Shown here: piece after piece, positions 1 through 38,394 of the stretch
Numbering within the stretch: the stretch's first letter is position 1
How the letters are laid out: every line of letters begins with the position of its first letter
The notes under the pieces: model-generated
The model's input: the letters and a program-made list of their open reading frames with translations, nothing else
What the model was told of the DNA's origin: nothing
Database searches by the model: none
Program-made: the position numbers and the translations under genes
IMG/VR virus record: IMGVR_UViG_3300003892_000005
Coordinates: 1-38,394 of that record
DNA: 38,394 bases
Strand: one strand, 5' to 3'
Source of the DNA: a virus

Positions 1-228
1 CCCCCTTCACGATGGTGAGCTTGAGCTATGCTCAAATCGCATCCGCCATGCGCCGTGCGGAAGAGGCCGCCCCCGGGCGGTAGGCGATGACGTGACCTCA
101 CGTTTTCGCGCCGTTGCGCGCGTTCGGCGCTGCCCCTCGGATCGGCGCGGCGCTCGCCGCCGGCTTCGTTTTCGCGGCATCATGTTCGCGTGTCAAGAAA
201 AAAATTGCGGATCTGCCCAGGTTTCGTT

Positions 229-245
229 GGCGTCTCCGAGACGCC
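229..245. repeat. 17-base perfect palindrome, candidate operator
   Basis: GGCGTCTC-C-GAGACGCC reads the same on both strands around a central C. It lies in the control region upstream of the early operon. Twelve of its bases (GGCGTCTCCGAG) recur at 37836-37847 in the gap between the two terminase genes. Two non-coding sites sharing a sequence suggests a binding site for a phage or host regulator. The ribbon-helix-helix protein at 1237 is one possible binder, with no direct evidence. Confidence 0.45.
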
Positions 246-456
246 TCGCAGCAATCTCTGCTCCGCTACCCCAAATCGTGCATAGCCCTACCCCAAAACG
301 TACAGCCGATGATCTCAGTAGTTTCGCATGGTTACGTGGATTTTCGGATTCTGGCTGGGCGCGAATGCCCCATTTCGTGTATTGCACCGCGTCGGAATGG
401 ATCCCGTCGATGACGTAACTCTGCGAAAATACCATGACGCGATGCGAGCATGCCAG

Positions 457-472
457 TGGCACTTAGATTGCT
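457..472 (+). promoter_or_regulatory. Predicted sigma-54 (-24/-12) promoter
   Basis: TGGCAC, five bases, TTGCT matches the -24/-12 consensus TGGCACG-N4-TTGCW at every strongly conserved position except the weaker G after TGGCAC. The GG and GC elements have the exact spacing of RpoN promoters, giving a start site near 483 and a leader of about 40 bases before the first gene. No good sigma-70 pair overlaps it: a TATCAT at 473-478 has no -35. Sigma-54 promoters need an enhancer-binding activator, and I see neither an activator gene nor a clear upstream site. Confidence 0.5.
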
Positions 473-521
473 TATCATTATTAGCAGATCACACGAGGTA
501 ATCGTGATGGAGGGGGAAGCA

Positions 522-824
522 ATGAGGAAGCATTCAGCCAAAATCCGATGGCTGCATTTTACGTCTGATCCCACAACCTTCGAGCTGGACGCCAGCGCGC
601 CTGACGATCCGGTCATGGAACGTGCAGGCATCTGGCTCTATAAAGACTACGGCCAGTTCAGAAAATACGCGGAGATGTGGCACGAAGACGCCGTCGTTCT
701 CGAGGTGGACCCTCAATATGTGATACTGGTACAGTATGACGAGGATCACCCCGATGAGGACGAGTATTTCCTGCCCGCCCAGCACTTCAGCAAGGCGCAG
801 ATTGTTTGTGCGTTGTTCAGATGA
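522..824 (+). CDS. Hypothetical acidic early protein
   Basis: This 100-residue protein matches no family I know. The start at 522 is chosen because AGGGGG lies five bases upstream; the frame is open back to 450, but that would run through the predicted promoter. The protein is acidic, with a DEDHPDEDEY stretch near the C-terminus, and has aromatic-rich segments (WLYKDYGQF). Small acidic proteins at the head of phage early operons often bind host factors or mimic DNA, but nothing here proves that. It is the first gene after the putative sigma-54 promoter. Confidence 0.7.
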   Translation: MRKHSAKIRWLHFTSDPTTFELDASAPDDPVMERAGIWLYKDYGQFRKYAEMWHEDAVVLEVDPQYVILVQYDEDHPDEDEYFLPAQHFSKAQIVCALFR

Positions 825-833
825 GGAGGGAAC

Positions 834-1052
834 ATGAAAGCGTATCAAGCAGGCGAGACGGTGAGCTTTGTCGCGCAGCGACCCTGCACGCTGCGCGGCA
901 TCCGCTACCGCAAGGGGGACGAGATCACCATCGTCCTCAGTCGCAACTGGACCGAGGCCGACGGATTCGGCGCAGGCGGACCGTGGGGATGGGGCGGCTA
1001 TACCGCCCACACGCTGCGGAAGCTCGCAAGGAGGAGAAATGACCAAGTTTGA
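834..1052 (+). CDS. Hypothetical small early protein, SH3-like
   Basis: A 72-residue protein with GAGGAGGGA placed correctly before its ATG. The pattern VSFVAQRPCTLRGIRYRKGD followed by hydrophobic strands and a GWGGYTAHTL segment suggests a small beta-barrel of SH3/KOW type, resembling in style the products at 1997 and 5300. Function is unknown. It ends 14 bases inside the next gene, so translation is probably coupled. Confidence 0.7.
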   Translation: MKAYQAGETVSFVAQRPCTLRGIRYRKGDEITIVLSRNWTEADGFGAGGPWGWGGYTAHTLRKLARRRNDQV

Positions 1053-1236
1053 GATGCTCAAGCGGCAGGCCGACCTGGCGGGGACTATCACCGAGATTAA
1101 GTGCGAGAAGATGAAAAATAGCCGTGTTCTGGACCACGCCGGAGGAAGCCTGCGAATGGCTCAACAAATATCGCGGCTGTGCGGGCACGGAGTACTACAC
1201 CTTCGTATCGACCCAGAAACAAGAAAGATGAGGTAA
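1039..1236 (+). CDS. Hypothetical early protein, possible frameshift
   Basis: The start at 1039 has a perfect GGAGGAG and the N-terminus (MTKFEMLKRQADLA) resembles that of the gene at 2197 (MTRFELLAQEAVDLA), so the pair may be paralogues. The annotated frame runs 65 residues, but its second half looks unlike a protein. The +1 frame from 1124 to 1231 gives a far more natural sequence (VFWTTPEEACEWLNKYR, then EYYTFVSTQKQER). Either a frameshift (error, mutation or programmed slip near AAAAAT at 1114-1119) joins the two, or a GTG-started peptide of 35 residues is nested here. Confidence 0.5.
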   Translation: MTKFEMLKRQADLAGTITEIKCEKMKNSRVLDHAGGSLRMAQQISRLCGHGVLHLRIDPETRKMR

Positions 1237-1428
1237 ATGGAGAACACGGTGACGATTAACATCCGCGCTGTGCCCGCCACGCTCTGGCGGCAGGTCCGAA
1301 TCCGTGCCGCCGAGCGCGGACAAACCATTCACGATTTCGTCGTGGCCGCGCTGGAGCGCGCGGTGACACGATCGGAGGAGCGCGATGAGATTTCGAGGGA
1401 AACTCACGCGAAGCCTGAGATACGTTGA
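1237..1428 (+). CDS. Ribbon-helix-helix DNA-binding protein
   Basis: A 63-residue protein of the Arc/MetJ/CopG fold. A beta strand (TINIRAVPA, residues 5-13) is followed by two helices (LWRQVRIRAAERGQ and IHDFVVAALERAV), as in FitA-type repressors, where dimers insert a two-stranded sheet into the major groove. The stop of the preceding gene abuts this ATG (TAAATG). No toxin gene accompanies it, so a stand-alone phage regulator is more likely than an antitoxin. Its operator is unknown; the palindrome at 229-245 is a candidate. Confidence 0.75.
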   Translation: MENTVTINIRAVPATLWRQVRIRAAERGQTIHDFVVAALERAVTRSEERDEISRETHAKPEIR

Positions 1429-1492
1429 GAGCGATTCGCGCCTCCTGGTCCAAGCTTGGCTGGAGGCCGGCGCGAGACCATCTGCAGGCTGA
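1385..1492 (+). CDS. Small basic peptide
   Basis: A 35-residue frame starting MRFRGKLTRSLRYV, overlapping the end of the ribbon-helix-helix gene by 44 bases. Support is the GGAGGAG immediately upstream of ATG 1385 and the continuous tiling of this operon. No family is recognised. It could instead be part of one gene with the frame that follows at 1501-1701, if a frameshift lies near 1490. Confidence 0.4.
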   Translation: MRFRGKLTRSLRYVESDSRLLVQAWLEAGARPSAG

Positions 1493-1584
1493 ACCGATAG
1501 CGACTGTTCGATCACGTCTGCGGGTGGCTCCGAACCCAGGGGTTCCATGACGAGCGCGACCGCTGCATCCTCAGTGCCGCGCTG

Positions 1585-1701
1585 ATGTGCATGATCGGCG
1601 CGACGCTGCTCATGGCATTTGAGCGGACCGCCGCTGAGGCGGAACGACGCGCCCATGTCGAGCGCCTCCTTGCGGAGGTCTTTGAGAGGGAGGAACGATG
1701 A
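1585..1701 (+). CDS. Small membrane peptide (frame open from 1501)
   Basis: From ATG 1585 the frame encodes 38 residues: a short membrane segment (MCMIGATLLMAF) and a charged amphipathic tail rich in E, R and A. The same frame is open upstream from the stop at 1498-1500 and reads like protein (LFDHVCGWLRTQGF), but it has no ATG, GTG or TTG start there. So the start is at 1585, at CTG 1504, or the gene is frameshifted from the preceding peptide. The stop overlaps the next ATG (ATGA), a typical coupling arrangement. Confidence 0.45.
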   Translation: MCMIGATLLMAFERTAAEAERRAHVERLLAEVFEREER

Positions 1702-1925
1702 GGCAGCGACTGCGACAATTTATCGCCCCTATCGCGGGCGCTATCGCGCTAGCCATCTGCCTGTCTAATCGCGTGCTCATGCGGGTTGTGCCGATGAGTG
1801 CGGCCAAACGCGCGATGATGGCGACGATCAACCTCTGGGCGATAATCATGTTTGCGTTGGTGATCATCCTTCGCCTCATCCTGCCAGAATCAGGAGCAGA
1901 CGCATGCGAGACACCACAACGCTGA
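1698..1925 (+). CDS. Small membrane protein, two predicted helices
   Basis: A 75-residue protein with two hydrophobic stretches, roughly residues 8-22 (FIAPIAGAIALAICL) and 45-62 (LWAIIMFALVIILRLIL), joined by a basic loop. GGGAGGAAC precedes the ATG. It is coupled to the previous membrane peptide by a 4-base overlap, and the two may act as a pair. Early phage inner-membrane proteins can serve in superinfection exclusion or host takeover, but no family identifies this one. Confidence 0.65.
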   Translation: MRQRLRQFIAPIAGAIALAICLSNRVLMRVVPMSAAKRAMMATINLWAIIMFALVIILRLILPESGADACETPQR

Positions 1926-2200
1926 AGGTCCGTCGCACAATTCATCGCATGCGAGAAGATCAGGACGGCAGCGCGCGACGAAACGCTGAGGGTCACATGA
2001 CACAGCTTCGCGTTGGAGATCGCGTCCGCTTCCGCGGCGAAGCCTGGTGCGTCATTATGGTGAATTCCTGCCGTGCGCTGATACGGCCTGAATCGAAACG
2101 ATCTGTTGCCCTTGTGCGCCCCAATGGAGATGCCGTGGAATTCAAGGCTAATCGGGCCGGCATCAGCATCAGCCCATTTAGCGAACTGGAGCGAATATGA
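1904..2200 (+). CDS. Hypothetical protein with SH3/KOW-like core
   Basis: The frame from 1904 (AGGAGCAG upstream) gives 98 residues; an internal ATG at 1997 with GAGGG upstream gives 67. The conserved-looking part begins at the internal start: LRVGDRVRFRGEAWCV followed by alternating strands and GDAVEF, the pattern of a small beta-barrel. I cannot decide the start with certainty. The end overlaps the next gene by 4 bases. Function is unknown. Confidence 0.6.
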   Translation: MRDTTTLKVRRTIHRMREDQDGSARRNAEGHMTQLRVGDRVRFRGEAWCVIMVNSCRALIRPESKRSVALVRPNGDAVEFKANRAGISISPFSELERI

Positions 2201-2556
2201 CACGATTCGAATTGCTTGCACAAGAAGCCGTGGACCTTGCCGAATCAAAACGCACCTTCCCTCGCTGCTATTTCAGCGCCTCCACCCAGGTACCAGGCAC
2301 AGGGAAATGGGCGCGCTACACCGCAGAAGAACACCGCTACCATTTTATGACCGTTCCATGCATTTTGTACGACGCTGAGATCCCACGCATCGTAGCCTGT
2401 GTATCAGAATGGACTCCGAACGATGTCGAGTATCACGTCGTCGGCGAGTGTCCGTATCGAGAGTATGAGGACGATGAAGAAAAGGACAAACTCGAACCCG
2501 ATGAGATTGATGCAGCAAAGCGATGGACGGACAGGCATCGTGAGGACAGCGGATGA
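2197..2556 (+). CDS. Hypothetical early protein
   Basis: A 119-residue protein coupled by ATGA overlaps on both sides. The N-terminus resembles that of the gene at 1039. Aromatic residues dominate the middle (YTAEEHRYHF, EWTPNDVEYHVV) and the C-terminal third is highly charged (YEDDEEKDKLEPDE). No catalytic motif is visible. It sits directly ahead of the recombination nuclease and is presumably co-expressed with it. Confidence 0.7.
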   Translation: MTRFELLAQEAVDLAESKRTFPRCYFSASTQVPGTGKWARYTAEEHRYHFMTVPCILYDAEIPRIVACVSEWTPNDVEYHVVGECPYREYEDDEEKDKLEPDEIDAAKRWTDRHREDSG

Positions 2557-3152
2557 TCACGGCCTCCTGCACATTCGACCCGGTGACGCATGAGTACACG
2601 ATCAACGGCCATCGTGTCCCCAGCGTGACTGAGGTGCTCCGCGATCTGTTCCCTCGATTTCGCGCCTCCGACTGGTATCTCCAGCGTGGCAGAGCAGTCC
2701 ACGCCTGCGCCGCGCTGGTCGCTCGCGGGGTGCCCTTCGAGCACGATCCCCGGATTGCGGGCCAGGTCGAAGCCGTGAAGAGATTCTTCTCCGAGGTCAA
2801 GCCGGAGCCGATTGCCATCGAGGAGCCGATCTATAGCGAGAAATACCACTACGCCGGGACTCCTGATCTTGTGGCACGCATCGACGGTCGCCGCGTCGTG
2901 GTCGATTACAAGAGTCACCAGGACCCGTGCACCGTCTATCAGTGCGCGGCGTATGCGCTCGCGAGGGGAGACGTGACCTACGGTTGTTGCGTCGCACTCT
3001 ACGAGGACGGCACCTACGCCATATCGCAGTTGTGGAACTTGAGGCCCTACATGCAGGAATGGCTGGCCCTACTCACAACCTATCGGGTGCGTGAGCGGCT
3101 TGGCTATGTCACGAAAAAGGAGGAAGGCAATGGCACCTATGGAAAGCCTTGA
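2553..3152 (+). CDS. PD-(D/E)XK nuclease, Cas4/RecB family
   Basis: A 199-residue protein with the motif set of Cas4/RecB-like phage exonucleases: H50 in GRAVH, AGTPDLVA with D105, VVVDYKS with D118 and K120, and Q130 in the following helix (VYQCAAYAL). These residues bind the metal and cut DNA in the family. Because a coiled-coil protein and RecT follow, the likely job is resection of double-strand ends to give single strands for RecT annealing, as lambda Exo does for Beta. No cysteine set typical of iron-sulfur Cas4 is obvious, so I favour the metal-only form. Confidence 0.85.
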   Translation: MITASCTFDPVTHEYTINGHRVPSVTEVLRDLFPRFRASDWYLQRGRAVHACAALVARGVPFEHDPRIAGQVEAVKRFFSEVKPEPIAIEEPIYSEKYHYAGTPDLVARIDGRRVVVDYKSHQDPCTVYQCAAYALARGDVTYGCCVALYEDGTYAISQLWNLRPYMQEWLALLTTYRVRERLGYVTKKEEGNGTYGKP

Positions 3153-3330
3153 ATCGCTCGGAGATACGGCAATGGGCCAGTTACGAACCATCTTGTCGCG
3201 CACTGGAACCACACGCTCCGATGAGGAAATAGATCACCTTGAGGCGGACAGGGTGCTCTGCGATCTGCTCCAGGTGCTTGGCTACGAGCATGTCGTGCAG
3301 CTGTACCGCCGCATCCCGAAGTCATACTAA
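3130..3330 (+). CDS. Hypothetical small protein in the recombination block
   Basis: A 66-residue protein starting at 3130, chosen for the GGAGGAAGG eight bases upstream; the open frame begins earlier, at 3091, inside the nuclease gene. It is mostly helical and acidic, with LEADRVLCDLLQVLGYEHVV near the C-terminus. The start lies 23 bases inside the nuclease gene. It may be an accessory factor for the nuclease or RecT, but no family supports this. Confidence 0.65.
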   Translation: MAPMESLESLGDTAMGQLRTILSRTGTTRSDEEIDHLEADRVLCDLLQVLGYEHVVQLYRRIPKSY

Positions 3331-3341
3331 AGGAGGATCAA

Positions 3342-4046
3342 ATGGCCGCCAATGAAAGCTCTGTCGAGATCATGCGAAAGCAACTCTCGCCAGTGCTCCA
3401 GCGGGCGAAATCGCTCGTGATCAGGACCGCAACGGATCGAGGAGACGCCAAAGTCTTTCTGGTCAACGTGAAGAAAGCCCAGGAGCAGGTCCACATGCGC
3501 TTTGATCCGACCGTGGACAAAGCGCACAAGGCGTGGAAGGAGGCCGTGGCGCTGCGAGCGTCGTTTCTGAAACCGCTCGAGGAGGCAGAAACCCACGTGA
3601 AGCGCCTCATTGCCTCTTGGGATCAGGAACAGGAGCGCCTTCGCCTCGAGGAGGAGCGCCGCCTTCAAGCGCTCGCCGATGAGGCGGCACGGAAAGAACG
3701 AGAGCGGCTTGAGCGAGAAGCTGCCAGGATCAAAACACCGGAGCGCCGCGAGGCGAAGCTGGAGCAAGCCGCCAGCATCGTCGCGCCCGTGATCACGATC
3801 TCGGCGCCAGAGAAACCCAAAGGCGAAGCGACGCGGAAACTGTGGCGAGCACGGCTCACCGACAAGGCGGTGCTGATTGCAGCAGCGGCCCAGGGCAACG
3901 AGCTTGCGGCCACCTGTCTCAGCTTTGACCAAACGGCCGCGAACAAAATGGCGTCTGCGACCAAGGGCTCCGTGCCGATCCCAGGAGTGGAATTCTATTG
4001 CGAGACCGTGCTGGCGGTCTCGCGGTATGAGAATGGAGGGGAATAA
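3342..4046 (+). CDS. Coiled-coil protein of the RecT operon
   Basis: A 234-residue protein. Residues about 75-145 form a long charged coiled coil rich in E, R and L (EQERLRLEEERRL, ARKERERLEREAARI). The C-terminal domain (RKLWRARLTD, then a helix and GSVPIPGVEFYCETVLAVS) is a pattern I know from uncharacterised phage proteins beside recombination and replication genes. GGAGG lies seven bases before the ATG. Location between nuclease and annealase suggests a structural or loading role in recombination. The stop overlaps the recT start (TAATG). Confidence 0.75.
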   Translation: MAANESSVEIMRKQLSPVLQRAKSLVIRTATDRGDAKVFLVNVKKAQEQVHMRFDPTVDKAHKAWKEAVALRASFLKPLEEAETHVKRLIASWDQEQERLRLEEERRLQALADEAARKERERLEREAARIKTPERREAKLEQAASIVAPVITISAPEKPKGEATRKLWRARLTDKAVLIAAAAQGNELAATCLSFDQTAANKMASATKGSVPIPGVEFYCETVLAVSRYENGGE

Positions 4047-5095
4047 TGAACAGTCGAGCGAAGTCAGATAGCTCGCAGGTCCTCGCGAAAACGCTGAAAG
4101 ACAATCTTCCGGCGCTCAAGCGCCTCGCGCCGAAGTATCTGAACCTGTCTAGACTAATGTCGCTGGCCCTAGAGGCGCGTCAACGGAACCCGCTGCTCGC
4201 CGAATGTAGCATCGAGTCTGTGGTAGAGTTTTGCAAACGATGCTGCGAGTGGGGCACAGATCGGGTCGGTGCAGGAGGGGCCTGGCCGGTTCCATTCTGG
4301 AACAACAAGACGAAACGATATGAGATGCAAGCCATCCCCGACTGGAGGTTGCTGATCGAGAAGGCCAAGAAGGCCAAGGCCATTCTCCATGCCATGCCTG
4401 ACATTGTGCGAGAGGGCGACAAATTTTCACAGACGAGAGGCATGAACCCGAGCCTCGTGCATGAGCCTATTCTTGGCTCATCGGCTCCGGTGATTGCGGC
4501 GTACTGTGTGTACACGCTGCCGCATGGCGACAAGGATTTCGTTGTGATGAGCCGAGCTGAACTTGATGCCATCCGCAACCGCTCGAAGGCATGGCAAGCG
4601 TACCTCAAGGATCCGTCAAAACTGTGCCCCTGGAACACAGACCCATGGGAAATGTACAAAAAGACGGTGGTCAAACGAGCCATGAAACTCTTCGAGGGCG
4701 CCTCAGTCGAGCTAACCCTCCTGCTCGATGCCGATCACCGCGTGATGGGCTTTGACGATGAGGCCGAGCTTGAACCCATTGCCATGCCCACTCCGATTGA
4801 ACAGTCTGAGGTACCTGCCGAGAAGCCATCCGAGGCGCCGGAAACGCCTACGCCTCAACAGACTGAGACTACACCGCCCTTGCGCCAGCCAGTTATACCT
4901 GTCGGTGAATGCATTACTGATCCCCAGCGCAAGAGATTATGGGCAATTTGTAAGACTCAGCACGTGGACGAAGAGGCGCTTCGCATGCATCTTTTCGAGC
5001 GGTATGGTTTCAAGAGCACGAAAGAGATCACGAAAGACGCGTACGACGAGATCGTTTCGTGGGCCTCACGAGGCGGTCAGGATGAGCCAAAGTAA
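4046..5095 (+). CDS. recT: RecT-family single-strand annealing protein
   Basis: A 349-residue protein. The segment from about residue 48 to 235 has RecT features: NPLLAECSIESVVEFC in the first helices, then PVPFWNNKTKRYEMQAIPDWRLLIEKA, close in pattern to the RecT strand-helix core with a conserved aromatic and a lysine-rich helix. RecT coats single strands and anneals them to complements, for recombination or for joining genome ends. Residues about 245-285 form a proline- and glutamate-rich linker; residues about 290-345 form a small helical domain (ITDPQRKRLWAI, then EIVSWAS) often attached to phage recombinases. It is translationally coupled to the coiled-coil protein. Confidence 0.85.
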   Translation: MNSRAKSDSSQVLAKTLKDNLPALKRLAPKYLNLSRLMSLALEARQRNPLLAECSIESVVEFCKRCCEWGTDRVGAGGAWPVPFWNNKTKRYEMQAIPDWRLLIEKAKKAKAILHAMPDIVREGDKFSQTRGMNPSLVHEPILGSSAPVIAAYCVYTLPHGDKDFVVMSRAELDAIRNRSKAWQAYLKDPSKLCPWNTDPWEMYKKTVVKRAMKLFEGASVELTLLLDADHRVMGFDDEAELEPIAMPTPIEQSEVPAEKPSEAPETPTPQQTETTPPLRQPVIPVGECITDPQRKRLWAICKTQHVDEEALRMHLFERYGFKSTKEITKDAYDEIVSWASRGGQDEPK

Positions 5096-5294
5096 TGGGA
5101 ATAACCAATGGCATTGTTGGCGCTGTGGTGAGGCGCTTACCGATGGGCTGCTCCCCTACTGTCTCTGCGTCCTCTGCGTGGACGACGTGAGCGAAGATGA
5201 TTTGCAATGGCTCACTGATGAGACCAACCAGCCCGGCAAGGCGTCATGGGAGATGGAGCCAAAGTATCCTGGCTTGCGGCGAAGGAGGTCATAA
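5082..5294 (+). CDS. Small zinc-ribbon protein
   Basis: A 70-residue protein that starts 14 bases inside recT. Four cysteines in two pairs (CWRC near residue 12 and CLCVLC near residue 27) suggest one zinc site; the rest is acidic, ending in an arginine run (LRRRRS). It could bind nucleic acid or assist RecT. The family is not recognised. Confidence 0.65.
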   Translation: MSQSNGNNQWHCWRCGEALTDGLLPYCLCVLCVDDVSEDDLQWLTDETNQPGKASWEMEPKYPGLRRRRS

Positions 5295-5299
5295 CAGCA

Positions 5300-5542
5300 A
5301 TGAGCGTTGGAACCGCGAAAACGGTTGAAATGTGTGGGCGCAGGATCAAGCTCGGCGATCGCCTAAGAGTGCGCTATACAAGTGGCGAGCGCATGAAAGG
5401 TTCAATCATTGAGGGCGCTGTTGTCAAACTGTGGGATGAGCACCATCCGCCAGGGCATTTTAAGCAAGGCCTCCTTTCATGCGGCTGGGCCTTTCACGAT
5501 TGGGACGAAATTGTGTCCATAACGAGTCGGGAGGTAGTGTAA
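5300..5542 (+). CDS. Hypothetical SH3-like small protein
   Basis: An 80-residue protein started at 5300 because AAGGAGGT lies ten bases upstream. GRRIKLGDRLRVRYTSGE and later alternating strands suggest a small beta-barrel. It resembles the products at 834 and 1997 in style, so the early region may hold several diverged copies of one fold. Function is unknown. Confidence 0.65.
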   Translation: MSVGTAKTVEMCGRRIKLGDRLRVRYTSGERMKGSIIEGAVVKLWDEHHPPGHFKQGLLSCGWAFHDWDEIVSITSREVV

Positions 5543-5785
5543 GTGGAGCACGAGCGGCGTGGGCCGCTTAGTCGGGGAACCTACCGAGAAAGACGCCAGC
5601 GGAAATTCGGCTGGTGGAGCGACGCGAAATCCTCGGCCCGTACCCGCCTCCCGGCCAGCTATGTCAAAACACAGAGGATCGGTTTGAAAGGCGAAAGCTC
5701 CCGAGCGGACCACGTTGGGCGACACCGGCCTCAGACGGTTAAAAGTGGAACGCCAGGGTCCCGCCGCTGCACGGATGGTGTCTAG
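5543..5785 (+). CDS. Doubtful reading frame, GTG start
   Basis: The frame starts with GTG right after the previous stop and has GGGAGGT upstream, giving 80 residues that are strongly basic and look poor. Within it, a different frame (GTG 5614 to TAA 5742, 42 residues) gives a more protein-like sequence (ERREILGPYPPPGQL, then RFERRKLPSGPRW) that is also open upstream to a stop near 5575. Either a short gene uses that frame, or a frameshift is present. I keep one low-confidence entry for the stretch. Confidence 0.25.
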   Translation: MEHERRGPLSRGTYRERRQRKFGWWSDAKSSARTRLPASYVKTQRIGLKGESSRADHVGRHRPQTVKSGTPGSRRCTDGV

Positions 5786-5818
5786 GCGTGCAGCATATCT
5801 CTCAAAGGATGAACTCGG

Positions 5819-6076
5819 ATGAACGCGATCAAGGCGATGCTGCATCGAGCGTTTGAGGCCTACCTGGAGACTCACGCGGTATGGCTCGCAGCGATGTTCC
5901 TCATAGGCATACTTGCTGGGATTGAGCTCTGCGACCATGCTCGTCGGACGATCCCGTGTCGCCAACCCACGTATTACGCCTATGCCCGTCATCGAGGAGG
6001 TCGCCCATGCTGGTTCGGCTTATTGCCTTCATGTGGTTCTGCGGAGACCATGAATGTGATTGCTGGCAACCGATGA
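5819..6076 (+). CDS. Small membrane protein
   Basis: An 85-residue frame with one clear membrane helix (VWLAAMFLIGILAGIEL, about residues 21-37). Its last 70 bases overlap the next gene in another frame, longer than other overlaps here, so the C-terminal part may not be under selection. There is no good Shine-Dalgarno; AAGGATG lies upstream. Role unknown. Confidence 0.45.
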   Translation: MNAIKAMLHRAFEAYLETHAVWLAAMFLIGILAGIELCDHARRTIPCRQPTYYAYARHRGGRPCWFGLLPSCGSAETMNVIAGNR

Positions 6077-6303
6077 TTGAGCAGGTCGTCGGGGAGTATG
6101 GCGACATTGACAATCTCCCCAAAGTGACGCGGATTTGGGAAGGACCATTCCATTCTTTTCCATACCAAGAAGAGTGGGACGAGATGGTCAGCGCCTTGCA
6201 AGAAGCGTGCAAGCGACTCGAAATTCCGCTGGACCAGGACGAGCTTTATGGGGAGCGGACCCTGCCTGAAGAGCTACGAGTTGAGGCACATACACAGGGA
6301 TGA
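6007..6303 (+). CDS. Hypothetical early protein
   Basis: A 98-residue protein starting at 6007, where GGAGGT lies seven bases upstream. It has a hydrophobic start (MLVRLIAFMWFC), a cysteine cluster (CGDHECDCW) and a helical acidic C-terminal half (DEMVSALQEACKRLEI). The first segment could be a signal or membrane anchor. No family is recognised. It ends ten bases before the nuclease-like gene. Confidence 0.6.
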   Translation: MLVRLIAFMWFCGDHECDCWQPMIEQVVGEYGDIDNLPKVTRIWEGPFHSFPYQEEWDEMVSALQEACKRLEIPLDQDELYGERTLPEELRVEAHTQG

Positions 6304-6313
6304 GGAGAGTAGA

Positions 6314-6847
6314 ATGCTGACGCGCTCCGCAAAGGCCAAGGGGAGGAGGCTCCAGAACCAGGTTGCCCGCGATCTGGCCCGCGTGACGGGGCTGCGCTAC
6401 GGGCGCCCAGACGACGATTCGGCAGATCTCCGAGGCCGGCCGATGGGCATGTCCGGGCCCGACATCGTCCGGTCAGAACGGGCGCTGGAGCGCGTCCCGT
6501 TCTATATCGAATGCCGGGCTCGGGAGTCTTGGGGCTTCGGCCCTCGCACACTCGATAGCGGGACGTCGCCGCTGGTGACGTGGTTCGTCGAGACGGCCAA
6601 TGCGGCGTTCTGGTGGAACGAGGCGCGGCCCGACCTCAACGTGCCGCTGTTGATCGTGACGAGGAACCACTATCCTGTGGTTGCCGTCACTGGTTCCTCA
6701 CACATCGACCGTGAGTGCGTCCGTCTCGTCCTGCCCCTTCCCGAATCCGACCGCGCCTTCTGTGGGGAGCAGGCGGTGTGTGTTGTGCTGTGGACTCGCT
6801 TGCTCCAGATGTGGTACGACAACGCTCTGTGGGAAGCAGGCTCATAG
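6314..6847 (+). CDS. PD-(D/E)XK-like endonuclease, resolvase candidate
   Basis: A 177-residue protein with GAGGAGAG before the ATG. The pattern KAKGRRLQNQVARDL, RPMGMSGPDI, VPFYIECRARESW follows a phage family of putative Holliday-junction resolvases or RusA substitutes: a basic N-terminal helix, an acidic residue in GPDI, and an I-E-x-K motif. Here the last motif reads IECR, with arginine where lysine normally activates the water, so activity may be altered. The conserved tail (LLIVTRNHYPVVAV) matches the family. It is coupled to the helicase-methylase gene, whose GTG overlaps the stop. Confidence 0.65.
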   Translation: MLTRSAKAKGRRLQNQVARDLARVTGLRYGRPDDDSADLRGRPMGMSGPDIVRSERALERVPFYIECRARESWGFGPRTLDSGTSPLVTWFVETANAAFWWNEARPDLNVPLLIVTRNHYPVVAVTGSSHIDRECVRLVLPLPESDRAFCGEQAVCVVLWTRLLQMWYDNALWEAGS

Positions 6848-9135
6848 TGGAAGGCCAACACTCAACACTCCACGCGTATCGACAGTTTCTTGTACAGAAG
6901 CAGTCTCGTGTGATCCCAGTGTCAGGAAAGGAGATTCATCCATCGCACATCCATCCAATGCTCTTTCCGTTTCAGCGAGATGTGTGCGCGTGGGCAATCC
7001 GAAAGGGTCGAGCGGCATGCTTTCTAGATACAGGCTTAGGGAAAACGTTGATCTCGCTAGAATGGGCGAGGCTCATCGGGGAAAATACGCTGATCGTGGC
7101 CCCGCTCTCCGTCGCCAGACAGACGGTACGAGAGGCCCAAAAACTTGGTTGTACCGTGCGCTATGTCAGATCGCAGCATGAACTTGATTCGGGACATACG
7201 CTCTGGATAACCAATTACGACATGATTGATGCGTTCGACTTTTCAGCGTTTGGAGCGATTGTCCTTGATGAATCCTCAATCTTGAAAGCGCTTGATGGAA
7301 AGACCCGAGGAAAGCTGATCGCCGCCTGTCAACGCATTCCTTACCGTCTCGCCTGTACAGCCACACCAGCGCCCAACGACCAGACGGAGATCGGGAATCA
7401 TGCAGAGTTTCTCGGTATTTGCACGATGTCCGAGATGCTGTCTGAATTTTTCGTCCATGCCAACATTCAACACGACAGAGTCCTAGAGACGGGTCACATC
7501 GTGCGGACAAAACTGAGCAACACACGCGGACAAGAGTGGAGACTCAAGCACCATGCCCGCAACGCCTTCTACCGCTGGATGGCCTCGTGGGCCATGAGTC
7601 TTCGAAAGCCTAGCGATCTTGGCTACATCGACGACGGCTTCATTTTGCCTCCGCTAATGATCAATCCTGTTTGGGTCTATGTTCCTGTCAAACGGGATGG
7701 CGAACTCTTCTTTTCCGGTCTTCGTGGCATTGCTGATCGTCATGCGGTACGTCGCGTGACATTGGCTGAACGGATTCGCGCACTCTCAGAGCTTGTGAAG
7801 GGGACCAATGAGCAGTGGATCATTTGGACCGGACTGCAAGTCGAGGCGGATGCCGCCACGTCAGCTCTCACGGACGCTGTCCAAGTCAGGGGATCAGAAA
7901 GCCCTGACGAGAAGACCAAAAAGTTCGAAGCATTTCAAGATGGCCATTTTCAGGTCCTCGTCACGAAGCCACGAATCGCTGGATACGGCATGAACTTTCA
8001 AAACGCGCACTATGCAGCCTTTCTCGGTCTGAGCGATTCCTGGGAGTCCTACTATCAGTGTATCAGACGGCAGTGGAGATTTGGGCAAACCCATCCCGTC
8101 ACGTGTTACATTATCTTGTCAACTGCGGAACAGGAAATCTATGAGAACGTCATGCGCAAGGAGCAGACAGCAAGACAGATGACAGACGAACTGATTCGGT
8201 CCATCAAGACCTATGAGGAACAAGAACTCGTCGGAAAACACCTGGCAACAATCACACAACCAGTCAACGAAACGGTCAATGGGAACGGATGGACCGCCAT
8301 GCTCGGCGATGCCTGTGAACGCCTCACGGAATTGGCTGATAATTCTGTAGACCTGTCAATCTATTCGCCGCCTTTCGCCGATCTCTATACCTATTCACCG
8401 AGCGAGCGCGATCTTGGCAATAGTCACGGATGGGATGAATTTTTTGCGCACTATGCCTTCATCATCCGAGAAGTCTTGAGAGTCACAAAACCTGGACGGC
8501 TTTCGTGCGTGCATACCTCGGATGTGCCGGCAATGAAACTCAAGGACGGGTATATCGGCATGCGAGATTTCCCTGGCGACGTGATCCGTGCCCATGAACG
8601 CGAAGGCTGGATTTTTGTTGGACGGGCATTCGTACAAAAAAATCCCCAAGCCCAAGCCATTCGAACAAAAAGTAAAGGCCTGCTTTTTGCCCAGCTTCGT
8701 AAAGACAGCACGCACAGCCGCCCAGCGCTCGTTGACCAGGTGCTCTTGTTCAAAAAACCCGGAGAGACCGCCAGTCCCGTCAAACCGGTCGAGAACGGTG
8801 AACTGGACAACGAAACATGGATAAAATGGGCACACGGATTATGGGTTGATATCCAAGAATCTGATGTACTCAAATTCACACACGCTAGAGAAGAGGATGA
8901 TGAGAAGCATATTTGCCCCTTGCAGCTTGGAACAATCGAGCGATGCCTGAAGCTGTACAGTAATCCTGGAGAGGTGGTGCTCACGCCTTTTATGGGCATC
9001 GGAAGTGAGGCCTATCAGGCAATACGTTTTGGTCGAAAGGTGATCGGCATCGAACTCAAAGCATCCTATTTCCGAAGTGCTGTTGAGGCGATTCGAGAAG
9101 CAGAGCGTGCGTCGTCCTCTGCCCTGCTGCTCTGA
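6847..9135 (+). CDS. SNF2-type helicase fused to DNA methyltransferase
   Basis: A 762-residue protein starting at GTG 6847, which overlaps the previous stop. Residues about 40-480 form a superfamily 2 translocase: Walker A DTGLGKT (61-67), motif II DESS (141-144), motif III TATPAPND (171-178), and a C-terminal lobe ending in QCIRRQWRFGQ. Residues about 485-762 form a beta-class amino methyltransferase: motif IV SPPF (507-510) precedes the SAM-binding TPFMGIGSEA (from 713) and VIGIELK. The order IV then I is that of N6-adenine or N4-cytosine enzymes. It has no nuclease domain. I infer protective DNA modification against host restriction, with DNA remodelling by the motor. Confidence 0.85.
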   Translation: MEGQHSTLHAYRQFLVQKQSRVIPVSGKEIHPSHIHPMLFPFQRDVCAWAIRKGRAACFLDTGLGKTLISLEWARLIGENTLIVAPLSVARQTVREAQKLGCTVRYVRSQHELDSGHTLWITNYDMIDAFDFSAFGAIVLDESSILKALDGKTRGKLIAACQRIPYRLACTATPAPNDQTEIGNHAEFLGICTMSEMLSEFFVHANIQHDRVLETGHIVRTKLSNTRGQEWRLKHHARNAFYRWMASWAMSLRKPSDLGYIDDGFILPPLMINPVWVYVPVKRDGELFFSGLRGIADRHAVRRVTLAERIRALSELVKGTNEQWIIWTGLQVEADAATSALTDAVQVRGSESPDEKTKKFEAFQDGHFQVLVTKPRIAGYGMNFQNAHYAAFLGLSDSWESYYQCIRRQWRFGQTHPVTCYIILSTAEQEIYENVMRKEQTARQMTDELIRSIKTYEEQELVGKHLATITQPVNETVNGNGWTAMLGDACERLTELADNSVDLSIYSPPFADLYTYSPSERDLGNSHGWDEFFAHYAFIIREVLRVTKPGRLSCVHTSDVPAMKLKDGYIGMRDFPGDVIRAHEREGWIFVGRAFVQKNPQAQAIRTKSKGLLFAQLRKDSTHSRPALVDQVLLFKKPGETASPVKPVENGELDNETWIKWAHGLWVDIQESDVLKFTHAREEDDEKHICPLQLGTIERCLKLYSNPGEVVLTPFMGIGSEAYQAIRFGRKVIGIELKASYFRSAVEAIREAERASSSALLL

Positions 9136-9140
9136 TACGG

Positions 9141-9169
9141 TTGACAGCGGCGTTTAATTCTCGTATGGT
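9141..9169 (+). promoter_or_regulatory. Sigma-70-like promoter before the replication gene
   Basis: TTGACA (9141-9146), a 17-base spacer and TATGGT (9164-9169) form a good sigma-70-type promoter directly after the helicase-methylase stop, predicted to start near 9176. The -35 is perfect and the -10 matches four of six bases. It gives the replication protein an expression separate from the long early operon and feeds the structured leader that follows. Confidence 0.65.
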
Positions 9170-9190
9170 GATCGTGCATTAACCCTCGCA

Positions 9191-9315
9191 CCAGCGCCCG
9201 CTGGGCTGAGCGCGGGTCGCGCCCGCCTCAGTAGGCCACTAGGCCGAGCGGCTGTTTGGGACTGTTCACGGCTCCTGGAGACCGTGTCAGTCCCAAGCAG
9301 TTTTCTCCAGGAGCC
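9191..9315 (+). ncRNA. Structured 5' leader with terminator/alternative hairpin
   Basis: Four inverted repeats lie between promoter and gene. A: CCAGCG/CGCTGG around 9191-9204. B: CTGAG and GCGGG against CCCGC and CTCAG (9206-9231), one bulge. C: a 13-bp outer stem (9252-9264 with 9288-9300, one G-U pair), inner CACGG/CCGTG, then TTTT at 9301, the form of an intrinsic terminator. D: an 11-bp perfect pairing of 9270-9280 with 9305-9315, which uses the loop and inner arm of C. C and D cannot form together in full. This looks like an attenuator, or a terminator for the upstream operon. No known riboswitch class is recognised. Confidence 0.55.
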
Positions 9316-9319
9316 TCAT

Positions 9320-9355
9320 ATGTTCGAAGGCCATTCGGAGGTGTTCCCCCAATGA
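9320..9355 (+). CDS. Leader peptide frame (11 residues)
   Basis: ATG 9320 follows AGGAG (9309-9313) and encodes MFEGHSEVFPQ. Its TGA overlaps the ATG of the replication gene (ATGA). The ribosome binding site for this peptide lies inside the 3' arm of hairpin D, so folding would hide it. Translation of the peptide could open or couple the downstream start. There is no run of a single amino acid as in classical attenuators. Confidence 0.4.
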   Translation: MFEGHSEVFPQ

Positions 9356-10218
9356 GCAGATACCGAAATGTCTTGAGTCGAATCTGGGAAGATGACAAGT
9401 TTCCATTCCTTTCCCTTGAATCTCGACTGCTCTTTCTCTACCATCTAACCTCTCCTCGAGCGACGCCATTCCTCCTCTATGTTGAAGGGCCTGGAGCCAT
9501 GGCCGATGCCTTGCGCTTGCCTTCGGCTAGGCTTAGGTCATGCCTTAGCGAAGTCTCACACCAAGGCATGGTTTGGTATGCGGATGATGGCTCGAATTTG
9601 CTCTTCCTTCCGAAGGCTTTGACCATCAAAGAAAATGCTCCACAAAGTCCAAATGCTGTCAAAACCTGGCTTGCCCTTCTGAACGATTTGCCAAAAACTC
9701 CTTTCTTTTTCAAGTGTTTACATCATTGGTCATGCCTAGCCGAAGCCATACCGCATTCCTTAACCGTTGCCTTCGTCAAGGCATGCACTAAGGCATACCC
9801 TATGCCTCCCATACAGGAACAGGAACAGGAACAGGAACAGGAACAGATTAGGACTCCTCCCCCTACCCCCCCCTCTCGGGAGGGGGCCGTCGAGGAGGCC
9901 ATGCCCTCAAATGGCTGGGGGACCCCTGAAGCCCTCGTCGCGCTCTACAACGCCGAAACGCCCGATGAGCTACCCGCCGTGGTCAAGCTCACCGAGGCAC
10001 GTCGAAAAAAAGCCAGGCTCTACCTCAGACAGTTCCCCGACCGAGACTTCTGGCTTGCGGTATTCTCGCAAATCTCAGCGTCGCCATTTCTGCGTGGGCT
10101 AAGGAATTCCCCAGGCCATCAGAGTTTCAAGGCGACCTTCGACTGGCTACTCACCAAAGGCAAGGACGGAACGGAAAACGTGATCAAGGTGTACGAGGGG
10201 AGGTACAGCGATGGCTAG
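9352..10218 (+). CDS. Replication initiator-like protein
   Basis: A 288-residue protein started at ATG 9352 (GGAGG ten bases upstream); an upstream TTG at 9256 would place the start inside the hairpin and is rejected. Residues 1-95 (SRYRNVLSRIWEDDKF, then LESRLLFLYHLTSP) resemble the winged-helix N-terminus of phage replication organisers. A linker holds five glutamate-glutamine pairs, encoded by a GAACAG hexamer repeat near 9815-9845, then a proline-rich part. The C-terminal domain (KLTEARRKKARLYL, DRDFWLAVFSQISASPFL, TFDWLL, VYEGRY) is typical of phage replication proteins. It probably binds the origin and recruits host helicase. Confidence 0.75.
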   Translation: MSRYRNVLSRIWEDDKFPFLSLESRLLFLYHLTSPRATPFLLYVEGPGAMADALRLPSARLRSCLSEVSHQGMVWYADDGSNLLFLPKALTIKENAPQSPNAVKTWLALLNDLPKTPFFFKCLHHWSCLAEAIPHSLTVAFVKACTKAYPMPPIQEQEQEQEQEQIRTPPPTPPSREGAVEEAMPSNGWGTPEALVALYNAETPDELPAVVKLTEARRKKARLYLRQFPDRDFWLAVFSQISASPFLRGLRNSPGHQSFKATFDWLLTKGKDGTENVIKVYEGRYSDG

Positions 10219-10648
10219 GGCGAAGACGAGAGCCGGCACCACGCATGAGCACGACAGGCAATCACTGTGTCCACACGATGGGTCAACGCTCGATGCCCAC
10301 GGATTTTGCTGGAGGGCAGGGGGCTACCCGTCACTTCGATGGTATTGGGAGCCAACCGGGAATCGAGGACGAGGAGGCTGGGAGACGGCGGCTACGCGGT
10401 GCCCATTTGCCTGCCCAGCCTGCGGAGGGAGGCTGGACTGGGATGGCGGTTGTACGTCGTGCGTCGGGACGGGTCGCACGCCGCCCCGCGACGAGGATCG
10501 GGATGCATGGCGGTACCCTGGGGAGTATTATGCGCTCCGAGGCGGCCACTGGAAGGCCCTCACGGGCCCAGAACCGGCACTCACCCATGAGCGCGTCTGC
10601 CGGATGATGGAGGAACTGCGCACCGGAGGTATTGGTGAGTCACCCTAG
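10211..10648 (+). CDS. Cysteine-rich putative zinc-binding protein
   Basis: A 145-residue protein overlapping the replication gene by 8 bases and ending the rightward unit. Cysteine pairs CPH...CW (residues 20-33) and CPFACPAC with CTSC (about 64-85) suggest one or two zinc ribbons; much of the rest is tryptophan, arginine and glycine. As the partner of the replication protein, it may be a primase-like or helicase-loading accessory, but no catalytic motif is seen. Confidence 0.65.
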   Translation: MARAKTRAGTTHEHDRQSLCPHDGSTLDAHGFCWRAGGYPSLRWYWEPTGNRGRGGWETAATRCPFACPACGGRLDWDGGCTSCVGTGRTPPRDEDRDAWRYPGEYYALRGGHWKALTGPEPALTHERVCRMMEELRTGGIGESP

Positions 10649-10662
10649 CCATTCCCCAAATA

Positions 10663-10783
10663 GACCCCAGACCGCACGTAAATGGCCCAAATTTGAATGA
10701 TCTCATGCAACCCTAGCCCCATTCTACCTGTTCAGGAGAACTGCCCCTAGAACGCGCGTAAACGGCCGAATTTTGAACGACCC
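10663..10783. repeat. Imperfect direct repeats between converging operons
   Basis: Two copies about 36 bases long (10667-10702 and 10747-10782), exactly 80 bases apart, match at about 28 of 36 positions; the best cores are CGTAAATGGCC against CGTAAACGGCC and TTTGAATGA against TTTGAACGA. A third, degraded copy may start near 10788 (AGACGCGTTAAATTGG). They lie in the only convergent gap. No stem-loop with a T-run is clear, so termination is unproven. Origin iterons, a terminator-protein site or remnant of a mobile repeat are possible. Confidence 0.5.
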
Positions 10784-10858
10784 CCATAAGACGCGTTAAA
10801 TTGGGCGTTTTTGGGGCCAGACCTTTTTGTTCCTTGTGTCCCGTATCCAGCGCCGCAC

Positions 10859-11356
10859 TCAGGACAGCAGATACATGCCGGCGTCGGCGAGCCAATCCAC
10901 GTCCACGATGATCTGCACGTCGCCAGCATAGTCCCTCGCCCGTCCCTGCTCGGTGAGGCGATCCGACAGGAAGCCTATGATCGCCGCCCGATTTCCAGAC
11001 CTGACCAGCGCAGCCCACTCTCGCCGCAGCTTCTCGGTCCCCCGTCCGAGTCCCAGCCACGCCAGCATGCCTCCTGCGGGCCTTGCGCCCATCACGAGGA
11101 GGTCAACCAGATCACAGAGCAGGTCTCGCGGGACAGCGACACCCTGCTCGTAGCTATAAAATGGCGTGAACCCGCGGTCCTGGGTCCGGTCCTGCAGGAA
11201 CTGCCTGATGCGATGCGCCCGATCCTCAGTGTCAGGCTCACGCATCATGGTCGCCCACTCGGCGAGGCGTTTCGAGGCCTCCCCCGCACGTATCGACTCG
11301 ACAACCTGGCCCACGGCCTTGATCAGCGCGGCAAGGTCGCCAGGGCCGATCATCAT
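10859..11356 (-). CDS. Hypothetical protein, last gene of late operon
   Basis: A 165-residue, mostly helical protein that overlaps the lipoprotein gene by 4 bases. It has no signal peptide and no motif I recognise; hydrophobic stretches (LLCDLVDLLVMGA, GGMLAWLGLG) are too short or weak for sure membrane helices. Position after holin and lipoprotein suggests a late or lysis accessory role, but this is only context. Confidence 0.65.
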   Translation of the reverse strand: MMIGPGDLAALIKAVGQVVESIRAGEASKRLAEWATMMREPDTEDRAHRIRQFLQDRTQDRGFTPFYSYEQGVAVPRDLLCDLVDLLVMGARPAGGMLAWLGLGRGTEKLRREWAALVRSGNRAAIIGFLSDRLTEQGRARDYAGDVQIIVDVDWLADAGMYLLS

Positions 11357-11472
11357 CTCTGGGCCTCATGCCCTATCGCCGGATTCGGAATCCGATTGGG
11401 AATGGGGACGTGATGGGCACACGCCACCAATGCCACCGCGAGCACCAGCGGCCAGATTCGTTTGATGTGCAT
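11353..11472 (-). CDS. Tiny proline-rich lipoprotein, o-spanin candidate
   Basis: A 39-residue protein starting at 11472 after TTAGGAG. It has a basic start, a hydrophobic stretch and a lipobox LVAC (Cys about residue 18), leaving a mature peptide of about 22 residues rich in proline (VPIPNRIPNP). Small proline-rich lipoproteins next to a holin are the hallmark of Rz1-type outer-membrane spanins, which would imply a Gram-negative host. The mature part is shorter than usual and no clear inner-membrane spanin partner is seen; the short membrane protein at 12823 is one candidate. Confidence 0.6.
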   Translation of the reverse strand: MHIKRIWPLVLAVALVACAHHVPIPNRIPNPAIGHEAQR

Positions 11473-11480
11473 TGTCGCTC

Positions 11481-11636
11481 CTAACTTGGCGTGCGGTCCT
11501 TGGCGAAGTAGGCGAAGATCGCCAAGGCGAGCGTTCCTGCCGCGTCGAGAATGGTCCCAAGATCGGGAAAAACCGTCTTGAGCCACGGCAGGAGCGCCGC
11601 CAGCAACCCGGCCACGGTTGTCTTCCAATCCTTCAT
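11481..11636 (-). CDS. Small holin candidate
   Basis: A 51-residue protein started at 11636, with GGAAGGGGGTGA upstream. WKTTVAGLLAALLPWLKTV and a second hydrophobic segment (AAGTLALAIFAYFAKD) give two short membrane helices with charged ends, the look of small phage holins beginning MKxWKTTxAG. The following gene is the lipoprotein, and the lysozyme lies farther upstream in the same operon. I infer timing of lysis by inner-membrane lesions that release lysozyme. Confidence 0.7.
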   Translation of the reverse strand: MKDWKTTVAGLLAALLPWLKTVFPDLGTILDAAGTLALAIFAYFAKDRTPS

Positions 11637-11640
11637 TGTG

Positions 11641-12438
11641 TCACCCCCTTCCTCTTCGAGCGTATCCGTCTTCGCTGTTCCACGAATATAGGAAGCAGCG
11701 AGAGACCGAGACGCCTTCTTCCAACGCAATATCCCACTGCCTCTCTCGATCCGTTTCCGTAATCCAGAACCTCACGTCGTCTGAGAACGACGCCCGGATT
11801 CGTCGATACTGATGACGCAACTCATACAGGTTCTTCTCGTACATGTGGAGAGACACGATATCCACATGCGCCAGTCCGAGCGAGAGGCACTCCACGTACC
11901 AATCCAGCGCGGGAGACGGCCGCCCATCGATGTCCCCCACGACGATAGGCACATCCGGCACCAGGGACTTGGCGTGAGCCGCGAGTTCGTTGTGCCATGG
12001 CACAAAATACTTCGGCTCAAAGCGCCGCCTGTTAGAACCTGCCACGAGCCACTGCTCATTGGCGATCTGGACACCTATGAGCGCGGGCCGTAGGGCCTTG
12101 AGGATGATGGTCATTCTGGCCTTCGTGCGTTCGGCGTTCACGTCCAGCTCATGAGCGCCGTTCGCAAGAATGGGTAACACACCCCATTCGCGGCTCACGA
12201 TCACCGAGGCCCACGAGAGCATGAGGTCCAGAGGCCAGTCTTCTCCGAAGGGCAGGCGAATCTCCTGGCGATAGCCCGCAAGCTCGATTTCGGTGAGATA
12301 GCGATCCAGCCATTGAGCGGACAGCAGGCCAGGATTGCGGCTGTCAGCGGCCCCGACGTTCATCCCATAGGCTCGCAGAGAAAACCGCTTCGTACCCTTC
12401 TGCAACCGTCCGCTAAGAACTTTTCCGATAGCGCTCAT
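11641..12438 (-). CDS. Clan GH-A-like glycoside hydrolase
   Basis: A 265-residue protein with TIM-barrel signposts: FSLRAYGMNV at strand 1, EIRLPFG, then NE (N127-E128) in IGVQIANEQ as the acid/base, SLHMY (H198) at strand 6, E228 in FWITETD as the nucleophile, and FLYSWNSEDG at strand 8. This order is that of clan GH-A enzymes (GH5-like or GH39-like). There is no signal peptide, so it would leave the cell at lysis or with the holin. It may cut host capsule or exopolysaccharide. The exact family and substrate cannot be read. It is coupled to the upstream zinc protein (ATGA) and sits five bases before the holin. Confidence 0.7.
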   Translation of the reverse strand: MSAIGKVLSGRLQKGTKRFSLRAYGMNVGAADSRNPGLLSAQWLDRYLTEIELAGYRQEIRLPFGEDWPLDLMLSWASVIVSREWGVLPILANGAHELDVNAERTKARMTIILKALRPALIGVQIANEQWLVAGSNRRRFEPKYFVPWHNELAAHAKSLVPDVPIVVGDIDGRPSPALDWYVECLSLGLAHVDIVSLHMYEKNLYELRHQYRRIRASFSDDVRFWITETDRERQWDIALEEGVSVSRCFLYSWNSEDGYARRGRG

Positions 12439-12599
12439 CTCCCCATCGGGCCGCCGGCGCCGTCTCCAGCCACATAGGATTGCTGATGCGGGCAGACCGC
12501 TTCATAGTTTGGGTTATTGGCATCTAGGCAATTGCCGCGTTCTCCTGACGTTGCAATATGCTCCCATAGTGCGCACCACTCGCAGATTCGGAACCTCAC
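12435..12599 (-). CDS. Small cysteine-rich protein
   Basis: A 54-residue protein from GTG 12599, chosen because AGAGGAGCGAC precedes it; the open frame extends to 12638. Cysteines in CEWC, then single cysteines in GNCLD and AVCPH, can bind one metal. The C-terminus is glycine-rich. It overlaps the glycosidase start by 4 bases. No family recognised. Confidence 0.55.
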   Translation of the reverse strand: MRFRICEWCALWEHIATSGERGNCLDANNPNYEAVCPHQQSYVAGDGAGGPMGR

Positions 12600-12613
12600 C
12601 GTCGCTCCTCTTG

Positions 12614-12817
12614 TTATACCTCCTTGATCGTGAGCCACGGAAGCCTCACACAGGACTTCACAATGAGCGTGCTGTCCGAGAAGAGCGGCCTATCCTCCAC
12701 AGGCTGTCCACTCACCCTCACGTCGCTCGGGATGTCATAGCGCATCATGGAAGAGAGAATCAGAAGGCACCCGTAGTCTCTCTCGGCGTCTGTTAAGCCG
12801 TGCCTATCCTTGAACAT
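12614..12817 (-). CDS. Hypothetical small protein
   Basis: A 67-residue protein from ATG 12817. The frame remains open far upstream (to 13192), but that extension lies antisense-in-frame to the protease and looks unnatural, so I reject it. It contains LTDAERDYGCLLILSSMMRY and a strand-rich C-terminus (STLIVKSCVRLPWLTIKEV). It has no visible motif. It lies between a membrane peptide and the cysteine-rich protein. Confidence 0.6.
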   Translation of the reverse strand: MFKDRHGLTDAERDYGCLLILSSMMRYDIPSDVRVSGQPVEDRPLFSDSTLIVKSCVRLPWLTIKEV

Positions 12818-12822
12818 AGATG

Positions 12823-12915
12823 CTAGCCTCGATAGGAAAGCGTTCCTATGAAGTAGATCACCGCAAAGAATAGGATCAGGCCGCCGACGATCAACCCGAG
12901 CACAAATTTCCACAT
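12823..12915 (-). CDS. Single-pass membrane peptide (30 residues)
   Basis: ATG 12915 after CAGGAAT encodes a peptide that is almost entirely one membrane helix (WKFVLGLIVGGLILFFAVIYFI). It fills the gap between the protease and the next gene without overlap. It could be a second holin-like or antiholin peptide, or part of a spanin-like pair. Its size is below usual gene-calling limits. Confidence 0.5.
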   Translation of the reverse strand: MWKFVLGLIVGGLILFFAVIYFIGTLSYRG

Positions 12916-12927
12916 GGTGTATTCCTG

Positions 12928-13692
12928 TCAGCGGGCTGCCGTTCGCATTTTCATGGTCGCCGCATTCAGGGCTTCGCGCAGCTCTTCGACGCGGACAGCG
13001 AACGCGTTCAACACGCTGCCGGCGTCGTTGTGGAACACGATCATCCCGACCACGTGGCCTGCCGCATTCAGGACGGGCGCCCCGGAGCAGCCGGCATGAA
13101 TCCCTCCCAGCCACGGATTCACGAACAATGTCGGTCTGGTCGCAGCGCCAGGCACTGACTCCACAGTATCGAGATAGCGCCCGACAGACCATTCGTCAGC
13201 GAGCATACCGCCTCGGCACACCCACCACACCAGATCACCAGGCGACGGTCCTCGCGTCGCCAGGACGAGTGGGCGGAGCGGTCCCCGATCCCGAAAGGCG
13301 GTGTGGCGGTACACCGCCACATCCGCGTCACGGTTCCAGATCAGTTCAGGCAACGGTGGGTATCCCGCTGTCCAGATTTCTCCGGTCAGGCAAGGCTTGA
13401 CCTGGCAATCTGGGTCGTTCGGGGCGTGGTCGCCGACCACGTGCGCCGCCGTGACAATCGCCCCGGCCACCGCAAAGCCCGTGGCCGCTTGTTTCCTCAC
13501 CCGAGACTGACCCTCCGGTGCCGGGCGAGCCGGATCGTGAATGACCACACGCACCGCGACCACGCTCTTGAACGCGGTCTTGACCGCCGCTGGGGGTTCG
13601 ATCCAGGCAGGAATGCGGCCCGGTTGCTCACGCAGGGCGGCGCAACCGACCAGCACGAGCAACGCCATCGCGGTCAGGCACGATTTCCGCAT
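12928..13692 (-). CDS. Trypsin-like serine protease lipoprotein
   Basis: A 254-residue protein from ATG 13692 (GGAGG upstream). A signal peptide ends at the lipobox LVGC (C17), so it should be lipid-anchored outside the inner membrane. A full chymotrypsin-fold triad is visible: H84 in IVTAAHVV, D124 in DADVAVYR, S203 in GCSGAPV, followed by HVVGMIVFHN, the usual strand after the nucleophile. Paired cysteines could form disulfides. There is no PDZ domain, so it is unlike full DegP/HtrA. It lies between two lysis-region genes and follows a secreted zinc protease. A role in envelope or surface-protein cleavage is inferred. Confidence 0.8.
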   Translation of the reverse strand: MRKSCLTAMALLVLVGCAALREQPGRIPAWIEPPAAVKTAFKSVVAVRVVIHDPARPAPEGQSRVRKQAATGFAVAGAIVTAAHVVGDHAPNDPDCQVKPCLTGEIWTAGYPPLPELIWNRDADVAVYRHTAFRDRGPLRPLVLATRGPSPGDLVWWVCRGGMLADEWSVGRYLDTVESVPGAATRPTLFVNPWLGGIHAGCSGAPVLNAAGHVVGMIVFHNDAGSVLNAFAVRVEELREALNAATMKMRTAAR

Positions 13693-13714
13693 GATGCCTC
13701 CTTCCTGTTTCTGG

Positions 13715-14566
13715 TCACATCCCGGCATCGACGACCCGACAGGCGACGTCAGTGCTCACATGCAGCACCACATTTGGCCCGACGACGACCGACGGCCCTC
13801 CACACCGCCAGGGGCCTACCGACCACACCTCGGGCTTCGCCATGGCGCTGTAGGCCGTAATCTGGCCCCAGTCGCCACGTGGCGGGGCGGAGAATAGCAC
13901 GGCCAGGAACACCGCTTGGTTCAGCGGATGCGGAACGCCCTGGCGCCATCGGGCCATCGCGAGGTCCACGACACAGCGCGAGCACAGCATCCACTGGTTG
14001 ACCATTGACGCGACGAACTCCTGGGGGTTGTCGCGGAAGAAGCAACGAGGGAACATGCTGCGGAGGTAGTGCGAGGGGTCACACCCCGCCTCCGCGATCA
14101 GCGCCTCGGCCCACGGCCCATAGCCACGATTGGGGATAGGCACGACCGGATCGTCGGGATGGCGACGCAGAAACCCGTGCGCGAACAGCGCGATCTGGTG
14201 CCCCAGTTCGTGCGCGGCGACAATGGCGAATTGCGAGGCGACCGGATGGGGCCCAGGCAGATCATCAGGAAACTCCCCTCGGACCACGAGCCCCTCCCCA
14301 CCAGAGAGGATATTGATGGCGCAGGGAATGACCATCGTGGGCGCCGGGACGCCGGGAGGTCCGTCAAGCGTGATGCGCGGACAGATCGTTTCGGACAGGA
14401 CCGGGAGTGACGCCGGTTGATCGACCGTGATACTCCGCAGATGGGGGTACAGTCCGGGCGGCATACTCGTCAGGAGCGCGGTCAGCTCACTACGATTGGC
14501 GTCCGTCAGCGCAGTGCCGTTGACGAGCGAGAGGGCCAGCGCCAGGAGGAGGGCATCAAGACGCAT
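13715..14566 (-). CDS. Secreted zinc metalloprotease (HELGH)
   Basis: A 283-residue protein from ATG 14566, with a signal peptide (MRLDALLLALALSLVNG). HELGH at 119-123 supplies two zinc histidines and the catalytic glutamate; NPQEFVASM with E183 fits the third ligand of gluzincins such as lethal-factor-like or neutral-zinc peptidases. Eight or more cysteines, several after the signal, fit an exported protein. It starts 11 bases inside the helix-turn-helix gene and is followed 22 bases later by the serine protease, so the two are co-made. The target is unknown: envelope proteins, a receptor or peptidoglycan peptides are options. Confidence 0.75.
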   Translation of the reverse strand: MRLDALLLALALSLVNGTALTDANRSELTALLTSMPPGLYPHLRSITVDQPASLPVLSETICPRITLDGPPGVPAPTMVIPCAINILSGGEGLVVRGEFPDDLPGPHPVASQFAIVAAHELGHQIALFAHGFLRRHPDDPVVPIPNRGYGPWAEALIAEAGCDPSHYLRSMFPRCFFRDNPQEFVASMVNQWMLCSRCVVDLAMARWRQGVPHPLNQAVFLAVLFSAPPRGDWGQITAYSAMAKPEVWSVGPWRCGGPSVVVGPNVVLHVSTDVACRVVDAGM

Positions 14567-14927
14567 GGGGCCCCTCGACGATGGGTCGGCCGCGATGCAC
14601 CCAGCGAACGATGCCGAAGCGTTCGCGTAACGCCGTGATGGCCAGAGGATCGCCACGTCGGGCCCGATCAAAAAGCCGACGCCGATAGACATGCTCTTCG
14701 ACTTCATCGAGGGGAACGAATCCGGGCATGTCGAATCGGGGCCGGCCTGATCGCCGCTGAGACCGCCAGGCGATCCAGGCGTGCACGCTCATATCGTCCA
14801 CGGCGAGGGTCAGACGACGCCCACCACGCTCACGCCGTCGGAGCGGCGTCACGAGTCCTGACAAGATCGCCCCGCGGACGGCTCTCGGGGATACTCCGGC
14901 CAAGGCTGCGGCTTCCGCAATCGTCAT
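14556..14927 (-). CDS. Helix-turn-helix protein (excisionase/MerR-like)
   Basis: A 123-residue protein from ATG 14927 (GGAGGACGG upstream). MTIAEAAALAGVSPRAVRGAILSGLVTPLRR is the classic winged helix-turn-helix of MerR or excisionase type (helix, turn at GVS, recognition helix), then a basic wing. The C-terminal half is arginine-rich and helical. It is coupled to lysozyme (ATGA) and overlaps the metalloprotease start. A DNA-binding protein inside a lysis block is unusual; it might tune late transcription. Confidence 0.65.
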   Translation of the reverse strand: MTIAEAAALAGVSPRAVRGAILSGLVTPLRRRERGGRRLTLAVDDMSVHAWIAWRSQRRSGRPRFDMPGFVPLDEVEEHVYRRRLFDRARRGDPLAITALRERFGIVRWVHRGRPIVEGPHAS

Positions 14928-15328
14928 GATCCGTCCTCCATCTCTTGGGCGAGTTCCTCTGCACGCTGTCCGACCTGGGTCGCCCACCGACTCCGCCGCA
15001 TCTCGCTGGCCGCCGCCGCGTAGTCGCCTTTGGCGACGGCGTCGAAGAAGCGCACGAACGTCGCCAAACGGCGCGGCCCCAGGTTGAACGCCATGTTGAC
15101 GAGCACCGCTTTCCGGCGGTCCGAGAGCCGCTCGAAGACCGCCTCGGTCGCCACGATGGTCGCGGTGGTAATGGCCCGTTCGAGGTCAGCCTCGAACAGC
15201 ACACCGATCTCGTCGGGCGACAGGCCCACATCCGTGAGGTTCCGACCGACACCGATGGTGATTTTCCCCTCCGTATCGAGGTAGGGAAAGCGCCGCACGC
15301 CCTCATGACGGAAGAGCTGCTCCGTCAC
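14924..15328 (-). CDS. T4-type lysozyme (GH24 endolysin)
   Basis: A 134-residue muramidase. Counting from GTG 15328, the catalytic set is E9 (RHEG), D18 (YLDTEG) and T24 (ITIGVGRN), with exactly the 9- and 6-residue spacing of T4 lysozyme E11-D20-T26. That spacing, and the GTGA overlap with the previous gene, support this start over an ATG at 15382. It cuts the MurNAc-GlcNAc bond of peptidoglycan. There is no signal peptide or SAR helix, so it needs the holin for release. Confidence 0.88.
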   Translation of the reverse strand: MTEQLFRHEGVRRFPYLDTEGKITIGVGRNLTDVGLSPDEIGVLFEADLERAITTATIVATEAVFERLSDRRKAVLVNMAFNLGPRRLATFVRFFDAVAKGDYAAAASEMRRSRWATQVGQRAEELAQEMEDGS

Positions 15329-15480
15329 GAGCGTGCGCCAGCCGCCTTGCGCTCTTCTGTCGGTTGACTCTCTCCGTCCCATAGCCATCCGCATGCGCAC
15401 CGCAGCACGATTGCCGGGTCGCGCTTTCTGAGGGGGCGCCGGCACTGCGGACAGTATCGCACCCAGACCACGCCGCTCAT
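15325..15480 (-). CDS. Small zinc-ribbon protein
   Basis: A 51-residue protein from ATG 15480, linked by 4-base overlaps to the genes on both sides. CPQC (residues 10-13) and CAC (28-30) can form a four-cysteine zinc site (RYCPQCRRPL, then VLRCACGWLWDG). Similar mini zinc ribbons occur in phage late operons; the role is unknown. The lysozyme frame overlaps it only if a longer lysozyme start is used. Confidence 0.65.
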   Translation of the reverse strand: MSGVVWVRYCPQCRRPLRKRDPAIVLRCACGWLWDGESQPTEERKAAGARS

Positions 15481-15683
15481 CCGAACCGTCGCGCCAGCCA
15501 GGACAAGACCAACACCAGGATCGGCACGACCGCGCTGAGCAGCCAGATCGCGCCGCGCATCTGATTGATCGCCGCGTCGTGGTCATTGACGAGGCGATGC
15601 AGGCGCTCGATGGACTCCTGGATCGCTTCGAGACGTGCCAGGATCATCCCGACCTCGCGATTCGTCAGCGGTGCGTCGCTCAT
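15477..15683 (-). CDS. XhlA-like membrane protein
   Basis: A 68-residue protein with an amphipathic coiled coil (ILARLEAIQESIERLHRLV) and a C-terminal membrane helix (IWLLSAVVPILVLVLSWLA). This order, coil then anchor, is that of hemolysin XhlA-like phage proteins that assist holin function. It lies between the huge virion protein and the zinc-ribbon and lysozyme genes, coupled by overlaps to both. It might equally be an anchor for the internal virion protein. Confidence 0.7.
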   Translation of the reverse strand: MSDAPLTNREVGMILARLEAIQESIERLHRLVNDHDAAINQMRGAIWLLSAVVPILVLVLSWLARRFG

Positions 15684-18600
15684 GGCGCAATCCCAAGCCG
15701 CCGGAGGCGTTCCGCTTCAGGACTCTGAAGGAACAGCGGCCGCATCGTCGGCGGCAATGATTTCAAAAACAGCTCGAACTGGGTCCCTGGACTGAGCGTC
15801 GGGAACGCTTCGGTACGCGCTGTCCGTCGCAACCCTTCGAGCGCCGTCGCCATGACAGCGCGTTGTCGCTCCGGCGGCATGGCGACGTAGGACGGTCGCG
15901 CGATCAAGGGAGCTAACGTGCGCTCCACCAGGGGGCCCATCGCCGCGGCGATGGCATTGTCGGCCTCTGGGTTGCCGGTCGTCGGGAGGATGTCGCGGCT
16001 CGCCAGCCCGAGGCGGTCGAGTTCCGCACCAATGGCCGTCTTGGTCTGGATCGGGATGCCCGTGAGTTGCCGAAGGATGCCGAACTCCCGCGTCGGTGGA
16101 GCGGCTTCCGTCGGGACGTGGCGCTCCGGGAGCGTTTGGCGCAGCCCTGGGATCATTTCTTTGATTGGCCCAAGAAATGGCTCATGGCGTCGGCTGCGCT
16201 GCACCGCCTCCTCCGGGACGAAGGAAGACAGCACGTCCGTCAGGGTGCGCAATGGAGTGAGGAAGGAGGCCGCGACCTCGCCCGCAAAGGCCCCGAGCGC
16301 GCGGCGGCCCCCCTTCCCCTCTACACCTTGCGTGATGCCGTTGAGCACATCCAAGACCTGATCGAGCAAGAACATGCCTGCCCCCGCCCGGAGATTGACG
16401 CTGGCGAGACCCTTGGCGACTTCAGACCAGTTCACGGTCTCCAGTTCACCACGCCGCGCCTTGCGGATCAGCCAGCCCACGACGAGATGCGGCGTGAACG
16501 GGTTGAACGGGCGCATGTCGATGCTTTTGTCGCCGACTTTCAATTCATAGGGCTTATCGCCGCCGTATTCCGATTCCTGCACCAACCAGCCAGTGAGGAA
16601 CAGCGTGGTCCCGATGCTCGCCTTTGCAAGGGTCCGCGTGTCCCCTGCGGCGATCTTGGCCCGCTCCTCTGCGGAGAGCAGGCGGGAGAGAACCAGGGGG
16701 CTGTGCTCGAACTGGAATTTCGTCGCCTGCGCGAGGAACCGCGGGAAGGGGATGGCGAGGTCCGCGAACGGGATTTTACGAAAGAAATTCACGAACGCCT
16801 TGCCCGCTTCGCTCACGGGCTCATTCGCAAAGGTGACGTCGAGCGCATGGGTGACGGCCTCGCGGATGTCCGAAATCGGCACGGACCTTGGGTCGATCTG
16901 TTCGAGCGGCGTCGTGATGCCCCTCGCCCGCAGTCGCTCCTCCAGTTTGGCGAGAAATCCAATGTCGCGGAAATACATCTCTTGCAGCCGGTTCGGGGCA
17001 TTCACAATATCGAGCGCACGTTCGATCCCGCCGAGCACCTTGCCCAGGCCACGGACGACGGGCGAGGCCTGATCGGGGATGTCCACGTCGGAAAAATAGG
17101 TACCCTCCAGGCGCCGACGCTGGCTCGGAAGGGCCTCCAAAATTCGCTTCGCCAACTCTCGGTTGGCCCTTGGTGAGGCGACCAGCTCGAAATACTGTGT
17201 CGCGGCCTCGACCGGCCCAAGTTCACCGGGTTTCGCCACGCCGCGGACCCGTCGAATCATCGATTCAAGGCTGGAGACGGCGGACTCAATGACGAGTCGC
17301 CCCGCCTGCGTCTCGAAGTTCCGTACAGCCGTCGCCAATTGGCCGATCATCGCTCGACGCCGGATACTGGCGACGCGCTCGAGTGCTGACAAGACTCGCG
17401 CCGCCGCGGGCGACGTTGACTCGGTTTGCTCCAGCCGCCGAACGATCTGCGACAAGACGTTCAAACCCTTGCCGTATTCCGAGCCAGCCTCGTAGAAACT
17501 ATCAAGGAAGAGTTCCTTGTCGATGTTGGCTTTATCGAGGTAGGAGATGAAACGATCAAGGAGTTGTGGTTGATTGCTGAGGTGGGTTGTGAGCTGTTCG
17601 AGGATGCGGCCTTTCGAGCGGTCGAAGGGCAACTTGTTTTCCATCATGAATTGCGCGGCCGTGTTGGCCGTTTCCGTGAAGACCTGCGCGGACAGGCGCG
17701 GCTCAGTCAGGACCGGCTCTGAACCCTCCGCCTCGGCGATCCGCACGGCGGCACGGATCGGCCCGGATTCGGGCCCGAGGTCGGCCGTTGCGCTTTCCCT
17801 GGGAGGCGGCGAAGGCGGCTCCGCAGGGGGGGTGGCGCTCGCCGTCGGCTCGCCCTGGCCGACGAGGCCTCGGCGCTTGGCCTCCCGGAGTACGGTCTTC
17901 ACGCCTCCTGGGCCACGTCGCCAACCCAAGACGATGGTGGCCGGATCGTCTGCCAGTTCTGGGGCCACGCTCCGAATTGCCTCTTGGATTTCTCGCTTCT
18001 GCGCAAGGAAGGCGACCTGCTCCTGCTTGGGTGTCGGGTTGTCTGGGAGACCGCGCCGCTCCCGCGTCTCCGGCGACCACTGCAGGAGCCCCGCATCTCC
18101 TGCCTTGCCTTCGCCTACGGGACGGCCTTTCACGAATTGACCGGGTTTGGCCCCAGGGTTTTCGACGCTGACGATCAGATTGAACAGCCGTTGATCGGCC
18201 GGATCGGAGAAGGTCAATCGGAATCGCCCGGCGTAGTTGGTCACGCCCTTGGATAGACCTTCGAGCACCTTCGCCGTCCGCTCTCGGTCGGTGCGGTTGC
18301 GGAGCAGTGGCAACCACGCAGGCGCCGTAACCTCCGTCGGCTCGGGCGCAGGTGGTCGCTGCTGGGGCTGGCGCGGTTGACGTCGGGCGGCCTCCGCTGA
18401 CTGAGTGGTCACTGGGCCTGGCGCGACAGGCGCGCCTTCGGCGGGTGGCGACGCCGGAGCCACGGGCGATCCCGACGCGGCTGCCTCGCGAGCGGCGAGT
18501 TCATCGACCGCTGCCGCGAACGCTTCGTAGTCTGCGCTCTTCTCCCGTGCGAGCTGCTCCTCGACGGCCTGCCGGATCGCCAGATACAGCTTGTTGCTGC

Positions 18601-19897
18601 GGTCTTTGTCAATTGCCTCGACGATCTCCTTGGGCCCGACCTTCGGAAGGTCTCGAAGCTCTGGGAACTCCTCGGAGAGTTGTTCTCTGATGCTCTTGGC
18701 CTTCCCGACAACGATGGTCTGGCCTTCTTCGGTCTTCCCGAATTGCTTTCCCGTCGGAAGTGCAGTACGTGCGTCCTCGACCTGGGTTCGGAGGGCGCGC
18801 ATGCGCTCGGCGATTTCGCTTGCTGTCGGCGTCGTGGGTGCCGTGAGCGATGCCGAGGTCTCCGGCGCCTCGGCTGGCAACGACGTCCCCGTGACCCGTG
18901 GCGGAACTGGTGGCTCGGCAGGAGGCGCGGTGACGCGCGGCTGCGCGGCCGCGATGGTCTCTGGCGTGAGGTCCCGAGGGCCTCCCGTGGAAGCCACCGA
19001 TACGTCAGGTGGCGGGGTGGGAACCTGCGTTGGTTCTGGGATTGGGGCCGCGGGCGGCCGCTCTGGGACCGCGAGTTCCGGTGGCGGGGCGCCACGTGGC
19101 CCTCGTGACGCGGCCGCCTCGCGTGCAATCGCAGCGGCCGTCTGCTCGGCCCGGACGATCTCCTCTGGCGTACGTCCGATGCCGATCCGACTGAGGAGAT
19201 CGGCCAGACGGGTTCCTCCCGTCGGGATGAACGGCAAGGCCACGCCAGCCGCGAGTTCGCCGACGCCGGCTGCAAGGCGAGACGCCTCCGGTGTCAGGCC
19301 CACACCTCGGGCTGCCGTCTCGATACCAGCTCCAATGGGTGCAAAGATCGGCTCAAAGGGCGTGGCGGCCGCCCCCAGCACCGAGAGGGCTTTCTCTGCG
19401 ATGCCGCGGCCTGGAATCTCCGTAGGTCTGAGTGTCGCCAGCGCACGCGCCACGTCGAGGAATCGCTGTCCAGACTCCTCGAGGCGTTCGCCGACGCGCT
19501 GGCCGAAGAACTGCAAGGGAGACAGGTCGGGGCGGGGAACCGCCCCACTCAGCGGCCCGATGTCCGCCGGCGTGGGCACATCCTCTGGACCGATGGAGAT
19601 ACCCTCGGCTGTAAAGGGTAGAGGCGGCAAGATGCGAGGCAACGCGCCGATGCCCTCAGCGATGGCCTGCCCTGCACGACTGAGCAATCCGGGAGCTGGC
19701 GGCGGCTGCGGCAACGACCGTTGCGGAAACGTCTGATCGAGAACGTCCGTGATGTCGCGCAGCATCCCCTCGTCTGGTGGAACGGACGGGGCGGCCGCCT
19801 TCGGCTCCGGTGCCGGTGGAGGGGGCGGTGACGGGCGAAACCGCTCCCCGAAGGTCCGCCCGAGCACCTCTCGGATGTCGTCGATGGCGTTCGCCAT
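15680..19897 (-). CDS. Giant internal virion/ejection protein
   Basis: A 1405-residue protein. Residues 1-520 alternate proline-rich stretches with alanine-rich helices. Around 560-680, LIVSVENPGAK, GDAGLLQWSPETRE and later VLGWRRGPGGV follow the lytic transglycosylase pattern (catalytic Glu, then GxxGLxQ), so it may cut peptidoglycan at entry, as T7 gp16 does. Residues about 860-1260 (NAPNRLQEMYFRDIGFLAKL, DVTFANEPVSEAGKAF) resemble the C-terminal helical domain of large polyvalent phage proteins. Hydrophobic segments near 1090 may enter membranes. The end of the upstream gene overlaps the start. I infer ejection with the DNA. Confidence 0.7.
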   Translation of the reverse strand: MANAIDDIREVLGRTFGERFRPSPPPPPAPEPKAAAPSVPPDEGMLRDITDVLDQTFPQRSLPQPPPAPGLLSRAGQAIAEGIGALPRILPPLPFTAEGISIGPEDVPTPADIGPLSGAVPRPDLSPLQFFGQRVGERLEESGQRFLDVARALATLRPTEIPGRGIAEKALSVLGAAATPFEPIFAPIGAGIETAARGVGLTPEASRLAAGVGELAAGVALPFIPTGGTRLADLLSRIGIGRTPEEIVRAEQTAAAIAREAAASRGPRGAPPPELAVPERPPAAPIPEPTQVPTPPPDVSVASTGGPRDLTPETIAAAQPRVTAPPAEPPVPPRVTGTSLPAEAPETSASLTAPTTPTASEIAERMRALRTQVEDARTALPTGKQFGKTEEGQTIVVGKAKSIREQLSEEFPELRDLPKVGPKEIVEAIDKDRSNKLYLAIRQAVEEQLAREKSADYEAFAAAVDELAAREAAASGSPVAPASPPAEGAPVAPGPVTTQSAEAARRQPRQPQQRPPAPEPTEVTAPAWLPLLRNRTDRERTAKVLEGLSKGVTNYAGRFRLTFSDPADQRLFNLIVSVENPGAKPGQFVKGRPVGEGKAGDAGLLQWSPETRERRGLPDNPTPKQEQVAFLAQKREIQEAIRSVAPELADDPATIVLGWRRGPGGVKTVLREAKRRGLVGQGEPTASATPPAEPPSPPPRESATADLGPESGPIRAAVRIAEAEGSEPVLTEPRLSAQVFTETANTAAQFMMENKLPFDRSKGRILEQLTTHLSNQPQLLDRFISYLDKANIDKELFLDSFYEAGSEYGKGLNVLSQIVRRLEQTESTSPAAARVLSALERVASIRRRAMIGQLATAVRNFETQAGRLVIESAVSSLESMIRRVRGVAKPGELGPVEAATQYFELVASPRANRELAKRILEALPSQRRRLEGTYFSDVDIPDQASPVVRGLGKVLGGIERALDIVNAPNRLQEMYFRDIGFLAKLEERLRARGITTPLEQIDPRSVPISDIREAVTHALDVTFANEPVSEAGKAFVNFFRKIPFADLAIPFPRFLAQATKFQFEHSPLVLSRLLSAEERAKIAAGDTRTLAKASIGTTLFLTGWLVQESEYGGDKPYELKVGDKSIDMRPFNPFTPHLVVGWLIRKARRGELETVNWSEVAKGLASVNLRAGAGMFLLDQVLDVLNGITQGVEGKGGRRALGAFAGEVAASFLTPLRTLTDVLSSFVPEEAVQRSRRHEPFLGPIKEMIPGLRQTLPERHVPTEAAPPTREFGILRQLTGIPIQTKTAIGAELDRLGLASRDILPTTGNPEADNAIAAAMGPLVERTLAPLIARPSYVAMPPERQRAVMATALEGLRRTARTEAFPTLSPGTQFELFLKSLPPTMRPLFLQSPEAERLRRLGIAP

Positions 19898-21129
19898 CAG
19901 CGCGGCTCCGGGCCGAACACGCGACGCAACTCCGCTTCCAGTTCCGCGGACACCGCCCGCGCCTGATCAGGGGGCAGTTTCGCAGGGTCGATGCCGCGGA
20001 CCTTCAACCAGCGAGTCGTGTACTCCTGGATCGCCTGTTTTCGATCTGCCGGTGGTGGTCGCAGCACGTCTTGGGGCGGCCGCCCCAGGGCCTCGTCGAC
20101 GAGCGCCCTGCCCTGCTGGATCATCGCATCTGACACGATGCGCACGCGCTCGGCCTCTTCGCCCGTGAGGGGGTTGATGACGGTGCCGAGCGGAGTCATG
20201 CCGCCCGTGAGTGCCCGCTTGGCCTCGATGCCCTGCTTCATCAAGTCGATGCCGCGTTGCAGCTTGTCTTGCGGGCCGACGCCTTTTTCCTCGACGAATG
20301 CCTTCCGGCCCTCTGGCGTCGTGGCGAGACGTGCGGCCTCAAGCGCAAGCACCTGCTCCCGTGTCTTCGGGGCCTCAAACGTGGCTTCAAGGTCTTTGCC
20401 CGTCACCCTGAACTGCGGGATGGTTCCTCCAAGCGCAGGCTCGATGCCCTTCAGGCGCTCGGCAAAGCCTTTAGCCTGCTCCTGCGCCTGGAACAACGCT
20501 GTCCCGGGAAGTGCGCCTTCGGCGCGGAACTGCAGCAACACGTCCGGTTTGGAAATCGCCTGGACCAGCTCCGGCGACTCCGAGACGGCAGCCAGCAGAT
20601 CGGCAAGGCGTCGCTGCGGGACCTGCCTGATGGGCGCGCCTTCTGGAGTCGTGGGAATCGTCGTCTGCAGAAGCGGCCTCGACCCCGGGAGCGAGAAGGT
20701 GCCTGCAGGGAGCGCCGTTTCCCCAAGTGGAAGCGGCTCCGTGAGCGGCGCCGGTGGCACGGGCGTCGGTGGTTGCTCCACGAGCCGCGGATCGAGGAGC
20801 GACTGGAGTCGCCGACCCGCCATCGCCCTGACCGTCGGGCCTCCGAGGACTTCACGCAGCTCTTGGGGTTTGGCGACGGTGCCGCCAGCGAGGAGCAAGG
20901 TTCCGAGCCGTGTCGCAGCCCGCTCTCTGATCGCCTCTCTCGCCGCGTCGTCCGGTGCTGAGTCGATGGCCGCCTGGGTCCGCGCCAGAAAGTCTGCGAG
21001 CGCCCGTTTGCGCGCCGCCTCCTCGCGCTTCTGCCGGATGGCCTCCATGACGAGGAGGGTATTCGGGATCGATGAGATGATCTCGCCGAGCCTGGAGATC
21101 GCTGGGCCCACATCGCCGAATTCTGCCAT
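19897..21129 (-). CDS. Internal virion-type structural protein
   Basis: A 410-residue protein, helical at the start (SSIPNTLLVMEAIRQKREEAARKRAL) and rich in alanine, glutamate and proline later. It lies between two other large late proteins and shares a TGATG junction with the giant protein. By analogy with T7 gp14-16 order I infer a core or ejection protein. No enzyme motif seen. It could also be a minor capsid protein. Confidence 0.65.
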   Translation of the reverse strand: MAEFGDVGPAISRLGEIISSIPNTLLVMEAIRQKREEAARKRALADFLARTQAAIDSAPDDAAREAIRERAATRLGTLLLAGGTVAKPQELREVLGGPTVRAMAGRRLQSLLDPRLVEQPPTPVPPAPLTEPLPLGETALPAGTFSLPGSRPLLQTTIPTTPEGAPIRQVPQRRLADLLAAVSESPELVQAISKPDVLLQFRAEGALPGTALFQAQEQAKGFAERLKGIEPALGGTIPQFRVTGKDLEATFEAPKTREQVLALEAARLATTPEGRKAFVEEKGVGPQDKLQRGIDLMKQGIEAKRALTGGMTPLGTVINPLTGEEAERVRIVSDAMIQQGRALVDEALGRPPQDVLRPPPADRKQAIQEYTTRWLKVRGIDPAKLPPDQARAVSAELEAELRRVFGPEPR

Positions 21130-21144
21130 CGATCTGCCCCCTCG

Positions 21145-22701
21145 TTAGGTAAACGCGAACAACCACGCAGGATTGAACGCAGTCGTCCCGGCTGCCGTAG
21201 CCCCCGCGGCTGTTCCGCCGAGTAGCCCCGCCAAGCTCGCTGTTTGAAGCCCCCGCAGACCAAGACCGAGGATGTCCAATCCGGTAGCGAGGCCGCTGGG
21301 AGACGCAGTGGTCGTCTGAATCTGCCCAAGCGGCTTGAGCGCCTGCGCGCCCTGGAGGAGCGTGGCGAGGTCCTGTCCAGTCAGACCCGCCAGAAGCGCC
21401 AGCTCTTGGAGTCGGCGTCCCTGCTCGCTCTGCACGATCTGTGAGGCGAGCCGGGCCTGGTCGAGCTGCCGACCCGTGAGGAGGTCAAGAACGCCCAGCT
21501 GGAGTGCCTGCTGCCGAAGCGCGTTCTCCGCCTGCGCTCGTGCCGTCTCAAGGGCGAGCTGGGCCTGCGCAAGCGACAACTGACCGAGCTGCACGCGAGA
21601 CTGGAGGTCGAGTTCCAGCCGCCGCAAGTCCTGTTCCATTTGGAGCTGTTGCTGGCGGAGCGTCAGGTCCGCTCGCTGTGTCTCCGCTTGAGTCCGTGCG
21701 GCCGCGACGCGAAAGGCCAGGTCAGCCTCGCCGAGCGACAGTTGACCGCGATTCACCGCGTCCTGCAACTGAGCACGATAGACCTCGAGTTTCTGGGCAT
21801 CCTGGAGTTGCCGCTGTCTGGCGAGTTGCTCCAGACCTGCCGCCTGGGCACCCAATACGATCTGTCCCGCCTCGCGCTGGGTCTGTCCAGCGAGCCGTTG
21901 CAGGTTCTCCAGAAACGGGCCACTGACGGCGCCCTCGGCACTTACCTGGCCGGAGGCGACGGCCGCCTGCTGGAGTCCTGGGACGAATTGTTCTTGGATT
22001 TGGCGGGACAGCTCGTTGACGCCTTGCTGCTGCACCGCTTGGACGAACTGCTCGATGAGCGCACGAAACGCTGGGTCCACGTCTCCACCGAGTTGCGGTG
22101 GCTGAGGCGGAGGCGGCACCGATACCGATGGTTGTGGAATGGAGATGGGTGGAAGCGTCAGCGGCGGCAGCGGCGTCGGCGGCGGCAACGCCGGAAGCGT
22201 TGGGACGACGTTCGGAGGCGTCGGAAAGGATGCCGGCGTGCCGAGCGGCGGCAAGCTACTGCCGAGCATGACAGCGGGTGACGTGACCGCAGCGGCCTGT
22301 TGTGTGCTTGTGGTCCTTGGCACGGAGGCGAGGGACAGCGAGTCAGGTGGGATGCCAGCGAGCGTCACTGTGGAGCTTGTCGGCGACGTGCTGGGCGGCG
22401 GAGGCAGCCCAAGGTGTGGAACATCTGGCGTCGGCGACGTGCTGGGCTGGGGCGCAAGGCTGGTCACGGTCTGTGGTGGCGTCGTATAGGGGGCCGGTAC
22501 GCCTCCTTCGGTCGTCGGCACAGGAACAGCGGAGTATTGAGTCACGGGAGCGCCAACGAACGCCAGCAGGGAAGCTGGGGCAGTGGAAGTCCCAGTCGGT
22601 GTCCGGGAGTAGCCCGCGGCGAGCGCCCGTTGTTCCTCGAGCGTTCCCTCGTTCACGAGCAGCGTGTCACCACCAGGGCCATACAGCGTGATCGTGGCCA
22701 T
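21145..22701 (-). CDS. Proline-rich, coiled-coil virion protein
   Basis: A 518-residue protein in three parts: residues 1-200 low-complexity P/T/S (with a PPPTPLPPLTLPP stretch), 205-420 a glutamine-rich coiled coil (LRQQQLQMEQDLRRLELDL), and about 455-518 a glycine/alanine-rich hydrophobic end (LAGLLGGTAAGATAAGTT) ending in NPAWLFAFT. A rod with a membrane-active end suits an ejected core protein that helps span the envelope. GGGAGGTGAG precedes the ATG. Confidence 0.65.
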   Translation of the reverse strand: MATITLYGPGGDTLLVNEGTLEEQRALAAGYSRTPTGTSTAPASLLAFVGAPVTQYSAVPVPTTEGGVPAPYTTPPQTVTSLAPQPSTSPTPDVPHLGLPPPPSTSPTSSTVTLAGIPPDSLSLASVPRTTSTQQAAAVTSPAVMLGSSLPPLGTPASFPTPPNVVPTLPALPPPTPLPPLTLPPISIPQPSVSVPPPPQPPQLGGDVDPAFRALIEQFVQAVQQQGVNELSRQIQEQFVPGLQQAAVASGQVSAEGAVSGPFLENLQRLAGQTQREAGQIVLGAQAAGLEQLARQRQLQDAQKLEVYRAQLQDAVNRGQLSLGEADLAFRVAAARTQAETQRADLTLRQQQLQMEQDLRRLELDLQSRVQLGQLSLAQAQLALETARAQAENALRQQALQLGVLDLLTGRQLDQARLASQIVQSEQGRRLQELALLAGLTGQDLATLLQGAQALKPLGQIQTTTASPSGLATGLDILGLGLRGLQTASLAGLLGGTAAGATAAGTTAFNPAWLFAFT

Positions 22702-22719
22702 CTCTCACCTCCCTGCCAG

Positions 22720-23307
22720 CTAGATACCCGCCAAGAATGTGCCTGGCGGCTTGCCGACGAAGATCGTGCCAGAACCAGCCGGGTCCAAGAACGTCTCCAT
22801 CGTTGGAGGGATCGTACTGCCAGGCGGCGGCGTCGTCGCGCTCGGGGGTCGCTCGGCCTCACGGCGACGCGCGAGCCGTCTTAGCAGATCGTCGAGCAAG
22901 ACTTCGGAGACCTGTTTCGCGAGATCGGTCTGTGATCTCACTTCGCGTTCTGGCACGGGCGATCCTGCGACATCCGTCGCGAACGACGCGAAGGGTGCCA
23001 GTGCTGCCTCTCGGCTTCGCGGCACGACCCCAGGGCCTATGAGCTGCTCCGTCAACCGCTCAGCGGCTCGTTGCTCCGCGGCGGCTTGCGGAATGAACAG
23101 GCTCACGATCCCCGCCAACCTCGGATCGAGTGCCGCGGGTTCGTGCAGCCGACTCAGACGCTCCAAGAACATCGATTGGGCAAGCGGCGCTAGGAGTTGC
23201 TCTGGCCCAGTGGCGACCCGTTCGGCGAGCAACTGCCGTACTCGGATTTCCTCGGGAGTCATTGGCGTCGGTTCTTGGATGACTCGCTGTTCACTGTCTT
23301 TGCCCAT
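22720..23307 (-). CDS. Hypothetical virion-associated protein
   Basis: A 195-residue protein from ATG 23307 (an adjacent ATG at 23310 is also possible; GGAGGCG lies just upstream). It is mainly helical (EEIRVRQLLAERVATGPEQL, AAAEQRAAERLTEQL), with a proline/threonine linker and a short strand end (GTIFVGKPPGTFLAGI). It overlaps the acetyltransferase by 17 bases and precedes the three ejection-type proteins. Role unknown. Confidence 0.6.
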   Translation of the reverse strand: MGKDSEQRVIQEPTPMTPEEIRVRQLLAERVATGPEQLLAPLAQSMFLERLSRLHEPAALDPRLAGIVSLFIPQAAAEQRAAERLTEQLIGPGVVPRSREAALAPFASFATDVAGSPVPEREVRSQTDLAKQVSEVLLDDLLRRLARRREAERPPSATTPPPGSTIPPTMETFLDPAGSGTIFVGKPPGTFLAGI

Positions 23308-23722
23308 CATCGCCTCCAAATCGCTTCCACAACAAGACATAGCGAGCCTGGTTCTCGACGACACCGGCAAAACTGCGATGAAATGCCCTGATGCGGGTTT
23401 CGTCCTCGCGGGCGATGGCTGAGACCGCCTGCAATCCCTTCGAGCGCAACACCGCCAGCGCGGCATATACCAACTCGCGCCCAAGGCCCCGGCTCTCGTC
23501 TCCAGGGGCGCGGACCACCCAGTCGATGGTGCCGTAGCCCCATGGCCCCCATGTCAGCGAGATGGCGGCCTGTGGCCGCATGTCGCGTTCGGCTATGAGG
23601 ATCAAGGGGTTCTCGACGACCAGCCAGGGCGGCACAACGGCGCGCCCGACCGCCCATTCCTGGATCAGCGAACGGTCGTCAGGCCTCGCCCACCGGATCG
23701 TCACTGGCCGCTTCCAGCGCAT
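23291..23722 (-). CDS. GNAT-family acetyltransferase
   Basis: A 143-residue protein from ATG 23722, with GGAGGAGG upstream. It follows the GNAT order: VTIRWARPDDRSLIQEW (strand 1 and helix), MRPQAAISLTWG, then the acetyl-CoA loop DESRGLGRELVYAAL (pattern R/Q-x-x-G-x-G/A) and a variable end (RAFHRSFAGVVENQARYVLL). It would transfer an acetyl group from acetyl-CoA. Phage structural operons often carry a GNAT gene; targets are mostly unknown. Its neighbours are virion proteins, so a host-modifying or virion-modifying role is open. Confidence 0.75.
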   Translation of the reverse strand: MRWKRPVTIRWARPDDRSLIQEWAVGRAVVPPWLVVENPLILIAERDMRPQAAISLTWGPWGYGTIDWVVRAPGDESRGLGRELVYAALAVLRSKGLQAVSAIAREDETRIRAFHRSFAGVVENQARYVLLWKRFGGDDGQRQ

Positions 23723-24047
23723 CAGGCGCCTCCTCCTCCGGCCACCGGGAGGTCCCGCGAGGTCGTTGGACCATCTGAATGTGTCCACCAGCCGCGATGA
23801 ATCGCTCTATGGCCGGGTTGGTCACTGCGAGCACACGATGATGGGTCCGTCCCTGCAGGCGAAGAGCCACCCGTAATGGCGGCGGTGCACTCTCTTCCGC
23901 ATCACCCAGCGGCATCGTCACGACCTGATCCCCAGGCTCCACAGGCAGCAGAAACGGACAAGGACGATTAGGGTCGCGCCAGACCCACCAGGCGACCGGT
24001 CTGCCTCCGCGATAGATCACGCACCGCATTCGGTACGAGCGTTCCAT
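23679..24047 (-). CDS. Hypothetical late protein
   Basis: A 122-residue protein that overlaps the acetyltransferase by 44 bases. Beta-rich N-terminal half (RCVIYRGGRPVAWWVW, GDQVVTMPLG) and an acidic end (EEEAPDALEAASDD). No family known. The strong overlaps on one side and one-base spacing on the other support a real gene. Confidence 0.6.
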   Translation of the reverse strand: MERSYRMRCVIYRGGRPVAWWVWRDPNRPCPFLLPVEPGDQVVTMPLGDAEESAPPPLRVALRLQGRTHHRVLAVTNPAIERFIAAGGHIQMVQRPRGTSRWPEEEAPDALEAASDDPVGEA

Positions 24048-24048
24048 G

Positions 24049-24432
24049 TCAGTAGAATTGCACCGTCACTTCCGGATTCACGAGCGTCCCGGTGCTGCCG
24101 AAATTCACCAGCGTCACTTCCGTGAAAGACGGATCGTTGGCACTGATAAACCATACCCAGTGCACGCTCAGGTCCAGGGTTGCAATCTTCACGATAGGAA
24201 CGACGAGCGGGTAGAAGCCGAGTCCGTGCAGGAATTGCGCAGAGGCCTTGCTGTTCGGCGGAATATTGCCGTAGAACGTTGTGATCTCGCTCAACAGCTG
24301 CCGCTTGGTGCTCGTGATGGCCCGATCCGAGACGTTCTCGGTCTTCAACCGCTCTGAGAGCAGGTACAGCAGTTGCTCGTTCGCTACGGCTTGGGCCGGG
24401 TCTAACGGGTTCAGAATCAGGTCGGGAATCAT
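24049..24432 (-). CDS. Hypothetical beta-rich late protein
   Basis: A 127-residue protein. Helical start (AVANEQLLYLLSERLKTE), then hydrophobic strands in the second half (VVPIVKIATLDLSVHWVWFI). It ends one base before the next gene and its start overlaps the stop of the nozzle-like protein (ATGA). A small tail or neck protein is likely from position. Confidence 0.6.
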   Translation of the reverse strand: MIPDLILNPLDPAQAVANEQLLYLLSERLKTENVSDRAITSTKRQLLSEITTFYGNIPPNSKASAQFLHGLGFYPLVVPIVKIATLDLSVHWVWFISANDPSFTEVTLVNFGSTGTLVNPEVTVQFY

Positions 24433-25958
24433 CGTCGCCCCCGAGATCGACGTGCATAGACGACCAGTCCGCGAAGGCCCACGTCGGTCGTCCCTGACAA
24501 CCGTAGCCGAATCATCTGTCCCTGTTCTGGCAAGGAAATCGTGCGGACGTGGGGATCAGTGCCCCCGTCCAGATCAACGGAGATGCCCGCAGCTTCGATA
24601 GCTCCGAAGTCGTAGATCGGCGTCACCGTCATGCTCCCGCCGGCGATGTCGTCCACGAAGAGATCGGCGAACTGCGGCAGTTTCAGCCGGTCGATGTCAC
24701 CGAATGGCAGGTCACGAGTTTCCAGGGTCCAAGAAATCGACGACGCGCCATCGTCCGTCCCCGTGTTCTGCAGCCAGACTATGCCGTCATGACCTCCTGC
24801 GAAGATGCGGACGATCCCATCGCTGCCGGGAATTCCAGCCACCGTGTTCCGCGCAAGGCTCGGATATTTCGTGAACGGAAGGATTGCCCGCCCGTCCTCT
24901 GTCTCGACCATGAAACCGAGATGCCCGACGTACACCGTGTCATGCGTGGACGACCCAGGGCCCGAGACCAGCAACCAGTATTGTCGCAGGATCGGATCGT
25001 AGGCGGATTGCGCAAGCGAGAGCCGCGACAGATTGACGCCCGGCGCATCCGTGTCGAAGAGCGGATCGAGCGTCCACGAGACTTTTTGCGCCCGCACGCC
25101 GTCGAAGCGGTACACGCCATCGTCGCTGAGGAAGTAGGCCACATTATCGATGATCTGCACCGAATCGGGCGCGAGTACCCCTGGGCGCGTGCGTGGGAAC
25201 CAGCCGTAAGTCGTCGGGGAGTCGCCCAAGACCACGTACAGGCGCGTTCGTTTGGCAACGAAGAGTTGGTTCTGCACGATCATGAGCGCCTGGATGTCCT
25301 CGCCATCATTGATCGAAATGTCGAGGAAGTTATTGGTCGGCCACGAGGTCGGATCGCTGAGATCGGAAAAGCGCACGCGACTGCCGGTCCCCGGCTCCGC
25401 ACCGAGCCAGAGGCGCCCATGGTGTGCTTCGATAACGGTCGCCCCATCGATATCGGCGGGCACGCCAGACAATGCAGACCAGGTTGTGCCGTCATAGACC
25501 TGTGGGGCATTGTTTTTATCGACGAGGATGGTACGGTTGGCGAAGGTTCGCGCGCGTGGGTGAACGTCAGGATCGCCCACGAGCCCCGTCGTGACGGTGG
25601 TCCAGGCGCCGCTCTGGCCTGCGTCTTTGTAAATGCTGCCATTCGACGCCGCAGCGAGGAAGAACCGACTCCCATCGGCCTTGAGAAAGGTCCAGAGCCT
25701 CGTCACGGACGACGGCGCGCCGAGCGCATTCGTGCCCCATTGGCTCGATCCCCGCCTGCGTCGCACGCGGCCATCTCGCCAGATCATCAGGTTGTCCGCC
25801 CTCCGCACCTGATTGGGTGACAGGGAATAGGGTTCCAGCAAACTCAGCCCGCCTCGGAAATCCATGATCGATTCGGCGATCACGGGTGTGCGATCGCCCA
25901 ACGCGCGCACGGCGCGAAGCTCAAGCTCTCGGTAGCGGGCCGCCGTCGTGAGCGGCAT
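24429..25958 (-). CDS. Beta-propeller tail nozzle/stabilisation protein
   Basis: A 509-residue protein made of repeated strands ending in GxxxVY or WL motifs (IDNVAYFLSDDGVYRFDG, HHGRLWLG, GHDGIVWLQNTG), a propeller look. The N-terminus (DFRGGLSLLEPYSLSPNQVRRADNL, then DGRVRRRRGS) is the conserved entry seen in P22 gp10- and T7 gp12-like neck and nozzle proteins. It lies just after the adaptor in the operon. I infer it closes or extends the tail below the adaptor and retains DNA. Confidence 0.72.
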   Translation of the reverse strand: MPLTTAARYRELELRAVRALGDRTPVIAESIMDFRGGLSLLEPYSLSPNQVRRADNLMIWRDGRVRRRRGSSQWGTNALGAPSSVTRLWTFLKADGSRFFLAAASNGSIYKDAGQSGAWTTVTTGLVGDPDVHPRARTFANRTILVDKNNAPQVYDGTTWSALSGVPADIDGATVIEAHHGRLWLGAEPGTGSRVRFSDLSDPTSWPTNNFLDISINDGEDIQALMIVQNQLFVAKRTRLYVVLGDSPTTYGWFPRTRPGVLAPDSVQIIDNVAYFLSDDGVYRFDGVRAQKVSWTLDPLFDTDAPGVNLSRLSLAQSAYDPILRQYWLLVSGPGSSTHDTVYVGHLGFMVETEDGRAILPFTKYPSLARNTVAGIPGSDGIVRIFAGGHDGIVWLQNTGTDDGASSISWTLETRDLPFGDIDRLKLPQFADLFVDDIAGGSMTVTPIYDFGAIEAAGISVDLDGGTDPHVRTISLPEQGQMIRLRLSGTTDVGLRGLVVYARRSRGRR

Positions 25959-25959
25959 C

Positions 25960-26625
25960 TCAGCCCCCTGCTGCTGTCACCGCCACTGGGGCCGGCGACG
26001 GCAGGCGCTCCGCCACGCGCCGGTCGAAGAGCGCCTGATACACTGCCGCCTCTTCGGTCTGCCCGCGCGCGAGGAACGCCGTGGCTGCCGCAGCCCAGGC
26101 GAGCGCGATGTGGTCTTCCTGCGGAATGTTTGGCACGTCCGTATCGAGCGTCATGGTTGGGGCCTTGGACTCATACCCGATCAGAATATTGCTCGTCCCG
26201 TTCGACGCCGGAGCAGGAAGGAGCTTCAGCGCCAGGACAAGACCTGCGACGGGATCATTCCCTTGGTTGAAGTACGTGAAGAATACGGGCGCGCTCCCAA
26301 GCCCTGCTCCTGCGCCGTATGTCTTCACCAGCGAGTAGACCTGCACCGGCAAGAATTGAAGGAGCCGCCCGTCCACCGAGACATAGTACGTCGGTGGCAA
26401 CTGGAGTGCCGCAAGCGTCGGGACCACGAAATCGCCAGGCAAGACGTAGGCCTCCTGGCCCTGGACCGCGCTCGCGGTCTTCTCTTTCGTTCGCAGCCCG
26501 AGGCGGCTGGTGTATACGAGTAGCGCGTCGTCGAGGTACCCGTTGAGTTGGGCGTCGGACCAGAAGACGGCGCTGGCTTCTTTCAGCAGTCTCCTGACTT
26601 CGGTGCGCAGATCGCCTCGGTTCAT
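25960..26625 (-). CDS. Head-tail adaptor protein (gp4/gp11-like)
   Basis: A 221-residue protein. MNRGDLRTEVRRLLKEASAVFWSDAQLNGYLDDAL matches the start of adaptor proteins that sit under the portal: a helix pair with a W-S/T-D-x-x-L element. A beta-rich middle (QEAYVLPGDFV) and a long helix with AWAAAATAFLARGQTEEAA follow. It directly precedes the nozzle-like protein. A second protein of the same general type lies at 29704. Confidence 0.72.
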   Translation of the reverse strand: MNRGDLRTEVRRLLKEASAVFWSDAQLNGYLDDALLVYTSRLGLRTKEKTASAVQGQEAYVLPGDFVVPTLAALQLPPTYYVSVDGRLLQFLPVQVYSLVKTYGAGAGLGSAPVFFTYFNQGNDPVAGLVLALKLLPAPASNGTSNILIGYESKAPTMTLDTDVPNIPQEDHIALAWAAAATAFLARGQTEEAAVYQALFDRRVAERLPSPAPVAVTAAGG

Positions 26626-26628
26626 GCG

Positions 26629-27429
26629 CTAACTCCACCCCGTCGATGGCGGATCGATAGGCACCCAGAGCCCGCTGGCCGGATCGATGCCGAGCCATGT
26701 GCCCGTCGCTGGGTCCACCGAAAGCCAACTGCCAGTTGCCGGATCGACGCCAACCCAGAGCGAGGTGTCAGGATTGAGCGGATCCCAGGAGCCGAGACCA
26801 GGGATGAGGAGGTCCGACAGATAGGGATAGCGAGCAATCGGCACTCGCCGCACCCAAATGATCGATGGGTACTCAGGCAGCCAGCCCATGTGCCGTAGTG
26901 GCAAGAACGTCGGGATGATGGGCCTGGCGAAATCCTGCTGCGCATCTGACCGTAAACTGATTGCGGGCCAGATCCTGTCGGGATACGTCGCTCGCCATGA
27001 GAGGGCCGGGACCGGCAACTGCGGCAGGGCGAACGTAAAGATGTGCTCCGGCTCTGCTCCGGTCATCAGTCGTGGTGATGCCCGCGCAAAATCGGCATAC
27101 TCAGGTGCCCACGACAGTTCAGGGATAGGCAATTGTGGGAGCGCAAAGGTGAAGGCCCATGGCTGTTGGTGGGCCTCGTGCAATCGCGGGGCAGTCCGTC
27201 CGGCGAAATCAGGATAGGTCGGTGCCCAGGCCAGCGCAGGAGGGGGGAAATCGGGCACGACCGCACCCGCCGCGTAGAAGAAAAAGGTCATCGCCGCGAC
27301 GAGCAAGGTCGGGCGTGGCGGTCTCAGGTCGGTAAAGTGCGGATGCCAGGAGAGTTCAGGCGCAGGCGGCGTCGCGGGCGCTTGCGGCGGCTCGGTAAAC
27401 GGCTGGTATTGGAAGACTCGTGGTGACAT
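26629..27429 (-). CDS. Tandem W-x-P-x-Y-P repeat protein
   Basis: A 266-residue protein with two repeat systems. Five units about 39 residues long have tryptophans at 28, 68, 107, 145 and 183, with SW-x-P-x-YPD in most; two units share FTFALPQLP ahead of it. Then four 10-residue units (W at 225, 235, 245, 255; WLSVDPATGT style) end the protein. I know no family with this build. The operon position between fibre and adaptor genes suggests a virion or tail protein. The preceding small gene (27429-27578) is a single unit of the same repeat. Confidence 0.7.
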   Translation of the reverse strand: MSPRVFQYQPFTEPPQAPATPPAPELSWHPHFTDLRPPRPTLLVAAMTFFFYAAGAVVPDFPPPALAWAPTYPDFAGRTAPRLHEAHQQPWAFTFALPQLPIPELSWAPEYADFARASPRLMTGAEPEHIFTFALPQLPVPALSWRATYPDRIWPAISLRSDAQQDFARPIIPTFLPLRHMGWLPEYPSIIWVRRVPIARYPYLSDLLIPGLGSWDPLNPDTSLWVGVDPATGSWLSVDPATGTWLGIDPASGLWVPIDPPSTGWS

Positions 27430-27578
27430 TACGTGAGCTCCTTCCCTGGGATCATCCCGGATGTGACGACGACGTAGGTCTGCATCGTCTCGGCAACATC
27501 GGGATACTCAGGAGCCCAATCAGCCGGCCCCGGGATGCGTGCCGCAAGGACGGGCAGCGACAGTAACGTGAAACTCAT
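27429..27578 (-). CDS. Single-repeat relative of the W-P-Y-P protein
   Basis: A 49-residue protein whose TAA overlaps the next ATG (TAATG) and whose ATG overlaps the previous stop (ATGA). FTLLSLPVL, then DWAPEYPDVAE match one unit of the following repeat protein (FTFALPQLP, SWAPEYADFA). It may be a separate cap, a split first unit, or the remnant of unequal recombination. Tight coupling suggests that the two products are needed together. Confidence 0.6.
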   Translation of the reverse strand: MSFTLLSLPVLAARIPGPADWAPEYPDVAETMQTYVVVTSGMIPGKELT

Positions 27579-27901
27579 GCCGCCATCACCTTCCACGCAT
27601 AGGATCGGTCTGTCCCAGCCGTGCGCTTAATCGTCCAAACCGCCTGTATATCGGAAATGATATGCAAGGATTCAGAAATGCTGTCATCGGCTGACGGGGC
27701 ATCCCGAAATTCCTGCGTCCAGATGGTCTGCAGGACCCCCCCAGAGAGCACTGTGGTCTTTCCACGCAGTTCAATCGCATCGCCATTCGACATATTGGAC
27801 CGGTCAAGAATCAGCACGAACGTCCCGATGGTTGTCTCGGAGTGAAGCGTCTGCTCCGTCCCATCAGTCGTGATCGTGCCACTGGCGACCAGTCTCGCCA
27901 T
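27575..27901 (-). CDS. Small beta-rich virion protein
   Basis: A 108-residue protein of alternating strands (RLVASGTITTDGTEQTLHS, TFVLILDRSNM, DIQAVWTIKRTAG). This pattern is common for small phage head or tail decoration proteins. Overlap of 4 bases with the single-repeat gene. It follows the fibre gene by four bases. Confidence 0.6.
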   Translation of the reverse strand: MARLVASGTITTDGTEQTLHSETTIGTFVLILDRSNMSNGDAIELRGKTTVLSGGVLQTIWTQEFRDAPSADDSISESLHIISDIQAVWTIKRTAGTDRSYAWKVMAA

Positions 27902-27905
27902 GCGC

Positions 27906-28964
27906 TTAGCCCCCTATCCACTCCACTTGCGCTCTCCCGCTCCCACCACTTCCTCCGGCCCGAGCCGTGCTGGCCCGTCCTGCACCAGCCCCGCCAGCCC
28001 CGGTGTTGGCTGCCGCAGACGCGGCATCAGCATCAGTCGCGGGACCATTCGTCCCATTTGAAAACGCTGACGCCCCGCCGCCACCTCCGTTTCTTGTCAA
28101 TCCTGACCCTTTGGTTCCGCCAGCGAAGTACAGGGCGGTGCCGACAGCAGCTTCAAGGGCGCCGCCTCCATTTCCGCCACTCGCTCCACCTCCGCCACCC
28201 CCTCCACCACCGGCATACCAGCTCGATGGATTCCCTTTCCCTGACACCCCAGTGGTGTCAACAGGCCCTCCACCCCCTCCAAACGGCCCACCACCGGCTC
28301 CGCCAGTGCTGACTGATCCTTTTGACCCACCACTCCCCCCTGCTACGGACAGCAGCGTCCCAAAGGAGCTGGAGCCGCCAGCCGCCCCGTCAAAATCGCC
28401 TGCCGCGCCGCCCGCGCCCCCTGCTCCAATGGTCACCGTATAGTCCGTCCCAGGGACGACGATGAGCGGATAACGGAAGACCGCCTCGCCCCCTCCCCCG
28501 CCGCCTCCGCCATTCGTTGCAGCGCCAGCTCCGCCGCCGCCTCCTCCACCGCCAAGGAGTGTCACCAGAACAAGTGTCACACCACCAGAAACTCTGAACG
28601 TTCCACTGTTCGTGAATTTGCGTCCCTGCGAACGTCCGGTGAGCGGTATTTCAAGGAGTCGGTACATCGGATCAGTGAAGGAGAGTGGACGATAGGGGCG
28701 ACCGAGCAGCGTCTTGGCGGCTTCCATGAGTAAGGCCTCGTGATTGAGCCAATGCTTGACGAGGTCCTTTCCCACGGCCTCGAAATCCCTATAGGATCGG
28801 CGAGCGAAAGCAGAGGCCGCATTCGCCTGCGTATCACACACCTGACCCAGTTCAACGGAAGAGCGAGAGAGCAGTTTCCCCGCGAGCCCGTAGCGGTGCT
28901 CTGCCTTGCGCCGTAGCGCATCAACCGTAGAAGCGACGAGCCGCAGATCGCGTCCGATTACCAT
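27906..28964 (-). CDS. Polyglycine tail fibre/adhesin
   Basis: A 352-residue protein. Residues 1-110 are helical (ALRRKAEHRYGLAGKLL, FARRSYRDFEAVGKDL). From about 115 a strand pair (FTNSGTFRVSGGVTLVLVTLLG) leads into some 220 residues that are mainly glycine, serine and alanine with runs of 6-9 glycines. This is the glycine-rich domain of phage fibres, where polyglycine helices pack side by side and loops bind the receptor, as in S16-type gp38 adhesins. It is the best candidate for host recognition here. Repeats and GC-rich codons make it prone to recombination. Confidence 0.75.
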   Translation of the reverse strand: MVIGRDLRLVASTVDALRRKAEHRYGLAGKLLSRSSVELGQVCDTQANAASAFARRSYRDFEAVGKDLVKHWLNHEALLMEAAKTLLGRPYRPLSFTDPMYRLLEIPLTGRSQGRKFTNSGTFRVSGGVTLVLVTLLGGGGGGGGAGAATNGGGGGGGGEAVFRYPLIVVPGTDYTVTIGAGGAGGAAGDFDGAAGGSSSFGTLLSVAGGSGGSKGSVSTGGAGGGPFGGGGGPVDTTGVSGKGNPSSWYAGGGGGGGGGASGGNGGGALEAAVGTALYFAGGTKGSGLTRNGGGGGASAFSNGTNGPATDADAASAAANTGAGGAGAGRASTARAGGSGGSGRAQVEWIGG

Positions 28965-29233
28965 GACACCGTCCCAACCGCCTCATGGAAGCGGGCGGTC
29001 CGCTCTAGCAGGTCCAGTTTTCGCTCAAAGGGCGTGCAGATGCCCGCGTTGGCGCATGGCGAGCACAGATGCCGGTAACACATCCGGCAAAAGCCACCAA
29101 GCGACGACGGGTCGACGCCCGGCTTGACGACAACAATCCGTTGGCAATGCGCACAGGTTATCGTATCCCGCTCAATCTGACCGCCTGGGGCCTCGGGGTC
29201 TACCCAGAGGGCATAACCCTGCGGCTTCCGCAT
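28958..29233 (-). CDS. Zinc-finger late protein
   Basis: A 91-residue protein with CAHC (27-30), CRMCYRHLCSPC (about 49-60) and a final C in GICTPFE, enough for one or two zinc sites. The start (KPQGYALWVDPE) is reminiscent of small phage late proteins that accompany fibre genes. It overlaps the fibre start by 7 bases. Role unknown. Confidence 0.6.
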   Translation of the reverse strand: MRKPQGYALWVDPEAPGGQIERDTITCAHCQRIVVVKPGVDPSSLGGFCRMCYRHLCSPCANAGICTPFERKLDLLERTARFHEAVGTVSW

Positions 29234-29236
29234 GGC

Positions 29237-29692
29237 CTAGAGTTCGGTGACGTGGAAGCTCGCCGTGACCGCAACCAGGGCCCCAGCCGTCGGCGTTGCA
29301 GCGGCAAGCCCGTTCGATGCGATAGCCGGTGCGACGAGTTCCCCGCCAGGAGCCGCTACCCATCGGAAGGTGGCTCGTTGGTTCAGCGGAATACTGAGCT
29401 TCGTCACGCTCCCCCCGGCTCCGTTGGCCGTCGGGTTCTGGTTCGCCACCAGCTCCGAGGCATCCGTATCGGACTCGTCAAGTGGGGTAATGGCGGGAGC
29501 CGTTCCTCCGGTCGCGGGGCCAGTCCGTTTGTAAATCTCCCAGAGGAAAGCATTATCCGCCGGAGTCGCCTCGGAGCCGAGCACAATATCGTACACTTTG
29601 AAGCGACGAGGGTTCGTCGCGCCAGTGAGGACCGAGCCGACATCGAGCGTCGGTGATGCGGTTCGTTGCATACGGATCATAAAATTCGCCAT
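29237..29692 (-). CDS. Small virion protein, beta-rich
   Basis: A 151-residue protein from ATG 29692, with GGAGAGG upstream; the frame is open further but without a good start. Strand-rich sequence (RFKVYDIVLGSEATPADNAFLW, ATFRWVAAPGGELVAP, AVTASFHVTEL) suggests a decoration or tail protein. Three bases separate it from the zinc-finger gene. Confidence 0.65.
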   Translation of the reverse strand: MANFMIRMQRTASPTLDVGSVLTGATNPRRFKVYDIVLGSEATPADNAFLWEIYKRTGPATGGTAPAITPLDESDTDASELVANQNPTANGAGGSVTKLSIPLNQRATFRWVAAPGGELVAPAIASNGLAAATPTAGALVAVTASFHVTEL

Positions 29693-29703
29693 ATCCTCTC
29701 CTT

Positions 29704-30354
29704 TCAGTTCCCAGGTGTCCGCGCCACGACGGCCTGGCCGCTCACTTCTTCGGCGCGCGCCTGCCGCTGGGCACGATCCCTGGCAGCCCGATAGAGTGCC
29801 GTGAAGACGTTTAGGCGGTCCATGGGCACGCCCACATAGGGGGCGAGCATGATGGCTGCGCCCCACCGCAAGGCATCGGCGAACTGCTCCGTAAAGGCGT
29901 TGCTATTGCCGGGACTGCCGTTCGAGAGGTCCGCCGCGAATGCGTGGTAGTCCATGATGATCGTGTCGCCGCTCGTGTCTGGGGTCGGTCCGAGCAGGAG
30001 TTCGCCCTTCCAGATCGTCCAATGCTCTGGCGTCCCGGTTGCGGCAGTATCGGGATGGCGCGCGTCGAATCGCTCTTTGTCCAGCCTCGTCAGGGCGCTC
30101 CGTTCGGTGGCGCCGGACCGACGGTAGAAGACCTCCTGCATGGCCTTGTAGTCGCTCGGCAGGGTATAGTTCCGAGTCCCTGCCGTCGTCGTGACGCTCG
30201 TCGAGGCCTGCTCGAAGCGTGTTTCGATGTCTTGCTGCAACCGGCGCTGCGCATCGTTGACCGCCGCGCTGAGCAGCCAGTCGCCGATGTCGCCCCTCCC
30301 GACGAATTCCGGCAGCAATTTGACCTGTATCTTGATCTGCTCGAAGGTCGCCAT
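29704..30354 (-). CDS. Second head-tail adaptor-like protein
   Basis: A 216-residue protein. Two opening helices (IGDWLLSAAVNDAQRRL), a strand-rich region (TRNYTLPSDYKAMQEVFYRR, WTIWKGELLLGPTPDTSGD) and a final helical bundle (FADALRWGAAIMLAPYVG) match the organisation of phage connector or adaptor proteins, as does the product at 25960. The two may stack under the portal or one may serve as a tail tube component. Four bases separate it from the next gene. Confidence 0.65.
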   Translation of the reverse strand: MATFEQIKIQVKLLPEFVGRGDIGDWLLSAAVNDAQRRLQQDIETRFEQASTSVTTTAGTRNYTLPSDYKAMQEVFYRRSGATERSALTRLDKERFDARHPDTAATGTPEHWTIWKGELLLGPTPDTSGDTIIMDYHAFAADLSNGSPGNSNAFTEQFADALRWGAAIMLAPYVGVPMDRLNVFTALYRAARDRAQRQARAEEVSGQAVVARTPGN

Positions 30355-30357
30355 TCC

Positions 30358-30615
30358 CTAGCGGTAGCCGCCCTTGGGGCGCTTGGCGAACTCACGCAAG
30401 GTTGTTTCACCAAGCGTCTTCGCCAACCGGCCAGCCTGACCTGTGGCCTTCGCCTTGCCGCGCTTCATCGACAGCGCCGCGCCAAAGAGCTTTCGCTGCG
30501 CCTCGCTCTTGGCAGGGTTGACCATCTCTCCGCCCTCGCCGAGCAGATACGATGACCGTGGATAGGCAAACGGGTCACGCTGAGAGGTCGGGCCGTGCAC
30601 TTTCTTCAGCCCCAT
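30358..30615 (-). CDS. Small basic protein, shared N-terminal module A
   Basis: An 85-residue protein. Residues 4-34 (GPTSQRDPFAYPRSSYLLG, then EGGEMVNP) are nearly the same as those of the preceding gene product (26 of 31 positions). The rest (KSEAQRKLFGAALSMKRGKA) is a phage DUF3008-like basic helical segment. A shared head module with different tails suggests a docking peptide for the same virion site. Confidence 0.6.
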   Translation of the reverse strand: MGLKKVHGPTSQRDPFAYPRSSYLLGEGGEMVNPAKSEAQRKLFGAALSMKRGKAKATGQAGRLAKTLGETTLREFAKRPKGGYR

Positions 30616-30618
30616 TGT

Positions 30619-30900
30619 CTACTTCGCTCGTCGCTTGCCTTTCGCAGCCAAGTCAGCGAATTTCTCGGCTCCGTACTTCTTGCGGCCGATGGCTGCCGCG
30701 ACGGCAGCAGGATCGTTCACATTGCCGCGTTTTGCGATGGACGCCTTCAACGCGGCGAAGCGCTCTCCGCTACCAAGCGGCGGCTTCCCCGGATTGACCA
30801 TCTCTCCGCCCTCGCCGAGGACATACGAGGACTTTGCATACGCGAACGGATCGCGGCGAGACGTCGGCCCTTTCACTTTCTTCTCCACCAGGTGCCTCAT
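30619..30900 (-). CDS. Small basic protein, shared N-terminal module B
   Basis: A 93-residue protein whose residues 7-37 copy the module of the next gene (GPTSRRDPFAYAKSSYVLG, then EGGEMVNP). The C-terminal half (ALKASIAKRGNVNDPAAVAAAIGRKKYG, then a lysine-rich end) is a different family often seen as a small phage protein. Tandem duplication of the front with swap of the back is the simplest explanation. GGAGGAG before the ATG lies inside the 13-residue frame. Confidence 0.6.
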   Translation of the reverse strand: MRHLVEKKVKGPTSRRDPFAYAKSSYVLGEGGEMVNPGKPPLGSGERFAALKASIAKRGNVNDPAAVAAAIGRKKYGAEKFADLAAKGKRRAK

Positions 30901-30938
30901 ATCGCTCCTCCTGTGAACAGATAGGCGAAGAGACTCAT
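30897..30938 (-). CDS. 13-residue coupling frame
   Basis: ATG 30938 to TGA 30897 encodes MSLFAYLFTGGAI. It overlaps the upstream stop by 4 bases (ATGA) and the downstream start by 4 bases (ATGA), and it contains the downstream GGAGGAG. This double overlap makes a translational bridge between two genes. It might be chance, but the exact fit at both ends argues for use. Confidence 0.35.
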   Translation of the reverse strand: MSLFAYLFTGGAI

Positions 30939-31216
30939 CGGCTCATGCCCTTGAGCTGTTGGGTGCTGATCGGGCCTTGGTGGATGCCCACAGGTGGCTC
31001 CTCGGACACATCGTCTTCGCCCTGCTTGAGGTGGAAGTGGACGCCATAGATCGGCCAGCTCGTTCGCTCGCGTAGCGCCTTGCGGACCCGAGAGGCATGC
31101 ATGCCGTAGTCGGCCGGATCGCAGATGCCGTTGTGGAACGCGACGATGCCGACGCCTTTGATGACCAGTTTCACGTTCTTGACCGCTGGATCGTTCGTGA
31201 CGAAGGGGTTTGCCAT
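30935..31216 (-). CDS. Hypothetical late protein
   Basis: A 93-residue protein beginning MANPFVTNDPAVKNVKLVIKGVGIVAFHNGIC, with later helix and strand elements (RVRKALRERTSWPIYGVHFHL). Cleanly spaced behind a GAGAGGGAG. It may be a head completion or decoration protein by position after the capsid genes; no family is known to me. Confidence 0.6.
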   Translation of the reverse strand: MANPFVTNDPAVKNVKLVIKGVGIVAFHNGICDPADYGMHASRVRKALRERTSWPIYGVHFHLKQGEDDVSEEPPVGIHQGPISTQQLKGMSR

Positions 31217-31233
31217 CGACTCCCTCTCGAGTA

Positions 31234-31265
31234 TGGAGGCGGGGGCGTCCGTGCCCCCGCCTCCA
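31234..31265. terminator. Perfect 13-bp hairpin after a capsid-block gene
   Basis: TGGAGGCGGGGGC (31234-31246) pairs fully with 31253-31265 around the loop GTCCGT. It lies between the stop at 31271 and the next start at 31216 on the minus strand. There is no T-run after it in either direction, so it is not a classic intrinsic terminator. It may partly stop transcription or protect the 3' end of the capsid mRNA, giving more capsid than downstream products. Confidence 0.55.
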
Positions 31266-31270
31266 CCGTC

Positions 31271-31684
31271 TTACGGGCTGATGAGACGACTGTCGCCTCC
31301 CACCACTTCCGCAGTGAGACTGTACGTAAAGTTTGGGCCTGTTCCGCCGACCGTGTGACTCTCCCTGATATACCGACACGGATTGACCGGGATGATCTTC
31401 ACGTCCTGCCCGGTCCCTGTCTTTTGCGCGAAGGCGTAACTGTCCCGATTGCTCGTCGTCGAAGCCGGATCGAACCAGGTCGTGCCATCGGGACTGACCT
31501 GCACCTTCACATCGAGGGTCGGGTTGGTCCCTGAGACCGCGGTGATGTCCAAGTAGAGCGCCAAGTACGGACCCTTGTGTCGATTGTCCGTGGAATAGAC
31601 TGCCTCTACGAGGTCCACGGCTGCTGAGTTCCCACTGGTGGTCACGGCACCAGAGGCTTTCAGCGTGATCAGCTCATAGTACAT
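31271..31684 (-). CDS. Capsid decoration-like protein
   Basis: A 137-residue beta-sandwich-type protein (LALYLDITAVSG, DVKVQVSPDGTTWFDP, YIRESHTVGGTG). The DGTTWFD element is common in small phage head-surface or Ig-like domains. It follows the major capsid gene by 27 bases and ends before the strong hairpin, so high expression is expected. I infer head decoration. Confidence 0.62.
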   Translation of the reverse strand: MYYELITLKASGAVTTSGNSAAVDLVEAVYSTDNRHKGPYLALYLDITAVSGTNPTLDVKVQVSPDGTTWFDPASTTSNRDSYAFAQKTGTGQDVKIIPVNPCRYIRESHTVGGTGPNFTYSLTAEVVGGDSRLISP

Positions 31685-31711
31685 CCGTCATTCCCTCCTC
31701 TCTCTGGGCGC

Positions 31712-32875
31712 CTACGGGGCGAAGCTGGTGACGTTCTTGATGATCCCGTGGGCGTCCTCGAACTGGACCTCCAGCCCGCACTCGGTCAGCCACTCGTCGG
31801 TCTGCACATCGTCGCCCGGGCTCTGGCGGTTGGTCAGGTACTTCGTGTCGCTCCCCTCGAGGTAGCGATAGCGCAGGTATTTCAGGTCCACGACGAAGCC
31901 CCACGAGGCGAACGTGGGGTTCTGGCTGAGCAGCGGATGGCCCTTCAGGTACAGAATCCCATGCGGGGTGATATACTGCACGAGCTTCATCCCGTAGGCC
32001 CCCTCACTGCTCGGCTCCAGGTTCATCCTGCCCTTCGCCTTGGCGAGCTGCGAGAGCACCATGAGCTGCGTGTTCCCGCACAGGTAGAGCTTCTCCGTGG
32101 ACCCCTTCTTGAAGATGTCCTTCATGAAGGAATCCCATTCGCTCTCGCTCAGGGCGCCACCCGCGTCGAAGACGTTGGTCGTGACGAAGTGGGCCAATCC
32201 ACCGGTCGTGCGCTTGGGCTGGCTCCCCGTCAGGTCTTCCTCGGGCTTGCCGAAGAGGAACGCCATCTCCATGTCGATGGCGTGCATCTGCAGCGCCTCC
32301 CGCTTCAGCTCCTTCATCGCGTTGCCCCAGCGGAGCTGCGTGGCCTTCGCCGTGCGGGTGATGTTGATCGGGGTTCGGAAAATCTGGAGGTAGTTGGTGA
32401 CGACGGTCGGGTCGAAGGACACGGCGGATGGGACGCTGGCCCCCTCGGCGTAGGCCCGCCCGATGACGACCAAGCCATCGCCGTCGTTCATGGCGGCCGC
32501 CGTGGTGCCGCCCTTTCCGCGGGCGACCGTGATCGCCGTCGTCCCCGTCGGGTCGGCCGTGACCCAGAGCTGCTCCAGGGTGCGCTCGTTGAGGATCACG
32601 TCGCCATTGCGGAAGATTTTCGCCAGGTTGTTCTTGACCTCGATGGTGGTGTCGTCGTCCGCCTGGGCACCGTTCACCAGTGCCCGACGAACCGGTAAGC
32701 CTTTCAGGAAGATTTTGAACTCGGGGTCCCTCACCGACTCCTGCTGGATCTTGCTGGTGAGAGCCGTGAGCGGGGCATCCCCGTTCGGAAACAGGTACAG
32801 GATCGTCTCGCGGTACGACTTCGGGCGCTCGTCCGCGCCCCAGCTCCCCGTCCCGCGCAGGCCCAACACTGGCAT
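31712..32875 (-). CDS. Major capsid protein (SU10-type, DUF5309-like)
   Basis: A 387-residue protein with GAGGAGGTGAACG before its ATG. LYLFPNGDAPLTALTSKI at residues 27-44, FRTPINITRTAKATQL near 165-180 and DLKYLRYRYLEGSDTKYL near 335 fit the SU10-type major capsid family (HK97 fold). No N-terminal proteolysis site is recognisable. It follows the scaffold gene by 70 bases and precedes a decoration-like protein. It should be the most abundant virion protein. Confidence 0.8.
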   Translation of the reverse strand: MPVLGLRGTGSWGADERPKSYRETILYLFPNGDAPLTALTSKIQQESVRDPEFKIFLKGLPVRRALVNGAQADDDTTIEVKNNLAKIFRNGDVILNERTLEQLWVTADPTGTTAITVARGKGGTTAAAMNDGDGLVVIGRAYAEGASVPSAVSFDPTVVTNYLQIFRTPINITRTAKATQLRWGNAMKELKREALQMHAIDMEMAFLFGKPEEDLTGSQPKRTTGGLAHFVTTNVFDAGGALSESEWDSFMKDIFKKGSTEKLYLCGNTQLMVLSQLAKAKGRMNLEPSSEGAYGMKLVQYITPHGILYLKGHPLLSQNPTFASWGFVVDLKYLRYRYLEGSDTKYLTNRQSPGDDVQTDEWLTECGLEVQFEDAHGIIKNVTSFAP

Positions 32876-32945
32876 CGTTCACCTCCTCGGCACGACTCGT
32901 CGATGGGCGTCGCGCAGGGCGGTGGTCCCGATGCCGTGCCATCTG

Positions 32946-33872
32946 TCAATCGGTGATCAGGTCTCGAATCTCCTCCTCGATGGGGCTCAGGGATTTCTGC
33001 GCCCCAGATCGCACTCCCCCGCCTTCGGCGAACCCTGCGGCGAGCGTCGCGGCATGGCCCGCACGGCTGGACTCTGCCTGGGCCGCAAGACGCTTGGCGA
33101 TGCCGTCGCGATTGAACCGCAGATACAACGCCTCCAAGAACTCGTCGTCGGCGAGTTGCTCGACCAACGGGTTCTTGGTGTAGAGGTATTGCAGGAACGA
33201 CGCGGCATGCGCCTGATCCTGCAGGTCGGGGTAGGTGGTGGCGAGCGATCGCACCCGCTCGGCAAGGTGTTGCAGGACCGAGACGGCCTGCGCTTGCTGC
33301 TGGCGCGTGCTCAAGGCCCCTGTGAACTGCGTCAGCAGGCGCTTCAACCCTTCGACCTCGGCCACCTTGGCGTCGATGGCCTTGGCCTGGGCGAGCAGCC
33401 AGCTCGCGGTCTCGGGGTAGAACTCGTGCAACTCTTGGTACCACTTGCTCTGCGTAAGGTCCTGCACCGCTTGGCTCTGGCCCTCGTGCTGCGCCGGCGT
33501 GGACACCGTGGAGACGGCGCGTTGAATGAGGCGCTCCAGCGCCGGCAGGTCGGAGGCCGTGAGACCCACTCGCTGCAGGAAATCAAATATCGGCTTCGCC
33601 TCCAAGTGTCGCTGCTGCAGATGGGCGAACTGCCGATAGGTCTGGATGAGGGCGTCTTTGGGCACTTGCCGCCCGTCTACGTCGAAGACGTCTGGCGCAC
33701 TGGAGGCAGGAGCCGCCTGTGGTGCCTGGGGGTCCGCCCCCGTGGTCGCCGTCGCGGCCCCCCCCGGGCTCTCCTCTGGCGGGGGACTGGACGACGGCTC
33801 GGTTGGCGCGTCGGTGATCAACTCAGCCACGCCCGGATCAGGTTCCGTGGCCTTTACGGGTTCTTCTGGCAC
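32946..33872 (-). CDS. Scaffolding protein
   Basis: A 308-residue protein from GTG 33872 (GAGGAGGAGGTCC upstream). Residues 1-65 are acidic, proline- and alanine-rich; from 70 on it is helical and glutamine-rich (YRQFAHLQQRHLEAKPIFDFL, STRQQQAQAVSVLQHL), ending in a charged tail (SPIEEEIRDLITD). Charge and position directly ahead of the capsid gene are typical of procapsid scaffolds. It would shape the shell and leave during packaging. Confidence 0.75.
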   Translation of the reverse strand: MPEEPVKATEPDPGVAELITDAPTEPSSSPPPEESPGGAATATTGADPQAPQAAPASSAPDVFDVDGRQVPKDALIQTYRQFAHLQQRHLEAKPIFDFLQRVGLTASDLPALERLIQRAVSTVSTPAQHEGQSQAVQDLTQSKWYQELHEFYPETASWLLAQAKAIDAKVAEVEGLKRLLTQFTGALSTRQQQAQAVSVLQHLAERVRSLATTYPDLQDQAHAASFLQYLYTKNPLVEQLADDEFLEALYLRFNRDGIAKRLAAQAESSRAGHAATLAAGFAEGGGVRSGAQKSLSPIEEEIRDLITD

Positions 33873-34027
33873 AGGACCTCCTCCTCACACAGGGATTCGG
33901 TGCGACACACCGTGACTTTTGCCGCGAGCGCGCCCCGGTGCATGGACAGCCGAATATTCCCCGTAAAGCCCTTTGCGCTGAGGGCCTGGAGCCACTCGAT
34001 CAGTCGCACGTATCGTCCGTCCGTCAT
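33854..34027 (-). CDS. Hypothetical small late protein
   Basis: A 57-residue protein from ATG 34027, coupled to the upstream gene by ATGA and overlapping the scaffold start by 19 bases. Helix (YVRLIEWLQALSAKGF), strand (GNIRLSMH), strand (KVTVCRTES) pattern. It carries the scaffold's ribosome binding site inside its coding region. Small proteins at this place often are found in podovirus head operons; function unknown. Confidence 0.6.
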   Translation of the reverse strand: MTDGRYVRLIEWLQALSAKGFTGNIRLSMHRGALAAKVTVCRTESLCEEEVLCQKNP

Positions 34028-34239
34028 CGTTCGCCCTGTCGCTGGGCCTCCTCCAGGAGTCTCATCCGGGACTCGGGGATGGCGATGGCGCGTTTCATCC
34101 CCTCGAGCACTTTCGGGTCTTCTGTCCCGAGTTGGGCAAAGATGAGGCTGCGCACTTCATGCTCGTAGCGCGCCCAGCCTGGCGATTTGACCAGATTGCG
34201 CCAGAGCGCCAGATCGTCGAGCGCCGCCCGATCCATCAT
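34024..34239 (-). CDS. Hypothetical protein after portal
   Basis: A 71-residue all-helical protein (RAALDDLALWRNLVKSPGWARY, ESRMRLLEEAQRQGER). W-R-x-L-V-x-S-P-G-W is a pattern seen in small proteins beside podovirus portal genes. The start overlaps the portal stop by 4 bases, so stoichiometry may be linked. Confidence 0.62.
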   Translation of the reverse strand: MMDRAALDDLALWRNLVKSPGWARYEHEVRSLIFAQLGTEDPKVLEGMKRAIAIPESRMRLLEEAQRQGER

Positions 34240-36218
34240 CGTGCTCCGAGCGTGATGCCGACCGGGGTAATCGTCCCGGCCGGCGCGCCGTTCGGCCCGG
34301 CGCCCACGGGCGCGAAGTTCCCGGCCTGCACCTGCGCGGCGACCACCTGGTCTGGCACCACCTGCGGTGGCTGTGGCGGCACCGTCTCGAAAAATTCCTC
34401 GATGTTCTTGATCCCCATGGTCTCGACCGTGCGCTTGAACAGCGTGTCGAGGCGCAGCCGCTTGCCCTGCGCCGCAAAGGCCTCGAGAATCCGCGGATTT
34501 TGGGTCAGCGCGATGAAGACTTCTTTCCAGACGTCTGCGAAGCGGCTCGGATCGGGCGGCAGCGTCCCATCGTGGACCCGCAGGTCGAACTGCCCTTGAA
34601 TATCTTCAGGACGAATCTGGATCAGGCCACCCTGGGCCTTGGCGAGGAGGTCTTTCGATGCCGTCCCAAGCACCCGAACCCATTGTGGGGCTCTGAGGAG
34701 CTGCTGCGTCATGGCAATCATCAGCCGACCCATCGGACGGACGGCCTGCGCCGCCAGGAGCGACGCGGTGAGTTGCAGCCGACGCCCGCTCTGCGCCAGG
34801 ACGTTCTGGATTTCCCCGAACGTCCGGCGGGTCTCGGTCTCGACGCCGGCCTGCGGATCGCTCGCCGCCGTGATCCGCTGAATCATGTCGAGGTGATACG
34901 ACATGTCGCGGAAGTGGCCCTGCGTCACGTCCACGAAATTGAGTTGCTTCCAGCCGCGCTCCACCGCAATCGGATTGCCGTAGTATTCTGGACGCACCCG
35001 AATCCACTTGCCGGGTTGCGGATTCGTGAGGTCTTCGGTCTCGATCATCGAGGGATCGTAGATGCCCTCGATGTTCAAGCCCTTGCGCACGTTCTCCATG
35101 TGCGAGTTATAGAGCCACGTGATCGCGGTCTGCAGCCCGTTCATCAACTCGGCCAAACTCTGCGTGAACAGACTGTGCGGATCGTAGCCGAACTCAGCCA
35201 GCGCATAGGGAAACCGGCCATGGTGGTAGATGGAGGGCTGCGCGCGAATGAGCGTCTCCCCATTCGCCACGGTGAGCACCCAGAGTTCGAGATCGTCGCT
35301 GTCCCCGAGACCCCAGTCTCGGGGCACGAGCCGCCAGAAGAGTTCATCGAGATAGACGGGCCCGCGATCTCCGTCGTCGGCCGGCGTCCCAGGATCGGGG
35401 GACACGCTGAGAAAGTCGTCCCGACGGGATTGGTCGGGCGCAGCGGTCCCAGCCGAGAGCGTCCCCGCCCACGCCGGAATCCGCTCGACATTCCCGAGAT
35501 GATAGACGCCCTCTCGGGCTTTTTGCCGAACGTAGGACAGCGGGCGACGGACGCGGTGGGCCACGTATTCCCCGTACTTGTGAAGCTGCGGCAGCGGCAC
35601 CTTGGGGTCCGGGAAGAGCCCGAAAGGATCGACGGGAATGAGCATCGGCCCTTCATACCCCACGACCCGCTCTCGCACTTCTCGCACCGGGCCGAACACG
35701 AGCGACAGCGGGAAGGGGACCACCTGGCGACGGACGACGGTGGACTGCTCCACCTCCCATACCACCTTGGTCGCGCCAATGCCATAGCGCAGCACGTCGG
35801 CGAACAACGCATAAAGCGCCAGGAGACCGTCGGCCCGCTCCATCTGGTAGGCCAGGAGCGCCTCCATGGCCTCGGCCGCCGGGATGTCTTCGGGACCGTA
35901 CCCTTGGACAGGGAAGATGGGCTCACGGGCGGTAAAGACGGCCATGAGGTAGGTCAGATAGATTTGCTGCACCGCGTAAGTATAGGGAATCACAATCGAA
36001 CGGGCATACGGATACTCCTTGCCGTCGTCCCGTCGCGGGTCGTTGGACGCCTTTTTCGTAAAGTCCACATAGCCGCGGAGGAGGGCGTCGGCCTCGTTCC
36101 ACCGGTCGTAGCGTTGCGTCATGATCCGCGACGAGGCGTCGATCCTCGCGCGCACGGCATTGACGAGGCGCGTATGGAGCGCCGTCCCAACACGGATGTC
36201 AAGCCCGTCTGGCGTCAT
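34236..36218 (-). CDS. Portal protein
   Basis: A 660-residue protein. The helical start (TRLVNAVRARIDASSRIMTQ), the WNEADALLRGYVDFTK motif, EYPYARSIVIPYTYAVQQIYLTYL and a central beta-rich region with VVWEVEQ and MLIPVDPFGLFPDP are typical of podovirus-type portals. The glutamine-rich C-terminal part fits the portal barrel. It forms the 12-subunit ring that passes DNA. The start overlaps the terminase stop by 4 bases. Confidence 0.8.
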   Translation of the reverse strand: MTPDGLDIRVGTALHTRLVNAVRARIDASSRIMTQRYDRWNEADALLRGYVDFTKKASNDPRRDDGKEYPYARSIVIPYTYAVQQIYLTYLMAVFTAREPIFPVQGYGPEDIPAAEAMEALLAYQMERADGLLALYALFADVLRYGIGATKVVWEVEQSTVVRRQVVPFPLSLVFGPVREVRERVVGYEGPMLIPVDPFGLFPDPKVPLPQLHKYGEYVAHRVRRPLSYVRQKAREGVYHLGNVERIPAWAGTLSAGTAAPDQSRRDDFLSVSPDPGTPADDGDRGPVYLDELFWRLVPRDWGLGDSDDLELWVLTVANGETLIRAQPSIYHHGRFPYALAEFGYDPHSLFTQSLAELMNGLQTAITWLYNSHMENVRKGLNIEGIYDPSMIETEDLTNPQPGKWIRVRPEYYGNPIAVERGWKQLNFVDVTQGHFRDMSYHLDMIQRITAASDPQAGVETETRRTFGEIQNVLAQSGRRLQLTASLLAAQAVRPMGRLMIAMTQQLLRAPQWVRVLGTASKDLLAKAQGGLIQIRPEDIQGQFDLRVHDGTLPPDPSRFADVWKEVFIALTQNPRILEAFAAQGKRLRLDTLFKRTVETMGIKNIEEFFETVPPQPPQVVPDQVVAAQVQAGNFAPVGAGPNGAPAGTITPVGITLGAR

Positions 36219-37705
36219 GCGCGAGCCCCCCTATGCCACGGATAGTTCCAATCCCCGATGAGGACCTGCGGGCGCATCGGGCCGTACACGATGCGTCGAC
36301 CGGTGCCGGTGCCGAGCAGGGCTGAGAGCCCATAGCCCAGCGCATCTCCGGGATGCGAGTGAATGTCTTTGACGGGCTTGTGCGTGAGCACTGAGCCCGT
36401 GCCGTCCGAGGCATATCGCCAGCCTCCGCGCAGTGCGCGGATCAAGGGCCGGTTCTCGTCCCGGTCGATCAACAGGAAGGGCCGCCCGTCGTCGCCGAGA
36501 CGCCGGAGGGCCGCTTTGACCGCTTCCCGTCGTGCCGCCCATTCGATGGCCGCCGGTCGCAGTGCCGCACCCAGCCGCCGTCGGAGCACCTGCGCACACG
36601 AGGTCTCCGAGTCGCTCTGCTCGCGGGTGAATCCCGCTGGGTCCCCGACATCCTCGTAGCTGAGATTTGAGAGGGAGAACAGCCTCGCCTGGAGCGGCAA
36701 CACCTCGCGATCCAAGAACTGTTCCAAGCCCATGTTCTGGCCGACCCGCGTTGCGAGGACATGCACACGACCCAGCCCCGTGGCCTGCGCGAAGATGCAC
36801 GTGGGGTTCAGGCCGAAATCCCACCAGCGCAGCACCGGCGTCCCTGGCAGCACCGGGAGGCTGTCCACGACGTGCGTGAGTTCGTTGAATTCCGGGGTCA
36901 CGGCGGTCCCCACCGTCACCTGTCCGACTTGGCCTTCGACGAGCCGACGCACCAGATCATGCCGACCAGCCGCAATGAGCGCCATGCGATTGCGCTCACG
37001 ATATTCGTCCGAGGTCAATTCCCCCGCACGGGCGCGGAAAAAGGCCACGTCTCGCTCTCCCTCCAGCCGCATCACCCAGTGATCTTCATCGGGCGGATTC
37101 ATCGTGATCTGTGCCCGGTGCCACGCTGGCCGGCCTTGCTTAATGGCCGCCTCGAGCTGCCGCATCGAGGTGGTGCCGACCCCATAGACCTCCGGCGGCA
37201 GCCCCGTCGCAATGTCGGCCGCCGGGGCCGGCTCCTCGATCCACAGCCCGCCCAGCTCCAACGACTGAAAGCGCGAGGCATCCGACGGCTGGTCCATGCC
37301 GAAGAACAGGATGCGCAGAGAGGGTGGCACATCGCAGACCCGCTCCTGCGACGACCAGAACGACGCCACGCCAGGCGGCAAGAGTCGCTTGATCGTGACA
37401 ATGGTCGTGTCACGGAGATACACCCACGTGTCGCGAACCACGGCCCACACGATCGGCCAACACTCCTTCGGTTGCTGCTGCGCGTGCATGAGCATGGCCA
37501 CCAAGCCCCCCGTGGTCTTCCCCTCGCCTCGTGGCCCCATGAAGACCGAGGTCATCGCCCGAGACAAGACAAACGCCGTCTGCGTCGTGGTCAACGAGAG
37601 ATCGGCCATGAGGGGTGACGAGGGCTGCGGTGGGGTGTACGTCGGGGTGCGAATCGCTTTCGACTTGTGAACCGGCATCGTCGCCGTGGAGTGCTTATGA
37701 GACAT
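36215..37705 (-). CDS. terL: Terminase large subunit
   Basis: A 496-residue packaging motor. ATPase: Walker A GPRGEGKT (57-64), Walker B LELGGLWIEE (about 146-155), then a coupling motif near ITMNPPDEDHW. RNase H-like nuclease: first acidic site in RWWDFGLNPTC (about 290), second in YEDVGDPAGF, third in HPGDALGYGL (about 450). The tail NYPWHRGARA follows. It moves DNA into the head and cuts it. The start is ATG 37705; a later ATG at residue 33 is possible because the first 30 residues are low complexity. Confidence 0.85.
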   Translation of the reverse strand: MSHKHSTATMPVHKSKAIRTPTYTPPQPSSPLMADLSLTTTQTAFVLSRAMTSVFMGPRGEGKTTGGLVAMLMHAQQQPKECWPIVWAVVRDTWVYLRDTTIVTIKRLLPPGVASFWSSQERVCDVPPSLRILFFGMDQPSDASRFQSLELGGLWIEEPAPAADIATGLPPEVYGVGTTSMRQLEAAIKQGRPAWHRAQITMNPPDEDHWVMRLEGERDVAFFRARAGELTSDEYRERNRMALIAAGRHDLVRRLVEGQVGQVTVGTAVTPEFNELTHVVDSLPVLPGTPVLRWWDFGLNPTCIFAQATGLGRVHVLATRVGQNMGLEQFLDREVLPLQARLFSLSNLSYEDVGDPAGFTREQSDSETSCAQVLRRRLGAALRPAAIEWAARREAVKAALRRLGDDGRPFLLIDRDENRPLIRALRGGWRYASDGTGSVLTHKPVKDIHSHPGDALGYGLSALLGTGTGRRIVYGPMRPQVLIGDWNYPWHRGARA

Positions 37706-37933
37706 GGGTCATGTCGCTCCGGATTTTTGGCGTGGGGAGAGAGTGGAGAGAGGGGCCACGCCGCGACGAGGCTTGGTCGCCCACCCCCCCGGGGGTGCGT
37801 GTGCGCACCAGCGGGCGCCCGGGCGCATTCGATGAGGCGTCTCCGAGCGTTGCACGTGAAACTCAGCCATGCGATCCATGGAAGGTGACATAATGTCTAT
37901 TATCTGACACGTTCTCGACAGAATCGAGCGTTG
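37706..37933. promoter_or_regulatory. 228-base gap between terminase genes
   Basis: This gap is unusually large for this operon. It contains back-to-back palindromes: CACCCCC/GGGGGTG (37782-37797), GGTGCG/CGCACC (37794-37809) and the perfect 12-mer GCGCCCGGGCGC (37815-37826). The 12-mer GGCGTCTCCGAG (37836-37847) is shared with the early control region. An AT-rich pocket (37888-37907) has a minus-strand GATAAT with a weak -35. Candidate uses are packaging recognition (pac or cos), attenuation, or a late promoter. Confidence 0.4.
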
Positions 37934-38394
37934 TCAACTACTTCCAGCATCATCAGTTGTGCTCGAGGTCGGGATCGCCGCTGGTTCAGATGCTGTCGCG
38001 ACCCCCACCTGGACCTGCTCGCCGCTCGAAAGGCGGACGTTGAGCACGAATTGCGCTCCCGCCGGCTTCTTTGTTTGAAACGCGAACGCATCTGGCATCG
38101 AGCGTTCGAGCAGCCACGCCGCAGCTTGCCACTGAACATAGCCGTTTTTGCACATGTTGTTCGCCGCACGCTCTATGACGGATAGCTGCCGCTCCACGAA
38201 TCGCGCTCTCCCTCGCTCAATCGCCGCCTCGAACTCCGGCCTTTTCATCCAGTACGTGACGGTCGACGACGCGACACCGAGCGCCGCGGCGGCGTAGCGG
38301 AGCGGCATGCCGGCGGCGACTTTCTCGGCGAGCGCTTCGACGAGTTCCGGCGTGCACTGTGACCGGCGCTTGAAGCGCGGAATCGTCTCCGTTA
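37934..38394 (-). CDS. terS: Terminase small subunit (5' end cut by window)
   Basis: At least 153 residues are in the window and the frame runs off the right edge. CTPELVEALAEKVAAGMP, then YAAAALGVASSTVTYWMKR is the DNA-binding helix-turn-helix of small terminases; a helical part (FVERQLSVIERAANN) and a strand-rich end follow. The internal ATG at 38308 would delete half of this domain, so it is not the start. Joining the ends gives GTG at base 10 of the window (minus strand) as start. It recognises phage DNA for packaging and hands it to TerL. Confidence 0.78.
   Translation of the reverse strand, partial: TETIPRFKRRSQCTPELVEALAEKVAAGMPLRYAAAALGVASSTVTYWMKRPEFEAAIERGRARFVERQLSVIERAANNMCKNGYVQWQAAAWLLERSMPDAFAFQTKKPAGAQFVLNVRLSSGEQVQVGVATASEPAAIPTSSTTDDAGSS

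Follow-up and report, generated by a model that had tools for sequence, protein, structure and literature searches.

A predicted leader RNA with an anti-Shine-Dalgarno apex ahead of a divergent phage's replication gene: a candidate translational brake

A folded leader before the replication gene

Which kind of control, if any, is exerted by the promoter and the series of hairpins that stand immediately before the replication gene of this virus? The window, i.e., the whole stretch of DNA analyzed here, is an IMG/VR record consisting of a linear virus contig of 38,394 bp with 62% G+C. Its minus strand carries the portal, terminase, capsid, and tail genes, and its plus strand an early block that comprises, in this order, exonucleases, RecT, a helicase-methyltransferase fusion (6715-9135), the leader, and the replication gene (rep). 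The leader is non-coding and occupies positions 9136-9351, with the helicase-methyltransferase gene upstream and the replication initiator gene downstream. The Rep protein matched the PHROGs family phrog_345 ("replication initiation O-like", E 3e-15) as well as phrog_10469, phrog_1701, and DnaD-like helicase loaders. The parts of this region are the following:

9141-9169, plus strand: sigma-70-type promoter, TTGACA-17-TATGGT, recognized by its match to the consensus
9191-9204, plus strand: hairpin A, 5 bp, CCAGC/GCUGG (-7.3 kcal/mol, z -3.2)
9205-9232, plus strand: hairpin B, 12 bp with one bulge (-19.2 kcal/mol, z -4.0)
9234-9245, plus strand: small hairpin GGCC-ACUA-GGCC (-7.3 kcal/mol, z -2.9)
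9250-9304, plus strand: hairpin C with TTTT, intrinsic-terminator-like by its fold (z -6.2) and its T-tail score
9352-10218, plus strand: rep, phage replication initiator, O-like/DnaD-like helicase loader according to its PHROGs matches

A reading of this region made from the sequence only had described a good sigma-70-like promoter followed by hairpins A and B, and all three were recovered here. The promoter begins 6 bp past the methyltransferase stop, its boxes (TTGACA, 9141-9146, and TATGGT, 9164-9169) are separated by a 17 nt spacer, and it was the sole match of at least 10/12 when both strands of the 38 kb window were scanned. On the basis of the promoter spacing, the RNA is expected to start near 9176-9177. 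The RNA predicted from 9177 to 9304 has a folding energy of -74.7 kcal/mol vs. -49.0 for shuffles (z -6.55); the small hairpin at 9234-9245 was absent from the sequence-only reading. That reading had also recognized no known RNA class, in agreement with the finding that the leader had no Rfam match in the window, at E<=10 in 9000-9500, or at E<=1 in 6700-11000.

Some other traits of the genome may be reported at this point. The fusion gene is a single ORF of 806 aa (6715-9135) in which a helicase (DEAD/Helicase_C) is joined to an N6/N4 DNA methyltransferase. The rep gene embeds repeats at 9517-9846, namely TGCCTT...AAGGCAT units at 9541-9569 and 9768-9796 and ACAGGA units at 9813-9846, which look like origin iterons within a replication gene (compare lambda O). 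On the minus strand, a trypsin-like peptidase domain (PF13365, E 5.6e-10) is encoded at 12928-13728, and a 1405-aa ORF (15680-19897), lying on the same strand as the structural genes, has no Pfam or PHROGs match.

Hairpin C, pairing D, and the leader frame

The 13-bp terminator-like hairpin C with TTTT, already pointed out from the sequence, is present: its outer stem pairs 9252-9264 with 9288-9300, with one internal G-U, and reaches 15 bp (9250-9264/9288-9302) if two extra basal G-U pairs are counted; the inner stem is formed by 9267-9274 and 9278-9286, and the T-run (9301-9304) directly follows the hairpin. Hairpin C alone gave z -6.21 vs. shuffles, and its T-tail score of -4.37 is of a kind reached by 0.08% of the window positions. 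It was not listed by the automatic terminator scan because the rule of that scan requires an uninterrupted stem and a loop of 3-8, which is a limit of the rule. We regard C as terminator-like. Downstream of its outer 5' arm, the features of interest are as follows:

9270-9281, plus strand: 5' arm of pairing D, GGCUCCUGGAGA, the anti-Shine-Dalgarno (anti-SD), in the apex of hairpin C, a perfect 12-nt complement of 9304-9315
9304-9315, plus strand: 3' arm of D, UCUCCAGGAGCC, which contains the Shine-Dalgarno sequence (SD) AGGAG of the leader ORF
9320-9355, plus strand: putative leader ORF of 11 residues, MFEGHSEVFPQ and stop, overlapping rep by ATGA
9330-9357, plus strand: hairpin enclosing the rep SD GGAGG (9337-9341) and AUG (9352-9354) (-7.9 kcal/mol, z -1.7)

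Pairing D joins GGCTCCTGGAGA (9270-9281) with TCTCCAGGAGCC (9304-9315). It had been reported as a perfect alternative of 11 bp; it is perfect, and its length is 12 bp. The AGGAG that it was said to hide (9309-9313) does lie inside the 3' arm and ends 6 nt upstream of the ATG at 9320. The statement that D takes over part of C holds for the apex (inner stem and loop, 9267-9286) and not for the 13-bp outer stem, whose bases D leaves unused; the last T of the T-run (9304) is at the same time the first base of the 3' arm of D. The outer stem of C and D thus cross in a pseudoknot-like manner, and the pairings, previously described as mutually exclusive, are so only under nested folding. In that case the fold with C is the more stable by about 6 kcal/mol (-89.2 vs. 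-83.3 with D); when the elements are evaluated individually, the outer stem (-21.6) and D (-22.4) together outweigh the whole of C (-32.9), the pseudoknot penalty not being counted. The connectors of such a pseudoknot are short (5, 6-7, and 1-4 nt), so that its full form would be strained, and it is likely that D either forms partially in cis or pairs in trans.

These relationships bear directly on the transcriptional attenuator, or switch, suggested by the sequence-only reading, with C as the terminator and D as the antiterminator. The resemblance of C to an intrinsic terminator and the competition between C and D in nested folding speak for it. However, the 3' arm of D lies at or beyond the T-run, so it would be transcribed only past the termination point, and it uses no base of the terminator stem; D cannot therefore be an antiterminator, and we consider this explanation quite improbable. 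Since D is not an antiterminator, its action would be confined to covering the SD in the read-through RNA, either in cis or, via the RNA of about 130 nt ending at C, in trans; what is left is a translational device on the read-through RNA.

The frame of 11 residues said to end in the start of rep was found as described, its stop lying in the ATGA whose ATG starts rep at 9352. The hairpin at 9330-9357 had been missed before; it is weak, with a z of only -1.7, and ribosomes translating the leader ORF would open it.

Two further explanations would make D incidental or would move its role to the DNA level. As far as the first is concerned, in lambdoid phages and HK022 a promoter is followed by adjacent hairpins, a terminator, and then the replication gene, and the order of the parts in the window matches this plan; promoter and terminator might thus operate under antitermination, by a phage protein or by hairpins A and B acting as a put-like RNA; both hairpins fold well (z -3.2 and -4.0). 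We judge this improbable: it leaves unexplained a perfect 12-bp anti-SD match located in a hairpin apex, and no antiterminator gene was recognized among the proteins scanned. According to the second explanation, the palindrome CTCCWGGAG, present twice at a distance of 33 bp, would be an operator bound by a repressor, e.g., Rep itself. Both copies are near-palindromic, and the motif (with one mismatch) occurs 28 times in the window vs. 11.9 in shuffles, although only one further exact copy exists in the window (34051), the promoter is located 100 bp upstream of the two sites, and their match is 12/12 as an inverted repeat, asymmetric flanks included, and about 8/12 as a direct repeat; on these grounds a DNA operator appears very doubtful.

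Relatives of the phage and the same layout in other viral contigs

The search for relatives did not reveal another genome harboring the leader. The DNA of the leader and rep showed no similarity among the named phages and plasmids searched, and the exact pattern of the D arms had no match in IMG/VR. Rep relatives amounted to 80 loci at 24-39% identity plus ten bacterial loci (IMG/VR and bacterial genomes), and the leader is absent from all of them. The closest relative, and the sole close one found (L103, 71% over 132 aa with the Rep N-terminus as the query), has no leader either: a different ORF ends shortly before its rep, and its DNA is faintly similar around the end of the 11-codon ORF. 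It is tempting to imagine, speculatively, that the leader replaced an upstream gene and retained its tail. L103 also retains repeats similar to those at 9517-9846 in the rep gene. Ten relatives of the helicase-methyltransferase were found in IMG/VR (37-59% identity), with variable downstream content and none beside a rep like that of the window; a portal search in their records returned nothing, and a TerL search returned one distant relative. The leader was not found in ten records searched whole, L103 included. In two loci, L084 (about 5670-5780) and L090 (about 6400-6500), a terminator-like hairpin lies after the helicase-methyltransferase gene, just before the next SD, with no evident SD match; the region of the former also contains a promoter-like TTGACA-TACCAT. 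The leader is thus known from one genome, and records near-identical to the window may escape this kind of search. As no leader-bearing relative was found, evidence from covariation on C and D is neither for nor against either pairing, and this is the principal weak point of the interpretation.

A similar layout is nevertheless present in other phages. A scan of IMG/VR with the core of D retrieved 103 stretches, four of which (L150, L164, L168, and L175) form a group, F2. The sites concerned, together with a second case described below, are:

L150, 54-131: F2 site
L164, near 1416-1494: F2 site
L168 and L175, minus strand: F2 sites
L292, about 3610-3700, minus strand, and L304: hairpin displaying GTGCCTCCTTCA before the SD AAGGAGG

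F2 sites comprise a stem of 11-12 bp with the anti-SD TCTCCTGGAGA in its apex and an SD placed 5 nt before the ATG of a gene that, as read from its sequence, probably encodes an HNH-type zinc-ribbon protein. Their stems vary compatibly, apex and SD being unchanged, and compatible variation is also observed in a preceding first hairpin, CCACGG...CCGTGG. These leaders had no Rfam match, and protein searches, in which L211 was checked, added no leader-bearing members. The second case emerged from a scan for CCTCCTT/AAGGAGG with flanking stems of at least 11 bp, which gave a modest excess (at least six among the matches listed vs. 1.3 in shuffles). Among the matches listed is the pair L292/L304, whose stems differ at eight positions making up four pairs, all four of them compensated, whereas the anti-SD loop and the SD are identical. 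This hairpin had no Rfam match, and L292, like L219, had no DNA match in named phages. F2 and L292/L304 show that hairpins of this kind are maintained as such ahead of SDs in other phages, which does not imply homology with the window; a T-run is lacking from both layouts.

How far chance might account for the layout was assessed by a scan that required three features: a start codon with an SD; within the preceding 80 nt, a perfectly complementary stretch of 10 nt or more that covers this SD; and a flanking stem of no fewer than 8 bp. In 3.1 Mb of viral and related sequence (strand-counted), 14 places were found, eight of which are the four F2 sites, each counted in two overlapping loci; the window ranked top at 12+15 = 27. 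Dinucleotide shuffles, used as a control, gave 0.67 matches per set and a best score of 21. The sequence scanned had been partly gathered by the core CTCCTGGAG...CTCCAGGAG, which favors matches there, the score of the window being independent of that. Within the window, the runner-up combinations were 9+9 to 12+9 bp. The arrangement of hairpin, anti-SD, and SD is no chance product.

A possible brake on rep and its counterparts

The reading we prefer, which in our judgement stands evenly balanced between right and wrong, is that the leader is an SD-masking brake on rep with two layers, in which a leader RNA is set against its own read-through mRNA. Most transcripts from the promoter at 9141 would stop at C, leaving a very stable RNA of about 130 nt with the anti-SD in its apex. 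In the read-through RNA, the 12-nt anti-SD has the capacity to pair with the SD of the leader ORF and might do so in cis (through a pseudoknot with C, or with C partly opened) and/or in trans, through the terminated RNA, in a c4-like manner. With the leader ORF untranslated, the SD and AUG of rep would remain inaccessible, given that the start of rep falls within the stop codon of that ORF. Rep would thus be made only once the terminator had been passed and the anti-SD displaced. What we infer from the sequence is that the promoter is used, that termination and pairing occur in the cell, that the leader ORF and rep are coupled, and that the regulation has this direction.

The uniqueness of the promoter in the window, a folding beyond that of shuffles, the T-tail, the 12-bp match, and the ATGA overlap are consistent with such a brake, as are the occurrence of these parts in the same order in two experimentally tested systems, those of Gifsy-1 and P1 described below, and the recurrence of the hairpin layout, with compensatory stem changes, in unrelated viral contigs. 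Against it, the leader comes from a single genome, a good SD also precedes rep itself, and the hairpin that would mask that SD is weak (z -1.7); moreover, C beats D in nested folding and the connectors are short, which may leave D incomplete in cis. Lastly, no lysogeny gene was recognized among the window proteins scanned, and the need for a brake is therefore not evident.

The main rival to the SD-masking brake is a switch that sequesters the SD only in cis, in response to a protein, a ligand, or temperature, and uses no trans RNA, C being a processing or insulation hairpin. The higher local concentration inherent in cis pairing favors this version, as does the fact that F2 and L292/L304, devoid of a T-run, share the layout. 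On the other hand, a discrete RNA is delimited in the window by a promoter on one side and, on the other, by a T-tail that scores in the top 0.08%, and no ligand-binding core was recognized in the leader by Rfam. We consider it a real but minor possibility.

It is useful to compare the proposed brake with systems in which similar parts are known to work. In the isrK-orf45-anrP region of Gifsy-1, a small RNA ends at a Rho-independent terminator, translation of the read-through mRNA is prevented by the pairing of its small-RNA portion with the region of the small ORF, and the stop of orf45 overlaps the start of anrP as AUGA, their coupling having been demonstrated by mutation (PMC4825925). As judged from its sequence, the window has the same order of parts, i.e., promoter, RNA with a terminator-like 3' end, predicted read-through, small ORF, and AUGA overlap. 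Unlike what we propose here, however, IsrK activates in trans; in its pairing, about 30 nt contact the 3' portion of orf45 and not directly the SD, which the window pairing covers, and the target gene is an antirepressor instead of a replication gene. No match to an IsrK-type family was obtained in Rfam, above gathering or at E<=10.

The c4 RNA of P1 and P7 is likewise transcribed from the same strand, upstream of its target, and carries an exact complement of a stretch beside the SD of a small ORF, whose end shares ATGA with the start of the following gene. In the P1 sequence, the a2 and b2 sites (7 and 8 nt) both have exact complements in c4; b2 immediately precedes icd, whose overlap with ant1 is the ATGA in question. 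The pairing region of c4 is displayed by a stem-loop, and its b' loop partly occludes ribosome-binding sites (PMC5320573). The differences are that c4 uses these two short sites and the window one 12-nt site; that c4, which is 77 nt long and folds into three stem-loops, is excised by RNase P, whereas the window has a terminator-like 3' end and a different fold; and that the c4 system targets icd/ant and not a replication gene. The covariance models C4 (RF01695) and c4-a1b1 (RF03163) had no match in the window, at E<=10 in 9000-9500, or at E<=1 in 6700-11000; the same search found both in P1 (68.8 and 51 bits), which served as a positive control. By its anatomy the leader resembles c4 and IsrK, a likeness that does not establish membership in their families.

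In the P4 system of CI RNA with seqA/seqC, as summarized in PMC4825925, the CI RNA, derived from the leader of the replication operon, shuts this operon off by pairing with that same leader. The proposed brake would likewise set a leader RNA against phage replication; the P4 RNA is processed and causes termination of transcription, whereas the pairing in the window covers an SD.

In plasmids R1 (tap-repA) and ColIb-P9 (repY-repZ), a short leader ORF is translationally coupled to the replication initiator, and RNA structure sets the access of ribosomes. The junction of a leader peptide ORF with rep is shared by the window and would be in agreement with control by an RNA transcribed from the opposite strand, such as CopA in R1 and Inc RNA in ColIb-P9. 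Nevertheless, no such promoter is seen over the leader: the best minus-strand promoter of the sigma-70 type near the leader scores 8/12 and lies inside C, and no T-run follows the hairpin on that strand. We regard antisense control as the least probable of the alternatives.

Coming back to the SD-masking brake, the leader offers a signature that can be searched for, consisting of a stem, an anti-SD apex, an SD within about 25 nt, and a short ORF with an ATGA overlap, which is not in Rfam. We tentatively advance, as a minor possibility, the idea that an anti-SD-apex hairpin directly upstream of the matching SD might be a recurrent, unnamed control element of phage genes, with F2 and L292/L304 as its unrelated carriers, and of which the window would represent the most elaborate form, with a promoter-to-terminator RNA braking a replication gene via a coupled leader peptide. 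The phage carrying it is very divergent, and its DNA resembled none of the named phage records searched. If the brake is real, this phage's replication gene would be throttled by its own leader RNA, and the logic of c4, IsrK, and P4 CI would extend from enterobacterial immunity and antirepressor genes to a replication initiator.
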